Assembly (NCBI GenBank): GCA_900321005.1
Contig: ONUF01000001.1
Span: 62,001-126,000, forward strand
DNA: 64,000 bases
Direction of reading: 5' to 3'
Origin: an uncultured Bacteroidales bacterium
GTDB lineage: Bacteria > Bacteroidota > Bacteroidia > Bacteroidales > Paludibacteraceae
The position numbers were made by a program, and so were the translations under genes. Below, piece by piece: positions 1-64,000 of the stretch. Numbering within the stretch: the stretch's first letter is position 1; each line of letters opens with the position of its first letter. The notes beneath the pieces are model-generated. The model did no database searches. It was not told where the DNA came from and saw nothing but the letters and a program-made list of their open reading frames with translations.

Positions 1-300
1 AAAGGCTTCGTCATTGAAACCATCTATCTGCCTGTGCGCGGAAAGGGCGGAGACGGAATGAATATCCACATCAACTATGGTTTTGGAGAGCAATTCCGTA
101 ATGTGACGACCATCTACGAGAATACCGCGCTGCCGAAGAACCAATGGATAGAGGTGAAGATCGCTCAACCTATCTTAGTGCCTGCCGGCGAAAAGATTCA
201 TATTCGTGTCTTGCCTTGGTACGACTCCAACGGTCGTCCGCAGAAAGGTAAGAAACTCGAACTCGGAGAGTTGAAAATTACCGGAAAGAAACTGTTATAA
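1..300 (+). CDS. 3' end of an unidentified gene (partial)
   Basis: The reading frame is open from the first base and ends with TAA at 298-300, so this is the last 99 residues of a longer protein that begins outside the window. The fragment is rich in beta-type sequence (for example QWIEVKIAQPILVPAGEKIHI) and ends in a lysine-rich strand. That resembles a carbohydrate-binding or other beta-sandwich end domain of a secreted Bacteroidota protein, but no family motif is recognised. A strong hairpin terminator follows directly. Real gene: likely. Function: not assigned. Confidence 0.6.
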   Translation, partial: KGFVIETIYLPVRGKGGDGMNIHINYGFGEQFRNVTTIYENTALPKNQWIEVKIAQPILVPAGEKIHIRVLPWYDSNGRPQKGKKLELGELKITGKKLL

Positions 301-302
301 AA

Positions 303-330
303 AAAGCCGCTCAATCGAGCGGCCTTTTTC
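303..330. terminator. two-way intrinsic terminator
   Basis: A 7-bp stem GCCGCTC/GAGCGGC (306-312 and 317-323) with an AATC loop has an A run before it and a T run after it, so it can end transcription from both sides. It lies between two convergent genes, the partial gene at 1-300 and the exbD-like gene ending at 331. Confidence 0.9.
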
Positions 331-801
331 TTAATAACTTGTTCGCTGTGTAGCAGCGTAACTGATCTTCAGTGCGTATGCGCGACGGAGTTCCTGCTTG
401 ATGTCAGCGATGACACCCATGCGGGTTTCTTTATCGGCCTTGATCGAGACGGTCATCAAACCCTGCTCGCTCTCTTTCATGGACGAACGCTCGTTGACGA
501 TATACTCGCCAATCTCCTTCGTCTCTGCGAAAGCGTCATCGAGTTGGATACGGGTCTCTGCACCATACTGCTTGCGGAACTCTGCCGTAGGCGTACCTAC
601 GTAGATATAGCGCACGAGCGATTTCTTCTCCAGCTTGGTCAGCTCAGTAGCCTGCGGGTTCTTGAACTGCACCTTATAGCTTACCTCCTTCATTGACGTA
701 ACGGACATGAAGAAGAACAGCAGCATGAAGATAATATCCGGAAGTGACGACGTATTCAACGCCGGCATTTCACGCTTCTCATTTCTACGAATCTTTGCCA
801 T
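331..801 (-). CDS. exbD: ExbD/TolR-family biopolymer transport protein
   Basis: Small inner-membrane protein that with ExbB forms the proton channel energising TonB-dependent outer-membrane transport. The 156-residue product has a short basic N-terminus, one membrane segment near residues 15-35 (LPDIIFMLLFFFMSVTSM, with the Asp that ExbD and TolR proteins use for proton transfer) and a periplasmic domain. The frame is open further upstream, but the start at 801 is preferred because it lies 1 bp after the stop of the previous exbD and gives the usual MAKI(R)R start. It is the last gene of the exbB operon and ends at the shared terminator. Bacteroidota often carry two adjacent exbD paralogues. 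Confidence 0.93.
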   Translation of the reverse strand: MAKIRRNEKREMPALNTSSLPDIIFMLLFFFMSVTSMKEVSYKVQFKNPQATELTKLEKKSLVRYIYVGTPTAEFRKQYGAETRIQLDDAFAETKEIGEYIVNERSSMKESEQGLMTVSIKADKETRMGVIADIKQELRRAYALKISYAATQRTSY

Positions 802-802
802 G

Positions 803-1381
803 TTAGTTACCGTAATTTTTAGGTTCAGCCTCCGAGATCTTCTGAGGATAGATCTTTTGGATCTGTTTCTGTTGATCCTCTTCCAATTCGTTATAAGCTT
901 TGTGGAAATACTTCTGCGCGCACTCTTCACGCAATTCATTGTATGCCGCTACGAGTTCATTCTGAACATCCAAATACGCCTGATACTGGGTATCTACGTC
1001 GTTCTGAACAGAGATCACGTGATCCTTCGTGTACTTGAGTACACCGAACGGAGCACCGAAATCCTCTTCGAACAACTTCGGATACCAGTCTGCGTTATTC
1101 TCGTTCTTAATGAATTCCTTAGCGCGTTCGCGAAGTTGCTTCACATCCATCAACTGGCCTTGCACCATCAACTGGTTCGCGGAGTTAATCTTCACTACCA
1201 GCAGGTTGCGCTTGTTAATATCCTTATCCTCTATCTTTTGATCGGGAGGAATAGGCGCAGGCAGACGGCGAGCCAGTCCTTGGTTAACATCCATAGAGGT
1301 GGTCACCAAGAAGAAAATCAGCAACAGGAACGAGATGTCGGCCATAGAGCTGGCGTTGATCTGTGGGATTTTCTTTGCCAT
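803..1381 (-). CDS. exbD: ExbD/TolR-family biopolymer transport protein, longer paralogue
   Basis: A 192-residue ExbD-family protein: basic start MAKKIPQINASSMADISF, one transmembrane segment at about residues 16-32 with the conserved Asp in SMADISFLLLIFF, then a periplasmic domain. The C-terminal third is an extended, charged, probably helical region (EEDQQKQIQKIYPQKISEAEPK) that the second copy lacks, so the two paralogues are not interchangeable. It is placed between the four-helix membrane protein (13 bp upstream) and the second exbD (1 bp downstream), clearly as part of one operon. Confidence 0.93.
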   Translation of the reverse strand: MAKKIPQINASSMADISFLLLIFFLVTTSMDVNQGLARRLPAPIPPDQKIEDKDINKRNLLVVKINSANQLMVQGQLMDVKQLRERAKEFIKNENNADWYPKLFEEDFGAPFGVLKYTKDHVISVQNDVDTQYQAYLDVQNELVAAYNELREECAQKYFHKAYNELEEDQQKQIQKIYPQKISEAEPKNYGN

Positions 1382-1393
1382 GATAAATGTGAT

Positions 1394-1873
1394 TTACTTC
1401 GACAGTTTTTTGGTGTAAATTATACCCCAAATCATCGTACAAATAGTAGCGGTGATCAGGAAATAGCAAGCGTAGATAACGGCATCTGCCAATTGTGCCC
1501 ACGCGCCTTCGTTATCCGTACCTTCGTAACCTACGATATGGATCTTCTCAGGACTACCGAGGAACCAGCAAAGGAGTGCCAGAACTACGAAACCGGCTAC
1601 AACACCCAGCGTGGTGTATGCTTTCTTGCGGTTCGTCTTCCAGTTCTCGCAGAAATCGATCACTACTACTGCTAATGTAATGAGGACTACCAACCCAACC
1701 AGGATGTAGACCCAGATGAGGAATGCATCGGTGAAACGAGGAATATCCAGGAAATCACCGGCAACCTCCAGACTACCGTTAGAGCCACCGAGGAAGAACA
1801 ACGCGATAAACACGATGCCCAGTGCCAGCAGCGACCATAAGGCAATCTTTGGTAACATTTTATAATCTTTCAT
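1394..1873 (-). CDS. conserved membrane protein of the exbB-exbD operon
   Basis: A 159-residue protein with about four hydrophobic segments (residues about 10-30, 52-74, 88-106 and 132-152) and short polar loops. It has no catalytic motif that can be recognised. Proteins of this size and topology are commonly found between exbB and exbD in Bacteroidota, so it probably belongs to or assists the same proton-driven complex. That is inference from position; the biochemical role is unknown. Confidence 0.8.
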   Translation of the reverse strand: MKDYKMLPKIALWSLLALGIVFIALFFLGGSNGSLEVAGDFLDIPRFTDAFLIWVYILVGLVVLITLAVVVIDFCENWKTNRKKAYTTLGVVAGFVVLALLCWFLGSPEKIHIVGYEGTDNEGAWAQLADAVIYACYFLITATICTMIWGIIYTKKLSK

Positions 1874-1923
1874 AATTGCTCAAAATTTAAATTGATTTGT
1901 TGTTTGTTGTTGTTCGTTGGTCT

Positions 1924-1957
1924 CAATTGCCAACTACAATCACCAATTACCAATTAT
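1924..1957. repeat. heptameric repeat array between exbB and the next gene
   Basis: Five units of about 7 bp in a row: CAATTGC, CAACTA (6 bp), CAATCAC, CAATTAC, CAATTAT. The TTA of the last unit (1954-1956) is the reverse complement of the exbB stop codon. The T/G-rich sequence at 1893-1923 also has a rough 7-bp period. The same unit types recur at 25480, 30909, 36197 and 63402. Confidence 0.75.
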
Positions 1958-2772
1958 TTCTTCTTTTGAGCAGCGTCGAACTCAACTACGATGTCAAGCA
2001 AGCTAATCGAGCTGTCCTCCATCTCGTTAACCAGACCCTCGATGAGGCTCAGGATGTAGTTGTAGAACAACTGAAGAACGATAGCAATAATCAAACCGAG
2101 CAACGTGGTCAACAAAGCCACCTTGATACCACCGGCAACAACCGTAGCGGAGATATCACCTACCTGTTGGATCTTATCGAAGGCAGCGATCATACCGATA
2201 ATCGTACCCAAGAATCCCAGAGACGGAGCAATCGAGATGAAGAGCGAAATCCAAGAGAGGTTCTTCTCGAGCAAACCGAGCTGAACACCACCGTAGGAAG
2301 CAACCGTCTTCTCAACTACGTCGATACCCTCGTCGTAGCGGCTCAGACCTTGATAGAAGATCGATGCTACAGGGCCACGCGTGTTACGGCAAACTTCCAA
2401 TGCTTTCTCAATACCACCTTCCTTCAGAGCAGCCTCAATATTAGCGAGCAGCTCTTTGGTGTTAGTCTTGCTAAGCGACAGATAGATAATACGCTCGATA
2501 CAGAGCGCCAAACCAAATACCAAAGTAACGAGGGTCAGAGCCATGAAGCCGGCGCCACCTTCGATAAACTTCGTCTTAAGCGTCTTGTGAAGAGCTACCA
2601 GACCACCGTCCTCTGCCGGAGCCTCTGCTACTTCCTCAGCTACCGGAGCAGCCTCGTCTACTTGTTCAACAGCAGCCTCTTCTACAGCAGCTGCTTCTTC
2701 TTGTGCCATCATAACTGCGCTACCAAAGGTAAGCATTGCCAGCACGGTAAGAGTTGCAAATACTTTTTTCAT
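1954..2772 (-). CDS. exbB: MotA/TolQ/ExbB proton channel family protein
   Basis: Proton-channel subunit that works with the two ExbD-like proteins encoded just downstream to energise TonB (or a related trans-envelope machine). The 272-residue product starts with a cleavable-looking signal sequence (residues 1-23), followed by an acidic, alanine- and glutamate-rich linker (about 24-58, many EE and EA pairs). Three membrane segments follow with the family core near residues 165-240, including the glycine-rich stretch SLGFLGTIIGM. The N-terminal signal plus acidic linker is typical of Bacteroidota ExbB. The gene lies 80 bp downstream of tRNA-Ser with no promoter seen between, so it may be read from the tRNA promoter. 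Confidence 0.95.
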   Translation of the reverse strand: MKKVFATLTVLAMLTFGSAVMMAQEEAAAVEEAAVEQVDEAAPVAEEVAEAPAEDGGLVALHKTLKTKFIEGGAGFMALTLVTLVFGLALCIERIIYLSLSKTNTKELLANIEAALKEGGIEKALEVCRNTRGPVASIFYQGLSRYDEGIDVVEKTVASYGGVQLGLLEKNLSWISLFISIAPSLGFLGTIIGMIAAFDKIQQVGDISATVVAGGIKVALLTTLLGLIIAIVLQLFYNYILSLIEGLVNEMEDSSISLLDIVVEFDAAQKKK

Positions 2773-2852
2773 GAGATAAAATTTTGTTAGTTAGTATTTT
2801 TTGTTTGTTTTGTTTGCGTCCTTAGACGGGGGAATTTCTTCGATTTCCCTTG

Positions 2853-2940
2853 CGGAGAGACGGGGATTCGAACCCCGGAAACCCTTTTGGAGTTTACACG
2901 CTTTCCAGGCGTGCCTCTTCAACCACTCGAGCATCTCTCC
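2853..2940 (-). tRNA. tRNA-Ser (anticodon GGA)
   Basis: Read on the minus strand, an 88-nt tRNA with acceptor stem GGAGAGA/TCTCTCC, discriminator G, anticodon loop CTGGAAA (anticodon GGA), a long class II variable arm as expected for serine, and a T arm with TTCGAAT. CCA is not encoded. A promoter lies about 26 bp upstream, and exbB starts 80 bp downstream on the same strand. Confidence 0.96.
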
Positions 2941-2965
2941 TTGCGCATTACGTCAAATTCGGCTA

Positions 2966-2997
2966 CAAAGGTACTACAAATTATTGATATACGCAAG
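2966..2997 (-). promoter_or_regulatory. Bacteroidota-type promoter of tRNA-Ser (and perhaps exbB)
   Basis: On the minus strand CTTG (2997-2994), 20 nt, then TACCTTTG (2973-2966), matching the -33/-7 pattern of the Bacteroidota sigma factor with a weakened -33 element. Confidence 0.75.
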
Positions 2998-3042
2998 TTT
3001 TTTGGAAAATATTTTTTATTTTCCCATATTTTATGGCGATTA

Positions 3043-3074
3043 TTTGCATATATTAAAAAAATATATTACCTTTG
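3043..3074 (+). promoter_or_regulatory. Bacteroidota-type promoter of udk
   Basis: TTTG (3043-3046), 20 nt, then TACCTTTG (3067-3074), followed 26 bp later by the udk start codon. Confidence 0.85.
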
Positions 3075-3100
3075 CACCCCGATAAAAAACAACAATCTCT

Positions 3101-3721
3101 ATGTTTATCATCGGCATTGCGGGCGGTACCGGCTCGGGAAAAACAACGGTAGTAAAAAAGCTCATCGAGCGTCTCTCTAAAGGCGAAGTGGTAGTTATTC
3201 CTCAAGACTCGTATTATAAGGATAGCAGCGATGTGCCCGTTGAGGAACGCCAGAACATCAACTTCGACCATCCCGATGCCTTCGATTGGGAATTGCTCAG
3301 CAAGCATATCAAGATGCTGAAGGAAGGAAAGCCGATCGAGCAACCTATCTACTCCTATATTACGTGTACGCGCTCGGAAGAAACGATTCATATCGAACCG
3401 CGCGAAGTAATTGTGGTTGAAGGAATCATGGCGCTTCGTGAACCCCGCATGCGTGAGCAGATGGACCTGAAGATCTTCGTAGATGCCGATGCGGACGACC
3501 GCCTGATACGCGTCATGAAACGCGACGTACTCGAGCGCGGACGAACTGCCGAGCAAGTCATCGAACGCTACCAACGCGTACTCAAACCGATGCACGAGCA
3601 GTTTATTGAACCCTGTAAACGCTATGCCGATGTGATCGTGCCGCAGGGTGGACATAACAACGCGGCCATCAATATGCTGGCGAAGTTCGTCAAACAGCAA
3701 CTGCGCGAGAACAAAGATTAA
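3101..3721 (+). CDS. udk: uridine kinase
   Basis: Phosphorylates uridine and cytidine to UMP and CMP in the cytoplasmic pyrimidine salvage pathway. The 206-residue product has the P-loop GGTGSGKTT at residues 8-16, the family motif around DSYYKD (about 37-42), NFDHPDAFDW (about 54-63), the YSYITCTR region (about 84-91) and the GIMAL segment that follows the Walker B strand. Length is standard for the family. It has its own promoter and is followed by a repeat-rich gap before the chromate transporter pair. Confidence 0.97.
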   Translation: MFIIGIAGGTGSGKTTVVKKLIERLSKGEVVVIPQDSYYKDSSDVPVEERQNINFDHPDAFDWELLSKHIKMLKEGKPIEQPIYSYITCTRSEETIHIEPREVIVVEGIMALREPRMREQMDLKIFVDADADDRLIRVMKRDVLERGRTAEQVIERYQRVLKPMHEQFIEPCKRYADVIVPQGGHNNAAINMLAKFVKQQLRENKD

Positions 3722-3723
3722 TA

Positions 3724-3837
3724 TACGATTATTAAGATTTTGTGCATTTTTAGCTGATCGGGGTTATTTGCTGGTTTTATGCTGGTCAAATGCTGTTCAA
3801 GTGCTATGCAAAAAATGTACGATTTTTAAGATTTTGT
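3724..3837. repeat. direct repeat pair flanking four 11-bp tandem units
   Basis: A 20-bp sequence TACGATTATTAAGATTTTGT at 3724-3743 is repeated with one mismatch at 3818-3837. Between the copies lie four imperfect 11-bp units at 3767-3810 (TTTGCTGGTTT, TATGCTGGTCA, AATGCTGTTCA, AGTGCTATGCA). The second 20-bp copy runs into the likely TTG start codon of the chromate transporter gene. Confidence 0.7.
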
Positions 3838-4373
3838 TTTTCCAACTCTTCTGGACATATCTAAAAATTGGCACCTTCACCCTCGGTGGAGGTTATGCTA
3901 TGTTACCCCTTATCCAACGCGAGGTAGTCGATCGTCAAGGATGGATTGACGAAGAAGAATTTCTCAATATGATAGCCCTCGCGCAAGCCGCTCCGGGATT
4001 GATAGCTGTCAACTCCGCTATCTTCATCGGTTGGCGCGTAGGCGGTTGGCGCGGTGTCGCCGGAGCCGTATTAGGCGCCGTTCTTCCGTCCTTTCTCATC
4101 ATTCTCGCTATCGCTACGGTCTTTGCGGAATGGAAAGAACTGCCTGCCGTAGAAGCGGCCTTCAAAGGAATCCGCCCTGCAGTCGTAGCCCTCATCGCAG
4201 CGCCCTTGGTGAAGATGGCGCGGGCAGCAAAGATATCATGGCTCACGCTCCTCATTCCTATTGCTGCGGCTTTGCTCATCTGGCTCGGACATGTGAATCC
4301 CGTGTGGGTCATTCTCGCCACGATCATCATCACGCTCGTCATTGTGGATATTGTAGAAAGGAGGCGGAAATGA
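3834..4373 (+). CDS. chromate transporter family protein, first half of a pair
   Basis: Membrane protein of the CHR family (chromate or other anion transport; the natural substrate in Bacteroidota is not established). About 179 residues, five to six hydrophobic segments, with the family signature FWTYLKIGTFTLGGGYAM at the N-terminus and QAAPGLIAVN in the middle. There is no in-frame ATG near the N-terminus. The TTG at 3834 is chosen because it aligns the product with the start of its neighbour, while a GTG at 3801 is the alternative. Its stop overlaps the next start (ATGA), the usual layout of short two-gene CHR transporters that assemble as a heterodimer. Confidence 0.85.
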   Translation: MFFQLFWTYLKIGTFTLGGGYAMLPLIQREVVDRQGWIDEEEFLNMIALAQAAPGLIAVNSAIFIGWRVGGWRGVAGAVLGAVLPSFLIILAIATVFAEWKELPAVEAAFKGIRPAVVALIAAPLVKMARAAKISWLTLLIPIAAALLIWLGHVNPVWVILATIIITLVIVDIVERRRK

Positions 4374-4933
4374 TTTATTTGCAACTCTTTCTGAGCTTCT
4401 TTAAGATCGGTCTCTTCGGCTTCGGAGGCGGCTTGGCGATTTTGTCCCTCATCGAGATGGAAGTGGAGTCGAACGGATGGATGAGTCAGCAGGAATTCGT
4501 GGACATAGTAGCCGTTAGTCAGGTCACACCCGGTCCTATCGGCATCAACTGTGCAACATACGTCGGTTATACTACTGCCGGTTTCTGGGGCAGTGTGTTG
4601 TCCACCGTTGCTATCGTATTACCGAGTTTGATTATCATGCTCAGTATCTGCAAGGCTTATTTCTGGCTCACGAATCGTTTTCAAGGTAATCCGTATTTTG
4701 AGCAGACACTCCGTATGCTTCGTTTCACCGTCATCGGACTTGTGGCATCGGCGGCATTAATCCTTATCAAACCGACCACTTTCATAGATGCCACTTCGTG
4801 GATCATCTTTGCATTGGTTGCATTCTTTACCGTCCTGCCGAACATTGTAAAAAACAAGGCGACTGATATCCTCAGTCACCCGATTCTTCTAATTATCCTT
4901 TCCGGCATCGCCGGTTACTTCATCTATCGCTAA
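4370..4933 (+). CDS. chromate transporter family protein, second half of a pair
   Basis: A 187-residue CHR-family membrane protein that begins MIYLQLFLSFFKIGLFGFGG and carries the paired motif QVTPGPIGIN (about residues 53-62), corresponding to QAAPGLIAVN of the preceding gene. The start codon overlaps the upstream stop by 4 bp. The stop overlaps the stop of the convergent helicase gene by 3 bp and no hairpin terminator is seen between them. The two genes most likely encode the two inverted halves of one transporter. Confidence 0.9.
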   Translation: MIYLQLFLSFFKIGLFGFGGGLAILSLIEMEVESNGWMSQQEFVDIVAVSQVTPGPIGINCATYVGYTTAGFWGSVLSTVAIVLPSLIIMLSICKAYFWLTNRFQGNPYFEQTLRMLRFTVIGLVASAALILIKPTTFIDATSWIIFALVAFFTVLPNIVKNKATDILSHPILLIILSGIAGYFIYR

Positions 4934-7158
4934 ATTTTATCTAACTTCGCATGCGTGAGAAGTAAGGTTTTTGTGCCTTGCTTGTCGAAGTGAATCTCTA
5001 TCTTGTCGTTTTCAGTCACTTCGTCGCGGTACACGCGAATAACCGTTCCGTCACCAAACACACGATGCGTCACGCGGTCTCCTGCTTTCCATGCCGATGA
5101 AGCAATTGCACTCGTTGCTCCGGATACCGGAGTAACAGGTCTTGTCGGCGCAATAGGTCTTTCCGGCATTTGCATAGGCCTTGCTGTAAAGCGTGGAACC
5201 GCCGGTCGGCTCATCTCGAAGAACCGCCGGTCAATGTCATTGAGGAATCGGCTCGGACTGTTAAATGCCATCTGTCCGTTACGGAAACGCTGACGGGCGA
5301 AGGACAAGTAACAACGATCCATAGCGCGTGTGATAGCCACATACAGCAGCCGGCGTTCTTCTTCTATCTCTTGCGGCTTGACGCAGAACTGCGACGGGAA
5401 GAGATTCTCTTCCAAACCGGCGATAAAGACAACAGGGAACTCCAAACCTTTGGCGGCATGAACCGTCATTAGCGTCACGCGTTCGGTAGTATCCGCCAAG
5501 TTGTCATCTTGGTCCGTCAGCAGACTGACCTCACTCAAGAAATCCGTAATAGGCGTATAATCGATACCTTCGTTTTGACGTTGTTCTACGAATTCCCGAA
5601 TGGCGTTTAGCAACTCCTGTACATTCTGCGCGCGGTCAACGCCTTCCTGCGTGTGGTCCAAAGCTAAGGCAGTCTGAACACCGGTTATGCGCAGCGTTTG
5701 TTCTGCGAACTCATACGCATCCACTTCCTCAGTCAGTGTTCGCAACTGGTCCATGAGTGTGGCAAAACCGCGTAACTTGGTCTTTATGCCCGCACTTACA
5801 TCCAATGCCGTTTCTTCCGGCGCACGCATCACATCGAGGTATGCACAATGATGCTCAATAGCGTTCGCGGCTACTTTCTTCATCGTCGTGTCGCCGATAC
5901 CGCGACCCGGAAAAGCAATGATACGAAGCAGCGCTTCGTTATCGCGCGGATTGACCGCCAAGCGGAAATAACCCAAGGCGTCTTTGATCTCTTTGCGTTG
6001 GTAAAACGAAGTGCCGCCGTAGATGCGGTAAGGGATGCTATGTTTGCGTAACTCGTTCTCGAACGCACGCGACTGTGCATTTGTGCGATACAGAATAGCG
6101 ATATCATCGTATCCGTTGGTGCGGTGCGCAAACTGAATCAGTTTCGTTACGCCTTCTGCTTCTGCACGGTCGTCCATGTAAGCTTGCAACGCCAGCGGAT
6201 TACCTTCTTCCTTCTCCGAATAAACGGTCTTTTCTATCTGGTGTATATTCTTGTGAATCAGCGAGTTGGCGGCATTGACGATATTTTGCGTAGAGCGGTA
6301 GTTGCGCTCTAACTTGAATAACTTCGCCTGCGGATATACCTGCCGGAAATTGAGAATATTGCGAATGTCTGCCCCGCGGAAGGAGTATATACTCTGCGCG
6401 TCATCCCCCACCACGCAGATGTTATTCTGCGGTTCGGCCAATCGTTTGACGAGCACAAACTGGATATAGTTCGTATCCTGGTATTCGTCCACTAACAGAT
6501 AGCGGAACTGTTGCTGATATTTTTCGCGCACCTCCGGACTGACATCCAACAACCGCAACATATTAATCAGCAGGTCATCGAAATCCATCGCGTTAGCGGC
6601 TTTGAGTCGTGCCTGATACAGTTCATAAATAGTGGCCGTCTCATACATCCGCATCTCGCGATCTTCGCGCAATAACTGTTGGTTCATACCATATTGCGCC
6701 GGACTGATGCCGCAGTTCTTAGCCATCGAGATGCGACTCAACACCGCTGCAGGTTTATATACTTTCTCGTCTAATCCGCGTTCCTTGCCAATGGCCTTAA
6801 GCACCGATTTCATGTCGGTGGTATCGTAGATGGTGAAGTCGCGCGTGAAACCCAATAACTCCGCGTGCGGGCGTATGAGGCGCGTGCATATGCTATGGAA
6901 CGTGCCCATGCACAGGTAGCGCGCGTCCGAAGCAGACACCAGTTTCATGATGCGCTCTTTCATCTCCCGCGCCGCCTTGTTGGTGAACGTGAGTGCCATA
7001 ATACTGCTCGCCGGCACGCCTTGTTGCAGCAAGTACGCAATACGGTACGTGAGCACACGGGTCTTGCCTGAACCTGCGCCGGCGACAATCAGTGAAGGAC
7101 CTTCGGTACATGTTACCGCTTCACGTTGCGAAGTATTTAATTGATCCAGAAAATCCAT
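4930..7158 (-). CDS. pcrA: UvrD/PcrA-type ATP-dependent 3'-5' DNA helicase
   Basis: Superfamily 1A helicase for nucleotide-excision and mismatch repair and for clearing proteins from DNA. The 742-residue product has all the motifs: Walker A AGAGSGKT (about 27-34), LTFTNKAAREM (motif Ia), VDEYQDTN (motif II), GDDAQSIYSFRGA (motif III), ERNYRST (motif IV), TVHAAKGLEFPVVF (motif V) and RLLYVAITRA (motif VI). The C-terminal Tudor-like segment (AGDRVTHRVFGDGTV) is the part that in PcrA/UvrD contacts RNA polymerase. The length is normal. The gene is the last of a minus-strand series and lies 9 bp after the NlpC/P60 gene. Confidence 0.96.
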   Translation of the reverse strand: MDFLDQLNTSQREAVTCTEGPSLIVAGAGSGKTRVLTYRIAYLLQQGVPASSIMALTFTNKAAREMKERIMKLVSASDARYLCMGTFHSICTRLIRPHAELLGFTRDFTIYDTTDMKSVLKAIGKERGLDEKVYKPAAVLSRISMAKNCGISPAQYGMNQQLLREDREMRMYETATIYELYQARLKAANAMDFDDLLINMLRLLDVSPEVREKYQQQFRYLLVDEYQDTNYIQFVLVKRLAEPQNNICVVGDDAQSIYSFRGADIRNILNFRQVYPQAKLFKLERNYRSTQNIVNAANSLIHKNIHQIEKTVYSEKEEGNPLALQAYMDDRAEAEGVTKLIQFAHRTNGYDDIAILYRTNAQSRAFENELRKHSIPYRIYGGTSFYQRKEIKDALGYFRLAVNPRDNEALLRIIAFPGRGIGDTTMKKVAANAIEHHCAYLDVMRAPEETALDVSAGIKTKLRGFATLMDQLRTLTEEVDAYEFAEQTLRITGVQTALALDHTQEGVDRAQNVQELLNAIREFVEQRQNEGIDYTPITDFLSEVSLLTDQDDNLADTTERVTLMTVHAAKGLEFPVVFIAGLEENLFPSQFCVKPQEIEEERRLLYVAITRAMDRCYLSFARQRFRNGQMAFNSPSRFLNDIDRRFFEMSRPAVPRFTARPMQMPERPIAPTRPVTPVSGATSAIASSAWKAGDRVTHRVFGDGTVIRVYRDEVTENDKIEIHFDKQGTKTLLLTHAKLDKI

Positions 7159-7167
7159 TGGTAGTTC

Positions 7168-7950
7168 TTATATACGGCGAATAGCCGCTAAATGATGTGT
7201 ATAGGCGCCTTGTTCCGCAGAGAAAATACCGGTCTCATCGAGTCTCTCCACTTTCACTCTCCCCGAACAATGAATCACCCGCTCCGCATCAATAGCAATT
7301 CCCACATGACTGATCTTTCCGTCCTCATGATCGAAGAACACCAAGTCACCCGCCTGAACATTGTCCAATTTGGCAATCTTTTTTCCCTGTGTCACTTGTT
7401 CGGACGCATTGCGCAAAAGCGATTTGCCGAATAGACTCATCACCACTTGCGTGAAACCCGAGCAATCCATGCCCATCGCATTCTTGCCGCCCCAGAGATA
7501 AGGAATATTCAAAAAGAATCGCACCGTCTGTAGCAAGTTCTCCTGGTTCATCTCTCGCGGTGCAGTAAGTACCATCAAGGGGTCAATGCGAAAACCCACA
7601 CCTAATACAACGAAGCGCCCGTCTTTATAATTCGTCAGTCGTGTGCCGGCTGTTAGAGGAATGGTCTGGCCATTATTCTCACTTACCGCATAGGCCATCG
7701 GCATCGCGACTATCGCCGAGTCCTTCAGCGCCGCGCAATAACTCTTTTCTTCTTCCGCATTCATCGGTGCAATCATCTTCGCGTCCACCCAGCCTTCCTG
7801 TCCGTCGGAGAGAAGTTTGATGCGATTCCATCGGGGAATTTGCTCTATAATGGTGCATAACTCACCGAAGAGCATTTGTGTACTCTGTTCTGCGCCCTCG
7901 TGCGCTTCAGTCCGCACGGGTACAACACTATGTAAGGAGATGGCTTTCAT
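7168..7950 (-). CDS. NlpC/P60 family cell-wall hydrolase with SH3-like domains
   Basis: Predicted gamma-D-glutamyl-diamino-acid peptidase that trims peptidoglycan peptides. The N-terminal half holds SH3-like segments (for example NRIKLLSDGQEGWVDAKMI). The C-terminal half is NlpC/P60 with the catalytic Cys in MDCSGF, His in SHVGIA and a third polar residue at IHCSG. No signal peptide is evident, which suggests a cytoplasmic recycling role as in the Bacteroides dipeptidyl-peptidase VI-like enzymes. The start at 7950 (MKAISLH) avoids overlap with the upstream gene; an in-frame start at 7977 would overlap it by 17 bp. Confidence 0.9.
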   Translation of the reverse strand: MKAISLHSVVPVRTEAHEGAEQSTQMLFGELCTIIEQIPRWNRIKLLSDGQEGWVDAKMIAPMNAEEEKSYCAALKDSAIVAMPMAYAVSENNGQTIPLTAGTRLTNYKDGRFVVLGVGFRIDPLMVLTAPREMNQENLLQTVRFFLNIPYLWGGKNAMGMDCSGFTQVVMSLFGKSLLRNASEQVTQGKKIAKLDNVQAGDLVFFDHEDGKISHVGIAIDAERVIHCSGRVKVERLDETGIFSAEQGAYTHHLAAIRRI

Positions 7951-7960
7951 TGCAATGGAG

Positions 7961-8905
7961 TTAGAAATTATAGCCATAAGGATAGCCTATACAGCGACAC
8001 TTGTATTTCTTATCTTTTTGCTTCGTTTTGTAGTGCTTGTTTTTATCATTATTCTGTTGGCCTCCGGCAGGGAACAGGAAAGTCGCTCTTACACCCACAA
8101 CGACATTCCGCAACGCGCCGGCGTTAAAATCAGCGGCTGAATACACATGATGCATCGTCACATTCATGTATTTGGACACATCCCAATTCGTTTTGTTTGG
8201 TTTGGAAGGTTTATCCAGCGCGTTCAGTAATCCGACTTCTGCAAAAGCACCGATGCGCAATAATTGGTCCAACCCGTTCTTGTCTTGACCGATTTTCAGG
8301 GTGCCTCCTAACTCGACGAGCAGACGAATGTCGTTTTTGTATTTCATCTGTCCTTTCGACGATACCGGTTCATAACTATGGTAGCCATGAGTGAACATAT
8401 CGTCAATATAGTCATCATAGTATCTACCCAAATAATCCGCTGCGGCTGCCAGTTGTGCCGTTTGATGTGTCCAGGAAGTAAGGAATAAACTATATTGCGC
8501 ACCCACCATCATGTAGAACGAGTACGTCTCAAAACCGATCATCACAGGAGTATGGAACCATAAACTGGAACTCAAGTCACTGCGACTTTTCAAATGACCG
8601 AGATAGTCAAACTCAATCCCGTTGGGCTCGCGGGTGTCCTTCATGCGTGCAGAGAATGTCTCGTCGGCCACACATACGCGCGGGTGCTCACCGGACACGG
8701 CCGCTCCGATACTCAGCAGAAAATGTCCGCGGCGGTATTCATATCGCAGCGTGACTCCTTCGCCCCAGCCGATGAGAGGTTTGGTTGCATTGGACTTATC
8801 CAACTGGAACGGAGAGGAAGCGGAGACTCCAACACCGATATAATGTTGCGCAAAACTCATCTGCGCCATCAGTATAACTGCTATGATCGTCGCTATCCGT
8901 CTCAT
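7961..8905 (-). CDS. predicted outer-membrane beta-barrel protein
   Basis: A 314-residue protein with a clear signal peptide (residues 1-19, ending SFA) followed by alternating aromatic and polar strands (HYIGVGVSASSPF, GWGEGVTLRYEYRRG, FHTPVMIGFETYSFYMMVGA), as in outer-membrane barrels of the PorT/OmpW-like type in Bacteroidota. The end is odd: after a last strand (VVVGVRATFLFPAG) there is a very basic tail (KNKHYKTKQKDKKYKCRC) that is not barrel-like. Its start codon overlaps the stop of the giant secreted protein (ATGA), so the two are translationally coupled. A role as anchor or export partner of that protein is inference. Confidence 0.75.
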   Translation of the reverse strand: MRRIATIIAVILMAQMSFAQHYIGVGVSASSPFQLDKSNATKPLIGWGEGVTLRYEYRRGHFLLSIGAAVSGEHPRVCVADETFSARMKDTREPNGIEFDYLGHLKSRSDLSSSLWFHTPVMIGFETYSFYMMVGAQYSLFLTSWTHQTAQLAAAADYLGRYYDDYIDDMFTHGYHSYEPVSSKGQMKYKNDIRLLVELGGTLKIGQDKNGLDQLLRIGAFAEVGLLNALDKPSKPNKTNWDVSKYMNVTMHHVYSAADFNAGALRNVVVGVRATFLFPAGGQQNNDKNKHYKTKQKDKKYKCRCIGYPYGYNF

Positions 8906-11900
8906 CTCACCATGATTTTTATAACTTTCCGCGTTCCGGATTCCAAAACGACTTCAGCCAGATAGATTCCCTGTGTTCCAGGGGCTTCTATCTGCGTATC
9001 CCCATGGAGGAGGGTGTACGCACTTACCTTTTCTCCCATCAGACTATACATCGTCAGACGGGCATTTTGTGTGATGGAGACGCGAATCATTTCTCTGCGT
9101 GTCACAACGGTCGGATACAAGGAAATATCCGTATGTTCCTCGATGATAATCGGGCAGGTCATTAACTGCAAGCCACTCTGTTCGGTCAACATCGCGCTGT
9201 ATTCTGCGCCCACCTCAAGAGGCTGGTATAAGTACGGACCGGTTTCACCCAAGAGCTTCTGGCCTTTTTTGTACCACTGGAAAGCCGTGAAATCATATCC
9301 GCCGTTATAGTTATGCGTCAGCACGAAGATGGCATCCATCCAACCCTGCTCTAATACGCTTGACGGGAATAGCAGAGTGAACGGTGCATTGCCGCTATAT
9401 TTAAGTCGGCTATGGAACCACAAGTCGATACCTACCGAGAAGATACCCGCCTTGACATTGTATGGAATGGTTACGGTATCGTTTATTATCCGATAGGTGT
9501 CATTCTCAAAGCCTGCCCGTATAGCATCTTCGGAGAAGGTTAATTGTGCGTCTGTCAGATAACCGGTGTGCTGAAGAACAATCTCCAAAGCTCCCTCGCC
9601 CGCACATTGCTCGGCAATGTTGAACGAGACATTCTCAACGATGTTATCCAATACGGTCAAATTCAGCGTAACATTACTATCGCATTTATGGATCGTTTCC
9701 AAAGTCTTAGGATAAACACCTGCTATGTCATAGTCTGTCCCATTCCACGTGTATGTTTCGCCGTCTATGATAGTTGCTGTTTCCTCCGGCATATTGTAGG
9801 TCGGATATACCATGAGGTTGAGTGTATAAACCGTATCCGGATCTATGCCCGTGCCTTTGATGGTGTCCGTTTCGTATGAACCGGAAGTGTCATACGTTTT
9901 TCCGTAGAAATCGACAGGCGTTCCCTCGCAAGTGGTTGTATCTACGGAAATAAGTTCAGTCTGTTTCAATATAGTTAAATCGAGATAGACGGTATAGATA
10001 CAACTTTCGTCGCCGGCGTCAGTAGTTTTTATTTTCTCATAATGTCCGGGCAATGTATAGAGATCTCCTTCCCATTCGAATGGTAACTCTTTGGACAATA
10101 CCGTTGTATCTGTCGTCCGCTCATCCAGAGATGGTATGGGATAGAACTCAACGATGAGTGTTTGGGTATGGCTTTCATCAATGTCGCATGGGAACTCATT
10201 GTTGTCTTCTGTCGGATAGATAGTTTCATCACACCATACCATGGATTCTCCCGGACACATTTTTACGCGCACGTAAGGATCAGGTGTGATGGGGGAATCT
10301 ATGTCCACGGTTTCCGCACATTCCTCACGTCCATCGAAGTAAACTTTGAGAATATGATTAGTACCGAGGTCAAAATCTAATTGGATGTCAGCAGTTCCTG
10401 CATCGGCACTGACCGTGTAAGACTTAATCACAGTCCCTCCTTCTTTGACTTTGATGTCTTTACCCAACGCATTGCTGTATGTGACACTCAGTGTAATATG
10501 ATACTGCGTTTCACCAGATACAACTTCCGGTTTGAAGGCCTGTGTTACATAATGAATAACTGGCGAGTGTGGAGCTTTATATTCTTTAGTAGCTTGTGAT
10601 CCGTTGAGCCCGTCGAATTGGACGAGTAGGTGGTGTAACTCTCCGTCCGCGGGGATGTTACTGATGGAGAAGTTTTGTGGGCTAACCCAAGAACCTTCCG
10701 TGAAGGTTAGTGACTCACGGCTCTCTACCTCTGTAATAATAAGATTTCCGTCTCCTTGTTCGAATTCTATGGTGCCATTGAGGGTGAATGTAGTTATGTC
10801 GCAATTAGTTTGAGGCTGCAAGTCAATATTTTTTATCGCAGTTTTATTAGGTTCGTTGACGATGAATGTATGTTCACAAGTATCCGCAGCAGTAAAGTAG
10901 GCATTGAATCCTTTTGCATTCCCGTCAAAGGTCAGCCCGGTTAATTCGAAGAGAGCCGGAGAAGCGGTTAGTTCAGCTTCCGATATGGTTTGTGTGAGTG
11001 CATCACCATCCGTAATCACCAGATCTCCGTGTGGGTTTTCGAACACGACAGCCCCCGTCAGTTTATACGTATGTGTGGTATTATCAGCCTCCAATTGAAT
11101 ATTGTTTACGTCGGAAATACTTGGCATGTGCGGGACACCGGTAAGGGCAGTCGGCGTGTTGGCACATCCGTGCGAGCCACCGACAAAGGCAACGCTGAGG
11201 ATATGATTTGTATTATCTCCGTCAGCTTGTAAACCTTCCACTTTCAGCGTTTTTGTTTGAGGTGTAGCACTATTCTCGATGAAATTAGGCGGTGTCATCG
11301 TCACAGTTTGTCCGTCAATAGAGACAGTAAGTGTGCCATCTTGGTTAACAAAATCCGTCACCTCTACTTCCAAATCGAAAGTAGTCTTGTCGCACTTAGT
11401 GATGTATTTGGTGTTGATGGTGCCTAACGAAGGTTCAACGGGCTCGGTGTATGAGTCTTCGCCTTTGCAGTTTTTGGCTCCTTTGAAGTAAGCAAAGAAG
11501 ATATGCTCGCCAACAGGATTCTTCCATGGCATGTCAAAAGTCCACCAAGCTTTGTTAGCGGTATATTGTGGATCGGTAGCTTTGAGTATTTTCTCGTGTC
11601 CTTCCTCATCGGTAATGATGAGGTCAGAGTCTTGCGAGTTGGTATATTCAATCGTTACGCGCACTTGGTAGTTAGGATTGTTGCATGCATACGGGAGAAT
11701 TTCTGCTTTGACTTTCGTTATATCCGGAATGTACGGAGCCTTGTATTCTTTAGTAGCTTGTGATCCGTTAAGTCCGTCAAATTGGACGAGTAGGTGGTGT
11801 AACTTGCCGTCAGCCGGGATGTTGCTGATGGAGAAGTTTTGTGGGTTAGCCCATGAACCTTCTTTGAAGGTTAGCGACTCACCGCTTTCTACCTCTGTGA

Positions 11901-14900
11901 TGGTAAGGTTTCCGTCTCCTTGCTCGAATTCTATGGTGCCATTAAGCGTGAATGTAGTTATGTTGCAACTAGTTTGAGGCTGCAAGTCAATATCTTTTAT
12001 TGCAGTTTTATTCGGTTCGTTGACGAAGAGAGGATGTTTACAAGTATCCGCAGATGTAAAGTACGCATTGAATTCTTTGGCCTTTCCGTCAAAAGTGAAT
12101 CCGCTAAATTCGAAGACAGCAGGAGAAGCAGTTAGGTCTGTTTCCGATATGGTTTTAGTCAGTAAATCACCATCCGTGACAACTAAATCTCCGTGTGGGT
12201 TTTCGAACTCGACAGAAATCGTCAGTTTGTAAGTATGTGTGGTATTATCGGCTTCGGGCGGAGTGTTGCTTACGTTGGAAATTTTTGGCATGTGTGGAAT
12301 GCCGGTGAGAGCAGTCGGATTGTTGGCACACCCGTGCGAGCCACCGACAAAAGCAACGCTGAGAATGTGGCTTGTATTATCACCGTCAGCTTGTAAACCT
12401 TCGACTTTCAGAGTTTGAGTTTGCGGAGTAGCACTATTCTCGATGAAATTAGGCGGTGTCATCGTCACAGTTTGTCCGTCAATAGAAACGGAGAGTACAC
12501 CATCTTGGTTAACAAAATCCTTTACTTCTACTTCCAAATCGAAAGTGGTCTTGTCGCAAGCGGTAATGTATTTGTTATTGATAGTACCTAACGAAGGTTT
12601 GGCAACAGCAGGGACAGCCACCGGATGCGGGCATGTTGTTTCAAGTCCATCGAAGAAGACGTTGAGATTATGGTCTGTAGTCCCGAAGTCAAGTTTAACA
12701 GGAATGGTTTTTGTATGTGAACCGTCATCGCTCTCTGTTGTGAAATGTTCAAGCACGGAAGTTCCTTCCTTAATATATATATCGCGTCCAAGCCCGTTGG
12801 TGTAGTCGATAGTTAGTTCAACTTCATATTTGTCTGAACTACAATCATAAGTAGGCTCACTTACTTTGATAGGTTCGCTTATCACCGGTGTAAAAGGAGC
12901 ATCGTACGTGGTTTCCAGCGAGCAACTATTTTCTCCGTCAAATTCGGCGTGTAGCGTGTGTTCAAGTTCGTCACCGGTAAGACCTGTAAAGGTGATGGTT
13001 ACTTTTTCTTCCGTGGGCTGATTCTCTTTATATTCGAACTCTTTCTTGTTAGCGTCGTCTTCGTCTATCCAAGCGAAAAGTTTACCTCTTTGGTTGAGGT
13101 ATGCAATATCAAACTTGACGGTATACGTTGTTGCATCGCATTTCATTTCTCCTGTTGCCGGTCCTTGACTAACCTCGATATGAGGTGTTACGGGCTCTTT
13201 GTATTTGACAGTCTTCTTGTTCGTACAGCCAACCGCTTCTTCAAACCAGACGTCGAAGTAATCGTCCTTATCGTCGATTTCTATATCTTTGAATGTAACT
13301 GTATTCTCTCCCTCTTTTGCTGCAAAGGTCTGTGATTGCTCTTTGCCCCAAACCGTTACATTCTTGCCTTGCCCGTTGGTGACAAAAAAGTCAACAGTCA
13401 CATTATAGGTTTTTTCGTCACATTTCATTTGCTCCGGTGTTGCAGAATAATCATAAATATACGGCGAGAACGGGACATCCACTTCTTTGGTGTCTTGGCA
13501 GTCAAGTGTAGCGTTATTGGTGCAAATCAGAAGAGTATGTTTTTGACCATCGTATTTCAGATTCGTCAGTTTTGTCAATATGGGATCCGTCGGGGTAGGA
13601 CCATACGTAATATTCAGTGTGGCTTCCGGATGCAACTCTCCATCCCAATAAAACAGTAGTTCTTTGCCTGTCTGATAAGCAAATTTTATTGCCACTTCAA
13701 GACTGAAGGTTGTCTGGTCGCATTCCGGAGTAGGAACGATGGGGTCTGTTACTGTCAAAGCCGGAATGCCGGGTGCAGTGTACGTGTTGCTGTTCTGCCC
13801 ACCCTTGTCAACGCCATGACAGTCATCACGGATTATTCGGGCTGTCAGTTTGTGTTCATTGCCGTCTGCTACCAGTTTCGCGTAGTCGGCAGAGGAAAGC
13901 GTGAGGGTTATTTCCGTTGGATGGGTGGCGGGGTCAATGACGAGAGGAGTGGCGAAAAGGTCACCATAAACATCATCCGTCAACTGTAGGGAAACGGAAT
14001 GTGTGGTGTTCAACTCAGAGTAACTTACTTTCACTTGCATCGTGAAATCGGTCTTCCCGCATGCCGGAGTCTCTATAATCTGAATAACAGGAGGCTCGAC
14101 TGTAACCGCTGGTTCGAAGATATTCACAACGAAACGCTCACAGTTCTTGATCGCCTGTGAATGAACTGAAATGGCCTGGAACTGAATGTCGTCTAACGCA
14201 AAGTCATTACCTCCTGGGTTGGAACTGGTATTAAGATCACGTACCATAATCTCCACTTCATCGGCATCCACCGGAGAAGTATAAACGTGAGAGTTTTGAT
14301 GCCAGATGTTATCCTGATAGTCGTTTAAGTCAATAGGATTACCTAAGAGTTCTTCTGTGCTCCATGCACCATCTTGTTTGTAACGGATAGCGAACTGTAA
14401 CTTGGCAGCATTGTTCATCTCTCCGTAGTTATTGATGTTAGCCACCCAGAACGAGAACATGTAATTGGTACCCTTCACTAACTTCAAGTTCGAACTTTTG
14501 CCGGTATTAACAAACCAAGCTTTCTTTTCTCCGCTATTATCCGCATCGAACAAAGCATAATAAGTGCCTTTCCTCGCTTCAATCCTCTTTGTATATCGTT
14601 TCCAAAAACTATTGGCATCAGTAACGATGGAGAATCCTCCGAAAAGGCTATTCCCATCATCCATGTAGTCATTGTAGAAGTTACCTGCAGAAGTTACTTC
14701 TTTTCCCCAGAAGTTATATTCGCTGATAGCAGAACCAGTGATGCTTTTAGTCCTATTAATGCTTCCATAATAACTCTCACCCGCAGAAAAATCTCCGTTT
14801 TCGATTAGGTTTCCTGCAACTGTAGGTTTAGGTTCATATTCATAATAGGTATAAATGACAGTGGTATCGAAGCAATAGGCATCGGTGGGGCGTTTATAGC

Positions 14901-16161
14901 TTGTCGTGTAATCATCGTGCCATTTGTATCCGCCTGGACCTGGAGCTTCCTCTGGGCCGATGGTTTTCGTTTCGCCATGTGTTACGTTAATGATAGTGGT
15001 CTTGATTCCATCAATGGCATTAGGAGCAGGGTACGGGAGAGAATTGCGACTACACTCACTACCTCCGTTTAAGAAACTTGCTGTAGCTGTTATAGTTGCA
15101 CCATCCGCATACAGATTTGACAGGCTGAATATAAACGGCGTAGTAACAGGAGTAGTCTTGGGATCATAATCTATGTGATGTTCACCTTTAGCATCTGTGA
15201 CACTAATATGCAGAGTCTTTCCTAAAGCATCTCCAAAGGCCACAACCCCCTCCAGTGTATACGTACTGTCATGAACATTTACACTCGATGGTACTACACC
15301 AAAATCGGTAATCTCGCAGGTGGGCGAGCAGTCTTTAGTCACGGCAATTTCGATAAACCGTTCTTTTGCAGGGTCTTTTGTAGAAAGAAAATAATAAGTG
15401 TGACTACCTTCTGCGCCTATGGTCTCGTTTAATCCGCCCGGACCGCTAAACCCCCAGTCACTGCTGGCATATGGAAGTTCCTTCCATTTTTCGCCGTTCC
15501 ATTTGAACCAAGTCCGAGCTTGACCATAATCATAGCCCGCTGTCTCGCTAATAAGCCGAGGCTGTAAGGACAACGGATCACCCTTTGATTGGGTGCATAC
15601 TTCTACCACCTCTCTTTCTGCTTGGTCAATTATAGTAATAGATGAGGAGGCGGGATCTTCGGACGGGCGATAAAAGAAGCAGTCACTCCAGTTCCATTGG
15701 TCTCCCGGATGATCATTGGCATCCTTGAACTTTCGAAAATTTTCCAAATAGTTTTGGTCCTCGGGAATAACGATATCCGCACTCTTTTGAACATTACTAT
15801 CATCGCCATTTCCATGAACGTTACTCCAATCAGGTTTCCATGCGGGATCGTCATTCTTGTTATTGCGCGTCACAATCACATGTGTCCAATCACCGGCAGG
15901 GACTCTTATTTGGAGCACGTCACCGCGATAAGGTACATATTGTGCCTCTTCGCTCCATGCGTTAGTCCCGGTGATATTGTTATAGAAATATGCGAATTTA
16001 CCGGCATCATCATTTCCATACCAATCCCAGTACGCTGGGGCTTTCTTTACATAGATTACCTCCCCCTCTTCAAATACACGCGCGTCAACATGCACCGCCA
16101 AACATAGCAGAACACATGATATTAGATATTTGGCAATATGTCGGAAGTTTGTTCCTGTCAT
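8902..16161 (-). CDS. giant modular secreted protein with type IX secretion sorting domain
   Basis: A 2419-residue protein with a signal peptide (about residues 1-27). The N-terminal region (about 28-200) opens with EGEVIYVKKAPAYWDWYGND, resembling starch-binding or DUF5689-like first domains. A cysteine-poor segment at about 440-680 (NLIENGDFSAGESYYGS) resembles a carbohydrate-binding beta-sandwich. From about 690 to 2000 come roughly thirteen Ig-like modules of about 95 residues, most starting with a Cys motif such as CDKTTFDLEV, CDQTTFSLEV or CNITTFTLNG. The last 75 residues (from YPTVVTRREMIRV to KVIKIMVR) form a canonical type A C-terminal sorting domain, so the protein should cross the outer membrane by the type IX system and be attached to the surface. 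No catalytic domain is recognised; adhesion or glycan binding is plausible. It contains an exact-spacing internal duplication at 10570-12600. Confidence 0.9.
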   Translation of the reverse strand: MTGTNFRHIAKYLISCVLLCLAVHVDARVFEEGEVIYVKKAPAYWDWYGNDDAGKFAYFYNNITGTNAWSEEAQYVPYRGDVLQIRVPAGDWTHVIVTRNNKNDDPAWKPDWSNVHGNGDDSNVQKSADIVIPEDQNYLENFRKFKDANDHPGDQWNWSDCFFYRPSEDPASSSITIIDQAEREVVEVCTQSKGDPLSLQPRLISETAGYDYGQARTWFKWNGEKWKELPYASSDWGFSGPGGLNETIGAEGSHTYYFLSTKDPAKERFIEIAVTKDCSPTCEITDFGVVPSSVNVHDSTYTLEGVVAFGDALGKTLHISVTDAKGEHHIDYDPKTTPVTTPFIFSLSNLYADGATITATASFLNGGSECSRNSLPYPAPNAIDGIKTTIINVTHGETKTIGPEEAPGPGGYKWHDDYTTSYKRPTDAYCFDTTVIYTYYEYEPKPTVAGNLIENGDFSAGESYYGSINRTKSITGSAISEYNFWGKEVTSAGNFYNDYMDDGNSLFGGFSIVTDANSFWKRYTKRIEARKGTYYALFDADNSGEKKAWFVNTGKSSNLKLVKGTNYMFSFWVANINNYGEMNNAAKLQFAIRYKQDGAWSTEELLGNPIDLNDYQDNIWHQNSHVYTSPVDADEVEIMVRDLNTSSNPGGNDFALDDIQFQAISVHSQAIKNCERFVVNIFEPAVTVEPPVIQIIETPACGKTDFTMQVKVSYSELNTTHSVSLQLTDDVYGDLFATPLVIDPATHPTEITLTLSSADYAKLVADGNEHKLTARIIRDDCHGVDKGGQNSNTYTAPGIPALTVTDPIVPTPECDQTTFSLEVAIKFAYQTGKELLFYWDGELHPEATLNITYGPTPTDPILTKLTNLKYDGQKHTLLICTNNATLDCQDTKEVDVPFSPYIYDYSATPEQMKCDEKTYNVTVDFFVTNGQGKNVTVWGKEQSQTFAAKEGENTVTFKDIEIDDKDDYFDVWFEEAVGCTNKKTVKYKEPVTPHIEVSQGPATGEMKCDATTYTVKFDIAYLNQRGKLFAWIDEDDANKKEFEYKENQPTEEKVTITFTGLTGDELEHTLHAEFDGENSCSLETTYDAPFTPVISEPIKVSEPTYDCSSDKYEVELTIDYTNGLGRDIYIKEGTSVLEHFTTESDDGSHTKTIPVKLDFGTTDHNLNVFFDGLETTCPHPVAVPAVAKPSLGTINNKYITACDKTTFDLEVEVKDFVNQDGVLSVSIDGQTVTMTPPNFIENSATPQTQTLKVEGLQADGDNTSHILSVAFVGGSHGCANNPTALTGIPHMPKISNVSNTPPEADNTTHTYKLTISVEFENPHGDLVVTDGDLLTKTISETDLTASPAVFEFSGFTFDGKAKEFNAYFTSADTCKHPLFVNEPNKTAIKDIDLQPQTSCNITTFTLNGTIEFEQGDGNLTITEVESGESLTFKEGSWANPQNFSISNIPADGKLHHLLVQFDGLNGSQATKEYKAPYIPDITKVKAEILPYACNNPNYQVRVTIEYTNSQDSDLIITDEEGHEKILKATDPQYTANKAWWTFDMPWKNPVGEHIFFAYFKGAKNCKGEDSYTEPVEPSLGTINTKYITKCDKTTFDLEVEVTDFVNQDGTLTVSIDGQTVTMTPPNFIENSATPQTKTLKVEGLQADGDNTNHILSVAFVGGSHGCANTPTALTGVPHMPSISDVNNIQLEADNTTHTYKLTGAVVFENPHGDLVITDGDALTQTISEAELTASPALFELTGLTFDGNAKGFNAYFTAADTCEHTFIVNEPNKTAIKNIDLQPQTNCDITTFTLNGTIEFEQGDGNLIITEVESRESLTFTEGSWVSPQNFSISNIPADGELHHLLVQFDGLNGSQATKEYKAPHSPVIHYVTQAFKPEVVSGETQYHITLSVTYSNALGKDIKVKEGGTVIKSYTVSADAGTADIQLDFDLGTNHILKVYFDGREECAETVDIDSPITPDPYVRVKMCPGESMVWCDETIYPTEDNNEFPCDIDESHTQTLIVEFYPIPSLDERTTDTTVLSKELPFEWEGDLYTLPGHYEKIKTTDAGDESCIYTVYLDLTILKQTELISVDTTTCEGTPVDFYGKTYDTSGSYETDTIKGTGIDPDTVYTLNLMVYPTYNMPEETATIIDGETYTWNGTDYDIAGVYPKTLETIHKCDSNVTLNLTVLDNIVENVSFNIAEQCAGEGALEIVLQHTGYLTDAQLTFSEDAIRAGFENDTYRIINDTVTIPYNVKAGIFSVGIDLWFHSRLKYSGNAPFTLLFPSSVLEQGWMDAIFVLTHNYNGGYDFTAFQWYKKGQKLLGETGPYLYQPLEVGAEYSAMLTEQSGLQLMTCPIIIEEHTDISLYPTVVTRREMIRVSITQNARLTMYSLMGEKVSAYTLLHGDTQIEAPGTQGIYLAEVVLESGTRKVIKIMVR
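10570..12600 (-). repeat. 1164-bp intragenic duplication in the giant secreted gene
   Basis: Segments 10570-11436 and 11734-12600 are near-identical (each about 867 bp, three Ig-like modules) at a constant offset of 1164 bp (388 codons), checked at both ends. A unique module of about 99 residues (11437-11733) separates them. The protein repeats share long identical runs such as NFIENSATPQT and LVQFDGLNGSQATKEYKAP. Confidence 0.9.
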
Positions 16162-16172
16162 TTAATTTGCTC

Positions 16173-17774
16173 CTACCACACTTCTTGAGGATGATCGGAT
16201 TCTTTTTTGGGGTAGTCAATCGAGTAGTGTAATCCGCGACTCTCTTTGCGCTCCATCGCCTGGCGGGTAATGAGATACCCGACATTGATCATGTTGCGCA
16301 ACTCGCAAATCTCCTTATCGGCCTTCACGCGTTTGAACAGGTCTTCTGTCTCTTCATACAGCAGATCCAAACGTTCCCACGCGCGACGCAGGCGCAAATC
16401 CGAGCGAACAATACCTACATAGGTGGACATAATTTGTCCCACTTCTTTCACGTCCTGTGCAATCAGCACGCGCTCCTCGTTGCTCAGCGTGCCTTCGTCA
16501 TTCCATGCCGGGATTTTCTCGTTGAAATCGTAATTTTCTATTACGCTGAGGCTGTGTTTGGCGGCCGCATCGGCATAAACCACCGCTTCAATCAGCGAGT
16601 TTGAGGCCAAGCGGTTTCCGCCATGCAGGCCTGTGCACGAGCATTCGCCTACCGCGTACAAGCGATGGATAGACGACTGACCGTCCAAATCCACTTTTAT
16701 GCCTCCGCACATGTAGTGCGCGCACGGCGCAACAGGTATATATTGTTTCGTGATATCAATACCGATACTCAGGCACTTCGCATAAATATTCGGGAAATGA
16801 TGTTTGGTCTCTTCGGGATCTTTATGCGTGACGTCCAAACAAACGTGGTCGATAGCGTGAATCTTCATTTCGTTGTCTATTGCGCGAGCCACAATATCGC
16901 GAGGAGCCAAACTTAACCTCGGATCGTATTTCTGCATAAATTCCTCGCCGTTGGGTAATCGCAATATGCCTCCGTAACCGCGCATAGCCTCGGTGATCAG
17001 ATAAGCAGGATGGGTCTCTTTGGGGTTGAACAAACTGGTCGGGTGGAATTGCACAAACTCCATATCTTTGACCAAACCCTTTGCACGATACACCATTGCG
17101 ATGCCGTCTCCCGTAGCTATCTCCGGATTCGTTGTGGTAGCATACACAGCTCCGGTTCCACCGGTAGCCATCAGCGTAATACGACTTAGATACGTGTCAA
17201 TCTTTTGCGTCTTGGGATTGAGAATATACGCGCCGTAACACTCGATATCCGGCGTCCTTCTCGTCACGCGTACGCCCAGATGATGCTGAGTGATAATCTC
17301 TACGGCGAAATGGTTCTCCAATACATCGATATGCGGATTATTGCGCACCGCTGCCATCAGGCCGCGTTGTATCTCTGCACCGGTGTCATCGGCGTGATGC
17401 AGGATGCGGAACTCCGAATGCCCTCCTTCTCGATGCAGGTCGAAAGCCCCGTCTTCTTTCTTGTCGAAGTTAACGCCCCACTTGACGAGTTCCTCGATAC
17501 CTTTCGGCGCGTTACGAACCACCTGCTCTACAGCCGCCGGGTCACTGAGCCAGTCACCCGCTACCATCGTATCGTGGATATGTTTCTCGAAATCATCCAC
17601 CATCAGGTTCGTCACAGAAGCGATGCCGCCCTGTGCCTTGGCTGTGTTGGCCTCTTCTAACGTGGTTTTACAACACAACGCAATCTTGTATTTCTCAGCC
17701 CGCGCTACTTTGAGCGCAAAACTCATACCGGCTACTCCGCCGCCGATAATCAGAAAATCGTATTTCTTTGTCAT
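16173..17774 (-). CDS. nadB: L-aspartate oxidase
   Basis: Flavoenzyme that oxidises L-aspartate to iminoaspartate, the first step of NAD synthesis; anaerobes use fumarate or another acceptor in place of oxygen. The 533-residue product has the FAD-binding GGGVAGMSFALKVA (about residues 11-24), the family segments AQGGIASV and HREGGHSEFRILH, the active-site region PVAPCAHYMCGGIKVD and the C-terminal helical domain (RRAWERLDLLYEETE). The full length is present. nadA and nadC are not in the window. It is 9 bp from comF upstream and 11 bp from the giant secreted gene, so it probably belongs to the same long transcript. Confidence 0.96.
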   Translation of the reverse strand: MTKKYDFLIIGGGVAGMSFALKVARAEKYKIALCCKTTLEEANTAKAQGGIASVTNLMVDDFEKHIHDTMVAGDWLSDPAAVEQVVRNAPKGIEELVKWGVNFDKKEDGAFDLHREGGHSEFRILHHADDTGAEIQRGLMAAVRNNPHIDVLENHFAVEIITQHHLGVRVTRRTPDIECYGAYILNPKTQKIDTYLSRITLMATGGTGAVYATTTNPEIATGDGIAMVYRAKGLVKDMEFVQFHPTSLFNPKETHPAYLITEAMRGYGGILRLPNGEEFMQKYDPRLSLAPRDIVARAIDNEMKIHAIDHVCLDVTHKDPEETKHHFPNIYAKCLSIGIDITKQYIPVAPCAHYMCGGIKVDLDGQSSIHRLYAVGECSCTGLHGGNRLASNSLIEAVVYADAAAKHSLSVIENYDFNEKIPAWNDEGTLSNEERVLIAQDVKEVGQIMSTYVGIVRSDLRLRRAWERLDLLYEETEDLFKRVKADKEICELRNMINVGYLITRQAMERKESRGLHYSIDYPKKESDHPQEVW

Positions 17775-17783
17775 GTTAACTGT

Positions 17784-18494
17784 TTATCGTGCTTTACACA
17801 AAGCAAAGACACTGAATGTTGCTCCTCTAAATTTCTTCATCGCTTTGAGACAACTGCGCATCGTCTCGCCTGTTGTAATCAGGTCATCTACAACCAAAAT
17901 ATGCTTGTGGTACATCTGTTCGGGATGGTTGACCGTAAAGGCTTCTGCTACATTTGCCTTGCGTTCTTCCCCGCGCTGCAAAGCTTGCTTGGGCGTGTTG
18001 CGTGCGCGCGTTACATGCGTCGTATCCACTGGTATGCCTGTTATTTCACTGATACCCTTCGCAATATATTCCGCTTGGTTGTATCCTCTTTCTCTCAGTC
18101 GCTTCGGATGCAGCGGCATAGGGACAATTACCTCGATTTCATCGAAGAAATCCGCGTATAACATCTCCATCGCTGCTTGGCGTCCCAACCAATACCCGAT
18201 CATCGGCTGATCGGCATATTTCATCTTATGAATAGCCGATCGTATCGGGTGGTCTTTCTCAAAGAAGAGAAACGAAGCGGCGTGGTCCAGGTGCATTACC
18301 CGTTTGGCAGCCGCCTTTGACTGCGCTTCTCCCCATAACGCCATCTCTGTGCCATTCTCCCGTATCGCTGCTTGTTCGGTGCGGGGCAGCGACGAGACAC
18401 ATGACTCGCATAACTGCCCTCGCATCGCTTTCTCTCCGACATACCTACCGCATATCGGGCAGACCTGCGGGAAGATAAGACTAAAGAGTGACAC
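17784..18494 (-). CDS. comF: ComF family phosphoribosyltransferase-like protein
   Basis: A 236-residue ComF/GntX-type protein: an N-terminal zinc-finger-like region with paired cysteines (PQVCPICG at about 9-16, GQLCESC at about 26-32), then a phosphoribosyltransferase fold with PRPP loop VVDDLITTGETM near residues 200-211. ComF proteins take part in uptake of single-stranded DNA in competent bacteria; in Bacteroidota the role is less certain. The start overlaps the end of uxaA by 14 bp, showing one operon with otherwise unrelated neighbours. Confidence 0.92.
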   Translation of the reverse strand: MSLFSLIFPQVCPICGRYVGEKAMRGQLCESCVSSLPRTEQAAIRENGTEMALWGEAQSKAAAKRVMHLDHAASFLFFEKDHPIRSAIHKMKYADQPMIGYWLGRQAAMEMLYADFFDEIEVIVPMPLHPKRLRERGYNQAEYIAKGISEITGIPVDTTHVTRARNTPKQALQRGEERKANVAEAFTVNHPEQMYHKHILVVDDLITTGETMRSCLKAMKKFRGATFSVFALCKAR

Positions 18495-19962
18495 CGTTCT
18501 TAAAGATCGCTATCTCGTGATAACCGTTCTTCTCGTTATTGGTCTTTGCGCCGTTAGCTACCTCGATCACGAAGTCCGCAAAACGTTTTGCCACTTCCTC
18601 CATCGGCTCGCCTTCGGCGATGACACCGGCGTTGAAATCAATCCAATTCGGTTTGTTCTTATATAGATTGGAATTGGTGGAGATCTTCATCGTCGGCACA
18701 TAAGTGCCAAAAGGTGTACCACGACCGGTGGTGAACAATACCATATGGCATCCGCAGGACGCGAGGGCCGTTGATGCCACCAGGTCATTACCCGGCGCAG
18801 ACAGCAGGTTCAGTCCCTTTACCTGCAGACGCTCGCCGTAAGGCATCACGCCGCGAACCAGCGACTTGCCGCATTTTTGTGTACAACCTAATGCTTTATC
18901 CTCCAGCGTTGAGATACCTCCGGCTTTGTTACCCGGACTTGGATTCTCGCCTACGGGTTCGCCGTGACTCAGGAAATAATCCTTGAAATCGTTAATCAAA
19001 TGTACGGTTTCATCGAACAATTCCTTGTTGGCACAACGGTCCATAAGGATCGTTTCTGCGCCGAACATCTCCGGAACTTCAGTCAATACCGTCGTACCTC
19101 CTTGCGCAACCAGCCAATCACTCAGGCAACCGAGCAGCGGGTTGGCCGTGATTCCGCTGAAACCGTCCGAACCGCCGCACTTCAAACCCACGCGTAACTC
19201 GCTTAAAGGCACCGCTTCGCGTTTGTCATGTTGCGTTTTGGTGTATAATTCACGCAGAATAGGCATGCAGTATTCTACTTCATCGCCCTCAATCTTCTGT
19301 GTCACAACGAATTTTACGCGATCTTCGTCGATTTCACCGCAGAATTCTTTGAAAACATCCGGTTGATTGTTCTCGCATCCGAGGCTCACTACTAATATCG
19401 CTCCTGCGTTCGGATGATGAATCATGTCGCGCAGGATCTTCTTCGTGTTCTCATGATCGTCGCCTAATTGCGAACAACCGTAATTATGCGGGAAAGCAAA
19501 AATATTATCGGCTCCGGTCTCCTGGCGCAAACGCTCTGCGCATTTCTGGATGATACCGTTTACGCAACCGACGGTCGGAATAATCCATACTTCATTACGG
19601 ATTCCTACTTGTCCGTCTTTGCGGCGATAACCCATAAAAGTCCTGTTTTCATCGGGGATATTCAGCACAACATCTTTCGGATGATACTCATATTCCAACA
19701 AACCTGCGAGGTTCGTCTTGATATTGTTCTCGTTCATCCAACTGCCGGCTTGCTTTGCCTCGCGCGCATGACCGATGGGGAAACCGTATTTGATGACGTT
19801 CTCGCCCTCTGCCAAGTCTTTGATGGCTATCTTATGTCCGGCCGGTACGTCCTCAAGAACCTTAATTTGCTTGCCGTCCACTTCGATAACCGCACCTGCG
19901 GACTGCGGTTGTATGGCTACAACCACATTATCCGCAGGATTGATTTTTAGGATATTCGTCAT
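18481..19962 (-). CDS. uxaA: altronate dehydratase
   Basis: Dehydrates D-altronate to 2-keto-3-deoxygluconate in the isomerase pathway of galacturonate breakdown. The 493-residue product has the N-terminal SAF domain (about residues 1-95, with GHKIAIKDLAEGE) and the catalytic galactarate dehydratase/altronate hydrolase domain with GYRRKDGQVGIRNE (about 112-125), NYGCSQLGDDH and KCGGSDGFSG. The frame extends 17 codons further upstream, but the start at 19962 lies 1 bp after the uxaB stop and gives the usual beginning MTNILKINP. Partner of uxaB. Confidence 0.96.
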   Translation of the reverse strand: MTNILKINPADNVVVAIQPQSAGAVIEVDGKQIKVLEDVPAGHKIAIKDLAEGENVIKYGFPIGHAREAKQAGSWMNENNIKTNLAGLLEYEYHPKDVVLNIPDENRTFMGYRRKDGQVGIRNEVWIIPTVGCVNGIIQKCAERLRQETGADNIFAFPHNYGCSQLGDDHENTKKILRDMIHHPNAGAILVVSLGCENNQPDVFKEFCGEIDEDRVKFVVTQKIEGDEVEYCMPILRELYTKTQHDKREAVPLSELRVGLKCGGSDGFSGITANPLLGCLSDWLVAQGGTTVLTEVPEMFGAETILMDRCANKELFDETVHLINDFKDYFLSHGEPVGENPSPGNKAGGISTLEDKALGCTQKCGKSLVRGVMPYGERLQVKGLNLLSAPGNDLVASTALASCGCHMVLFTTGRGTPFGTYVPTMKISTNSNLYKNKPNWIDFNAGVIAEGEPMEEVAKRFADFVIEVANGAKTNNEKNGYHEIAIFKNGVTL

Positions 19963-19963
19963 A

Positions 19964-21451
19964 TTAGAGAATCGTTTTAACAGTTTCGAGCATGCCTTTT
20001 GCTTCGATTTCATCGAGGAATTTCACAACGAGGTCCGTCAGACCCGGAATCTTATTGAGGTCTTCTTTGCTCTCTTTCCAGATCACATCCGTAGCGCCGA
20101 GAACACCTTCTGCTACCTTGCGGTGATCTCCGGTTGCCCAGAGTTGTTTGAGCAGATCCATGATCTCCTGTGCGTCATTCGGCTCGATTGGAGCACCGTC
20201 GGCACGAACACCACCCTTGTAATAGGTGATAATTGCTGCCAAACCGAGAACCAAGCCTTTCGGCAGTTCGCCCTTGCGCTCTAAGTAAACCTTCAGACCC
20301 GGCAGGTCGCGCGTCTCGAATTTCGGGAAGGAGTTCAGCATGATGGAGGTTACCGCGTGATCTACATACGGGTTGTTGAAACGCTCCAAAACGCTCTCGC
20401 CGTACGCCTTCAACTCCTCCTTCGGCAGATTCAAGGTCTCAAGCAACTCGTCGAACATCACTTTGTGGATGTATTTGCCCAATACCTCGTGGTTGCAAGC
20501 ATCGCGAACGATGTTCACGCCACTCAGATAAGTAACAGGACTCAATACCGTGTGCGGACCGTTCAGCAAGGTCACTTTTCGCTCGTGATACGGTTTCTCG
20601 CTCTCGGCAATCAGCACGTTCAATCCTGCCTTGTTAGCGGGGAACTCAGCCTCCAACTCCTCGATACTCATGTTCTCCGGTTTCTCGATAACCCAAAGGT
20701 GGAAAATCTCGGCTTGTACAACGAGGTTGTCGTTATAACCTACCTTCTCCTGAATAGCTGCGATATCCTTGCGCGGGAAGCCAGGAACGATACGGTCAAC
20801 GAGCGTTGCGCATACATAGTTGTATTTCTCAAACCACTCTTTGAAAGCCTTGTAATCTGCTCCGAAGTCATCCTTCCACAACTCGATGTACTTGCGGATG
20901 CAATCCTTCAAGTGGTGGCCGTTCAAGAAAATCAACTCGCACGGCATAAAGATCAGACCCTTCGTCGGATCGCCGTTGAACGTCTTAAAACGGCGGAACA
21001 GCAACTGAACCAACTTGCCTGGATACGAACTTGCCGGGGCGTCAGCGAACTTACAACTCGGATCAAAGGTGATACCGGCTTCGGTCGTGTTTGAAATCAC
21101 AAAACGGATGTCCGGTTGCTCAGCCAAGGCCATGTACGCCCAATTTTGAGTGTACGGGTTCAACGCACGACTGATCACGTCGATACGCTCCAGACTGTTC
21201 ACCGCCTCGCCTTTCAGACGACCTTGCAGATTCACATGGTACAAGCAGTCCTGACCGTTGAGCCACTCTACCATACCTTTTTCAATCGGCTGAACAACAA
21301 CCACCGAGCCGTTGAAGTTCGTCTTGGCATTCATGTTCCATACGATCCAATCGACGAATGCGCGAAGGAAATTACCCTCACCAAACTGGATGATTCTCTC
21401 GGGAGCTACGCTCTTCGGAGCGGTCCACTTGTTTAAAGCTTTTTTTGCCAT
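19964..21451 (-). CDS. uxaB: tagaturonate reductase (altronate oxidoreductase)
   Basis: NADH-dependent reduction of D-tagaturonate to D-altronate, the step before UxaA. The 495-residue product belongs to the mannitol dehydrogenase family: N-terminal Rossmann region with RIIQFGEGNFLRAFVDW (about residues 19-35), central region with GPHTVLSPVTYLSG and the C-terminal helical domain. First gene of the minus-strand operon, with a promoter at 21503-21534. The isomerase (uxaC) and the kdg genes are not in the window. Pairs functionally with the pectate-lyase-type protein at 42459-50903, although not co-transcribed with it. Confidence 0.95.
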   Translation of the reverse strand: MAKKALNKWTAPKSVAPERIIQFGEGNFLRAFVDWIVWNMNAKTNFNGSVVVVQPIEKGMVEWLNGQDCLYHVNLQGRLKGEAVNSLERIDVISRALNPYTQNWAYMALAEQPDIRFVISNTTEAGITFDPSCKFADAPASSYPGKLVQLLFRRFKTFNGDPTKGLIFMPCELIFLNGHHLKDCIRKYIELWKDDFGADYKAFKEWFEKYNYVCATLVDRIVPGFPRKDIAAIQEKVGYNDNLVVQAEIFHLWVIEKPENMSIEELEAEFPANKAGLNVLIAESEKPYHERKVTLLNGPHTVLSPVTYLSGVNIVRDACNHEVLGKYIHKVMFDELLETLNLPKEELKAYGESVLERFNNPYVDHAVTSIMLNSFPKFETRDLPGLKVYLERKGELPKGLVLGLAAIITYYKGGVRADGAPIEPNDAQEIMDLLKQLWATGDHRKVAEGVLGATDVIWKESKEDLNKIPGLTDLVVKFLDEIEAKGMLETVKTIL

Positions 21452-21502
21452 AATGTAATAGATTTTATAGTTGTTTTTTGTAGTGCGTCATAATTTGCGC
21501 TG

Positions 21503-21534
21503 CAAATTTACACAAAAAAAATGACATACGCAAG
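21503..21534 (-). promoter_or_regulatory. Bacteroidota-type promoter of the uxaB operon
   Basis: Minus strand: CTTG (21534-21531), 20 nt, TAAATTTG (21510-21503), about 50 bp before the uxaB start. It lies back to back with the plus-strand promoter at 21571. Confidence 0.7.
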
Positions 21535-21570
21535 AGAAGAATTGCTTTTTTTACAAAAGTTGTCAAAAAA

Positions 21571-21602
21571 TTTGCACAATTCAAAAAAATGCAGTACTTT
21601 TG
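21571..21602 (+). promoter_or_regulatory. Bacteroidota-type promoter of the lipoprotein gene
   Basis: TTTG (21571-21574), 20 nt, TACTTTTG (21595-21602). The start codon follows 8 bp after the box, so the leader is very short or absent. Confidence 0.8.
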
Positions 21603-21610
21603 CAAGCGTT

Positions 21611-22072
21611 ATGAAGCATACATTCTTATTTTTGTGCGCATTCGCGCTGTTGGCTTGCAACAGACCCTCGCGCGTCGAGCAATATAAGGCCGACAAACAT
21701 AGGTCGGATAGTATTCATTTGGTGGAACAGACGACAAGTCTGGCCTATTATCAATCCCAATTGGAGTCTTTGATGCCCAAGGCAGATAGCCTGTTGCCGT
21801 ACTTCAAGTATGAAAAAAACGAGAAATATCAGGACTATGGATACTATGTGGTGAACGGAAAACAAGGACTTCGTGTCAAAGTCCGGGATGACGGAAAAGA
21901 ACCGATACTTTTGTATCGCGACGGCAAACGGCTGGAGACAACCGACGATCCGGTTTATGAGCGTGCGGAGCACCTTCGAATCGTAATAGCCGACATCAGA
22001 GAATGCGAAAAACGCATCGCACGCACTTCGCTCGAGGTGCAAAAATATGAGAAAAGATTACAAAAGCAATAA
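21611..22072 (+). CDS. predicted lipoprotein, unknown function
   Basis: A 153-residue protein with a lipoprotein signal (MKHTFLFLCAFALLACN, lipidation Cys at residue 17) and a charged, helix-rich body ending in a coiled-coil-like stretch (ADIRECEKRIARTSLEVQKYEKRLQ). No known domain is recognised. The start at 21611 is chosen over longer forms because it gives a perfect lipobox and follows the promoter. It is the first plus-strand gene of the cluster, and the next gene has its own promoter. Confidence 0.8.
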   Translation: MKHTFLFLCAFALLACNRPSRVEQYKADKHRSDSIHLVEQTTSLAYYQSQLESLMPKADSLLPYFKYEKNEKYQDYGYYVVNGKQGLRVKVRDDGKEPILLYRDGKRLETTDDPVYERAEHLRIVIADIRECEKRIARTSLEVQKYEKRLQKQ

Positions 22073-22076
22073 AATA

Positions 22077-22108
22077 TTTGCATATTTGCAAAATATTTTG
22101 TAATTTTG
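22077..22108 (+). promoter_or_regulatory. Bacteroidota-type promoter of the SRPBCC-psd-deoC operon
   Basis: TTTG (22077-22080), 20 nt, TAATTTTG (22101-22108), 24 bp before the start of the SRPBCC gene. Confidence 0.8.
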
Positions 22109-22131
22109 CGCCGCAAAATATGTGTTGACTT

Positions 22132-22563
22132 ATGTCTGAGAGTAAATACGAAAGTAAAATTACCTCCGCTCCTTGTTCTGCTTCGCAGATTTATCGCGTG
22201 CTGAGCAACTTGGAGAATCTGGAGCGCGTTCGGCAGTTTATCCCGCAAGATAAAGTGCAGGAGATGGAAATTAGTGCCGACCGGGTGCGAATGAAAGTGG
22301 ATGGATTGGCGCAGAAAATTACCATCGCCATCGTGGATCGCATCGAGAACGATACGGTAAAGTTCGGCGCGGAAGGAATACCGATGGATGCGAACTTCTG
22401 GATCCAACTCAAAGAAGTGAGTCCTACGGATACGCGTATCAAATTGACCGTGAAGGCCGACATCCCCTTTATGTTCAAGATGATGGTAGATAAAAAACTG
22501 CAACAGGGATTGGACCAAGCGGCAGACATGCTCGCCCGGTTCCCCTATAGTCAATGGAGTTGA
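22132..22563 (+). CDS. SRPBCC (START-like) superfamily protein
   Basis: A 143-residue protein with the length and pattern of the SRPBCC helix-grip fold: N-terminal strand and helix (APCSASQIYRVLSNLENLER), a run of beta strands (VQEMEISADRVRMKVDG, KITIAIVDRIENDTVKFGAEG) and a long C-terminal helix (MMVDKKLQQGLDQAADML). Such proteins hold hydrophobic ligands or assist assembly of membrane components. Overlap or near-contact with psd (phosphatidylserine decarboxylase) hints at a lipid link, which is inference. Confidence 0.8.
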   Translation: MSESKYESKITSAPCSASQIYRVLSNLENLERVRQFIPQDKVQEMEISADRVRMKVDGLAQKITIAIVDRIENDTVKFGAEGIPMDANFWIQLKEVSPTDTRIKLTVKADIPFMFKMMVDKKLQQGLDQAADMLARFPYSQWS

Positions 22564-22565
22564 AT

Positions 22566-23267
22566 ATGAAAAAACCTCGCATACACAAAGAAGGACGCGG
22601 CTTAATTGTGGGTACCGTGCTGCTCCTGTTTATCATCAATGTACCTATTTATCTCTTTGTTCATCCGCATTGGGTATTTGGAATCACGCTCATCCTCACG
22701 GCGATGCTGTTGGTGTTCGTGACCTATTTCTTCCGCAACCCCGTGCGCGTGCTGGAGATAGATGACCCTAATTTTATTATCGCGCCCGCGGACGGGCGTA
22801 TAGTGGTCGTAGAACCGACGGAAGAGAACGAGTTCTTCCATGAGCGCAAACTCCAAGTGTCCATCTTCATGTCGCCCTTTAATGTGCATGCCAACTGGTA
22901 TCCGATCGAAGGAACAGTCCTCGTGTCCGAGCATCAGAAAGGGCATCACAGAGGCGCGTGGCTTCCCAAGTCCAGCACGGAGAACGAGCGCTCGCTTGTA
23001 GTCATCGAGACGCCGTCTAAAGTGCAGATAGCTGTTCGTCAGGTTGCCGGCGCTATGGCACGTCGTATCGTGACATACGCCAAACCCGGTCATCAGGCGC
23101 ACCGAAACACCCACCTCGGGTTTATCAAACTCGGCTCGCGCGTGGACATGTACCTGCCGGTCAATACGGAGATGTTCGTTACGGTAGGTGAAGCCGTGCG
23201 AGGCAACGAAACCGTCATCGGACGCCTCCAGGATGATCCGACCATTAACACCAACGAAGAAGTTTAA
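22566..23267 (+). CDS. psd: phosphatidylserine decarboxylase
   Basis: Converts phosphatidylserine to phosphatidylethanolamine at the inner membrane. About 233 residues, with two N-terminal membrane segments (about 13-30 and 36-53), the motif PADGRIVVVE (about residues 74-83), MSPFNVHANWYP, and the C-terminal autoprocessing site LGSR near residue 203, where the pyruvoyl group forms. This is the short Psd type found in Bacteroidota. Start uncertain: ATG at 22566 lies 2 bp after the previous stop; ATG at 22554 overlaps it by 10 bp. Confidence 0.94.
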   Translation: MKKPRIHKEGRGLIVGTVLLLFIINVPIYLFVHPHWVFGITLILTAMLLVFVTYFFRNPVRVLEIDDPNFIIAPADGRIVVVEPTEENEFFHERKLQVSIFMSPFNVHANWYPIEGTVLVSEHQKGHHRGAWLPKSSTENERSLVVIETPSKVQIAVRQVAGAMARRIVTYAKPGHQAHRNTHLGFIKLGSRVDMYLPVNTEMFVTVGEAVRGNETVIGRLQDDPTINTNEEV

Positions 23268-23286
23268 CCATTAAAATACCAGAAGT

Positions 23287-24165
23287 ATGAATTTTGAAGA
23301 ATTATTTGCGCAGTATCCCTGCCCGTTTACCGATGAGCAAGTAAAAGCTCAAGTGGCTGACATCGAAGCAAAACATTTTGCCGAGAATAACAATGTCGAG
23401 GTATGGAAAGAATGCCTCCACCAGATTGACTACACGACTCTGAGCGCAGACGATACGATCGCAAAAGTAGAGTTCATGGCCAACGCAGTCAATACTTTCG
23501 AACAGAAGTTCCCGGGCGTGCCCAATGTAGCAGCCATCTGCGTTTATCCCGCTATGGCGGAGTTCGTGCGCAAAGCACTTAAAGACCCGAATTTCAATAT
23601 CGCTTGCTGCTGTGCAGGCTTCCCTGCTGCGCAGACCTTCCCGGAGATCAAAGTAGCTGAGACCGCTCTCGCGCTCAAAGCCGGCGCAACCGAAGTGGAC
23701 ATCGTCCTCTCTGTAGGTAAATTCCTCGAGGGCCGTTACCAAGAATGTTTCGATGAAATCGCGGAAATCAAAGCCGTTTGTGGCGAACACCACCTCAAAG
23801 TAATCCTCGAGACCGGTTTGCTCAAAACAGCAGAGAATATCTGGAAAGCATCTATCCTCTCCATGGCTGCAGGTTGCGACTTCATCAAAACCTCTACCGG
23901 AAAGATCAGCGTCAACGCTACGCCGGAAGCTACTTTCATCATGTGCCACGCCATCAAGGCTTGGAAAGAGAAAGCAGGCATCAAGATGGGTTACAAACCC
24001 GCAGGTGGTGTGTCAACAACCGACGAGGCAGTACAACACTTCACGTTGGTAAAGGAAATATTAGGCGAAGAGTGGCTTAACAACGAGTCGTTCCGTTTCG
24101 GTGCTTCCCGTCTCGCCAATAACCTCCTTTCCTCTATTGTAGGCAAAGAAACAAAACATTTCTAA
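23287..24165 (+). CDS. deoC: deoxyribose-phosphate aldolase
   Basis: Splits 2-deoxyribose 5-phosphate into glyceraldehyde 3-phosphate and acetaldehyde in deoxynucleoside salvage. The 292-residue product is a TIM barrel with the Schiff-base lysine in DFIKTSTGK (about residues 198-206), the active-site Asp in EVDIVLSVG (about 137-145) and the second Lys in GYKPAGG. Length matches the longer DeoC type found in Bacteroidota. It sits in the middle of the plus-strand operon, 19 bp after psd. Confidence 0.96.
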   Translation: MNFEELFAQYPCPFTDEQVKAQVADIEAKHFAENNNVEVWKECLHQIDYTTLSADDTIAKVEFMANAVNTFEQKFPGVPNVAAICVYPAMAEFVRKALKDPNFNIACCCAGFPAAQTFPEIKVAETALALKAGATEVDIVLSVGKFLEGRYQECFDEIAEIKAVCGEHHLKVILETGLLKTAENIWKASILSMAAGCDFIKTSTGKISVNATPEATFIMCHAIKAWKEKAGIKMGYKPAGGVSTTDEAVQHFTLVKEILGEEWLNNESFRFGASRLANNLLSSIVGKETKHF

Positions 24166-24175
24166 AGAGAAATTA

Positions 24176-26491
24176 ATGAATAAGATTCTATCTAAACGAT
24201 TCTTCTCGGACAATGTAGCGGAGCTCGTAGTGGAAGCTCCGCTCATTGCGCGTAGCCGTAGGGCCGGCCATTTTGTCATCATCCGTGTGGATGCCAACTC
24301 CGAGCGTATCCCTCTGACCATTTCGGCTGCCGATATCGAACGCGGAACAATCACCCTTGTGGTTCAACAAATCGGCGTGTCCACGCGTAAATTGCTGGCA
24401 CTCAACCCCGGTGATTCGCTCCACGACATCGTCGGACCGCTCGGCCGCGCGACACGCATTGAGAAATACGGCACAGTCGTTTGCGCCTGCGGCGGAGTAG
24501 GCGCAGCGCCGATGCTGCCTATCGCCGAAGCCCTCAAGAAAGCGGGCAACCGTGTCATCACCGTTCTGGCGGCTCGTAACAAAGATCTCCTTATTCTCCG
24601 CAACGAACTTGCACAGTGGTCCGACGAGGTCATCATCATGACGGACGACGGTTCGGCCGGTCAGCAAGGCGTGGTGACGGTAGGTGTCGAGCAGGTCATC
24701 AACCGTGAACCGGTACATAAATGTATCACCATCGGTCCGGCGATCATGATGAAGTTCGTGGCGCTGACAACGGCCAAGTATAATATCCCGACGGAAGCAT
24801 CGCTCAACACCATCATGGTGGATGGTACGGGCATGTGCGGCGCGTGTCGTGTGACCCTAGGCGGTAAGACGAAGTTCGTCTGCGTCGATGGACCTGAGTT
24901 CGATGCCCATGGTGTTGATTGGGATGAGATGCTCAGCCGAATGCGTGCATTTAAGGCCGAAGAAACCGAAGCCCTAAACGCCTATTTGGCTGACCCTAAA
25001 ATCAGCAGTACACCGACGGTCAGCCGACGGTCAACCGACAGTCAAAGCCAAGGTGAGGCTTCTATAAGGCCGGTAGAACCCTTCGAGGGAAAACCCAAAG
25101 ACCGCGTAGCGATACCCCGTGTGCAGATGCCGGAATTGCGTCCGGAAGTGCGCGTCAAATCGCTTCACGAAGAAGTCAACCAAGGTCTGACTTTCGAACA
25201 GGCTATCACCGAGTCCCATCGTTGTCTCAACTGTAAGAATCCGACTTGCGTACAAGGTTGTCCGGTCAATATCAACATTCCGGGTTTCATCAAGACCCTC
25301 GAGACCGGAGATATCCTTGGCGCTGCGGCGGTCATCAAAGAGTCATCTTCTCTGCCCGCAGTCTGCGGCCGCGTTTGTCCGCAAGAGAAACAATGTGAGT
25401 CGCAATGTATCCATCTCAAGATGGGCCACCCTGCCGTAGCTATCGGATACCTTGAGCGTTTCTGTGCCGACTTCGCCAACAATCATCAATCACCAATTAG
25501 CAATCATCAATCGCCTACCGGCGCGAAAATCGCCGTGGTCGGCTCCGGCCCTGCCGGTCTTACCTTTGCTGGAGATGCCGCCAAATACGGTTATGAGGTA
25601 CATGTCTTCGAAGCACTCCACGAAATTGGTGGCGTCCTCAAATACGGTATTCCGGAGTTCCGTCTTCCGAACGCAATCGTGGACACGGAGATAGACGGTC
25701 TGCGTGCGCTTGGCGTACAATTCCATACCGATACAATCATCGGCAAGACCATCTCTGTCAAAGAACTCGAAGAACAAGGATTCAAGGGAATCTTTGTCGG
25801 TTCAGGCGCAGGTCTGCCGCGATTCATGAACATCCCGGGAGAGAACCTCAACGGCGTCATGTCGTGCAACGAGTACCTGACGCGCGTCAACCTCATGGAC
25901 GCTTCCAACCCGGCAACCGACACACCGCTTCTCTACGGCAAGAATGTAGCCATCATCGGTGGTGGTAACACCGCGATGGATGCTGTCCGTACGGCAAAAC
26001 GCTTGGGCGCAGAGCACGCAATAATTATCTACCGCCGCTCCGAAGAAGAGATGCCGGCGCGTATCGAAGAGGTACATCACGCCAAACAGGAAGGTATCGA
26101 ATTCATGACGCTCCATAACCCCATCGAGTACCATGCCGACGAGAACGGCCGTGTGAAAGAAGCCGTCCTCCAAGTGATGGAACTCGGCGAACCCGACGAA
26201 TCTGGTCGTCGCAGTCCGGTACCCGTAGAAGGCAAGACCGTCACGATACCCGTTGACTTGGTCGTTGTAGCTGTCGGCGTCAGTCCGAACCCGCTTATCC
26301 CGTCTTCTGTAGAAGGTCTCGAGATTAGCAAGAAAGGAACGATCGTTGTCAACGAAGGTATGCAATCGGCTATCCCGACCATCTTCGCCGGAGGCGATAT
26401 CGTTCGTGGAGGCGCAACCGTCATCCTCGCGATGTCGGATGGCCGCAAAGCAGCGAAAGCCATGCATGAATACCTGAGTAATAAGGAGTGA
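24176..26491 (+). CDS. fusion of DHOD-B/NAD-binding flavoprotein subunit and NADPH-dependent glutamate synthase small subunit
   Basis: A 771-residue two-part enzyme. Residues about 1-280 resemble the PyrK/sulfide dehydrogenase/NfnA type: FAD site around RIPLTIS, NAD site GGVGAAPMLPIAEAL (about 104-118) and a 2Fe-2S cluster with Cys in GTGMCGACRVTLGG and KFVCVDGP. Residues about 340-771 are the GltD/NfnB type: two 4Fe-4S cysteine sets (CLNCKNPTCVQGCP, AVCGRVCPQEKQCESQC), FAD site GSGPAGLTF and NADPH site GGGNTAMDAV. The product may be an electron-bifurcating NADH-dependent ferredoxin:NADP oxidoreductase or act in glutamate synthesis; the sequence cannot decide. Such fusions are standard in Bacteroidales. 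Both interdomain linkers are made of short tandem repeats. Confidence 0.93.
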   Translation: MNKILSKRFFSDNVAELVVEAPLIARSRRAGHFVIIRVDANSERIPLTISAADIERGTITLVVQQIGVSTRKLLALNPGDSLHDIVGPLGRATRIEKYGTVVCACGGVGAAPMLPIAEALKKAGNRVITVLAARNKDLLILRNELAQWSDEVIIMTDDGSAGQQGVVTVGVEQVINREPVHKCITIGPAIMMKFVALTTAKYNIPTEASLNTIMVDGTGMCGACRVTLGGKTKFVCVDGPEFDAHGVDWDEMLSRMRAFKAEETEALNAYLADPKISSTPTVSRRSTDSQSQGEASIRPVEPFEGKPKDRVAIPRVQMPELRPEVRVKSLHEEVNQGLTFEQAITESHRCLNCKNPTCVQGCPVNINIPGFIKTLETGDILGAAAVIKESSSLPAVCGRVCPQEKQCESQCIHLKMGHPAVAIGYLERFCADFANNHQSPISNHQSPTGAKIAVVGSGPAGLTFAGDAAKYGYEVHVFEALHEIGGVLKYGIPEFRLPNAIVDTEIDGLRALGVQFHTDTIIGKTISVKELEEQGFKGIFVGSGAGLPRFMNIPGENLNGVMSCNEYLTRVNLMDASNPATDTPLLYGKNVAIIGGGNTAMDAVRTAKRLGAEHAIIIYRRSEEEMPARIEEVHHAKQEGIEFMTLHNPIEYHADENGRVKEAVLQVMELGEPDESGRRSPVPVEGKTVTIPVDLVVVAVGVSPNPLIPSSVEGLEISKKGTIVVNEGMQSAIPTIFAGGDIVRGGATVILAMSDGRKAAKAMHEYLSNKE
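25013..25045 (+). repeat. three 11-bp tandem units inside the fusion gene linker
   Basis: CCGACGGTCAG, CCGACGGTCAA, CCGACAGTCAA: exactly 33 bp, so the frame is kept. They encode the serine- and arginine-rich linker between the two halves of the enzyme. Confidence 0.85.
25480..25514 (+). repeat. five heptameric units inside the fusion gene linker
   Basis: CAATCAT, CAATCAC, CAATTAG, CAATCAT, CAATCGC, translated as NHQSPISNHQSP. The array lies between the second 4Fe-4S domain and the FAD-binding GSGPAGL motif. The unit type is the one seen between genes at 1924, 30909 and 36197. Confidence 0.85.
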
Positions 26492-27870
26492 GTATTCTTG
26501 CGGCCATATTACTCTCGGTCAACTTCCTGACAAGCCACCCGCTAACCGGGCAGGCGAATATGTCTGTGTTGGTGAAAAATCTCAATACGGGCGAGGTGAT
26601 TGATAGTTATCGTGCAGATAAAGTAGTGCCACCGGCGTCGGTGATGAAATTGCTGACGACCGGTGCAGTACTGGATATCCTCGGCCCCGGATACCGTTTT
26701 CCGACCGTGCTGGAATATACCGGTTCTGTCGAAGGCGGCGTCTTACACGGCAACCTTTATATCCACGGTAGTTGTGATCCATCCTTAGGTTGGAAAGGAC
26801 GCATAGGTTTTCTCGATCAGTGGGTCAAAGCCGTACAGAAAGCAGGAATCACCTCTATTGACGGTGCCGTAATAGCCGACATGACTATCTTGGATGGCGA
26901 TGCGCAGAACCCCAACTGGCTATGCGAAGATGCGGGAAACTACTACGCACCCGGTATCTTCGGTCTCAACTACTACGGAAACACGATGAACATCGTGCTC
27001 CAGAGCGGAGAACCGGGGACAGTGGCAAAAGTCATCAAGACCGAACCGGCCGTAGAAGATATCGTCTTCATCAATCGTATCCGCTGCGATAAGATCCAGT
27101 ATGACGGAGCGTTCGTGTCCGGTCTGCCTTACAGCCGCGAGCGTTACCTGACCGGTGCAGTGCCTTCTAACGTGGGCACATTCGGAGTCAAAGGCGACTT
27201 GCCGAATCCGGGCTTACTATTAGCGCGTCATTTTACCAACAAACTGCGCGAAGCGGGTATCTCCGTAAAACGCGATGCGACCTTCGAAGCCGATTATAAC
27301 CCACTTACGCCGCCTCGAACGGAACTCTACATCCATTATTCGGAACCCCTTTCGGAGATTATCAAGGAGACGAATGTGAATAGCAATAATCTCTATGCGG
27401 AGTCGCTGTTCCGTTTCCTTGGTACGCGTTATACGCTTCCCGGTACCATCCATAACAGCCAGGATCTGTTGCGTGACTATTGGCGTCGCCGCGGAGTATC
27501 CATCCAGAATGCGATCATCAAAGACGGTTGTGGACTCGCTCCCCAAGATGCCGTGAGTGCTCAGACTTTTGTGCAACTGTTGACGGTCATGCTTCGCAGT
27601 CAGAATGCCGATGCATGGATTGCTTCTCTACCGGTAAGCGGACAAAGCGGGACACTCAAATCCCTTTGTCCGAAGACAGAACTCGAAGGCCGAATCCATG
27701 CCAAGAGCGGAACCATCGCCGGAACAAAGAATTTTGCAGGTTACATCGACATGCCGAATGGCGATACATGGGTATTCGCTATCCTCATCAATTCCGCTCC
27801 CGGCAAAGCAAAGAACATACAGACGGTGATTCAACAATACCTGCTCGATGTATATAAGCAGTACAAATAG
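26488..27870 (+). CDS. dacB: D-alanyl-D-alanine carboxypeptidase/endopeptidase (PBP4, family S13)
   Basis: Periplasmic penicillin-binding protein that trims or cuts peptidoglycan cross-links. The 460-residue product has a short hydrophobic leader, catalytic serine in PPASVMKLLTTGAV (SxxK near residues 50-53), the SxN motif in NVNSNNLYAES, and the KSG motif in HAKSGTIAGTKNF, with the large insertion domain of class C4 enzymes between the first two motifs. The start is a GTG overlapping the previous stop (GTGA). The 3' end overlaps birA by 23 bp. Confidence 0.95.
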   Translation: MSILAAILLSVNFLTSHPLTGQANMSVLVKNLNTGEVIDSYRADKVVPPASVMKLLTTGAVLDILGPGYRFPTVLEYTGSVEGGVLHGNLYIHGSCDPSLGWKGRIGFLDQWVKAVQKAGITSIDGAVIADMTILDGDAQNPNWLCEDAGNYYAPGIFGLNYYGNTMNIVLQSGEPGTVAKVIKTEPAVEDIVFINRIRCDKIQYDGAFVSGLPYSRERYLTGAVPSNVGTFGVKGDLPNPGLLLARHFTNKLREAGISVKRDATFEADYNPLTPPRTELYIHYSEPLSEIIKETNVNSNNLYAESLFRFLGTRYTLPGTIHNSQDLLRDYWRRRGVSIQNAIIKDGCGLAPQDAVSAQTFVQLLTVMLRSQNADAWIASLPVSGQSGTLKSLCPKTELEGRIHAKSGTIAGTKNFAGYIDMPNGDTWVFAILINSAPGKAKNIQTVIQQYLLDVYKQYK

Positions 27871-28537
27871 TACCAACTCTTTAGTGAAGGAAATGCTGGC
27901 GAGAGGTGAATGGCCGCAAGGGGAGCACTTCTTGTATGCCGGTTACCAGACCGCAGGACGCGGACAAACAGGCAATAGTTGGGAAAGCGAAGAAGGAAAG
28001 AATCTGTTGTGCTCGATCCTTTTGCCACCCGACAAAAACCTGTATTTCCTGAATATAGCCGTTAGCGTAGCCCTCATACGACTCATCGACGAACAGTTAA
28101 CGATCAAGTGGCCCAACGATATATACTGGAAGGACAAAAAACTGGCAGGCATCTTGTTGGAGAACGCCATCATTGGCAACGAGGTGAAGTATGCGATAGC
28201 TGGCATTGGGCTGAATGTCAACCAAACGAAGTTTGTCTCCAACGCCCCAAACCCTGTTTCGCTGAAACAGATCACCGGTAAGGAGTATGACATGGACCAA
28301 CTGATGAAAGACCTTTTCGAAGCAGTCAATATAGTACTGAATGAACCGGAAGATGTCATTTGGTCAGAATACAAAGCACACCTCTATCGCCGAGAAGGAT
28401 ATTGGCCGTTCGAAAATCAAAGCGGGGCCTTTGAGGCGCACATCGAAGATGTATTACCTACAGGAGAGATCGTCCTCAGCGACAAAAACGGTCAAGTACA
28501 CCAATATGGATTTAAACAAATAAAATATATTCTATGA
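27848..28537 (+). CDS. birA: biotin--[acetyl-CoA-carboxylase] ligase
   Basis: Attaches biotin to the biotin carboxyl carrier protein. The 229-residue product has the ligase domain only, with no N-terminal DNA-binding domain, so it should not act as the biotin repressor. Motifs: biotinyl-AMP loop GRGQTGNSW (about residues 37-45), KWPNDIYW (about 90-97, with the catalytic Lys), KLAGILLE and GIGLNVN. The C-terminal SH3-like cap is present (GEIVLSDKNGQVHQYGF). It overlaps dacB upstream and rfbB downstream (ATGA). Confidence 0.94.
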   Translation: MYISSTNSTNSLVKEMLARGEWPQGEHFLYAGYQTAGRGQTGNSWESEEGKNLLCSILLPPDKNLYFLNIAVSVALIRLIDEQLTIKWPNDIYWKDKKLAGILLENAIIGNEVKYAIAGIGLNVNQTKFVSNAPNPVSLKQITGKEYDMDQLMKDLFEAVNIVLNEPEDVIWSEYKAHLYRREGYWPFENQSGAFEAHIEDVLPTGEIVLSDKNGQVHQYGFKQIKYIL

Positions 28538-29667
28538 AAACGATTATCATTACCGGCGGAGCCGGATTTATCGGAAGTCATGTAGTACGGTTATTCGTGA
28601 ACAAGTATCCGGACTATCGCATCATCAATCTGGATAAATTGACCTATGCCGGTAACTTGGCGAACCTCAAGGATATCGAGGATAAACCCAATTACCGTTT
28701 TGTGCGTGCAGACATCTGCGACTTCGATACCATCTATGCGCTGATGCAGGAAGAGCATGTCACGGGTATAATCCACCTCGCCGCAGAGAGTCATGTAGAC
28801 CGCTCCATCAAAGATCCGTTCACTTTCGCTCGCACGAATGTCATGGGTACGCTTTCGCTCTTACAGGCTGCGAAACTGTATTGGGAATCCCTGCCGGAGA
28901 AATACGAAGGCAAGCGTTTCTATCACATCTCGACCGATGAGGTGTACGGTGCGTTGCAACTGACTCATCCCGAAGGTATCGAACCGCCGTTCACCACCAA
29001 GGCCTCGTCTGGAGAACACCATCTTGCCTATGGTGAAGACTTCTTCTATGAGACGACGAAGTACAATCCCCATTCGCCGTACTCGGCCTCGAAAGCATCC
29101 TCGGATCATTTCGTGCGTGCCTTCCATGATACCTATGGCATGCCGACTATCGTGACGAACTGCTCGAACAACTATGGTCCCTACCAATTCCCGGAGAAAC
29201 TCATTCCGCTGTTCATCAATAATATCCGTCATCGCAAACCCCTTCCGGTGTACGGCAAGGGCGAGAACGTACGCGATTGGTTGTTTGTAGAGGATCACGC
29301 GCGCGCGATCGATATTATATATCATAAAGGTGTCGTAGCCGAGACATACAACATCGGTGGATTCAACGAGTGGAAGAATATTGACATTATCAAGACCGTC
29401 ATCAAAACCGTCGACCGTTTGCTCGGTCGTCCGGAAGGCGCCGACCTCGATCTCATTACCTATGTCACCGACCGCGCAGGACATGACATGCGCTATGCGA
29501 TAGACTCCACCAAGTTACAACGCGAACTCGGTTGGGAGCCATCTCTACAATTCGAGGAAGGTATAGAGCGCACGGTTCGCTGGTATTTGGACAACCAGGA
29601 ATGGCTCGACAATATCACTTCCGGCGAGTACGAGAAGTACTTCGAAGACATGTATAAAAACCGTTAA
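28534..29667 (+). CDS. rfbB: dTDP-glucose 4,6-dehydratase
   Basis: Makes dTDP-4-keto-6-deoxyglucose, precursor of rhamnose and other deoxysugars of surface polysaccharide. The 377-residue short-chain dehydrogenase has the NAD-binding GGAGFIGSHVV (about residues 7-17), HLAAESHVDRS, the active-site region STDEVYG and YSASKASSDH (Tyr and Lys of the catalytic triad), and NCSNNYGPYQFPEKLIPL. Somewhat longer than the usual 350 residues because of a loop around SGEHHLAYGEDFFYE. rfbA, rfbC and rfbD are not nearby. Confidence 0.95.
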   Translation: MKTIIITGGAGFIGSHVVRLFVNKYPDYRIINLDKLTYAGNLANLKDIEDKPNYRFVRADICDFDTIYALMQEEHVTGIIHLAAESHVDRSIKDPFTFARTNVMGTLSLLQAAKLYWESLPEKYEGKRFYHISTDEVYGALQLTHPEGIEPPFTTKASSGEHHLAYGEDFFYETTKYNPHSPYSASKASSDHFVRAFHDTYGMPTIVTNCSNNYGPYQFPEKLIPLFINNIRHRKPLPVYGKGENVRDWLFVEDHARAIDIIYHKGVVAETYNIGGFNEWKNIDIIKTVIKTVDRLLGRPEGADLDLITYVTDRAGHDMRYAIDSTKLQRELGWEPSLQFEEGIERTVRWYLDNQEWLDNITSGEYEKYFEDMYKNR

Positions 29668-29669
29668 GC

Positions 29670-30935
29670 ATGAATCTTAAACGAATCCGCATTCGAATGC
29701 CCAAGTGGCAGGCGATTCGCAGCGCCGATTGGGCAAAAGAGTTGCTGATGACTTTCATCGGCGCCACGCTCTCCATTATCCTGACTTTCGGTACCGCTCA
29801 TTTCCTCGACCAGAAACAGCAACGCGCCGACGGACGACAAATGGCGATGATGGTCATTCATGACATCGAAAACAACGCCAAGACCCTGAGTGAATGCGAG
29901 AAGGTGGAGGAGAAGTTTTTCAACATCTCGCAGGTCGTGCTCAATAATGTGGCTCACCTCGATTCAATTCCCTTGGACTCGCTGATGCTCTTTGTGCAAT
30001 ACATCACCGCGTCCGCCATTAATCCGACCCTATATGACGAGTCGTCGGAGAAGATTTTCCTCAGCAGCCAGGAGTCCTGGAAGAATATCAGCAATCCCAC
30101 TTTCATCGATGCTGTGCAGACTTTTTACCACGAGCGCCGATTGATCTTCGGCATCCTGTCCGAGGACCGCTTCTTTGCCAAGCCTGTTTCCAACGAGGAC
30201 TATTATAGCAAGATGTTCGACGGCACGGAAACGCTGAAAGATGAGATAGGCTTTATGCGCGACTATGTGCGCGAGTGTTGTGCGAACAAGAACGTCAAGA
30301 TCTATGTGGACTACTCTTATATCCGCCGTCGTTACTATGCCCAGTTCGCCGAAGAAATGACCAATACGGCCAACCGCTGCAAGTTCATGATGGGCATCAC
30401 CGACGAGGAACTGGCGCAGTATGTGGCTAATCGTGCACGCACCGGCAAACAACTCAAAGAACGCGAACTGGTCGGACGGTGGAAAATGCTCTCCACTTCG
30501 GATTATGACATCGAGCGCATCTATAATAGCGACCATTCGGCCGTCTATGTCATGACGTACCACATGTCCTATTCGCACTATACCGGACAGGTCGATTTCC
30601 AATTTTCGTTGCAGGGAACATGGGAATTGCAGGGCGATTCCATCATCACCTATGTGCAACCGGATTATAAGTATGAGATCGATCGTAGCCGTATTCAGTA
30701 CCACCCCGAAGCACAGCAATCCGTGGACGAGATTATTGCGTTCTGGGAACAAAATCTCAAGCAATCGATTGATGCCGAAAAAGAAAAAGGCGACAAACGA
30801 AATGCCGCCTTTGTGTCCATCGATGCCACCAAGAACAAGATGGAATATCGGGTAATGGACAAGGATGAGATAGGTAACGATGAGGAAAAAACCTATTACC
30901 TCGTCCGCCAATCACCACTAACCATTAACCATTAA
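29670..30935 (+). CDS. membrane-anchored protein of unknown function
   Basis: A 421-residue protein with a basic N-terminus (KRIRIRMPKWQ), one membrane segment (about residues 25-45, LLMTFIGATLSIILTFG) and a long soluble helical region. The C-terminal part (about 260-360) resembles a lipocalin-like strand pattern (ELVGRWKMLSTSDYDIERIY, WELQGDSIITYVQPDYKYEI). No named family is recognised. It lies 2 bp after rfbB. The last residues (SPLTINH) and the TAA stop are encoded by a heptameric repeat array, so the original end of the protein may have been different. Confidence 0.75.
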   Translation: MNLKRIRIRMPKWQAIRSADWAKELLMTFIGATLSIILTFGTAHFLDQKQQRADGRQMAMMVIHDIENNAKTLSECEKVEEKFFNISQVVLNNVAHLDSIPLDSLMLFVQYITASAINPTLYDESSEKIFLSSQESWKNISNPTFIDAVQTFYHERRLIFGILSEDRFFAKPVSNEDYYSKMFDGTETLKDEIGFMRDYVRECCANKNVKIYVDYSYIRRRYYAQFAEEMTNTANRCKFMMGITDEELAQYVANRARTGKQLKERELVGRWKMLSTSDYDIERIYNSDHSAVYVMTYHMSYSHYTGQVDFQFSLQGTWELQGDSIITYVQPDYKYEIDRSRIQYHPEAQQSVDEIIAFWEQNLKQSIDAEKEKGDKRNAAFVSIDATKNKMEYRVMDKDEIGNDEEKTYYLVRQSPLTINH

Positions 30936-30950
30936 CCATTACCCATTCCG
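30909..30950. repeat. heptameric repeat array supplying the stop codons of two convergent genes
   Basis: Six units without gaps: CAATCAC, CACTAAC, CATTAAC, CATTAAC, CATTACC, CATTCCG. The stop of the plus-strand gene is TAA at 30933-30935; the stop of the minus-strand AraC gene is the complement of TTA at 30939-30941. No hairpin terminator is seen here. Confidence 0.85.
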
Positions 30951-31784
30951 ATAAGCCTTAGGCGTCACACCTACATGGCTCTTGAAGAAACGGTTAAAGA
31001 ACGCCACATTATCAAATCCTAAGTTCAGCGCAATCTCTTTTATCTGCAGATTCGTGATCTTCAGTTGTGACTTGGCGTCGGTGATGATCGCCTCGATAAT
31101 GATATCACCGGCGGTACGGTCTCCGACCGATTTAATCGTCGAGCAGAGGTGCGGCAAGGTCAGACGCAAAGCTTCAGCATACTGACTCACATGATGCCAT
31201 TCCTGATAATGTTGCAGCACGAGTTGGCAATAATCTTGATAAATCTCCGTCTTCCGGTCCATGGGTTTCACGAGGTATTCGTCCTGCTCATGCGCATACT
31301 TGGCATAACTGGTCTGCAGCAGATTGAAGATATGTACCATCTTCTCGGAATCGAGCATGGTGGGTTCGGCATTCAGCGCCGCTACAATCGTGTCATACAT
31401 CGAGCACAGCACTTTCGCATGATTTTCACTGATACTTAGCTTGGGCGAATGCAACTGAAGCGCTGAAAGCGACATCTTGTTATTCACCGTATATTTCTCT
31501 AAGAACTTACTGCCGAAGACGACCCAATATACCAGCGCATCGTCGGAAAACTCCCGAATAAACAGAAAACTACCCGGCTCCAACAGCAATATATCGTTCT
31601 GCTTAAACTCATAATCCGTTACGTTAATCGTTGCGCGGGCTGTTCCGCGTACCAAGAAGGCATACACACCGCACTTGATCTTACACGGATACCGACCGTA
31701 TTCATTCATCAGTTTACCACTGGCATCGCCGATCATGTAATCGCCGTACGGACAGTCAACAATAGGGATATTATTTTCTTTCAT
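30939..31784 (-). CDS. AraC family transcriptional regulator
   Basis: A 281-residue regulator with an N-terminal cupin-like ligand-binding domain (about residues 20-110) and a C-terminal double helix-turn-helix of AraC/XylS type (about 180-281), with the second recognition part LQIKEIALNLGFDNVAFFNR and the closing FKSHVGVTPKAYR. The start at 31784 (MKENNIP) is chosen because the longer frame would run across the promoter. It is divergent from aroB; the ligand and targets are unknown. Confidence 0.92.
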   Translation of the reverse strand: MKENNIPIVDCPYGDYMIGDASGKLMNEYGRYPCKIKCGVYAFLVRGTARATINVTDYEFKQNDILLLEPGSFLFIREFSDDALVYWVVFGSKFLEKYTVNNKMSLSALQLHSPKLSISENHAKVLCSMYDTIVAALNAEPTMLDSEKMVHIFNLLQTSYAKYAHEQDEYLVKPMDRKTEIYQDYCQLVLQHYQEWHHVSQYAEALRLTLPHLCSTIKSVGDRTAGDIIIEAIITDAKSQLKITNLQIKEIALNLGFDNVAFFNRFFKSHVGVTPKAYRNG

Positions 31785-31809
31785 CTTAATAAATGTATCA
31801 AAAACGGTG

Positions 31810-31841
31810 CAAAGGTAGTACTTTTTTTTGAATTGCGCAAA
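31810..31841 (-). promoter_or_regulatory. Bacteroidota-type promoter of the AraC gene
   Basis: Minus strand: TTTG (31841-31838), 20 nt, TACCTTTG (31817-31810), 25 bp before the start codon. Its -33 element is only 14 bp from that of the aroB promoter, so binding at this site could affect both genes. Confidence 0.8.
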
Positions 31842-31855
31842 AAAATCAGTCAAAA

Positions 31856-31887
31856 TTTGCATATTTAAAGATTTTGCAGTACCTTTG
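31856..31887 (+). promoter_or_regulatory. Bacteroidota-type promoter of aroB
   Basis: TTTG (31856-31859), 20 nt, TACCTTTG (31880-31887), 9 bp before the ATG at 31897, so the leader is nearly absent. Confidence 0.85.
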
Positions 31888-31896
31888 CACCCGAAA

Positions 31897-32934
31897 ATGA
31901 TGTGCGAAGATATACATAGTGCCTTGCAAACGCTCGCGGTAAAGTATGCCGTAGATCAGGTATGTGTAGTGATGGACGAGAAACTCGCCGATAGCGGAGA
32001 GTCAATAATTCGGCATCCCGAGTGGCCGATACTGCGTTTGGCTGCGAGTGAGCAGAATAAGTCCTTAGAGACGGTGCAACAAATATGGGACTTTCTCTTT
32101 GCGCACGGTATCACGCGCCGCGGATTGCTGATATGTATCGGCGGCGGAGTAATTACGGACCTCGGTGGTTTTGCTGCGGCTACCTACAAGCGCGGCATCG
32201 ACTATGTGAATGTACCGACGACTTTGCTGGCCATGATTGATGCTTCTACGGGCGGAAAAACCGGCATCAACTACGGGGGACTGAAGAATAGCATCGGTTG
32301 TTTCGCCCCGCCGGTAGAGACGTTGATCTGGACAGGATGGCTGCAGACCCTGCCTGCCAAAGAGATGCTCAGCGGTTTTGGCGAGATGCTGAAGACGGGC
32401 CTGATAGTAGAGGGTCTATGGAGCGAACTCATGCGTTACGACCTCGATACGATGCCGCTGGAGTCTTTACAAACTCTGATAGCGAAAAGTGTGGCGGCTA
32501 AGGAACAAATTGTAGCGGCCGACCCGAAAGAAGAAGGCCTGCGTAAAGTGCTCAATTTCGGTCATACCTTTGGTCACGCGTTGGAGGAAAAAAGTATGGA
32601 CGCGCATGCCCGTTCCGGTGTTGAATCGCTCGACCATGGCTATGCGGTGGTGTATGGTATGATCGCAGAGTTATACCTGAGTGTAACGAAAGTAGGTTGC
32701 CCGAAAGAGCCCTTGCAGCAACTGTCGCAACTCATGCTGCATTATTATGGAAAACCGAACTGCAAGTGTTCGGACCGTGAGGCACTTATCGCCCTTATGC
32801 AACAAGATAAAAAGAACGAGCGCACAGCTCAAATCAACTGTACGCTCATTCAACATATCGGTTCGCCTCTCATCAATCAGGTCATCACACCCGAAGAGGC
32901 TAACGAGGCCTTAGAATATCTTTTCTCCCTGTAA
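31897..32934 (+). CDS. aroB: 3-dehydroquinate synthase
   Basis: Second step of the shikimate pathway (NAD- and metal-dependent cyclisation of DAHP). The 345-residue product has GGGVITDLGGFAAATYKRG (NAD site, about residues 86-104), VPTTLLAMIDASTGGKTGIN, and the metal-binding HTFGHALE. The start at 31897 follows the promoter; a second ATG is at 31900. The 3' end overlaps the convergent secreted-protein gene by 24 bp. Confidence 0.95.
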   Translation: MMCEDIHSALQTLAVKYAVDQVCVVMDEKLADSGESIIRHPEWPILRLAASEQNKSLETVQQIWDFLFAHGITRRGLLICIGGGVITDLGGFAAATYKRGIDYVNVPTTLLAMIDASTGGKTGINYGGLKNSIGCFAPPVETLIWTGWLQTLPAKEMLSGFGEMLKTGLIVEGLWSELMRYDLDTMPLESLQTLIAKSVAAKEQIVAADPKEEGLRKVLNFGHTFGHALEEKSMDAHARSGVESLDHGYAVVYGMIAELYLSVTKVGCPKEPLQQLSQLMLHYYGKPNCKCSDREALIALMQQDKKNERTAQINCTLIQHIGSPLINQVITPEEANEALEYLFSL

Positions 32935-34899
32935 GGTATAGATTCCTTCTTCTGTTTGTACGACCACGACTCCCTCGCGCAGGATGAGTCGTGCTTTGCG
33001 GCTGCTCTCTATATCCTCGATACCTTCCGAAGCATAGAATTCTTGCTTGATGATATAGAGTGTGACGACATCATGGTCGTAACTCACAATGACATAGGTG
33101 CGAGTAGGTATGTCCTTATCAAAACCGGATAGTTTGAATTTATTTTCTACGGCATAGTGTTTGCCTTTGTATGTTAAGTCGGTCCAGCTGTTCACAACGA
33201 CACTGTCCAATACCATATAACGGCATACATCTGCCGAGTCAATCACCGCACCCGCCTGCTCCGGTAGTACTTCGACATTCTTGCCGATCGTTAACGGCTC
33301 GGTGAGCGATATCTCCGGAACACCATAGTAGTTGACGAATCGTCCTACCACGCCGGACAATGGATCACCGGCTTTCACATCGGCGCCGTAGCGCTTACCG
33401 GTCACACCGTCACCTCGGTCGAAGAGCAACATGCTACCTGTCTCATCGCGCACATAGATATAATTATCGTATTTCTTGGTCACAACCACATCATTCAGAT
33501 AGACCGTAGTGTTGTCAATCGAGCGTACTGCTTCCTCCACACATAGTTTGCTGGCGATATGCAAGAGAACGATAGACTCGGTGCGTACCTCGCCGGAAGT
33601 AAAGAGGATGGTATCCGTATAATGCCCGGGGGCGACATCGGCATATGAGATAGTCAGGTTATCGCCATCTTGGTCCAATAGTTCCGAGGAAAGCGAGAAG
33701 ATGGCAGGGTTGGTATGCGTCACAGCGATATCCTCCGTCAACTTATTGGCGTTGATTTGTATTGTGCGTGCATCGGAGGTCTTGAGCGTAGTACCGAAGT
33801 TCACGAGCGGTGCTACAATAGCCGGCACATCTCCCATCGCTTCTACACGGCGGTATAAACAGACAGGGGTTTGCGACTGACCTTCATAGCATGCAAAGAG
33901 CGTAGGATTATTCTGCGCGTTATATTGGATTATCTTCGCTTTGCTGTTACCCTTGTTGGTAATAATGGCCTTACCGCCTGACTCAATATTAATATCCCAG
34001 TAACCGTAGTTCCCGTAGGTGCCCTCATCTACGACATTCGTCCATACTGCTAAACGGTTCTTGGTCTGACCGCCCGAAGCAACGAGATACGCTTCTTCGT
34101 ATCGCAGTTCGTCTTGGAAAATATACGCGGTCTGTCCATCCAGTTCGGAGATGCGCAGCGTGTAAATGGCGCGTTCATCGGCATCTACCATCATGCGGTC
34201 TGACGAATAACGCCCCTTGATAGCGTGGATATTATTGACGGATTCCCACTCGTCATAATATCCCATGATATAATTCACTCCCTCTTGCGCCACACCGAAG
34301 ATAACCTGATCGGAGTCTTGCAGTTGATTGACGGAGGTCACGAGTTGGTATGTATCCATCGTGAAGACCGAACTGCCACCGGAAGCCGAACGGATAGAGA
34401 TGGTGTTGATATAAATGGCATTCTCCGTACATTCCACCCAGAACTTGATCTTTCCGCTCTGCGGTGTCTCCAGATTGATGACGGAGTCGCGATTATAGAC
34501 TCCTTCGCCACTGGCAGCCGGTTTGTGGATCTTAATACTCAGCGGTTCATTCTCACCTATCTGCACATAGATAGTACCTTTTCCTTTGGAACTGTTCTGG
34601 CAGAAGTTAAAAGTGATACGACGCACATCCTCAAAGGCCACAACCGAAGTGGCTCCTGCACCCGATGTGCCGGTTTTTACTCCTACGCCGCAGGAATAGA
34701 GTCGTTCCTGTGCATCCAACCTGCCGGCTGTGTACTCCGTTGCGTCTTTGTCACTGATCCACCCGTCGGTGGTTCCGTCACAAACGGTAGCGCCTACTTT
34801 CGAGGCCCATTTGACGGAAGTGAAGGTGTAAGTAGTCACCCCCGCAAAAAGCGGAGACAGACTGCAAACCATCACGATAGCAAAAATAATTTTTCTCAT
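32911..34899 (-). CDS. secreted protein with OB-fold-like domain and short C-terminal tail motif
   Basis: A 662-residue protein with a signal peptide (MRKIIFAIVMVCSLSPLFAG). The N-terminal half has a beta-sandwich pattern around residues 25-170 and a DUF-type region around 180-330 (NYIMGYYDEWESVNNIHAIKG). Residues about 470-560 (VYLNDVVVTKKYDNYIYVRD) look like the OB-fold-like DUF6359 type found in Bacteroidota secreted nucleases and adhesins. It ends in a GIED...GVVVVQTEEGIYTLQGEKIF tail that parallels the tails of the two giant proteins at 42459 and 52060. Function unknown. It is the last gene of the long minus-strand series, 7 bp after phoH. Confidence 0.8.
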   Translation of the reverse strand: MRKIIFAIVMVCSLSPLFAGVTTYTFTSVKWASKVGATVCDGTTDGWISDKDATEYTAGRLDAQERLYSCGVGVKTGTSGAGATSVVAFEDVRRITFNFCQNSSKGKGTIYVQIGENEPLSIKIHKPAASGEGVYNRDSVINLETPQSGKIKFWVECTENAIYINTISIRSASGGSSVFTMDTYQLVTSVNQLQDSDQVIFGVAQEGVNYIMGYYDEWESVNNIHAIKGRYSSDRMMVDADERAIYTLRISELDGQTAYIFQDELRYEEAYLVASGGQTKNRLAVWTNVVDEGTYGNYGYWDINIESGGKAIITNKGNSKAKIIQYNAQNNPTLFACYEGQSQTPVCLYRRVEAMGDVPAIVAPLVNFGTTLKTSDARTIQINANKLTEDIAVTHTNPAIFSLSSELLDQDGDNLTISYADVAPGHYTDTILFTSGEVRTESIVLLHIASKLCVEEAVRSIDNTTVYLNDVVVTKKYDNYIYVRDETGSMLLFDRGDGVTGKRYGADVKAGDPLSGVVGRFVNYYGVPEISLTEPLTIGKNVEVLPEQAGAVIDSADVCRYMVLDSVVVNSWTDLTYKGKHYAVENKFKLSGFDKDIPTRTYVIVSYDHDVVTLYIIKQEFYASEGIEDIESSRKARLILREGVVVVQTEEGIYTLQGEKIF

Positions 34900-34906
34900 G
34901 GTATAA

Positions 34907-35830
34907 TTATTTATAAGCCGCCACAATCTGCTTTACTAACGGGTGGCGTACGATATCTTTCTCGTTAAACTCGATAATACTGATTTCTTTGATATAGCGG
35001 AAGCGATCCATCGCATCGCGCAGACCGGATTTCTGCGTAGGCGGAAGGTCTATCTGCGTCATGTCGCCCGTGACGATCATCTTGCTGCCGAATCCGAGGC
35101 GGGTAAGGAACATCTTCAGTTGCAGCGCGGTGGTGTTCTGTGCCTCATCGAGGATAACTACCGCATCGGAGAGCGTGCGTCCGCGCATGAAGGCCAAGGG
35201 GGCAATTTGAATCGTTCCTTTCTCCATGTACTCTGCCAGTTTGGCAGCGGGAATCATGTCTTGCAACGCGTCATACAGCGGTTGAAGGTACGGATCGATT
35301 TTCTCTTTCATGTCTCCCGGTAGAAAACCTAATTTTTCTCCCGCTTCCACGGCAGGGCGCGATAATACGATGCGTCTCACCTCTCTGTTTTTCAGCGCTC
35401 TTACTGCCAGCGCGATAGCGGTGTAGGTCTTTCCGCTTCCGGCCGGTCCTACGGCAAAAAGCAAGTCATTCTCCTCATACGCTTTGACGAGCGCCTGCTG
35501 GTTCGTCGAGCGCGCGTATATCGACTTCCCGTTTACGCCGTGCAGAATGAGGTTATCGGTTGCTTGCTCCTGCGGTTTATCGCCATGCAGCAATAGAAGG
35601 ATATCTTGTTCCGTCAGACGGTTGTTGCGAATACAGAACTGCTCGCACAGTTGCAGCGATTTCTCGAAGTTCTCTATGGCCGTCTCCGATCCGGTCACCT
35701 TCACCTGATAGCCGCGTGCCACCACGCGCACATCGGGGTGCTGGTTCTTGAGACAAAGGATATTTTTGTTATTCACGCCGTAAAAGGTCGGCGTATCGAG
35801 GGAGTCGTTGAGAGATAGTATTTGTTCCAT
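34907..35830 (-). CDS. phoH: PhoH-like ATPase
   Basis: A 307-residue PhoH/YbeZ family protein: N-terminal KH-like region (residues about 15-75, VVARGYQVKVTGS), Walker A GPAGSGKTYTAIALA (about 127-141), VILDEAQNTT (Walker B) and GDMTQIDLP. YbeZ-type proteins act with the endonuclease YbeY in rRNA processing; ybeY is not in the window. The first 62 bp overlap the end of the preceding nuclease-fold gene in another frame. Confidence 0.94.
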   Translation of the reverse strand: MEQILSLNDSLDTPTFYGVNNKNILCLKNQHPDVRVVARGYQVKVTGSETAIENFEKSLQLCEQFCIRNNRLTEQDILLLLHGDKPQEQATDNLILHGVNGKSIYARSTNQQALVKAYEENDLLFAVGPAGSGKTYTAIALAVRALKNREVRRIVLSRPAVEAGEKLGFLPGDMKEKIDPYLQPLYDALQDMIPAAKLAEYMEKGTIQIAPLAFMRGRTLSDAVVILDEAQNTTALQLKMFLTRLGFGSKMIVTGDMTQIDLPPTQKSGLRDAMDRFRYIKEISIIEFNEKDIVRHPLVKQIVAAYK

Positions 35831-36194
35831 TCGGTTCTATGGTTACGAAAATAGTCTGAGGGCCGTTGTGAAGCACCAAATACGGTACATTCAGACGGCG
35901 GTTATAGGTAAGGGCTTGGTCAAGGGTCTTTTGTGTCAAAGGCACCGTTTCCGCTTTGCATTCGATGAGCATGATCGGAGCCATAAAGCGGTTGTACACT
36001 ACGGCATCGCACCGCTTCTTGGCTTCTCCGATCGTGATAGCGGTCTCCACGGCAATGAGGGAAGCGGGATATCCTATCTCCACCATTCGGTGCAGTAATT
36101 GCTGCCGAACCCATTCTTCCGGAGTCAGACGCACCCAGCGGTGACGCCACTCGCAGAAGATCTGCTCCTTGCCGTTTTGTATGCGAGTCCGCAT
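35769..36194 (-). CDS. HsdR N-terminal-like, PD-(D/E)XK nuclease fold protein
   Basis: A 141-residue protein similar to the N-terminal domain of type I restriction subunit R. It keeps the nuclease core: RCDAVVYN (Asp) followed by IMLIECKAE (the ExK motif, about residues 91-99) and a helix TLDQALTYNRRL. No restriction subunits are nearby and it sits among housekeeping genes, so it is probably a stand-alone chromosomal protein found widely in Bacteroidota rather than part of a restriction system. Start at 36194; ATG at 36200 and TTG at 36203 are possible and lie inside the heptameric repeat. Confidence 0.83.
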   Translation of the reverse strand: MRTRIQNGKEQIFCEWRHRWVRLTPEEWVRQQLLHRMVEIGYPASLIAVETAITIGEAKKRCDAVVYNRFMAPIMLIECKAETVPLTQKTLDQALTYNRRLNVPYLVLHNGPQTIFVTIEPNGTNTISQRLPRYADLLRRE

Positions 36195-36196
36195 AA

Positions 36197-36220
36197 CCAT
36201 CAATCATCAATCATCAATTA
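36197..36220. repeat. heptameric repeat array between glnS and the nuclease-fold gene
   Basis: Units CCATCAA, TCATCAA, TCATCAA and TTAC. The TTA at 36218-36220 is the reverse complement of the glnS stop codon, and the array overlaps two of the possible start codons of the next gene. Confidence 0.75.
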
Positions 36221-37939
36221 CTTTAGGTAATTATCCTTGAGCGAGCAGGTACGATTCAGAACCAAGTGCTCAGCCGTCGTATCGGGATCGACCACAAAGT
36301 ATCCTTGTTTGAGTAACTGATAGTGGTTCTCCTGCTCGATACCATCCACGAATACCGGAGCATGCAGTTCGCTGCGAAGCGAACCTTCTACCTTGATCGT
36401 CTTTACAATCAGACTCTCGGGATTCAGCAGGTCGCGGAAGTCGCCTTCCTCGGCGCTCGGGTTCTCTACTGCGAAGAGTCGGTCGTACAGACGTACTTCA
36501 GCATCCAGCGCACTGTTGCACTCCACCCAGTTGATGGTCGCTTTCGTCTTGCGGTTGCCGCCTTCGGTGCCCGACTTGCTATTCGGATCATAGGTCGCAT
36601 AGACGGTGGTGATAGTTCCGTTCTCGTCTTTCTCGCACCCCGTAGCCTGGATGATATACGAAGCTTTGAGACGCACCTCGCGTCCGCCCGGACTGAGGCG
36701 GAAGAACTTATTGTCTGCTTCTTCGAGGAAGTCTCCGCGTTCAATCCATAACTCTTTGCCGAACTTCACTTCGCGCGTGCCGAGTTCCTCATGTCCGTCG
36801 ATATTCTCTGCGATGATGGTCTCGCCTTCGCCTTCGTAGTTAGTGATCACCAACTTCACCGGGTCGAAGATAGCGCATACACGCGGAGCGGTCTCTTTTA
36901 GGTTTTCGCGAATGGTGTGCTCCAGCAGTCCCTGGTCAATCATTCCTTCCACTTTCGTGTAACCGATCTTATCCATGAAGGTGCGGATGGCTTGCGGCGT
37001 ATAACCGCGACGACGCAAACCGCAAACGGTCGGCATACGCGGGTCGTCCCAACCGGCTACGAGACCTTCTTTGACAAGTTGCAGCATCTTACGCTTCGAC
37101 ATGACCGTATAGGTGATATTGAGTCGGTTGAACTCACGCTGTTTGGGACGGTAGTTCGGTCCGTAAGGACTCAGCCCGCAGAAATTCGGACCACTGAACT
37201 GGTCAATGAAATAGTCGTAGAGCGGACGGTGTACTTCGAACTCGAGCGTACAGATCGAGTGGGTTACGCCTTCGAAATAGTCGCTCTGACCGTGCGCGAA
37301 GTCGTACATTGGATATACATTCCATGTGCGCCCTGTGCGGTGGTGCGGGTGGCTCGTGATGATGCGATACATAATCGGGTCGCGGAAATGCATGTTCGGG
37401 TTGGCCATGTCGATCTTCGCGCGCAACACCATCTTGCCTTCTTCTATCTCGCCGCGTTGCATCGCCTCGAAAAGACGCAAGTTCTCTTCGATGGGTCGGT
37501 CGCGATATGGTGATGCTACACCGGGTTCAGTCGGCGTTCCTTTCTGTTCCGCTATCTGCTCGGCCGTCTGCTCATCGACATACGCCTTACCGGCCTTGAT
37601 GAAGCGGATAGCGAGGTCGTATAACTGCTGGAAATAATCGGAGGCATAGAAGATCTGTCCCCAGCGGAAACCCAACCACCGGATGTCGCGTTCGATGGTC
37701 TCTACATACTCCGTGTCCTCTTTAGCAGGGTTCGTGTCGTCAAAACGCAGGTTACAAACGCCGTGGTATTTCTCGGCGATGCCGAAGTCCATACATATGG
37801 CCTTGACGTGCCCGATGTGCAAATAACCGTTCGGCTCCGGCGGGAAACGCGTCTGGATACGACCGTCATTCACTCCTTCTGCTAAATCTTTCTCTACAAT
37901 CTGCTCAATAAAATTGAGACTTTTTTCCTCTTGTTCCAT
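36218..37939 (-). CDS. glnS: glutaminyl-tRNA synthetase
   Basis: Class I aminoacyl-tRNA synthetase charging tRNA-Gln directly. The 573-residue product has the HIGH motif in PNGYLHIGHVKA (about residues 35-46), the KMSKS equivalent VMSKRKM (about 274-280), the GlnRS signature RFDDTNPAKED and the C-terminal anticodon-binding beta barrels. Full length. It follows lpxA by 35 bp and is probably co-transcribed with the lipid A genes. Confidence 0.97.
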   Translation of the reverse strand: MEQEEKSLNFIEQIVEKDLAEGVNDGRIQTRFPPEPNGYLHIGHVKAICMDFGIAEKYHGVCNLRFDDTNPAKEDTEYVETIERDIRWLGFRWGQIFYASDYFQQLYDLAIRFIKAGKAYVDEQTAEQIAEQKGTPTEPGVASPYRDRPIEENLRLFEAMQRGEIEEGKMVLRAKIDMANPNMHFRDPIMYRIITSHPHHRTGRTWNVYPMYDFAHGQSDYFEGVTHSICTLEFEVHRPLYDYFIDQFSGPNFCGLSPYGPNYRPKQREFNRLNITYTVMSKRKMLQLVKEGLVAGWDDPRMPTVCGLRRRGYTPQAIRTFMDKIGYTKVEGMIDQGLLEHTIRENLKETAPRVCAIFDPVKLVITNYEGEGETIIAENIDGHEELGTREVKFGKELWIERGDFLEEADNKFFRLSPGGREVRLKASYIIQATGCEKDENGTITTVYATYDPNSKSGTEGGNRKTKATINWVECNSALDAEVRLYDRLFAVENPSAEEGDFRDLLNPESLIVKTIKVEGSLRSELHAPVFVDGIEQENHYQLLKQGYFVVDPDTTAEHLVLNRTCSLKDNYLK

Positions 37940-37974
37940 TTTTTGATATATCTGATTATTCTGTTTATTCGGAT

Positions 37975-38691
37975 TTATGCTCTTACGATACCTCTTGTCG
38001 AAGCCCTGACGAATTCGATAATTATATCGCGTTCGGGTGTCTTGGGCATCGTCGCTTCGATGTGGTCGAGCGCCTGGGTGGTGTTCATACCGTTTTGGTA
38101 AAGAAGGCGGTATACCTCCTGTATCGTGTGGATCTGCTCCGGCGTGAACCCGCGGCGGTTGAGGCCTACGGAATTGATGCCGCAGAAAGCGATCGGGTCA
38201 CGGGCGATGATGGCAAATGGCGGGATATCTTTGTTGATTTTCGACCCGCCTTGAATCATCACATGTCCGCCGATGTGACTAAACTGGTGAACCAGTGTAC
38301 CGCCGCCGATGATAGCGAAATCATCTACTTCCACTTCGCCGGCTAACTGCGTGGCATTCGACATGATGATGTTGTCGTGCAAGATGCAGTCATGCGCCAC
38401 ATGGCAATAGGCCATGATGAGGTTGTTGTTCCCCACGACGGTCTTTCCTTTGCTGGCTGTACCGCGGTGGATGGTGACAAACTCACGCAGCACACAGTTG
38501 TCGCCGATGATGGTCCAGGTCTCTTCGCCGCGGAACTTCAAATCCTGCGGGACGCAACCGATCACGGCGTGCGGGAAGACATGGCAGTTATCGCCAAGTA
38601 TCACATTATCATCAATATACGCGAAGGCGTCTATCGTTACGTTTTTCCCGATCTTGGCTTTCGGGCTCACATAAGCTAAAGGACTTATCAT
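37975..38691 (-). CDS. lpxA: UDP-N-acetylglucosamine acyltransferase
   Basis: First step of lipid A synthesis: transfer of a 3-hydroxyacyl chain to UDP-GlcNAc. The 238-residue product is a left-handed beta helix with hexapeptide repeats (residues about 1-180, for example IGKNVTIDAFAYIDDNVILG), the catalytic His in CHVAHDCILHDN, and the C-terminal helical part ending FVRASTRGIV. Slightly shorter than the E. coli enzyme but ends at the usual place. It starts 1 bp after the lpxC stop. Confidence 0.96.
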   Translation of the reverse strand: MISPLAYVSPKAKIGKNVTIDAFAYIDDNVILGDNCHVFPHAVIGCVPQDLKFRGEETWTIIGDNCVLREFVTIHRGTASKGKTVVGNNNLIMAYCHVAHDCILHDNIIMSNATQLAGEVEVDDFAIIGGGTLVHQFSHIGGHVMIQGGSKINKDIPPFAIIARDPIAFCGINSVGLNRRGFTPEQIHTIQEVYRLLYQNGMNTTQALDHIEATMPKTPERDIIIEFVRASTRGIVRA

Positions 38692-38692
38692 A

Positions 38693-39595
38693 TTATTCTG
38701 AAAGTATCTGATTTCGGAGTCTCCGTACGCACTGTGTGTTGAAGGTGTGTCCGGGTTTATAAGCTACGATGCGACCCTGCAGGCGAAGTCCGAGTAACGA
38801 GAGGTCACCGATGACGTCTAATAACTTGTGCCGCGCAGGTTCGTTGAGGTAGTTCAGCGGCGAGAGGTAACCGAGTTTTGTGGCATCCATGTGCGGTTGA
38901 CCCATCTTATCGCAGAAATAGTCCATGCCTTCTTGCGACATCTCTGTCTCGTAGATGACGAGCGCGTTCTTCAGATCGCCGCCTTTGATGAGTCCGACGC
39001 GCAGCAGCGGTTCTATCTCGCGCACAAAGCAGAAGGTCCGAGCCGCTGCCACCTCTTTGGGATAGTCGGCGAGGTTCTTGAGCGTCGCGTGTTGCTCGCG
39101 CAGCAGGTTTGATTGGAAAGCAATCGTCACATCTACCTCATAGTGGTCGCAGGGTTCGACACGCATGGAGTGACCATGCTCGGAGATATACTCAATCGGT
39201 TCGCGCACCACATACACCTGTTGTTCTGCATCCTGTTCCTCGAGCCCTACACGCGCTACCTCGCGCACGAAGAACCGGGCACTGCCGTCCAGAATAGGCA
39301 TCTCCGGCGCATCCACATCGATGATGCAGTTATCGACGCCCATCGCGTACAACGCACTCAGCGCATGCTCGACGGTACTGATCTTCCACTTGCCTCGTTC
39401 GAGTACCGTGCCGCGTTCCGTGCCTGAGACATAGTCCGCCAGCGCCTGATGGCAAGGTTGACCGGGCAGGTCGATGCGACGCAGGCATACGCCGGTATTT
39501 GCCGGCGCGGGGTTGAAGGTCGCCGTCACATGCAAGCCTGTGTGCAAACCTACCGAACTGAGGGTAAAGGGTTCTTTTATCGTATGCTGTTTCAT
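38693..39595 (-). CDS. lpxC: UDP-3-O-acyl-N-acetylglucosamine deacetylase, not fused to FabZ
   Basis: Zinc deacetylase, the committed step of lipid A synthesis. The 300-residue product has SSVGLHTGLHV at the N-terminus, the zinc-binding His in STVEHALSALYAMG (about residue 77) and the HKLLDVIGDLSLLG motif with the second His and Asp (about 232-245). In most Bacteroidota the protein continues into a FabZ dehydratase domain of about 150 residues; here it stops after LRNQILSE and lpxA follows after 1 bp. The start overlaps the lpxD stop (ATGA). Confidence 0.95.
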   Translation of the reverse strand: MKQHTIKEPFTLSSVGLHTGLHVTATFNPAPANTGVCLRRIDLPGQPCHQALADYVSGTERGTVLERGKWKISTVEHALSALYAMGVDNCIIDVDAPEMPILDGSARFFVREVARVGLEEQDAEQQVYVVREPIEYISEHGHSMRVEPCDHYEVDVTIAFQSNLLREQHATLKNLADYPKEVAAARTFCFVREIEPLLRVGLIKGGDLKNALVIYETEMSQEGMDYFCDKMGQPHMDATKLGYLSPLNYLNEPARHKLLDVIGDLSLLGLRLQGRIVAYKPGHTFNTQCVRRLRNQILSE

Positions 39596-40617
39596 TTCTT
39601 CTCTAATTCATTAAGCCGTTTGAGGATCTCCGGCAGTTGTTTGAATCCCACTACGGCTCGACGCCAGTTACCGGCATCGATAGCCGGATAGCCCTGATAC
39701 ATACCGGGTTTGCGTACACTGTTCGGAACACCCGACTGCGCACCGAAGATGCAGTTATCCGCTATCTCGATATGTCCGGCAACGCCTACCTGGCCGGTCA
39801 AGATACAATGCTTACCGATCTTCGTACTTCCGGCGATACCTACTTCCGCGCAGAGGAAAGTGGACTCGCCCACTTCGACGTTATGCCCTATCTGCACGAG
39901 GTTGTCGATCTTCACGTTGCGACGGATAATGGTTGAACCCATCATCGCACGGTCTATAGAGGTGTTAGCACCTATCTCCACGTCATCCTCGATGATAACG
40001 TTGCCTATCTGCGGGATCTTCTGATTGACGCCTTGCGCATCGGGTTCAAAACCAAAACCGTCAGAACCTACTACCACGCCGGCATGCAGGATACAATCGG
40101 CTCCCACTTTGCAGTGCGCATAAACGCGTACTCCCGCGTATAGAATCGTGCGGTCGCCAATAACCGCGTTATCGCCGATGTAGCAGTTCGGGTAGACCTG
40201 CACGCCCTTGCCGAGCTGCACATTCTTGCCTATATACGCGAAGGCGCCGATATACGCATCTTCGGGAACACCTACGCCTTCGCTGATGAAGCAGGGCTGT
40301 TCGATACCGCACTTTGCCGGACTCATGGCCTTCGATACAATACCCAACAACTGTCCCATCGCCCCGCGGGCATTCTCCACGAGAATAATAGCTGAATGCT
40401 GAACACTGATTTCTGAAGGCTTGACCAGCGACGCGGTTATCAGGATCACCCCCGCTTTGGTCGTTTCCAAGAACGGCAGGAATTTGGCTTCGGTGATGAA
40501 GGACAGGTGATGCGCCTGCGCCGACTCGATCGGTGCAACGTCACTCACCATTGCATTCGCGTTGCCGTACAAGGCTCCGCCCAGAAGGGTTGCTATCTGT
40601 TGTGCACTAAATTCCAT
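39592..40617 (-). CDS. lpxD: UDP-3-O-acylglucosamine N-acyltransferase
   Basis: Third step of lipid A synthesis. About 341 residues: an N-terminal uridine-binding domain (residues about 1-95), a left-handed beta helix of hexapeptide repeats (about 100-290) with the conserved KIDNLVQIGHNVEVG including the catalytic His, and a C-terminal helix (GFKQLPEILKRLNELEKK). Start at ATG 40617; a GTG at 40623 overlaps the previous stop and is possible. The order lpxD-lpxC-lpxA is the usual one in the group. Confidence 0.96.
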   Translation of the reverse strand: MEFSAQQIATLLGGALYGNANAMVSDVAPIESAQAHHLSFITEAKFLPFLETTKAGVILITASLVKPSEISVQHSAIILVENARGAMGQLLGIVSKAMSPAKCGIEQPCFISEGVGVPEDAYIGAFAYIGKNVQLGKGVQVYPNCYIGDNAVIGDRTILYAGVRVYAHCKVGADCILHAGVVVGSDGFGFEPDAQGVNQKIPQIGNVIIEDDVEIGANTSIDRAMMGSTIIRRNVKIDNLVQIGHNVEVGESTFLCAEVGIAGSTKIGKHCILTGQVGVAGHIEIADNCIFGAQSGVPNSVRKPGMYQGYPAIDAGNWRRAVVGFKQLPEILKRLNELEKK

Positions 40618-40619
40618 AT

Positions 40620-41855
40620 TCACTCATTCACTAATTCTCTCAACTTAAACAAGTACCGCTTAATCGGCTTGCGCGTCAGCGCCTCGAGGTCCAGTATCTC
40701 ACTGGCGTCCGCAATGTCGCGCACCGTGCCGTCGGAGTACAGGATGTCTATCGTGTCGGCTTTCTCCGAGTACGTGTTGCTGGTGGAGATATGTTCGCTC
40801 CAGCAGTATGACGCCTCTTGCTCCGACACGCCTAACAGCGCCGCGTATTCTTTGTTCAGTGCTGCTTTCTGCGCTTCTGTCAGCGGAGCTTCTAACAACT
40901 CCCCGCGGAAGAGACGACGATTGATAAAACTCTCGCTCAGCGCACTCAGCACTTTATCGCCGGCGGAGATCCATGCCTTGATAGCGGACAGCACATCGTT
41001 GTCGTCCAGCAGCGCATATTTCTCCAACGCCTCGCTTGTGGGACTAAACATACCAAAGGTCACCGGCTGATAGAGAAAATACCGTAAAGCAGGGGAGCAG
41101 AATAACTCTTTCCCGCCACGCGCCAACTCTTTGGCACGGCTCAGGATCTTTATCAGGTGTTGCTCCGCGGCTACGGAGGTCTTGTGCAGATATACCTGCC
41201 AGTACATCAGTCGGCGGGCTACCAGGAATTTCTCTACGGAGTAGATACCTTTCACTTGTACCACCAATCGGTCATCGCGCACGTCGAGCATTTTCAGCAA
41301 GCGCTCACTCGCTACGCGACCTTCCTGCACGCCCGTGAAGAACGAATCTCTACAAAGATAATCCATACGATCCACGTCCAACTGACTCGAGATCAACTGG
41401 TGCAGGAAATGCTTCGGGTACTCGTTTTTGAAAATCGAGATAGCGGTGTCCAATTGACCGTGCAGGTCGATATTGATACGCTCCATCATCAGGAGCGATA
41501 TATCTTCGTGCGTCACCCCTTCGACGAGCGTATGCTCCAGTACATGCGAGAAGGGTCCGTGACCGATATCGTGCAGCAGGATCGCTATCATCGCCGAGGT
41601 CTCTTCGTGCTCGGTGATCTCTACGCCTTTGAGGCGCAGAGAACCGATCGCTTCGTGCATCAGGTGCATCGCGCCTAAAGAGTGACCGAAGCGGCTGTGC
41701 ATCGCACCCGGGTACACCAGGTACGAAAGGCCCAATTGGCGAATACGGTTCAAGCGCTGCACATACGGGTGTTGCAGCACATCGTAGATCAGTTCGTTCG
41801 GTATGGACAAGAACCCAAAGACAGGGTCGTTGATAATCTTTCTTTTATTCGGCAT
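40620..41855 (-). CDS. HD domain phosphohydrolase (dGTPase/SAMHD1-like)
   Basis: A 411-residue HD-superfamily hydrolase with the metal-binding residues in MHSRFGHSLGAMHL (about residues 51-64) and LLHDIGHGPFSH (about 92-103), followed by a histidine- and aspartate-containing region (VDRMDYLCRDSFFTG, about 164-178). This pattern is that of the dNTP triphosphohydrolase-like YdhJ family widespread in Bacteroidota, usually next to lpxD as here. Start chosen at 41855 (MPNKRK), overlapping the preceding gene by 11 bp. The substrate is not proven by sequence. Confidence 0.92.
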   Translation of the reverse strand: MPNKRKIINDPVFGFLSIPNELIYDVLQHPYVQRLNRIRQLGLSYLVYPGAMHSRFGHSLGAMHLMHEAIGSLRLKGVEITEHEETSAMIAILLHDIGHGPFSHVLEHTLVEGVTHEDISLLMMERINIDLHGQLDTAISIFKNEYPKHFLHQLISSQLDVDRMDYLCRDSFFTGVQEGRVASERLLKMLDVRDDRLVVQVKGIYSVEKFLVARRLMYWQVYLHKTSVAAEQHLIKILSRAKELARGGKELFCSPALRYFLYQPVTFGMFSPTSEALEKYALLDDNDVLSAIKAWISAGDKVLSALSESFINRRLFRGELLEAPLTEAQKAALNKEYAALLGVSEQEASYCWSEHISTSNTYSEKADTIDILYSDGTVRDIADASEILDLEALTRKPIKRYLFKLRELVNE

Positions 41856-42462
41856 CTTCTTTTCTTTTTCTAACAACGGCATACAGTCCTGCCATCAAAA
41901 CCAGCACGAGCGGCGAACCTATCGGATGCTCCACCAACTGATGGTCATCGGGCGGCGTGATGTCCGGTGGTCCCGGTGCGCGATGAGGCGCACTGGCGAG
42001 TCTCGCCATCTCCGGTGCGTTTTGTGCTTCCGGCGCAGCCACTTGACGGCTGTTCGAAGCGAAGGTTGCAAAGGTAGTCACGGTGGTCGTCGTGTAATTG
42101 ATTCCCCGTTGGGGTTGGGCACCCGAAGTGGTAGCCATCCTGTACCCGGCTCCGCCACCAACCTCATGCACTTGTGCGCTGCTCGTAGTGTACAGTCCGC
42201 GCGAAGGCTGCATAGCTGCTTTCGGGGCGGGAGTGGGAGGTATGGGCGATATCGTATAGGAATACGGATAGTCCCGCAGTATGCCGGAACGGCTGCTTAT
42301 CGGTTGTACCGGCGAGGATACCGGTGAGGGTTGCGTGACAATCACGCCCGGGTTGATATATACTTCGGGTTTGTTGAACACGAGGTACACGACGCCCATC
42401 AGCGAGACACCGCAGATCAGCACTACCAGTGCGATCACCAATTGAATACGGAAGCGTTTCAT
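41845..42462 (-). CDS. small exported protein with a three-part sorting-like C-terminal tail
   Basis: A 205-residue protein: N-terminal membrane or signal segment (about residues 8-29), then a proline-, serine- and threonine-rich low-complexity body. It ends with a short motif HPIGSPL, a hydrophobic stretch (LVLVLMAGLYAVV) and a basic end RKRKEDAE. The motif-helix-basic end is the layout of PEP-CTERM-like or similar sorting tails, some of which occur in Bacteroidota, but no sorting enzyme is in the window. A simple two-helix membrane protein is the alternative. It overlaps the stop of the giant gene upstream (ATGA) and the HD gene downstream. Confidence 0.65.
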   Translation of the reverse strand: MKRFRIQLVIALVVLICGVSLMGVVYLVFNKPEVYINPGVIVTQPSPVSSPVQPISSRSGILRDYPYSYTISPIPPTPAPKAAMQPSRGLYTTSSAQVHEVGGGAGYRMATTSGAQPQRGINYTTTTVTTFATFASNSRQVAAPEAQNAPEMARLASAPHRAPGPPDITPPDDHQLVEHPIGSPLVLVLMAGLYAVVRKRKEDAE

Positions 42463-45400
42463 GGCGTCACCTCCTTTCTTTTAAAGGAATTGACCCGAAC
42501 GCCACGCGCATCGTAGAAGCGATTGTTCTTGATGATGTATAGCTGGCCGTCGATGATACATTTCTCTGCATCGGAATACTGACTGCCGGACGTTGTGTTC
42601 TCAATATCCGTCGGGATACGCGGCGGGTTCTTGGTGATGATGAATCGCTTCGCCGGCGTCTTGTTCTCCGCCGTGAAGGAGTAGGTGTTACCCGTCTTGA
42701 TCTCCACTGCCTGGTCGGCTAACCGGTCGTACAGATAGATTGTCTCGCCTTCGTACTGGAAGCAGAACGTGTATTCCGTCTCGCTACCCGCGCGGAAACT
42801 CAACTCGCGTTCCTCTGCCGTCTCAATAGCTGCTACGGCTAACAGACCGTTTCCGCGAACCAATGCGAGCATCGGCGCTTCGGCATCACCTTCCTGCTTG
42901 GAACCGTCCCATCCGCGATCAAAGGCATCGCTGAACTCCTCATGTGTGAGGATATAGAGTCGGTCACCCCAGTTGGCGGATACCACATCCAATCGCATCA
43001 CTTCGGGGACGATCTTCTCAACCTTGGAGGTCTCCGTCCGGCGTTTGGGCGCACGCATCGTCTCGGCGGTCGTTTGGAAATCCTTATCGTCGAAGCAGAT
43101 TTTCTTATAGTCGAGCGTCAGTGTACCCTCTTTGGTGGCCTGAACAAAGAAGCCTTGCATGGTCGGGATTTTCGTCAAGGAACCGGCAAGATAGGAGGAA
43201 GCTTCAACCGGTATCGCGTTGAATTGTCCTGCGTCGGTATTTGTGCCGGCCGTACTCGGAGTACCACCACCGTCGTATTGCTCACGCGAACCGGTGTTAT
43301 AGATGAAGATAGTCGCTTCTGCTGCACCGCCAAAGTCTGCGGTTTCCATCTTCGTAATATCTATCGGAGCCACCCATGAGTTGGCAAACATATTGAATCC
43401 ATCACCATCAGGACTCTCGAAATAGTAGAGCGGGAGATCTTTCGCCTCCGGTCTGCTGAGCGAACCTTTATGGATATATTTCTTCGCAGTCTGCTGCGTG
43501 ATACAATAACCCTTGAACGGTTGAATCTTGTCTTCGTTCTCTACCCAAACCCAGTTGCTGGATACCGTTCCTTCGGACTCCCAGCTGCACATCCATGCCG
43601 CATGGTATGCATCAATAGCCATCGGCTTGTCGGTAATAGGAATACCGATATACTGCCATACGGGGTTAGAAGTCTTGGCACCACTCGCAAGGCTGTAGTA
43701 CTCAACCGTTGCTTGCAAGTCATCTTCTGTGTTTCCGAAGACGAGCGAACCGTTTTGGCCGGAGGTGTTAGCTTGAATAACCAGGTCGGCTGCCGCACTC
43801 GGATAGGTAGTTGCGTAGTTCGTTCCGTGCACTTCCTTGATATAGTCAATGACGGTCAGAGCTCCGTCCGGTTGGATCGTCAGTTTACCATTCCATGTGG
43901 TTCCATCCTTGCGCAGACGAACGCTGGAGCAGTGTGCCTCCGCGATATCCACATTACAGGGCTTATCCACACGTACCGCTTGGAAGGGTTTTGGTACGGC
44001 ATTGTATGTAGGATGCCAGTTTGCGGCTGTACTCCATTTCCCATCGCCGCGCGTACCTGTGCCGGTGTATGTGCCGGGATTGAAAGAAGTATTTCCTACG
44101 CCATTATCGAATACCATCGAACAGTCGGCAATATCTGTGAACTGCAACAGATAAAGGATGATTTGCTTAATGATCAGTTTACCATCGCCATTCAAATTGG
44201 CCATATCGCTATAGTTCAAACCCAGAATCATCATACGTGCCTCAATCACTTTCTGGCGCTCACAACATACAACAAGTGTGCCTCCGTTACTTTCCTTATT
44301 GTCAATAGTTGCAATAAAGAGCATTCCTGGAGGAGCGTCAAGACCAGTAAATCCTTGCAAGCCATTACCGCTAATCGATTCAAGAACTGTTATCTTGTCG
44401 CCAACACTTATAGTTGTTCCTGCAAAAATATTATGTGCCGAACAAAGCAAGGTCATTTTGTCTTGTGTCGGATCCGGAGTTTTTGGATTGGTGTTGATGC
44501 CCCAGTTCGGACAACCTGCCACGAAGGCCTCCAAACTCAGGATAGGTTTCTCATCAATCAAACTTCCTATAGCATTAGAGTAGGACTTGGTTCTATCTTT
44601 ATCGGAAGTCGGTGTTACCTGTGTATCCGGATAGTCGGTCAGCAAGATCAAATCAAATTGCGAGTAATAATCACTAATTAGCTTCTCGTTCGTCGTACAA
44701 TATGCATTGACCGATGTTAAATCGAAATAGTCCTTCAAATATTTATACAACGCGTGATTGGTACTCTTGCCGTCCGCAACGCTTCCCGGTAAGGTCTGTC
44801 CTTTGGTTCCATCCGCTACCCATGCTATCTGTGGCTTGGCGGTTGCTGCTAAGGTGCGCAGATTCATGGACGCTGTTGCATCTGCATAACCACAGCCACT
44901 ATGCGCCGTAACGGTGATCTCCTGGTTGCCTGCTGCCAATGATGCAGAAGGTGTACCGGTCAGATAGATGATACCGTTTTCGCCTAATTCGTAAGCGCAT
45001 CCGGCAGGAGCCGCAGGAGTCACAGTCCATGAAGAAGCATTCGATATCTGGAATAACTTAATAGGCGGCGTCACGCGACCGGCTTTTATGTAATAATAAT
45101 CATGCAATGCTGTCGCTGTCGGAGCAGACAAGTTAACCAACTCAATCGTATTCGATTTCTGCAAGCACTCTTTCGTGGCAGTAGCGTAATACTCACCGGC
45201 TTCCGTAGTTATCAATGTCGGATTGTTTTCTCCGGAGATGACTACGCCGTCTTTGAACCACTGGAAGGTAGCGCCGGCTGCGGCTGTGGCGGTCAAGGTC
45301 ACAGCATCACCGGCACACTTGTTCGCTTTACCGGTTGTTATGGCAATGGTACATGCAGGATCGGTACATTTCTTGACGGTCAACGAATAACTTGTTGTGG

Positions 45401-48400
45401 CCGCTTTGAAACAACCAATTGCGCTGAGGGTGGCGGTAATAGTGGTACGACCGATAGCGAGTGGTGTTACTTCGCCCGTAATGGCATTTACTGTTGCCAC
45501 CGTCTCATCCGAAGACTTGTAGGTGATGCTTCCTCCGGATAGTGTCGGAGTGGTCGTTTGGTTTGCCGTATTTGTAAATGCTGCATCGCCCGGATATTTC
45601 TCTATGGTCGGTTCGCCACTAAATGCTATGGATGTAGGCTCATCGCCTCCCGGACGATAGAGTTTGGCACCCCATACTTGTGTACTACTGGACAATTTGA
45701 AATACAACCAACCATCTTTGCTCATCGGAGACGATGGAATAATCGTCAATGTCGTATATACATTCTTGGTGAGGGCTGTCGCTGCGGGATCATCATTGTA
45801 AATGATTTGTGCAGAAGACTTTATATCCGTCCAATCTCCGCTACTTTCGTGGTATTCATCGCTATATTTCAGGTCGCTTATTTTGGTGTTGTTACTTCCC
45901 GCTTTTACATAGAATACTATTTTGAATACATTCTCCTGATAGGCCTGTATGCTATGCTCGCTCGCGCCTAAATATTTTGTTGCCCATGATTCTCCGGTGT
46001 AATTTTCCGGAGAAGTGGAAATGGAGCTATTTCCTGTCACCTTCATAATGCGTCCGGCACCGCTTGCTTCACAATAATAGCGTGGTTTAGACGTCTTTGT
46101 ATCAATTGGATCGACAGCATAGGATACAATGTCATATGTTTCGCATCGCTCGATGGTTACCGTCTTTGTTTCTGTCTTTGCCTTGAAGTTAGTAGTCTCA
46201 TCACTATGTGCCTGATAAGTGAAAGTTGTGGCTGCCGGATAACTGCCTAAGGTCACGGTTCCCGTTGCTGCCGGATTGCCCGCGGTGAAACTACCGGTCA
46301 CACCGGCGATTGTCTCCACAATAGACAAAGTTACATTCGCATTACCGGTGGTAGTAACGCTTACCGGATAGATACCGCCGGCTTTGAGTGTAGTTTCGCC
46401 ATCCCATGTGAATAGAGGAGACGGTTTGCCGGCCACCCATTTCGCCCAATACTGTTTATTCCCCCAGGAAGATGCCGGGATTGATGTTACGGGTGTACCT
46501 GTACATTCCGCATTGTCATACCATCCTAAGAACTCATACCCGTCTCTCGTGATATCATACGGTAAATCGACACTCTCCGGGAAGGTATATTCCGTTACAT
46601 TATCCGAGTTAATCGTTGCGGTTGGGTCGGTGGTGTTCAAATTCAAAGTTACACTATAGGTCGCCTCTGTGAAGGTTGCCGTAACGACCTTTCCGTCGGA
46701 AGCGAGTATATACTCCGTTCCGTCGGCATGATCCTCTCCGTTTATTTTCAGATCTACCAGCTTGTATCCGTTATCCGGTACACCGGTTATGGTCAGAAGA
46801 CAGGTGTGTGCCAAATCGGCAAGTGTGCGGGCTGTATAAGCCTTAGAACTTTGAGAAGCACTGTTTACGTCTATCCAGTTTACTTGCAGTTGTCCATGCT
46901 CCGTTGCGCCAAGAGCAATGCTGTGCGTCAGCATACCCGGGCTATGCGTATAGCCAAAGAAGGTACAACCGCTATTCTGCGGATCGGATGTTTCAGTGCT
47001 ACCGGTGGCATTTAGATAGATAGTCCAACCGCCATCCGGAATCTCGTTACCCGAGAAATTGGACGACATATCGATATAGAATGAACTGCTATGCGTCTTG
47101 TATATAGCGAAATTACCGTAGTTGGCATCGCCTTTATTGTTACAGATATGCCATGCCCAGAAATCACTACCCCAATTTTCTGTTGTCGTCTGGAAATACC
47201 GTGCGGTACCGGGTACAAGGGTCATCTTTTTGGCCGTTGTCCAGTTTCTCGTATCTCCATCATCATACTTACCCTTACCGATACGATAATAGATGGCATC
47301 CGGATTCCACCCCATCGTTTCAGTGTTCTCAATATAGACAGGGCGTCCCGGTGTCTGTTTTGCCGGAGGATATACGACACTCAACTTCAAGGGGGTATAA
47401 CTTGAATTGCTGAATGATAAATTAAACGTATAGGTTCCTTCCTTGCTCGTATGGATGCGGCACCATTTACTATTATTCAGTTGGTCCAACGTCCAGTTGG
47501 TGCAGTTGTTACTAGTCATCGTGCCGGTATTGCCGCGTTCGTCTATACCGTCCATTACCATCATCTCATAGTCCCATGCCACGCCGGGATATCTCGTGCA
47601 ACTGGCTACTTCATCGCTGATGTCGGCGCGGGTGAACGCAACATCCTGGCGGTCTCCGCCACCACCGGACTGGAATGCCAAATACGGAACGCGTACGCCA
47701 AGAGCCTCACTGGTTGTCTTCTCTCCGGCAACGGTCCATGCCTTGCAATAATAATTTCCTCCGTCGCCGACCGCGCATATCTTGGTGTAGATGGCATCGG
47801 TAGCACCGGTTATCTTATTGGATTCGTCTGTGCCGCCTTTGTACCATTGGAAATGAGTAGCACCTGTGCAGGATGCATTCAGCGTCATGGTCTCGCCGGC
47901 GAATCGCAACCATGTGCCGCCGCGGCAGACCTTGAACGGCGCTTTGGACTCGGTACAAGCGGATGTGCTCCCCGGAGCATAATTCCATGCATCTACCTTG
48001 AAGAAGATATTCTGGGCATCCAAATTAACTGTTTGATTCCATTTATTGTCCCAGTTATTCTCCGTGGTAGAGCCGTTCATGCGGCAGAAAACATAGCCTG
48101 TATATTTGGTATCAACTTCCGCGGAGTAGATTTTTCCTTCACATTCGTCATCCGTCTCCAAGGTCATGTCATACCATTTCTCGCCACTATCGAAGCAATA
48201 TACGGCAAACCGTGCACCTGCTTCGTCCGGTGCTTTCAGATACACCTTTTTGGTTCCCGAACTTGCGGCACACTCCTTGACCACCACAACAGCCAATCGC
48301 ACGTTGCCGCTTGCGCGTTTAATCGTATAAGTGCCTTCCGTCAACACCCCGCTCTCGATACGTTTGTACGAAGCACTACCTCCGGGAACAGATAATTCGT

Positions 48401-50903
48401 GGGTGGCATCTGTGCTTTCCAAGTTGATTTGTCGGTCGCCGCTTCCGCTGGACACTGCCAATGCGTAGAACACAGCCGTCTTACCTGTTGTTACAGTGAA
48501 TTTACCGAATACGCCGTCCGAAGGGTCGTCTGTACGTTTTGTTACACTATACGACAATCCGTCAATCGTAATGCTACCTTCCAAAGAATGGAGAGAGGTG
48601 ACCGCCATGTCCTTGAAGTACGATCCGTCATTGGTTTTGCTGTTGGCGGTAGCGTCGGCTGAGTTGAAGAACCAGAACTTCAGGTTGCAGTCTCCTTCCG
48701 GAGTGCTGGCCGGTCCCCATGCGGCATATAAGGTGGTGTTGGAAGCAATAGTCCAGTTGCCGGTGCTATTACCGTTGGCATCGTAATACTGCGTGCCGAC
48801 CCCGTCATTTTCGGTGAAATAACCAAGGAATGCGAAACCGGATTTCGTTGGCATTTGAGTGGATGGCATGGCATCATCAAACGTAGCCGTGACGGAAGCC
48901 GGTCCTCCGGAACCGCCGTCCTTATCCAACGTTACTGTATAGGTTTTGGGTTGCCAAATAGCGTACAGCGTAAGGCTTTCTGTCAGTGACAGGTGTTGCC
49001 CGACGGTATAATCCGTACCGCTACCGTTCATCTCCGAATTCCATTTCAGGAACTCATAGCCTGTCGGAGCCGTAAACGCATTGGCTTTCACGGTGATGGT
49101 GGCACCCGTCTGATCTTCCATCGTGCCCGAACCGCCGTTCTCGTCATAACTGAGTACGACAGGATCAATAACGCCGTCGCATAGTTTCAGACACAGGAAG
49201 GGTACCGAAGCGGAACCGTTTGTAGTCAATGTGTAACTGCCTGCCGGCAGGTCCGTATAGGTTATGGCCTTTGCCGAAGAACTGCTGGTAGAAGAGGTCT
49301 GGGTGGCGGAATAGGTGGATGCGCTGTTGCTTAAAGTAATGGTTCGTTGTGTGTCGCCATTGGAATTAGCCAAACCATACAACGTGCCAATTTTACCTGC
49401 GGGAACAGTGAAGGTGATTGAGAAGGTGGAATTGCCGCCTCGTTTGGAAATAGAGTAGGTAGTACCGTCAATCGTGATACTTCCGCTGCAATTATTACTA
49501 CCGGTCTTGAACCCGCTAAACGTGGCGGTGCTGTTCGTCACTCCGGCAGTCGTTGCGTCTGCTGCATACGCAAATGCGAAGATCTTATCGCATTCGCTGC
49601 CTCCTCCGCCGCCTCCGCCGCTCGCGGTGAACTGTGCATAGTAAGTAACGGAGGTCGTAACGATGGTGGCAGGAGTGATCATATCTCCGCCGGAAGGTTG
49701 GGTGAACCATCCGTCAAACGTACAATCCGCTTTGGATGCAACAGGAAGTGTACCGATAGCGCTACCTTCTTCCAGTTCTGTAGAAAGAGTAGCACATGTA
49801 CCTCCGTTGGTAGTAGCGTCCCATAAGATTGTAAAGACCGGTGTCGGATCAATGCCCGCGTCGCATGCGCTGGATACCGCGCCGGCAACAGTTACAGTGA
49901 GTGTCGCGCCGGCACCGCAACTTGTGTTCTTTACGGCTGCCTTTGCTGCTGTCGGTCCGAGAGCGGAATAACCGTACTCCGGAGTGAACATGGTGCCCGA
50001 GTTGGACGGCGTATTACCCTCGCAGTCGTTAAACTTACAAGCATTGGTGCCGCCGTAGGATTTGAAAATCTTGGAAGAAGAATTGGCTTTACCCTCAAAG
50101 GTACAGCCGTCAAACAAACACTTGGCATTCTCCGGACCGACGTAGTAGTTAGCCACCGAACTGTTCCAATAGCAGTTCAGGAAATGCAGACTCGCGTTGC
50201 GGCAACGAACCATACGCTCTTTACATCCTTCGTCCCACCAGCAGTATGCCCAGGTGAAGTTATACGTGCCGTCCGAAGGAGCGTCTGAAGAAGACGAACC
50301 GAGCAGGTTGGTGAAACGGTGGTCATCCGAACCGCCTGAACCGCCGGGTTTCGGGGCTTTCAGATAGCGGAAACGACACCAACTGACGGTGACGTTATCC
50401 GTATTGTGCTTGTTGTCAAAGTTGCCGTCACAACCGTCCTGGAAGTCGCAGTGGTCCACCCATGCGTTCGTCACGTTCTCAAAGCACAGCAGGTCGTTTC
50501 CGTCGCAGTCATACGCGCCGGGACCCACAAACGTGAGGTTGCGGATGATGAGGTTGTTGAACCGCTTCACAAACAGGATACCGGAAGTGGAAGCAGTTTG
50601 TTGCTCACTAATCAACTTTACACCCGGCAGACCCAACAACGTCACGTTCTCACCATCCTGTACAGACAGCATCTTGGTGAAGGTCAAGTTCGCCGTGATG
50701 ATGATGACTTTGTTCTTGCCTTTGTTCAATGCTTTCTGGAGATCGCTAACCGAACTCACCAACACAGGCGTAGCACTGCCGCCACCGGTGGCGGTACTGT
50801 AACCGAATGCCGATGGAGCACAATACGTCACCGCAGCATAAGTGCTGATACTAAAAGCCAAACTGGCAAATAAGATAGAAACAAAGAGGAAAAATTTTCT
50901 CAT
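42459..50903 (-). CDS. giant secreted protein with N-terminal pectate-lyase domain
   Basis: A 2814-residue protein with signal peptide (1-24). Residues about 25-330 are a parallel beta-helix of polysaccharide lyase family 1 type: NNLIIRNLTFVGPG, AWVDHCDFQDGCDGNFD (the WVDH motif), TVSWCRFRYLK and SDDHRFTNL, where the Arg is expected to act in catalysis. Then come InlB-like repeats (FDGWFTQPSGG, YEFLKWNSEMNGSG, YEFLGWYDNAECTG), two similar Cys-rich beta domains (about 435-580 and 740-880), Ig-like Big_2 (SSDETVATVNAITGEV) and a large C-terminal region. It ends with a short tail (IDGQLYIIKNNRFYDARGVRV) like those at 32911 and 52060, not the type A sorting domain. Likely cuts pectin outside the cell. 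It lies 29 bp after the flavodoxin-like gene. Confidence 0.88.
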   Translation of the reverse strand: MRKFFLFVSILFASLAFSISTYAAVTYCAPSAFGYSTATGGGSATPVLVSSVSDLQKALNKGKNKVIIITANLTFTKMLSVQDGENVTLLGLPGVKLISEQQTASTSGILFVKRFNNLIIRNLTFVGPGAYDCDGNDLLCFENVTNAWVDHCDFQDGCDGNFDNKHNTDNVTVSWCRFRYLKAPKPGGSGGSDDHRFTNLLGSSSSDAPSDGTYNFTWAYCWWDEGCKERMVRCRNASLHFLNCYWNSSVANYYVGPENAKCLFDGCTFEGKANSSSKIFKSYGGTNACKFNDCEGNTPSNSGTMFTPEYGYSALGPTAAKAAVKNTSCGAGATLTVTVAGAVSSACDAGIDPTPVFTILWDATTNGGTCATLSTELEEGSAIGTLPVASKADCTFDGWFTQPSGGDMITPATIVTTSVTYYAQFTASGGGGGGGSECDKIFAFAYAADATTAGVTNSTATFSGFKTGSNNCSGSITIDGTTYSISKRGGNSTFSITFTVPAGKIGTLYGLANSNGDTQRTITLSNSASTYSATQTSSTSSSSAKAITYTDLPAGSYTLTTNGSASVPFLCLKLCDGVIDPVVLSYDENGGSGTMEDQTGATITVKANAFTAPTGYEFLKWNSEMNGSGTDYTVGQHLSLTESLTLYAIWQPKTYTVTLDKDGGSGGPASVTATFDDAMPSTQMPTKSGFAFLGYFTENDGVGTQYYDANGNSTGNWTIASNTTLYAAWGPASTPEGDCNLKFWFFNSADATANSKTNDGSYFKDMAVTSLHSLEGSITIDGLSYSVTKRTDDPSDGVFGKFTVTTGKTAVFYALAVSSGSGDRQINLESTDATHELSVPGGSASYKRIESGVLTEGTYTIKRASGNVRLAVVVVKECAASSGTKKVYLKAPDEAGARFAVYCFDSGEKWYDMTLETDDECEGKIYSAEVDTKYTGYVFCRMNGSTTENNWDNKWNQTVNLDAQNIFFKVDAWNYAPGSTSACTESKAPFKVCRGGTWLRFAGETMTLNASCTGATHFQWYKGGTDESNKITGATDAIYTKICAVGDGGNYYCKAWTVAGEKTTSEALGVRVPYLAFQSGGGGDRQDVAFTRADISDEVASCTRYPGVAWDYEMMVMDGIDERGNTGTMTSNNCTNWTLDQLNNSKWCRIHTSKEGTYTFNLSFSNSSYTPLKLSVVYPPAKQTPGRPVYIENTETMGWNPDAIYYRIGKGKYDDGDTRNWTTAKKMTLVPGTARYFQTTTENWGSDFWAWHICNNKGDANYGNFAIYKTHSSSFYIDMSSNFSGNEIPDGGWTIYLNATGSTETSDPQNSGCTFFGYTHSPGMLTHSIALGATEHGQLQVNWIDVNSASQSSKAYTARTLADLAHTCLLTITGVPDNGYKLVDLKINGEDHADGTEYILASDGKVVTATFTEATYSVTLNLNTTDPTATINSDNVTEYTFPESVDLPYDITRDGYEFLGWYDNAECTGTPVTSIPASSWGNKQYWAKWVAGKPSPLFTWDGETTLKAGGIYPVSVTTTGNANVTLSIVETIAGVTGSFTAGNPAATGTVTLGSYPAATTFTYQAHSDETTNFKAKTETKTVTIERCETYDIVSYAVDPIDTKTSKPRYYCEASGAGRIMKVTGNSSISTSPENYTGESWATKYLGASEHSIQAYQENVFKIVFYVKAGSNNTKISDLKYSDEYHESSGDWTDIKSSAQIIYNDDPAATALTKNVYTTLTIIPSSPMSKDGWLYFKLSSSTQVWGAKLYRPGGDEPTSIAFSGEPTIEKYPGDAAFTNTANQTTTPTLSGGSITYKSSDETVATVNAITGEVTPLAIGRTTITATLSAIGCFKAATTSYSLTVKKCTDPACTIAITTGKANKCAGDAVTLTATAAAGATFQWFKDGVVISGENNPTLITTEAGEYYATATKECLQKSNTIELVNLSAPTATALHDYYYIKAGRVTPPIKLFQISNASSWTVTPAAPAGCAYELGENGIIYLTGTPSASLAAGNQEITVTAHSGCGYADATASMNLRTLAATAKPQIAWVADGTKGQTLPGSVADGKSTNHALYKYLKDYFDLTSVNAYCTTNEKLISDYYSQFDLILLTDYPDTQVTPTSDKDRTKSYSNAIGSLIDEKPILSLEAFVAGCPNWGINTNPKTPDPTQDKMTLLCSAHNIFAGTTISVGDKITVLESISGNGLQGFTGLDAPPGMLFIATIDNKESNGGTLVVCCERQKVIEARMMILGLNYSDMANLNGDGKLIIKQIILYLLQFTDIADCSMVFDNGVGNTSFNPGTYTGTGTRGDGKWSTAANWHPTYNAVPKPFQAVRVDKPCNVDIAEAHCSSVRLRKDGTTWNGKLTIQPDGALTVIDYIKEVHGTNYATTYPSAAADLVIQANTSGQNGSLVFGNTEDDLQATVEYYSLASGAKTSNPVWQYIGIPITDKPMAIDAYHAAWMCSWESEGTVSSNWVWVENEDKIQPFKGYCITQQTAKKYIHKGSLSRPEAKDLPLYYFESPDGDGFNMFANSWVAPIDITKMETADFGGAAEATIFIYNTGSREQYDGGGTPSTAGTNTDAGQFNAIPVEASSYLAGSLTKIPTMQGFFVQATKEGTLTLDYKKICFDDKDFQTTAETMRAPKRRTETSKVEKIVPEVMRLDVVSANWGDRLYILTHEEFSDAFDRGWDGSKQEGDAEAPMLALVRGNGLLAVAAIETAEERELSFRAGSETEYTFCFQYEGETIYLYDRLADQAVEIKTGNTYSFTAENKTPAKRFIITKNPPRIPTDIENTTSGSQYSDAEKCIIDGQLYIIKNNRFYDARGVRVNSFKRKEVTP

Positions 50904-50932
50904 GATATAGTGTGTTTTTTATGTTCAACGAT

Positions 50933-51547
50933 TTATCGAATGAAGTGCGTGGTCTGACGCGGTTCGGCCTCAGGACGTTTCTTGCCTTCTGTAGCTTTTA
51001 ACAAATACGCCATGTTGCGCGCCAAGGTGCGCATGGTCTGCATGCCTTCGGCATCCAGCGCTGCCTGACCTGCTTCCCGGCCATACACGATGTTCCAGTA
51101 TTGGGATGTCACGATTGGCATGTTCATCATCTGAAACGGCATCTGCAGGGTCTGGAACGCTGCTGTCGCACCGCCGCGACGACATACCGCTACCGCTGCG
51201 GCCGGTTTGCCCTCGAAATACTTGCCTGCCGAATAGAACATGCGTTGCATCAATGAGAGTACCGTGCCGTTCGGTTGTCCGTAATAGACCGGCGAACCGA
51301 CAATCACCGCGTCGCACTCCGCCATGCGAGCCGAGACCTCGTTGCAGATATCGTCGTCAAAGACGCACCGGTTATCTCCGTGCTGCTTGCATGTGTTGCA
51401 GGCGATGCATCCGCGCACCGCGCGCGTACCAACACCCACTATCTCACTCTCGATGCCTTCTTGCTCCAGCACCTTGGCAATCTCGCTCAGCGCGAGAAAT
51501 GTATTGCCCTCACGACGAGGCGAACCGTTAATCAAAAGTACTCTCAT
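50933..51547 (-). CDS. flavodoxin-like NAD(P)H-dependent FMN reductase/iron-sulfur flavoprotein
   Basis: A 204-residue flavoprotein with the FMN phosphate-binding loop LINGSPRREGNTFLAL (about residues 5-20), a cysteine pair and a further Cys (CIACNTCKQHGDNRC, about 47-61) as in iron-sulfur flavoproteins of anaerobes, and the isoalloxazine loop GSPVYYGQPNGTV. Probably a small redox enzyme for quinone, FMN or metal reduction. It has its own promoter and an approximately 95-nt leader with two small hairpins (around 51590-51635) that was not matched to a known riboswitch. Confidence 0.9.
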   Translation of the reverse strand: MRVLLINGSPRREGNTFLALSEIAKVLEQEGIESEIVGVGTRAVRGCIACNTCKQHGDNRCVFDDDICNEVSARMAECDAVIVGSPVYYGQPNGTVLSLMQRMFYSAGKYFEGKPAAAVAVCRRGGATAAFQTLQMPFQMMNMPIVTSQYWNIVYGREAGQAALDAEGMQTMRTLARNMAYLLKATEGKKRPEAEPRQTTHFIR

Positions 51548-51645
51548 GGTCTAATTTTCGTATAAAATAGTCAAATCGGGCACTAGGTGTTCCCGTTCAG
51601 CGGGAAAACCGCTACAGGGAAAGGGCCTTTTGGTAAAACCGGGCG

Positions 51646-51677
51646 CAAAGATACAACTTTTCCCCCATATATGCAAA
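51646..51677 (-). promoter_or_regulatory. Bacteroidota-type promoter of the flavodoxin-like gene
   Basis: Minus strand: TTTG (51677-51674), 20 nt, TATCTTTG (51653-51646). No promoter was seen in the 29 bp before the giant pectate-lyase-type gene, so this may drive it too. Confidence 0.8.
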
Positions 51678-51716
51678 TAAATTTGCAAGGGTGTCAATTT
51701 TTCCACAAATTACCGC

Positions 51717-51740
51717 AAAAAAAAGAGCCCCGAAGGGCCC
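51717..51740 (-). terminator. intrinsic terminator of the structured RNA candidate
   Basis: On the minus strand: stem GGGCCC, TTCG loop, GGGCTC, then eight T. The UUCG tetraloop and clean U8 tract make this a strong terminator pointing away from the BspA-like gene. Confidence 0.9.
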
Positions 51741-51915
51741 TTTGGGCAGTGTAGCGCTGCGCTTGGTTTAGCGGCCTGTGGCCTTGGTGTAGCGCTTCGC
51801 TTGTTAATTTGCATTTCGCGCTCATCTTTGAGCGCGCTATCCTTTGTTGATTTTCCCCGCATTGTATGCGGGTTCTGTATGTTCATTCCCCGGCATTGCA
51901 TGCCGGATTCCTTTG
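51717..51915 (-). ncRNA. candidate free-standing structured RNA with a chain of small hairpins
   Basis: About 200 nt, minus strand, between its own promoter (51953-51922) and its own terminator (51740-51717). In order of transcription the hairpins are: CCGGCAT/ATGCCGG (51906-51890), CCCGCAT/ATGCGGG (51872-51856), GCGCTCA/TGAGCGC (51835-51818), AGCG/CGCT (51801-51791), GGCC/GGCC (51783-51773), AGCG/CGCT (51763-51753), then the terminator. The loops are only 3-4 nt and the linkers are rich in A. The first two units share a pattern: stem, then GGGGAA and an AACA-containing linker. It is not tRNA, 5S, tmRNA, RNase P or a CRISPR array by shape, and was not recognised as any known Bacteroidota RNA from memory. 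Function unknown. Confidence 0.7.
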
Positions 51916-51921
51916 CAAATG

Positions 51922-51953
51922 CAAAGGTACAACAAAAAAATTGAATGTGCAAG
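51922..51953 (-). promoter_or_regulatory. Bacteroidota-type promoter of the structured RNA candidate
   Basis: Minus strand: CTTG (51953-51950), 20 nt, TACCTTTG (51929-51922). The -7 box lies within an 8-bp palindrome CCTTTGCA/TGCAAAGG (51910-51927). Confidence 0.75.
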
Positions 51954-51990
51954 ATTTTCGTCAAAAAAAGAGAACTATATACACAAAAAA

Positions 51991-52021
51991 GAGAAGCCCT
52001 CATGCGATGTGAGGGTTTCTC
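51991..52021 (-). terminator. intrinsic terminator of the BspA-like gene
   Basis: A 12-bp stem GAGAAGCCCTCA/TGAGGGTTTCTC with a 7-nt loop is followed on the minus strand by TTTTTTGTGT. It lies 38 bp after the stop codon. Confidence 0.9.
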
Positions 52022-52059
52022 CTGTTAATCAGCGGTTAACTTAACAACTCTGTCGAGTT

Positions 52060-55000
52060 CTACTTGACTTGTACACCTGTCGGGGTGAAGATCTTACCGT
52101 CGCGGAGGATGTAGATCATGCCATCCATGAAGACTTTTGTACTTTGTACTTGGTCGCTTTGTACATCGTCGATGCCCTGCGACACTTTCTTCGGCGTTAT
52201 CGTGATGGAATAGATATAAGCACCGGCATCTTCTCCTTCTTTCTCGGATCGTGCGATACGTGCGGGTGCAGCCGCTTCGGACGTACCCTCCAGATAAATG
52301 ACGACGTAGGTCTTCTGTGCCACGGAATAGGTGACGGTAGCTTTGCCACGCAGCGCCTGTTCGACGGTGGAAGTGATATACGCTTCGCCGTATTCGGCTA
52401 TACGCACTTTGATGGTATATCCGGGCAGGGTCTGGCAGTCAATCTCTATCTTACCTTCTCCCGGACCTTCCAACTCGAACGTGATGGTTCCGGGCAGGAG
52501 GGAACGGAGCGAGGCTGCGCCTTCGAAGGCGTCATTGAGCTTCTGGTCTATCTCCTCTGCCGTATTCGTAGTGGAGATCTCTATGCGTCCTTCCGTGCTG
52601 TTGTACTTATCCGAGGCACCGAGTGTCACGTCTATAAGTTCAGAGTTGTTCGGGTCAATGACTGTGAAGTCGAAGGTGGTCGTTTCATCGTTCGGCAGCG
52701 GCTGAAGATCTTTCTCGGTGAAATATCCCGGGTTGTCCTCTTTATCCGGATGGGCGTAGGCGGCGTCGGTATGGTTCTCGTCATATGTCGTACCCATACC
52801 ACCGACAAGCGAGGTGCAGCCCTTGAACATATCTTCAGATAGGCTTATCTTGCTCCAATCCTCGTTGCACAAGATGGTGGTCAAGGCCTTGCAATCTCTG
52901 AAAGTTTGTATCGCAATCAGATACTTTGTACTGAACGAAGTGAGGTCAAGCGAAACAAGAGAATGACAATCAGCAAACATACCGCTAATATTATTCACGA
53001 TGGCAGCATTGAAATGACTGAGGTCAATGGATGTGAGTGACGAACAACCTTCGAACATACTCCACATCACTTCCACTTTATCGACAACAAGGTTCTCCAT
53101 GCCCTCGATCTTCGTCATCTTCGACAAAGAATAGTAGATATAATTTCCGTTTATTTCTTCATATCCGCCGTAGAACAAATTTCTCATTGATGTGAGTCCG
53201 GCTTCTTTCATAGACTCGTCAATGACAGCCTTCAAGACTTGGTCGTGATAATCCTCGAAACGTACTGCATCCGGGTTGTTTACCGGATCGTAGGGTTCCG
53301 TGATTTCGCCTGCCGCTCTGTGTACTGCGCGTTGGTCGTCGTAGTAATAGGTGAGGATACCTGTCGTCTCACTGAATGCGGTATAGACTTCGGTTTTCTT
53401 CTCGAAGAAGTACCCGGGGTCGCTCTTGCCACCGTCCGGATGAGCGTAGGCGGCGTCAGTATGGTTCTCATCATACGTTGTGCCGTTGCCGCCGACAAGC
53501 GAGGTGCAGCCATTGAACATGCCATTCGAATTGGTCAATACCGTGCTTGCGCTCAAATCCTTGTTGCAAAAAATGGTCTGCAATGCAGAACAACCGGAGA
53601 ACATATATTCCATATCCGTCACTTTCTCTGTATTGAACTTGCTCAGGTCAAGAGACGTAAGAGCCCCACAGTTTCTGAACATATATTCCATAATTGTTAC
53701 CTTTTCGGTATTGAACGTACTCAGGTCAAGAGACGTAAGAGCCCCACAGTCATCGAACATACCGCTCATATTCGTCACCTTCTCTGTATTGAACTTGCTC
53801 AGGTCAAGAGACGTGAGTTTTTCGCAGCCGTAGAACATGTAACTCATCTTGGTCACCTTGCCAGTGTTGAACGAACTCAGGTCAAGAGACGTAAGGGACT
53901 TACAGCCGTAGAACATCTCAGCCATATCCTCCACATTGGACGTATTGAACGAACTCAGGTCAAGAGAAGTAAGGTTCTCACATTCACCGAACATAGCAGG
54001 CATATCCGTCACATTAGACGTATTGAACGAACTGAGGTCAAGAGAGTTAAGACGGGAACAGTTGCAGAACATGTATCTCATGTTGGTCACGTTCTCTGTA
54101 TTGAACTTGCTCAGATCAAGAGAGGTCAAGGAGTAACAGTGGTAGAACATAGCACTCATATTCGTCACATCATCGGTCACAAGGTTCTCCATGCCTTCTA
54201 TTTCCGTCATTTCCGACAAATTTAAATCCGTGTAATTTCCATCTATATCTCCATATCCCGTCCCATAGAACATATTTTTCATCGAAGTGAGCCCTGCATT
54301 TTTCATCGATTCGTCAATCACAGCCTTTTTCACTTGGTCGTAATAGTCCTTGAAACGTATTGCATCCGGATCGTTTACCGGATCGTATGGTTCGGTAATT
54401 TCGCCTGCTGCTTCATGTGCTGCGCGCTGGTCATTGTAATAATACGTCAGCGTTCCGGTAGTCGCATCGAAGACGGTATATACCTCCGGCCCGGTGATCA
54501 CTGCCTTTTCGGTGAAGTAACCCGGGTTGCCCTCTTTATCCGGATGGGCGTAAGCGACGCTGGTATGACTCGAATCATACTTCGTTCCGTTGCCGCCGAC
54601 CAGAGACCTGCAGCCTTCGAACATATTCGTCGAAGAGGCCAATACCGTGCTCTCGTTCCAGGAATTATTGCAGTAGATCGTTGTCAACCACATGCACGCG
54701 AAGAACATGTTACTCATGTTGGTCACCTTGCCGGTATTGAACGAATTGAGATTCAGTTCGGTAAGTGATGAGCACTCGTAGAACATGTTACTCATGTTGG
54801 TCACGTTCGCGGTGTTGAACGAACTCAGGTCGAGCTTGGCGAGGCCGGAGCAGGAATAGAACATGCCGCTCATATCCTCCACGTAGTCAGTTACAAGATT
54901 ATCCAGACCCTCAACCGAAGACAGATTGGTCAAACCGTAAACCTCTTCGTGGCTTCCGACCATCTGGGTTCCTGCACAAAACATGTTCTTTGTCGAGGTA

Positions 55001-58000
55001 AGACGGGCGTCCTGCATAGAGGAATGAATAATGGCTTTGGTCACTTTTTGACGATAGCCTTTGAAGCGCATTTTTTCCGGATTATATAATTCGGTTCTGC
55101 CGTCGCGCGAGAAACGCTGGTTGTCGTAGTAGTAGGTCAGGATGCCCGTGGACTCATCGAACGCGGTATAGACTTCCGTATCATCCTTGAAGGTGAAGTA
55201 GCCTGCCTGCCCTGTTATGTCCGGACGGGCGTACATCTTGTTGGTAAAGTACTCATTGTATGCCGTTCCATTACCGCCTTTAAGCACGCTGCAGTTATAG
55301 AACATCGCGGTATGAGTGCTCAATGCCTGGCTTAAACTCCAGTCGCTGTTGCAGTAGATGGTTGTCAGTGCCGAGCAGTTGAAGAACATTTGCTGCATGT
55401 TGGTAACTTTGTCGGTCTTGAACGAACGGACATCCAGTTCGGTCAGTTTGCTACAACCGGAGAACATATCTTTCATGTTCGTCACGTTGACGGTATAGAG
55501 GTTGCTGAGGTCCAGCTCTTTCAAACCGGTACAATACTTGAACATGCCGCTCATATCCGTCACGTTCTCGGTGTTGAGCGGGCTCAGATCGAGCTTTTCA
55601 AGTGAGGTACTCCATGCGAACATTTCGTGCATATCCGTCACCTTGTCGGTGTTAAGCGGGCTCAGATCGAGTTCAGTCAGTCCCGAACAGCCGTAGAACA
55701 TAGCGCTCATGTTCTCCACCTTCTCGGTGTTGAGAGAACTCAGGTCGAGTTTGGCGAGGCCGGAGCAGGAATAGAACATGCCGCTCATATCCGTCACGTT
55801 GAAGGTGTTGAGGTTCTCCATACCGGTGATTTGCGTGAGGTTGTGCAGGCGATAGCTGTTGCTCACTCCGTCCACCGTCTCCTCTCCGCCGTAGAACATG
55901 TTTTTGGTGGAAGTCAGTTTGGCTTCCGTCATGGAGGCGTCTATGACAGCTTTTGTTATCAATGCGTTGTAGTCCTTGAAGCGGACTGCATCGGGGTCGT
56001 TGACGGGGTCATAGAACACGATGACACCTTCGCGGTAGTTATACTGGTCGTCGTAGTAATAGGTGAGCGTATAGGAGCTGGCGTCGTACTCGGTATATAC
56101 CTTCGGTTCTGCCGGCTCTCTCACATCGGCTACCAAACGTACCGACTGACCGAAATAGAGGGTGCGGTCTTTGGTCGCATTATTGCTTGAGGAGGAGAAG
56201 TAGTCGCTGAAAGCACGCTGTGCCGAGTAAGCCGTAGAGGACCAGTAGTAACCTACCGAGCCCGGAGAGCTGACCGTGTTCGACACGCCGTTGTAATAGC
56301 GATAACCTGCTGCGGGGAGGAAGACAGCACCTGCCTCCTGCATCTTGCCCCACTGCTCGGAAGTGTAGTTGTTCACAACATAGTAGAAGTCGGATACCAT
56401 GCCTGCGGTAAACTGGCAACCTTCTGGCAGCTTCCACGAGTCGGGCAGGATGACGATACCAGCGATGTCATTGACTTTGGCGGCACCGTACTTGTCGGCG
56501 GCATCGGCACGGTAGCTGAACAGGTAGTTCCACTCGTCGGATGTCAGGGTGCGCCATGTGCCCGGAGCATCCGTGCCGATGGGGTTCGTACCCCAGTCCG
56601 TGAACAAAGAGTAGTCTGCGCTGGTAGTGGACGTCTTGGTAGGAGCATTGCCCGTACCCCAACCGAAAAGGTCTATCCAACCCTCGTAGGTGTCGGAGAT
56701 ATTGGCATTGTTCACTCCGTAGTAGTCCCACTCATGCTCGGCGAAACTCCATGTGCCGGTGGATGCCTGGTAGCGCAGGTTGCCCGGCGAGAACTGCACC
56801 TTCTTCTTGTCGCCTACGGTGAACGACGTGTGGTCGTCATCATCGCCGCCACCGCCGCTTACGGGAACGAAGATGGCGGAAACGGTCAGGTCTTCACGTA
56901 CGGTCACATAGCGCGGGTTGGCGGTGCTGCCGTCCGACCAACGGCTGAACTTGTAGTCTTTGTCCGGCGTAGCGGTCAGCTTTGCCACTTGACCTTTCTG
57001 GTATGTTCCGCTTCCCTTAGCCGTGCCGTGACCTTCCGAACTGACGGTGATCGTGAAGGATGGTGCATCCTCAGGGACACGTACCAAGCGCACGCTGCGA
57101 CCATAATGGTTGTAATAGCCGGCACTGGGGGAGGCAGTGGTTCGCCCGAAGAAGAAATAGCGGCCTTGTGACTGGCTGAACTGCGAGTTGATCCAATAGT
57201 AACCGTATGCATCAAAGAAGGACAGGTCAAGCAAATTGCCGTTGCGGTAACCGGCTGCCGGCAGGAAGATGGCACCCGCCCTCTCCATGCGATACCAGCT
57301 GAAGTCGTCGAACACATTGTCGTTCCAGTCGTTCGTTCCTACCTCCTGGTCTTTTCCGTGCCAGGTGAAAGTGAGGCCTGCCGGCGTCTGGAAATCGTCT
57401 GGCAGGAGAATATAGCCGTGTACGCCGTTGACGGTGCCGTGACCGCGCAGGTTGCCGGCAAATTGTCGCAGGTTGAGCAGGTGGGTCCATTCGCTGATGC
57501 TCATCGTACGCCATGTACCCGGCGCGTCGTTTTCTATCTGATTGTAAACGCCCCAGTCCGCGTATGCGTGATCCCCGACAAGTCCTTCCTCGCTATACAG
57601 ATAGTCCGCCGACTCCTTGCTCGCCGACCACGGCTGATATGCCTTGGCACCGCTGTCCCAGCCGCTGGTAGCCCAGCCGAACAGGTCAATCAGACCGTAG
57701 TAGGACTCGGAGATATTCTTGTTGTCTTCGCCGATATAGTTCCACTGGTTGGTAGCGAAACGCCACGAACCCGGCTGCGTCGTACCGTCAGCGCAGGCGT
57801 GAGAACCGCGAGCGGCGTTGAACTGAAGGTTACCCTGCGAGAACTGTATCTGGTCGCCTTCATCGTTGATGGTGAACCGTCCGTTGGGGTAGTCGGGACG
57901 TGTGAAATAACCTGGCTGTCCCTCTCCTCTGTCCATGCGGGCGTATGTCTTGTCGGTATGAGTACCGTCGAACGGACTGCCCATGCCGCCTGTCAGCGAA

Positions 58001-60039
58001 CTGCAACCGTCGAACATCTCGGTCGATGCGGCAGAGGATGCACTCCAGTTGTTCTTGCAATAGATGGTGGTCAGCGAACGGCAGTCGGCGAACACCATGC
58101 TCATCAGCTTGACGTTGTCGAGAATGAAACCGGTCACATCCAGAACCGTGAGCTGCCTGCACCCGAAGAACATAGTGTTGAGGTTCTCTACGTTCCGGGT
58201 GTTGATGGGGGTGACATCCAGATCACGCAAGAACGAGCAGTTCCGGAACATGCCGGACATATCCTTCACGCGGGAGTAGTTGATATTCTCCAGTCCTTCC
58301 ACCCATTCGAGGGCCGTGAGGCTGTTCTCGCCCTTGCCGCCGTAGAACATATTGGCAAGGCTGCGGAGGCTTGCTTTCTTGAACGACTTGTCAATCACCG
58401 CTTTCTTCACTTTGTTGGCATAGCCCTCAAAACGCACGGTGCCGCCGTTCAGAGGCTTGTAGAGCTCTGCTATGGACGTCTGCTCGCGGTCGTGACGAAG
58501 ATCGTCGTAATAGTAGGTCAGGATGCCCGTGGACTCGTCGAAGGCGGTGTAAGCCTCTCTTACCTTGGCCGTGAAGTAACCCTTCGCGCCTTCTTCCGTG
58601 TCCGGAAGGGCGTACGAGTTGTCGATATTGTCCTGACCGTTGCACTCGGTGCCGAATTCACCGACCAGCGAAACGCAGTCGTAGAACATCTCTGACGAGT
58701 TGGCAGGGCTTATGCTCCAGTCCTGGTTGCAATAGATAGCGCTCAGAGACTCGCAACCTGCGAACATCGAGGACATGTCGATGACACCGGAGATGTTGAA
58801 ACTGGTCAGGTTCAGTTCTGTCAATGACGAGCAGCCGTAGAACATTTGGCTCAGGTCTTTTACATTGGCAGTCAGGGCAAGAGGAGTAACATCCAGCTCC
58901 TCAAGCGACGAGCAGCCGAGGAACATGCCGGACAGGTCGGTCACGTTCTCGTAATGGAGCATTTCCAAACCTTCAATCTCCTTCAGGTTCTTGAGAATAC
59001 CTCGCGGACTGGAACCGTAGAACATATTGGCAAGAGTGCGACGGTGAGCGTCTTGCATCGACGGGTACATGATGGCTTTCTTCACCTTCTCGGCATAGCC
59101 CTCGAAGCGCACATAGCCTTCGACATCCTCGGCGGGATAGAGCTCTTCTATGCCATCGTGCGTGCCGCGCAGGTGATCATAATGATATTCGAGCGTACCC
59201 GTCGCTTCGTCGAACACGGTGTAGGTCTCCGTGATGGGAGAGAAATAACCCGGCTCGCTGCTGCCCAAGTCGATGCGGGCGTAGGTCTTGTCGATGTTGT
59301 TCTCGCCGTCGCACGCGGTCCCGGAGACACCAACCAACGAATGACATTCTTTGAACAGATTATGGGATTCCGTCAACGTCTCGCTTGCGCTCCAGTTGTT
59401 GTTGCAATAGATGGTCTTCAGGTCAAAACAGCCGTAGAACATGTCTTGCACCGTCGTCGCCTTGACCATGTCAAAGTTGCGGAGGTTAATCTCTTTGAGT
59501 GCGTGGCAGTCTTTGAACATGGCGTACATGCTCTTCACTTTCCGGGTGTCGAAACTGCTCAGGTTGAGAGACGTGAGCGATTGACAACTGAAGAACATAG
59601 CGTACATATCTGTTACATTCTTCGTGTTGAACCTGCTCAGGTCAACATCCTTCAGTGCGGAACACTGATAGAACATACCATTCATCGATTCCACTTTGTC
59701 CGTGACGAGGTTGCTCATGCCCTCGATGGAAGCCATTTTCCGGAGTCCTTCGAACATTCTGTACATCGAAGTGAGCCCTGCATCTTTCATCGAAGCGTCA
59801 ATGACGGCCTTTGTCACTTGGTCTTTATAGTCCTTGAAACGTTTGGCATCCGGATCGTTCACCGGATCATAGATCTCGGTGATTTCGCCCGAAGCCGTAC
59901 GCGATTCACGCTTGTCGTCATAGTAATAGGTAAGCGTACCTTTTGACTCATTGAAGGAGGTGTAGACCTCTTTGGCTCCGGCCTTGGCGCCAATACTCAG
60001 CAGCACCGCTGCCATCAGTAAGAATAATTTGTTTCGCAT
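52060..60039 (-). CDS. giant BspA-like surface protein with DUF285 repeats
   Basis: A 2659-residue protein with signal peptide (MRNKLFLLMAAVLLSIGAKA). It holds seven modules, each opening with a YTAFDESTGILTYYYDD-type strand pair and a VKKAVIDxSM-type segment. Each continues with DUF285 (BspA-type leucine-rich) repeats such as NVTNMSAMFYGCSGLTELDL. Three modules precede and four follow two copies of a domain similar to the Fibrobacter major paralogous (FISUMP) type (around 57890-57040 and 56830-56110, each with AGAxFLPAAGYR and SVRLV). Between them is a Big-type repeat (YKFSRWSDGSTANPRY). It ends in a short tail (MDGMIYILRDGKIFTPTGVQVK). BspA-type proteins mediate binding to host proteins or other bacteria. 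Start chosen at 60039, 36 bp after the likely transcription start. Confidence 0.9.
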   Translation of the reverse strand: MRNKLFLLMAAVLLSIGAKAGAKEVYTSFNESKGTLTYYYDDKRESRTASGEITEIYDPVNDPDAKRFKDYKDQVTKAVIDASMKDAGLTSMYRMFEGLRKMASIEGMSNLVTDKVESMNGMFYQCSALKDVDLSRFNTKNVTDMYAMFFSCQSLTSLNLSSFDTRKVKSMYAMFKDCHALKEINLRNFDMVKATTVQDMFYGCFDLKTIYCNNNWSASETLTESHNLFKECHSLVGVSGTACDGENNIDKTYARIDLGSSEPGYFSPITETYTVFDEATGTLEYHYDHLRGTHDGIEELYPAEDVEGYVRFEGYAEKVKKAIMYPSMQDAHRRTLANMFYGSSPRGILKNLKEIEGLEMLHYENVTDLSGMFLGCSSLEELDVTPLALTANVKDLSQMFYGCSSLTELNLTSFNISGVIDMSSMFAGCESLSAIYCNQDWSISPANSSEMFYDCVSLVGEFGTECNGQDNIDNSYALPDTEEGAKGYFTAKVREAYTAFDESTGILTYYYDDLRHDREQTSIAELYKPLNGGTVRFEGYANKVKKAVIDKSFKKASLRSLANMFYGGKGENSLTALEWVEGLENINYSRVKDMSGMFRNCSFLRDLDVTPINTRNVENLNTMFFGCRQLTVLDVTGFILDNVKLMSMVFADCRSLTTIYCKNNWSASSAASTEMFDGCSSLTGGMGSPFDGTHTDKTYARMDRGEGQPGYFTRPDYPNGRFTINDEGDQIQFSQGNLQFNAARGSHACADGTTQPGSWRFATNQWNYIGEDNKNISESYYGLIDLFGWATSGWDSGAKAYQPWSASKESADYLYSEEGLVGDHAYADWGVYNQIENDAPGTWRTMSISEWTHLLNLRQFAGNLRGHGTVNGVHGYILLPDDFQTPAGLTFTWHGKDQEVGTNDWNDNVFDDFSWYRMERAGAIFLPAAGYRNGNLLDLSFFDAYGYYWINSQFSQSQGRYFFFGRTTASPSAGYYNHYGRSVRLVRVPEDAPSFTITVSSEGHGTAKGSGTYQKGQVAKLTATPDKDYKFSRWSDGSTANPRYVTVREDLTVSAIFVPVSGGGGDDDDHTSFTVGDKKKVQFSPGNLRYQASTGTWSFAEHEWDYYGVNNANISDTYEGWIDLFGWGTGNAPTKTSTTSADYSLFTDWGTNPIGTDAPGTWRTLTSDEWNYLFSYRADAADKYGAAKVNDIAGIVILPDSWKLPEGCQFTAGMVSDFYYVVNNYTSEQWGKMQEAGAVFLPAAGYRYYNGVSNTVSSPGSVGYYWSSTAYSAQRAFSDYFSSSSNNATKDRTLYFGQSVRLVADVREPAEPKVYTEYDASSYTLTYYYDDQYNYREGVIVFYDPVNDPDAVRFKDYNALITKAVIDASMTEAKLTSTKNMFYGGEETVDGVSNSYRLHNLTQITGMENLNTFNVTDMSGMFYSCSGLAKLDLSSLNTEKVENMSAMFYGCSGLTELDLSPLNTDKVTDMHEMFAWSTSLEKLDLSPLNTENVTDMSGMFKYCTGLKELDLSNLYTVNVTNMKDMFSGCSKLTELDVRSFKTDKVTNMQQMFFNCSALTTIYCNSDWSLSQALSTHTAMFYNCSVLKGGNGTAYNEYFTNKMYARPDITGQAGYFTFKDDTEVYTAFDESTGILTYYYDNQRFSRDGRTELYNPEKMRFKGYRQKVTKAIIHSSMQDARLTSTKNMFCAGTQMVGSHEEVYGLTNLSSVEGLDNLVTDYVEDMSGMFYSCSGLAKLDLSSFNTANVTNMSNMFYECSSLTELNLNSFNTGKVTNMSNMFFACMWLTTIYCNNSWNESTVLASSTNMFEGCRSLVGGNGTKYDSSHTSVAYAHPDKEGNPGYFTEKAVITGPEVYTVFDATTGTLTYYYNDQRAAHEAAGEITEPYDPVNDPDAIRFKDYYDQVKKAVIDESMKNAGLTSMKNMFYGTGYGDIDGNYTDLNLSEMTEIEGMENLVTDDVTNMSAMFYHCYSLTSLDLSKFNTENVTNMRYMFCNCSRLNSLDLSSFNTSNVTDMPAMFGECENLTSLDLSSFNTSNVEDMAEMFYGCKSLTSLDLSSFNTGKVTKMSYMFYGCEKLTSLDLSKFNTEKVTNMSGMFDDCGALTSLDLSTFNTEKVTIMEYMFRNCGALTSLDLSKFNTEKVTDMEYMFSGCSALQTIFCNKDLSASTVLTNSNGMFNGCTSLVGGNGTTYDENHTDAAYAHPDGGKSDPGYFFEKKTEVYTAFSETTGILTYYYDDQRAVHRAAGEITEPYDPVNNPDAVRFEDYHDQVLKAVIDESMKEAGLTSMRNLFYGGYEEINGNYIYYSLSKMTKIEGMENLVVDKVEVMWSMFEGCSSLTSIDLSHFNAAIVNNISGMFADCHSLVSLDLTSFSTKYLIAIQTFRDCKALTTILCNEDWSKISLSEDMFKGCTSLVGGMGTTYDENHTDAAYAHPDKEDNPGYFTEKDLQPLPNDETTTFDFTVIDPNNSELIDVTLGASDKYNSTEGRIEISTTNTAEEIDQKLNDAFEGAASLRSLLPGTITFELEGPGEGKIEIDCQTLPGYTIKVRIAEYGEAYITSTVEQALRGKATVTYSVAQKTYVVIYLEGTSEAAAPARIARSEKEGEDAGAYIYSITITPKKVSQGIDDVQSDQVQSTKVFMDGMIYILRDGKIFTPTGVQVK

Positions 60040-60080
60040 AATGTTTGATTTATTTATATTTGCATCCAATTTTGCCACTG

Positions 60081-60112
60081 CAAAATTACAAATATTTATT
60101 GATATATGCAAA
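60081..60112 (-). promoter_or_regulatory. Bacteroidota-type promoter of the BspA-like gene
   Basis: Minus strand: TTTG (60112-60109), 20 nt, TAATTTTG (60088-60081). Confidence 0.8.
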
Positions 60113-60212
60113 TAATCTTTTAAAAATAAGCGAAACAATCACAAAAAGTGGCCGTAGAGCACAAAAAATTACAATAATTTTTCGACATACGCAAGAAAAA
60201 GATACACAAATA

Positions 60213-60244
60213 TTTGCACATGTCAAAAAAAAGCAGTACCTTTG
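60213..60244 (+). promoter_or_regulatory. Bacteroidota-type promoter of tRNA-Leu
   Basis: TTTG (60213-60216), 20 nt, TACCTTTG (60237-60244), 23 bp before the tRNA. rsmF starts 11 bp after the tRNA and probably shares the transcript. Confidence 0.85.
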
Positions 60245-60302
60245 CAGCCGATTTTGATGAAAATCGAGCCGCGATGGTGGAATCGGTAGACACGAAGGAC
60301 TT

Positions 60303-60856
60303 TAGCGAAACAGTTTTTGTTTATGTCTAAACGAAAATGGACTGATCAAGATTTTGTTGAAGCGGTGCGTACAAGTTTCTCTTACGCGCAAGTAATTGCG
60401 AAATTACATTTACGCGTAGCGGGCAGCAACTACGATACCGTCAAACGCAAAATTGAAGAGTTACACCTTTGCTCCGCGAAGGCGTGAAACAGCGTAAATG
60501 TGAGTGCTGCGGATTGACAGAATGGCAAGGTCAACCTATAGCGTTGGAGTTACATCACATCAATGCTATTCGCGATGACCAGCGATTGGAAAACCTCCAA
60601 TTGCTATGCCCCAATTGTCATGCCCTTACTACCAACTATCGAGGTAAGAACAAAGGTAAAGAGTGCTCAGGTCGAAAGGCCTGAAGTAGAAGTGGGCTAA
60701 TTCGGAGAATGTAGCAGCCTTTAAATGCTAAGAACGCCGAGCTAAGTGGCGGAAACGCCTAAATGTGTAGAGACTATATACCCACAACCTACCTCCTTAG
60801 GGACACGGTTAAGACATAGTCCAAGCAGACGCTGAGTGATCGACAGCGAATGTACG
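60303..60856 (+). ncRNA. group I self-splicing intron in tRNA-Leu(UAA)
   Basis: A 554-nt intron with the sequence hallmarks of group I: the exon ends in U and the intron ends in G (60856). Conserved core elements are in order: Q-like AACGCCGAGCTAAG (60733-60746), a P5-type hairpin GGCG-GAAA-CGCC (60748-60759), R-like GTGTAGAGACTA (60765-60776) and S-like AAGACATAGTCC (60811-60822). P7 is a perfect 6-bp pair GACTAT (60772-60777) with ATAGTC (60816-60821). A closing hairpin CGCTG/CAGCG (60830-60848) fits P9. A possible guide pairing for P1 is ACTT of the exon with GAGT at 60661-60664 (U-G at the splice site), followed by a P2-like hairpin at 60667-60684. That would put the protein-coding insert inside the P1 loop. 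P1, P3 and P8 were not folded with certainty. Confidence 0.87.
60323..60684 (+). pseudogene. broken HNH homing endonuclease gene inside the intron
   Basis: Two overlapping frames match the two ends of one HNH endonuclease. Frame 1 (60323-60487, 54 residues) has the DNA-binding start typical of intron HNH proteins (KRKWTDQDFVEAVRTSFSYA, then NYDTVKRKIEELHL) and stops early. Frame 2 (60469-60684) has the nuclease half: zinc-type CECCGLTEW, the HNH core LELHHINAIRDDQRLENLQL and CPNCHALTTNYRGKNK. The usual middle part of about 35-40 residues is missing and the frames differ, so a deletion with frameshift is the simplest reading. The active-site residues remain intact, so the loss is probably recent. 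A programmed frameshift is unlikely. Confidence 0.82.
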
Positions 60857-60918
60857 AAAATCCTTTGGCCAGTGATGGCTGTGTGGGTTCAAGTCCCACT
60901 CGCGGTACGAATTTTCTT

Positions 60919-62259
60919 ATGCTGCCCGTTGAATTCATAGAGAGTATGCGACAGCAGCTGGGCAATGAAGCAGAACTGCTGTTACGGGCGCTGGAAACGG
61001 CGCCCGTAACGTCTATACGCCTCAATTCCAAACTGGATGTCCTGACTTTCGAATGCGACACCGATGAGGTGCCGTGGCATATCGACGGCTATTATCTTTC
61101 CGAGCGGCCGCAGTTCACCCTTGACCCGCTTTTCCATGCCGGTTGTTACTATGTACAGGAAGCCAGTTCGATGTTCATCCAGCAGGCGCTCGAGCAGTAT
61201 GTCGATCCTTCCTCAATAGTGCTCGACCTCTGTGCCGCGCCGGGCGGCAAATCGACCCTCATCAGTGAATACCTCGGCGAAGACGGACTGCTGCTGAGCA
61301 ACGAAGTAGTGCGTCAGCGCGTGTTTATCCTCAGCGAGAACATCCAGAAATGGGGCAACGGCAACACCGTCGTCACGCATAACACCGCCGCCGAATACGG
61401 CGAACGCTGCAAGCATATCTTCGATTGTATATTGGTCGATGCCCCGTGTTCGGGCGAAGGTATGTTCCGAAAAGACGAACAGGCCCGCAGCGAATGGAGT
61501 AAGCAAGCCGTGCGTCAGTGCGCGGAGCGTCAACGTGCCATCCTGATGGACGTATGGGATGCCCTCAAACCCGGTGGAGTGTTGCTCTATTCCACCTGCA
61601 CCTTCAACGAGGAGGAGAACGAGAAGAATGTCGAATGGCTCGCCGACAGTCTGGGTGCCGAAGTGCTGCCGATAGACTATGACCCGTCGTGGGGCATCGT
61701 CGAAGGTACGGTGGGCTATCATTTCTACCCGCACAAGACCAAAGGCGAAGGATTCTATCTCTGCGCGCTGCGTAAGAACGACGAACTGCTCGATCCGGCG
61801 AAGATCAAAGCGCCGAAGAAAGAAAACGCCATGCCGCACCCCGAATACATGCCGGTGATGCGCTCGTGGCTCCAACATCCCGATAACTGGGCTATCCGTT
61901 ACTCCGACCGCTTCGCGACCGCCTATCCGCTCAAATACAAAGAGATCATCGATTGGTTCTCCACCCAACTGACCTGTATCTCCACCGGTTTCGGTCTTGG
62001 CGAGGAACGCGGCAAAGGTATCGCTCCGCAGCATAGCTTGAGTATGACGAAAGACTTCCGTAAGGAAGCCTTCCCATCTGTTGCTTTGACCCGCGAACAG
62101 GCCCTGGCTTATCTGCGTACCGAGGCGTTGAATCTTACCGACGTCCCCCTCGGTTTGCTCCTTTTGACTTATGAGGGTGTCCCCCTCGGTTTCGCGAAAA
62201 ACGTCGGGAACCGCCAGAACAACCTTTACCCGAACGAATGGCGTATTCGTCATCTTTAG
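60919..62259 (+). CDS. rsmF: RsmF/NOL1-NOP2-sun family 16S rRNA (cytosine-5) methyltransferase
   Basis: S-adenosylmethionine-dependent m5C methyltransferase of rRNA (or tRNA). The 446-residue product has motif I LDLCAAPGGKSTLI (about residues 103-116), VDAPCSGEGMFRKD (motif IV with one catalytic Cys) and LYSTCTFNEEENE (motif VI with the other). A C-terminal RNA-binding PUA-like domain ends GFAKNVGNRQNNLYPNEWRI. The frame is open upstream into the tRNA, so ATG 60919 is taken as start. The last 125 bp overlap the end of rhlE on the other strand. Confidence 0.95.
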   Translation: MLPVEFIESMRQQLGNEAELLLRALETAPVTSIRLNSKLDVLTFECDTDEVPWHIDGYYLSERPQFTLDPLFHAGCYYVQEASSMFIQQALEQYVDPSSIVLDLCAAPGGKSTLISEYLGEDGLLLSNEVVRQRVFILSENIQKWGNGNTVVTHNTAAEYGERCKHIFDCILVDAPCSGEGMFRKDEQARSEWSKQAVRQCAERQRAILMDVWDALKPGGVLLYSTCTFNEEENEKNVEWLADSLGAEVLPIDYDPSWGIVEGTVGYHFYPHKTKGEGFYLCALRKNDELLDPAKIKAPKKENAMPHPEYMPVMRSWLQHPDNWAIRYSDRFATAYPLKYKEIIDWFSTQLTCISTGFGLGEERGKGIAPQHSLSMTKDFRKEAFPSVALTREQALAYLRTEALNLTDVPLGLLLLTYEGVPLGFAKNVGNRQNNLYPNEWRIRHL

Positions 62260-63400
62260 GTCCTTCGCCTAAGGCTTGTGGCAGCGGAAGGATTTCTATC
62301 TCTTTTTTCAGGAATTGCTCAATGCGGTGCCAGTAACGCGCATCGTCCGGAGAGACCAGTGTGATGGCTTCGCCGCTGTTCTCTGCGCGCGCCGTGCGTC
62401 CGATACGATGGACATAGTCTTCCGCGTCATGCGGCACATCGTAGTTGATGACCAGCGGCACATCCGTCACGTCGATACCGCGCGACACCACATCCGTCGC
62501 CACCAGCACATCCACTTTGCCGTTTCGGAAATCAAGCATCACCTGGTCGCGTTCGTTCTGCTCGAGATCGCTATGCATCGCCCGCGCGTCTATCTTCAAG
62601 GTACGCAACGCCCGCGCGAGGTCTTTGACGCGTTGTTTCTTGCCGGCGAAGATGATCACTTTCTTGAGGTTCTTGCCCTGCAGCGCCAGTTGGATAAATC
62701 CGGGTTTCTGCGCCTCAAAGACATGCGCGCACATCTGGTGGATAGTCTCTGGCGGACGGGAAACAGCTATCTGGACTTCTACCGGATCATGCATGATGGC
62801 TTTCGCCATCTGACGTATCTTCGGCGGCATAGTGGCGGAGAACATGATGGTCTGGCGATCGGGAGGTAGCCGCTTAACAATCGTCATAATATCGTCGTAG
62901 AAACCCATATCGAGCATGCGGTCCGCTTCGTCCAGAATGAAGTACTTGACGCCGGAAAAATCAACGTTATAGATATTCATCTGGCTGAGTAGTCGACCCG
63001 GCGTAGCAATGACGATATCCGCGCCTTTCTGCAAACCGCTCACTTGGTTTCCCCACGAACCGTTGGTATCTTTTCCGCCGTAGATAGCGACCGACGAGAA
63101 GGGCACATAGAACCCGAATCCCTCCATTTGCTGGTCAATCTGTTGCGCTAACTCGCGCGTCGGCGCCATGATGATAGCGTTCAGTTTGTTCGGGTCGTGG
63201 TCATCGTACGCAAGGTTCGTCAGCAGCGGTAAGATATACGCCGCGGTCTTGCCGGTACCTGTCTGCGCACACGAAATCACATCGCGGCGATCCAAGATCA
63301 CCGGTATCGTTTCTGCCTGTACAGGCGTGCATTCATCAAAATGCATGTCCCATAAGGCATCCAACACCTCGTCCGATAAAGCTAACTCGTCAAAATACAT
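62135..63400 (-). CDS. rhlE: DEAD-box ATP-dependent RNA helicase, RhlE type
   Basis: RNA helicase for ribosome assembly or RNA turnover. The 421-residue product has all core motifs: SCAQTGTGKTAAYILPLL (I), PTRELAQQ (Ia), TPGRL (Ib), LDEADRMLDMGF (II), FSATMP (III), VATDVVSRGIDV (V) and HRIGRTARA (VI). The end is a basic, glycine- and arginine-rich tail (GGSRRFSRNRGGHPHKSK...GANRGGRR) that helps RNA binding. This tail is encoded antisense to the conserved C-terminus of rsmF. Confidence 0.95.
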   Translation of the reverse strand: MYFDELALSDEVLDALWDMHFDECTPVQAETIPVILDRRDVISCAQTGTGKTAAYILPLLTNLAYDDHDPNKLNAIIMAPTRELAQQIDQQMEGFGFYVPFSSVAIYGGKDTNGSWGNQVSGLQKGADIVIATPGRLLSQMNIYNVDFSGVKYFILDEADRMLDMGFYDDIMTIVKRLPPDRQTIMFSATMPPKIRQMAKAIMHDPVEVQIAVSRPPETIHQMCAHVFEAQKPGFIQLALQGKNLKKVIIFAGKKQRVKDLARALRTLKIDARAMHSDLEQNERDQVMLDFRNGKVDVLVATDVVSRGIDVTDVPLVINYDVPHDAEDYVHRIGRTARAENSGEAITLVSPDDARYWHRIEQFLKKEIEILPLPQALGEGPKDDEYAIRSGKGCSGGSRRFSRNRGGHPHKSKGANRGGRR

Positions 63401-63401
63401 T

Positions 63402-63443
63402 GTAAGGGCTAAGGGCTAATGGTTATTGGCTAATGGTTCGGTG
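63402..63443. repeat. heptameric repeat array in front of rhlE
   Basis: Six units: GTAAGGG, CTAAGGG, CTAATGG, TTATTGG, CTAATGG, TTCGGTG. On the minus strand these read CCATTAG, CCAATAA and so on, close to the CATTAAC/CAATTAC units at other loci. The array ends 1 bp before the rhlE start codon on the upstream side. Confidence 0.75.
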
Positions 63444-63486
63444 CGTTTACTGCGTAGGCCGGAGATAAGTGATGCCACTACATCTA

Positions 63487-64000
63487 TTATTTCTCCCAGC
63501 CTTCGAATACTTCGGGTCCGAAGACATTGTCTTCGTCGGCATCGTGCAGCGGTGCCCACAGTTGCGCGAAGAACGGGTTCTGCTTTGCCACGCGGTCCCA
63601 GTGCCACGGCACTTGTTTCTCTTTGGGCTCAAAGGCGTACGGGTACGGCATGTCGAAAGGACTCCAGTGACCGCCGAGCAGAATCAGACGACGACCGGCT
63701 TTGAAGGTATTGCCGTTCGCGTCCTGCCAGGTGTCGTTGCCCAAGTACTTGCCTCCGCGGAAGGCTGCGGCTTTGTTCAGTTCGGCATCGGTGAGTGTAT
63801 CCACGTCTTTGGATTCATCGTAACCATGGTCCAACAAGACGGCCTCTTCGCTGTTATGACTTACATCGAAATGCTTCCAATCGGGAATGGCTTTGTATGC
63901 CTCCATCGAACCGTAATACGCATGAACGCGTTGCATCGCCTTGTCCCTTTCGACGTTCGTCCCTTCGCCATTCGCCTTTTTGATCCACCATTGGGTGCCG
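63487..64000 (-). CDS. C-terminal part of an unidentified protein (partial)
   Basis: The frame is open to the window edge, giving at least 170 residues of the end of a protein that starts outside. It is rich in aromatic residues, Asp and His (FRGGKYLGNDTW, RRLILLGGHWSPFDMPYPY, VPWHWDRVAKQNPFFAQLW). No family was recognised. An N-terminal stretch in this fragment (NGEGTNVERDK) is encoded by a possible TTCG-type repeat at 63943-63980. The gene is on the same strand as rhlE, 86 bp upstream, with a heptameric array in the gap. Confidence 0.65.
   Translation of the reverse strand, partial: GTQWWIKKANGEGTNVERDKAMQRVHAYYGSMEAYKAIPDWKHFDVSHNSEEAVLLDHGYDESKDVDTLTDAELNKAAAFRGGKYLGNDTWQDANGNTFKAGRRLILLGGHWSPFDMPYPYAFEPKEKQVPWHWDRVAKQNPFFAQLWAPLHDADEDNVFGPEVFEGWEK
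63943..63980. repeat. possible short tandem repeat inside the partial gene
   Basis: TTCG recurs at 63949, 63956, 63964 and 63971, spaced 7, 8 and 7 bp, in a C/T-rich stretch. It is weaker than the other arrays and richer in G and C, and may be unrelated to them. Confidence 0.4.

Follow-up and report, generated by a model that had tools for sequence, protein, structure and literature searches.

Among ancient introns, the one in tRNA-Leu(UAA) is the textbook example. In cyanobacteria and plastids it belongs to group IC3 and lies after U34, the site that is occupied in the locus described here, and to our knowledge these introns carry no endonuclease gene. Group IC3 introns are typically without P7.1/P7.2 and without P5abc and have a P2 capped by a GNRA loop, while a P7.1/P7.2 insertion between P7 and P3 is the mark of group IA.

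Split tRNA-Leu(UAA) genes have been described earlier outside the cyanobacteria; the accessible text of that account does not determine the intron type and mentions no endonuclease. Introns in phage tRNA genes were reported for the Lak megaphages as "enigmatic", with none known in phages before (PMC6784885). The main text of that paper does not use the term "group I", and the intron it names for the baboon Lak genomes is in tRNA-Tyr, not tRNA-Leu; one of these phages, Lak-B1, has members of the family described here. Likewise the term "intron" is absent from the main text of the paper on Agrobacterium phage Atu_ph07 (PMC6102473). Collaborative homing, which involves a free-standing endonuclease and an ORF-less intron (PMC3984707), has a parallel in one of our loci (L081), but the cases described in the accessible sections of that source are from phages, and according to it the phage introns known by 2014 all lay in protein genes, whereas in our locus it is a tRNA gene that is targeted. 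A cyanobacterial tRNA-fMet intron endonuclease, cited there by title, is also intron-encoded and aimed at the anticodon region of a tRNA, although a different one. SegB of T4 is likewise a homing endonuclease whose gene stands free in a cluster of phage tRNA genes (PMC13096335), but it is a GIY-YIG enzyme, unlike the HNH protein here, and the part of that paper available to us mentions no tRNA introns.

In the window, that is, the whole stretch of 64,000 nucleotides that was analysed, the tRNA-Leu(UAA) gene is divided on the (+) strand into a 5' exon (60268–60302), which ends in C32 U33 U34, and a 3' exon (60857–60908), which begins with A35 A36. Both exons were delimited from the sequence and with ARAGORN, the 5' exon also by comparison with intronless genes of the same genus and the 3' exon by DNA searches of genomes. 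Between U34 and A35, as the initial annotation had it, lies a 554-nt insert (60303–60856, +), preceded by the U of the exon and ending in G (omega-G). Joining 60302 to 60857 does restore the gene: on the joined segments 60268–60302 and 60857–60908 ARAGORN calls an intact tRNA-Leu(UAA). With introns allowed, the program finds the split gene with its 554-nt insert, although with the boundary shifted by one base and the label Phe/GAA. We rejected that label as a boundary-slide artefact; since intronless genes of the genus read CTTAAAA across the joint, the exon/intron boundaries are fixed, and the Phe and Ser labels given by ARAGORN to split genes were taken for boundary slides. Run without the intron option, ARAGORN finds one tRNA in the whole window and none at 60268–60908, and split genes of this kind may explain tRNA-Leu(UAA) genes that are "missing" from annotations.

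The genome to which the window belongs (G000) has 43 tRNA-model matches, 41 of them above the cut-off, which include intact Leu genes with the anticodons GAG, CAG, TAG and CAA; no intact tRNA-Leu(UAA) is found among the 43 in this assembly, which is 78% complete. Searched at the DNA level, G000 has a single place that matches the 3' portion of the locus. UUA, which is read by the UAA-anticodon tRNA only, accounts for 90 of the 13,137 codons in the 13 window ORFs of at least 300 aa (predicted ORFs, not confirmed genes). Since UUA codons are in use and no intact UAA gene was found, the gene in the window must very probably be spliced. It is very improbable that this is a dead insertion, an intron which no longer splices while another tRNA-Leu(UAA) does the job. 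Because the genome is 78% complete a second gene may be unassembled, the endonuclease gene is broken and the Rfam score of the window is low (see below); but no second intact copy, which the initial annotation had named, in combination with absent splicing, as a sign of a dead insertion, was found, the core helices and guide are present, and the exons are like those of intronless genes.

The insert is a group I intron, as proposed from the letters alone. An internal guide sequence, GAGUGC (60661–60666, +), pairs by inspection with the exon sequence ACUU, U34 forming a U·G wobble at the splice site; behind it stands a P3/P7 pseudoknot with covariation in P3, and the last base is G. The elements follow on the (+) strand as a P2 hairpin with a GAAA loop (60667–60684; from the sequence, core alignment and fold), the 5' strand of P3 (60692–60696, partner 60781–60785; from covariation), the 5' strand of P4 (60701–60705, partner 60737–60741; from core alignment and fold, a register absent in six type-B rows), a P6 hairpin (60748–60759; from the fold), the 5' strand of the guanosine-binding helix P7 (60772–60777, partner 60816–60821), P8 (AACC/GGUU, 60786–60810), in which all alignment cells are paired, and a P9 hairpin (60830–60848, stem 60830–60834 with 60844–60848; from sequence and fold). 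The 6 bp of P7 and the P9-like hairpin had both been noticed before and are traced by inspection. A covariance model (R1) matches 60686–60822 (+) with 111.9 bits, the window sequence being one of its 28 model-building rows.

Covariation was assessed over 28 aligned cores and 21 pairs. Changes on both sides occur in 10 of the 21 pairs; the double-change cells number 86, where shuffling gives 29.8 on average, and 90.5% of the cells in the aligned core are paired versus 30–38% in slid controls. Five columns of P3 are paired in every one of the 28 rows, with two to three pair types and changes on both sides, and its sixth pair fails in 13 rows; in P7 five of the six pairs are invariant and the sixth is unpaired in 13. 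In the common register P4 does not form in the type-B introns (6 of the 28 rows). The single-sequence fold of the window intron is modestly better than those of its shuffles (z −2.21). The Rfam group I model (RF00028), a check that had been recommended, hits the window with 21.8 bits (E 0.034), below its cut-off of 50, and exceeds that cut-off in the relatives L096 (53.3 bits), L118 (52.1) and L199 (51.2); beyond these 3 of 13 sources, four (L183, L091, L081 and L002) score 30–49 and six (L016, L084, L150, L182, L328 and L329) have no match listed at E 0.01. The guide GAGUGC lies 3' of the ORF in all 46 parsed chromosomal introns (42 distinct cores) and is present in 43 of the 44 parsed viral ones, while the terminal G is found in 46/46 and 44/44. 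In L081, which is ORF-less, GAGUGC lies 33 nt 3' of the 5' splice site.

Read from the core alignment and fold features, the layout of the window intron looks IC3-like, and it presumably resembles the Azoarcus intron. With the cyanobacterial and plastid intron, as that is generally described, it shares the tRNA, apparently the site, and a seemingly IC3-like layout lacking P7.1/P7.2 and P5abc; it differs in that many introns of its family have an HNH gene in the P1 loop, and in that the family is sporadic and also found in phages. The initial annotation had preferred a phage-type group IA intron that arrived by independent insertion. There is an R-like motif and an HNH gene, and related introns do occur in phages, but only 3 nt (60778–60780) separate P7 from P3, so that P7.1/P7.2 are absent, which argues against group IA and led us to reject that assignment. 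The phage relatives, too, are tRNA-Leu introns and occupy that very position, and we regard the combination of group IA and independent insertion as hardly credible. The phage link is real all the same, by way of phage tRNA introns of the same type.

An ORF for an HNH endonuclease occupies the space between the 5' splice site and the guide, that is, the P1 loop. In the window it survives as an N-terminal fragment (60326–60487, +), of which L002 has the intact homologue, and a C-terminal fragment with the HNH motif in another frame (60469–60684, +; PF01844, 29.6 bits, cut-off 21.4). The HNH type named in the initial annotation is borne out by the C-terminal fragment, but the break of the gene into two frames had gone unmentioned. 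The window intron is 90.3% identical to that of G022 (500/554 columns); its ORF has lost 133 nt by deletion, and one more gap, of a single base, lies elsewhere in the intron. The intact protein (L002 type) is 166 aa long and has an HNH domain. C105, C108, H124, N136, C141, C144 and H145 are invariant in 38 HNH proteins of relatives, and their conservation in intact relatives suggests selection for mobility. PF01844 is above its cut-off in three of six HNH proteins tested, and phrog_10822 is matched by all five tested (E 1e-42 to 1e-49). The predicted structure of the intact protein (mean pLDDT 83.7, pTM 0.52) has N-terminal helices and, at the C-terminal HNH motif, two strands with helices; among solved structures there is no sequence match below E 0.3 and no fold match at E 0.001, the best being EcoKMcrA (4.3e-3). 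The tRNA-fMet intron endonuclease, which we take to be I-SspI, presumably has a different nuclease fold.

In type-C introns, for example L096 (2231–2851), the HNH frame runs on into the ribozyme core, so translation and folding may compete. The ORF also runs through the core toward the P8 loop in the phage copies L141, L152, L155 and L157, and in L122.

We consider it highly probable that the window holds an IC3-like self-splicing intron of a homing lineage whose HNH gene is here broken. The pre-tRNA would fold such that GAGUGC pairs with the exon ACUU; guanosine bound in P7 would cut after U34, and the freed exon would attack after the terminal G, leaving a normal tRNA-Leu(UAA). The HNH endonuclease presumably cuts intronless tRNA-Leu genes, and repair would copy the intron in; that it cuts tRNA-Leu DNA we infer from the position of its gene inside or beside tRNA-Leu genes. 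With its endonuclease gene broken, the copy in the window should splice and should no longer move by itself. The giant phages, whose tRNA-Leu genes carry relatives of both the intron and the endonuclease, would be the likely vehicle or reservoir.

Related genomes do contain the split gene, for which a search had been advised: of the 178 genomes examined in the genus, 24 match model R1 (13 of the 68 high-quality ones). A search with the uninterrupted gene matched 161 of the 178, and at least 136 have an uninterrupted, near-full-length gene (at least 80 of 87 bases). G027 and G488, both among the 136, show the intron plus a full-length copy (contamination 7% and 5%, respectively). In the remaining genomes with the intron the top match is, among the matches listed, either the 3' exon alone or weaker than every full-length copy, and G556 has no match to the intronless gene among those listed. 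Twenty loci from the 24 genomes were fetched and 19 parsed (all except L188); every one of the 19 introns lies between tRNA-Leu(UAA) exons. The HNH gene is intact in nine, broken in three (the window included) and a deleted remnant in three, and four introns are ORF-less; the lengths are 685–690 nt with an intact HNH gene (669 nt for type B), 284–376 nt for the remnants and 221–239 nt for the ORF-less introns. A single genus therefore displays the empty site and the intact, decaying and lost endonuclease. Since versions of the intron with a candidate endonuclease are found in tRNA-Leu(UAA) of Bacteroidota and giant phages, apparently at the same position, and the stages occur in one genus, the spread of tRNA-Leu introns becomes directly testable.

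Host relations were judged by one gene, rsmF, and 17 of 45 pairs were without an rsmF sequence. The intron is more similar than rsmF in 23 of 28 pairs, with one tie and four lower values, all five involving G459, in which the HNH ORF is largely deleted; in pairs without G459 the count is 21/21. The G000 intron is nearest to those of G022, G548 and G508 (90%), while its rsmF is nearer to G556, G517 and G512, and the best rsmF match to G000 among 14 genomes searched is G003, which is intronless. Core types A and B share one site inside the genus, and type C occurs in G027, possibly by contamination. One might still imagine an old Bacteroidales intron that descended vertically, evolved slowly, did no homing and was lost many times. 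Structurally constrained introns may evolve slowly, type C is one clade in both trees described below, and four pairs out of the 28, each of them involving G459, have the intron as the less similar partner; the two core types at one site in one genus (with C in G027, contamination permitting), the discordant relations of intron and rsmF, and the conserved HNH residues of intact relatives nevertheless make this account very improbable. Intact HNH genes in relatives and the discordance between intron and gene indicate, at the level of sequence comparison, that the lineage is mobile. Horizontal movement, one of two origins offered earlier, agrees with this discordance and with the sporadic presence in the genus.

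Beyond the genus, genome contigs scanned with two short peptide patterns, taken from two HNH proteins, yielded at least 66 loci. In 42 of the 66 the intron was parsed between tRNA-Leu(UAA) exons; the remaining 24 are cut by a contig end, masked, otherwise unparsed, or free-standing HNH genes. By their record titles the 42 come from Bacteroidales, Bacteroidia or one of the families in them; the exceptions are L096 ("Bacterium") and L123 (Candidatus Cacconaster). Three core types, A (that of the window), B and C, have the same tRNA-Leu site in common. The model matches 3 of 393 genomes in an order-level sample, the window genome included. The initial annotation knew of no well-described case in this phylum; no description of a tRNA-Leu(UAA) intron in Bacteroidota was found in the literature searched, but 22 of 395 genomes of a phylum-level sample, again counting that of the window, match the model. 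Nine phylum-sample loci were read: six introns lie, by inspection, between tRNA-Leu(UAA) exons (two of them labelled Ser by ARAGORN, and one with an HNH gene) and three in tRNA-Arg(UCU). Plasmids gave one weak record only.

The tRNA-Arg(UCU) loci (L332, L333 and L334) are chromosomal introns of the window type from one family of the phylum, in which at least seven genomes have two model matches each. In another Bacteroidales family L182 (1400–1720) has a window-type intron in a gene that by inspection appears to be tRNA-Ile(UAU), at the matching anticodon position. In L136 (2030–3013) a type-C intron without an ORF interrupts tRNA-Leu, and after this gene comes a second, truncated intron-like copy which still has the HNH ORF.

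Among viral loci of the HNH set the model finds the intron in eight (L141, L150, L152–L155, L157 and L177), which by inspection are split tRNA-Leu(UAA) genes, except that L157 has an aberrant 3' exon and is of unsure identity. The viral loci picked up by two pattern scans number 119; in 77 of them ARAGORN calls a tRNA with an intron that covers the motif, and of these 62 are labelled Leu(UAA) and a few Lys, Ala or others. Strict parsing retained 44 viral tRNA-Leu(UAA) introns, 43 of them with GAGTGC. Many viral-contig introns of 190–196 nt are on short contigs that could be host DNA, and we relied on the named or giant phage records: Agrobacterium phage Atu_ph07, the 735-kb LR756501, LR756511 and Prevotella phage Lak-B1. 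The HNH protein is matched in 214 phage records, of which four regions were read for the HNH question.

Several viral loci have features of their own. In Lak-B1 (L330, MK250020, 1170–1913) one tRNA-Leu(UAA) gene holds two group I-like introns, a 309-nt one in the D-loop and a 348-nt one in the anticodon loop. Both follow a U and end in G, and both are matched by the model, with 46.4 and 40.7 bits. Window-type introns on viral contigs are placed by ARAGORN in tRNA-Lys(UUU) and tRNA-Ala(UGC) in L316, L318 and L242, and bear other labels in L314, L320, L325 and L326. The phage HNH gene of L154 (2501–2980) contains two TAG codons in frame; in relatives Gln stands in place of at least one of them, as expected of a TAG-recoding phage. 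L238 (3732–4401) is a tRNA-Leu(UAA)-like intron on a phage contig with a different HNH-like frame and without the GAGTGC guide.

Relatives of the HNH gene also occur outside introns. In records titled Hymenobacter, Lachnospiraceae, Acidimicrobium, Pseudonocardia, Patescibacteria and others the ORF for this HNH protein lies directly against an intact tRNA-Leu (UAA, UAG or CAA) or overlaps it. The 55 loci of this set were reduced to 42 by dereplication and to 35 by taking out seven that are intron-borne; 31 have a tRNA. In 27 of these 31 the nearest tRNA is Leu, as against 34 of the 142 other tRNAs present there (Fisher p 6e-11). The exceptions are L171, L173, L175 and L179 (S-CRM01); the opposite end of the gene annotated in L179 does overlap a tRNA-Leu. 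No tRNA was called in L080, L095, L176 (Dulem virus 42) and L081; the last has an ORF-less intron in tRNA-Leu and the HNH gene some 90 nt downstream of the tRNA. In L083 (2966–3049), L119, L128 and L129 the free-standing HNH frame enters the tRNA-Leu gene and stops inside it.

In a tree of 60 HNH proteins the intron-borne genes of types A, B and C stand apart, each near free-standing or phage genes. A single clade of A, B and C is rejected (p-AU 0.0007), as is one of A and C (0.007); monophyly of the type-A proteins is not (0.368), so that their apparent intermingling with free-standing ones is uncertain. The core tree (90 cores, 138 columns), for which the bootstrap was unsettled and long branches, including L154, were flagged, has chromosomal introns interspersed with viral ones. 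There B groups with viral introns (100/97), C forms a clade among viral ones (97/95), and A joins the viral L154, a long row, on a 100/99 branch. The trees suggest at least three intron–HNH lineages in Bacteroidales. One could go further and propose, tentatively and with the odds rather against it, that phage tRNA genes are the reservoir of mobile tRNA-Leu introns, and that one HNH family specialised on tRNA-Leu genes, whose members stand free beside such genes in phages and in bacteria of several phyla, has entered tRNA-Leu(UAA) introns more than once. The trnL intron of cyanobacteria and plastids, with no endonuclease known in it, would then be a domesticated survivor of that pool instead of an anciently vertical one.

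Beside the tRNA gene of the window, on the opposite strand, lies an ORF of 2692 aa (52060–60138, −), composed of repeated units of the form MF..C..L..LDLS.FNT..V and resembling a giant surface repeat protein.
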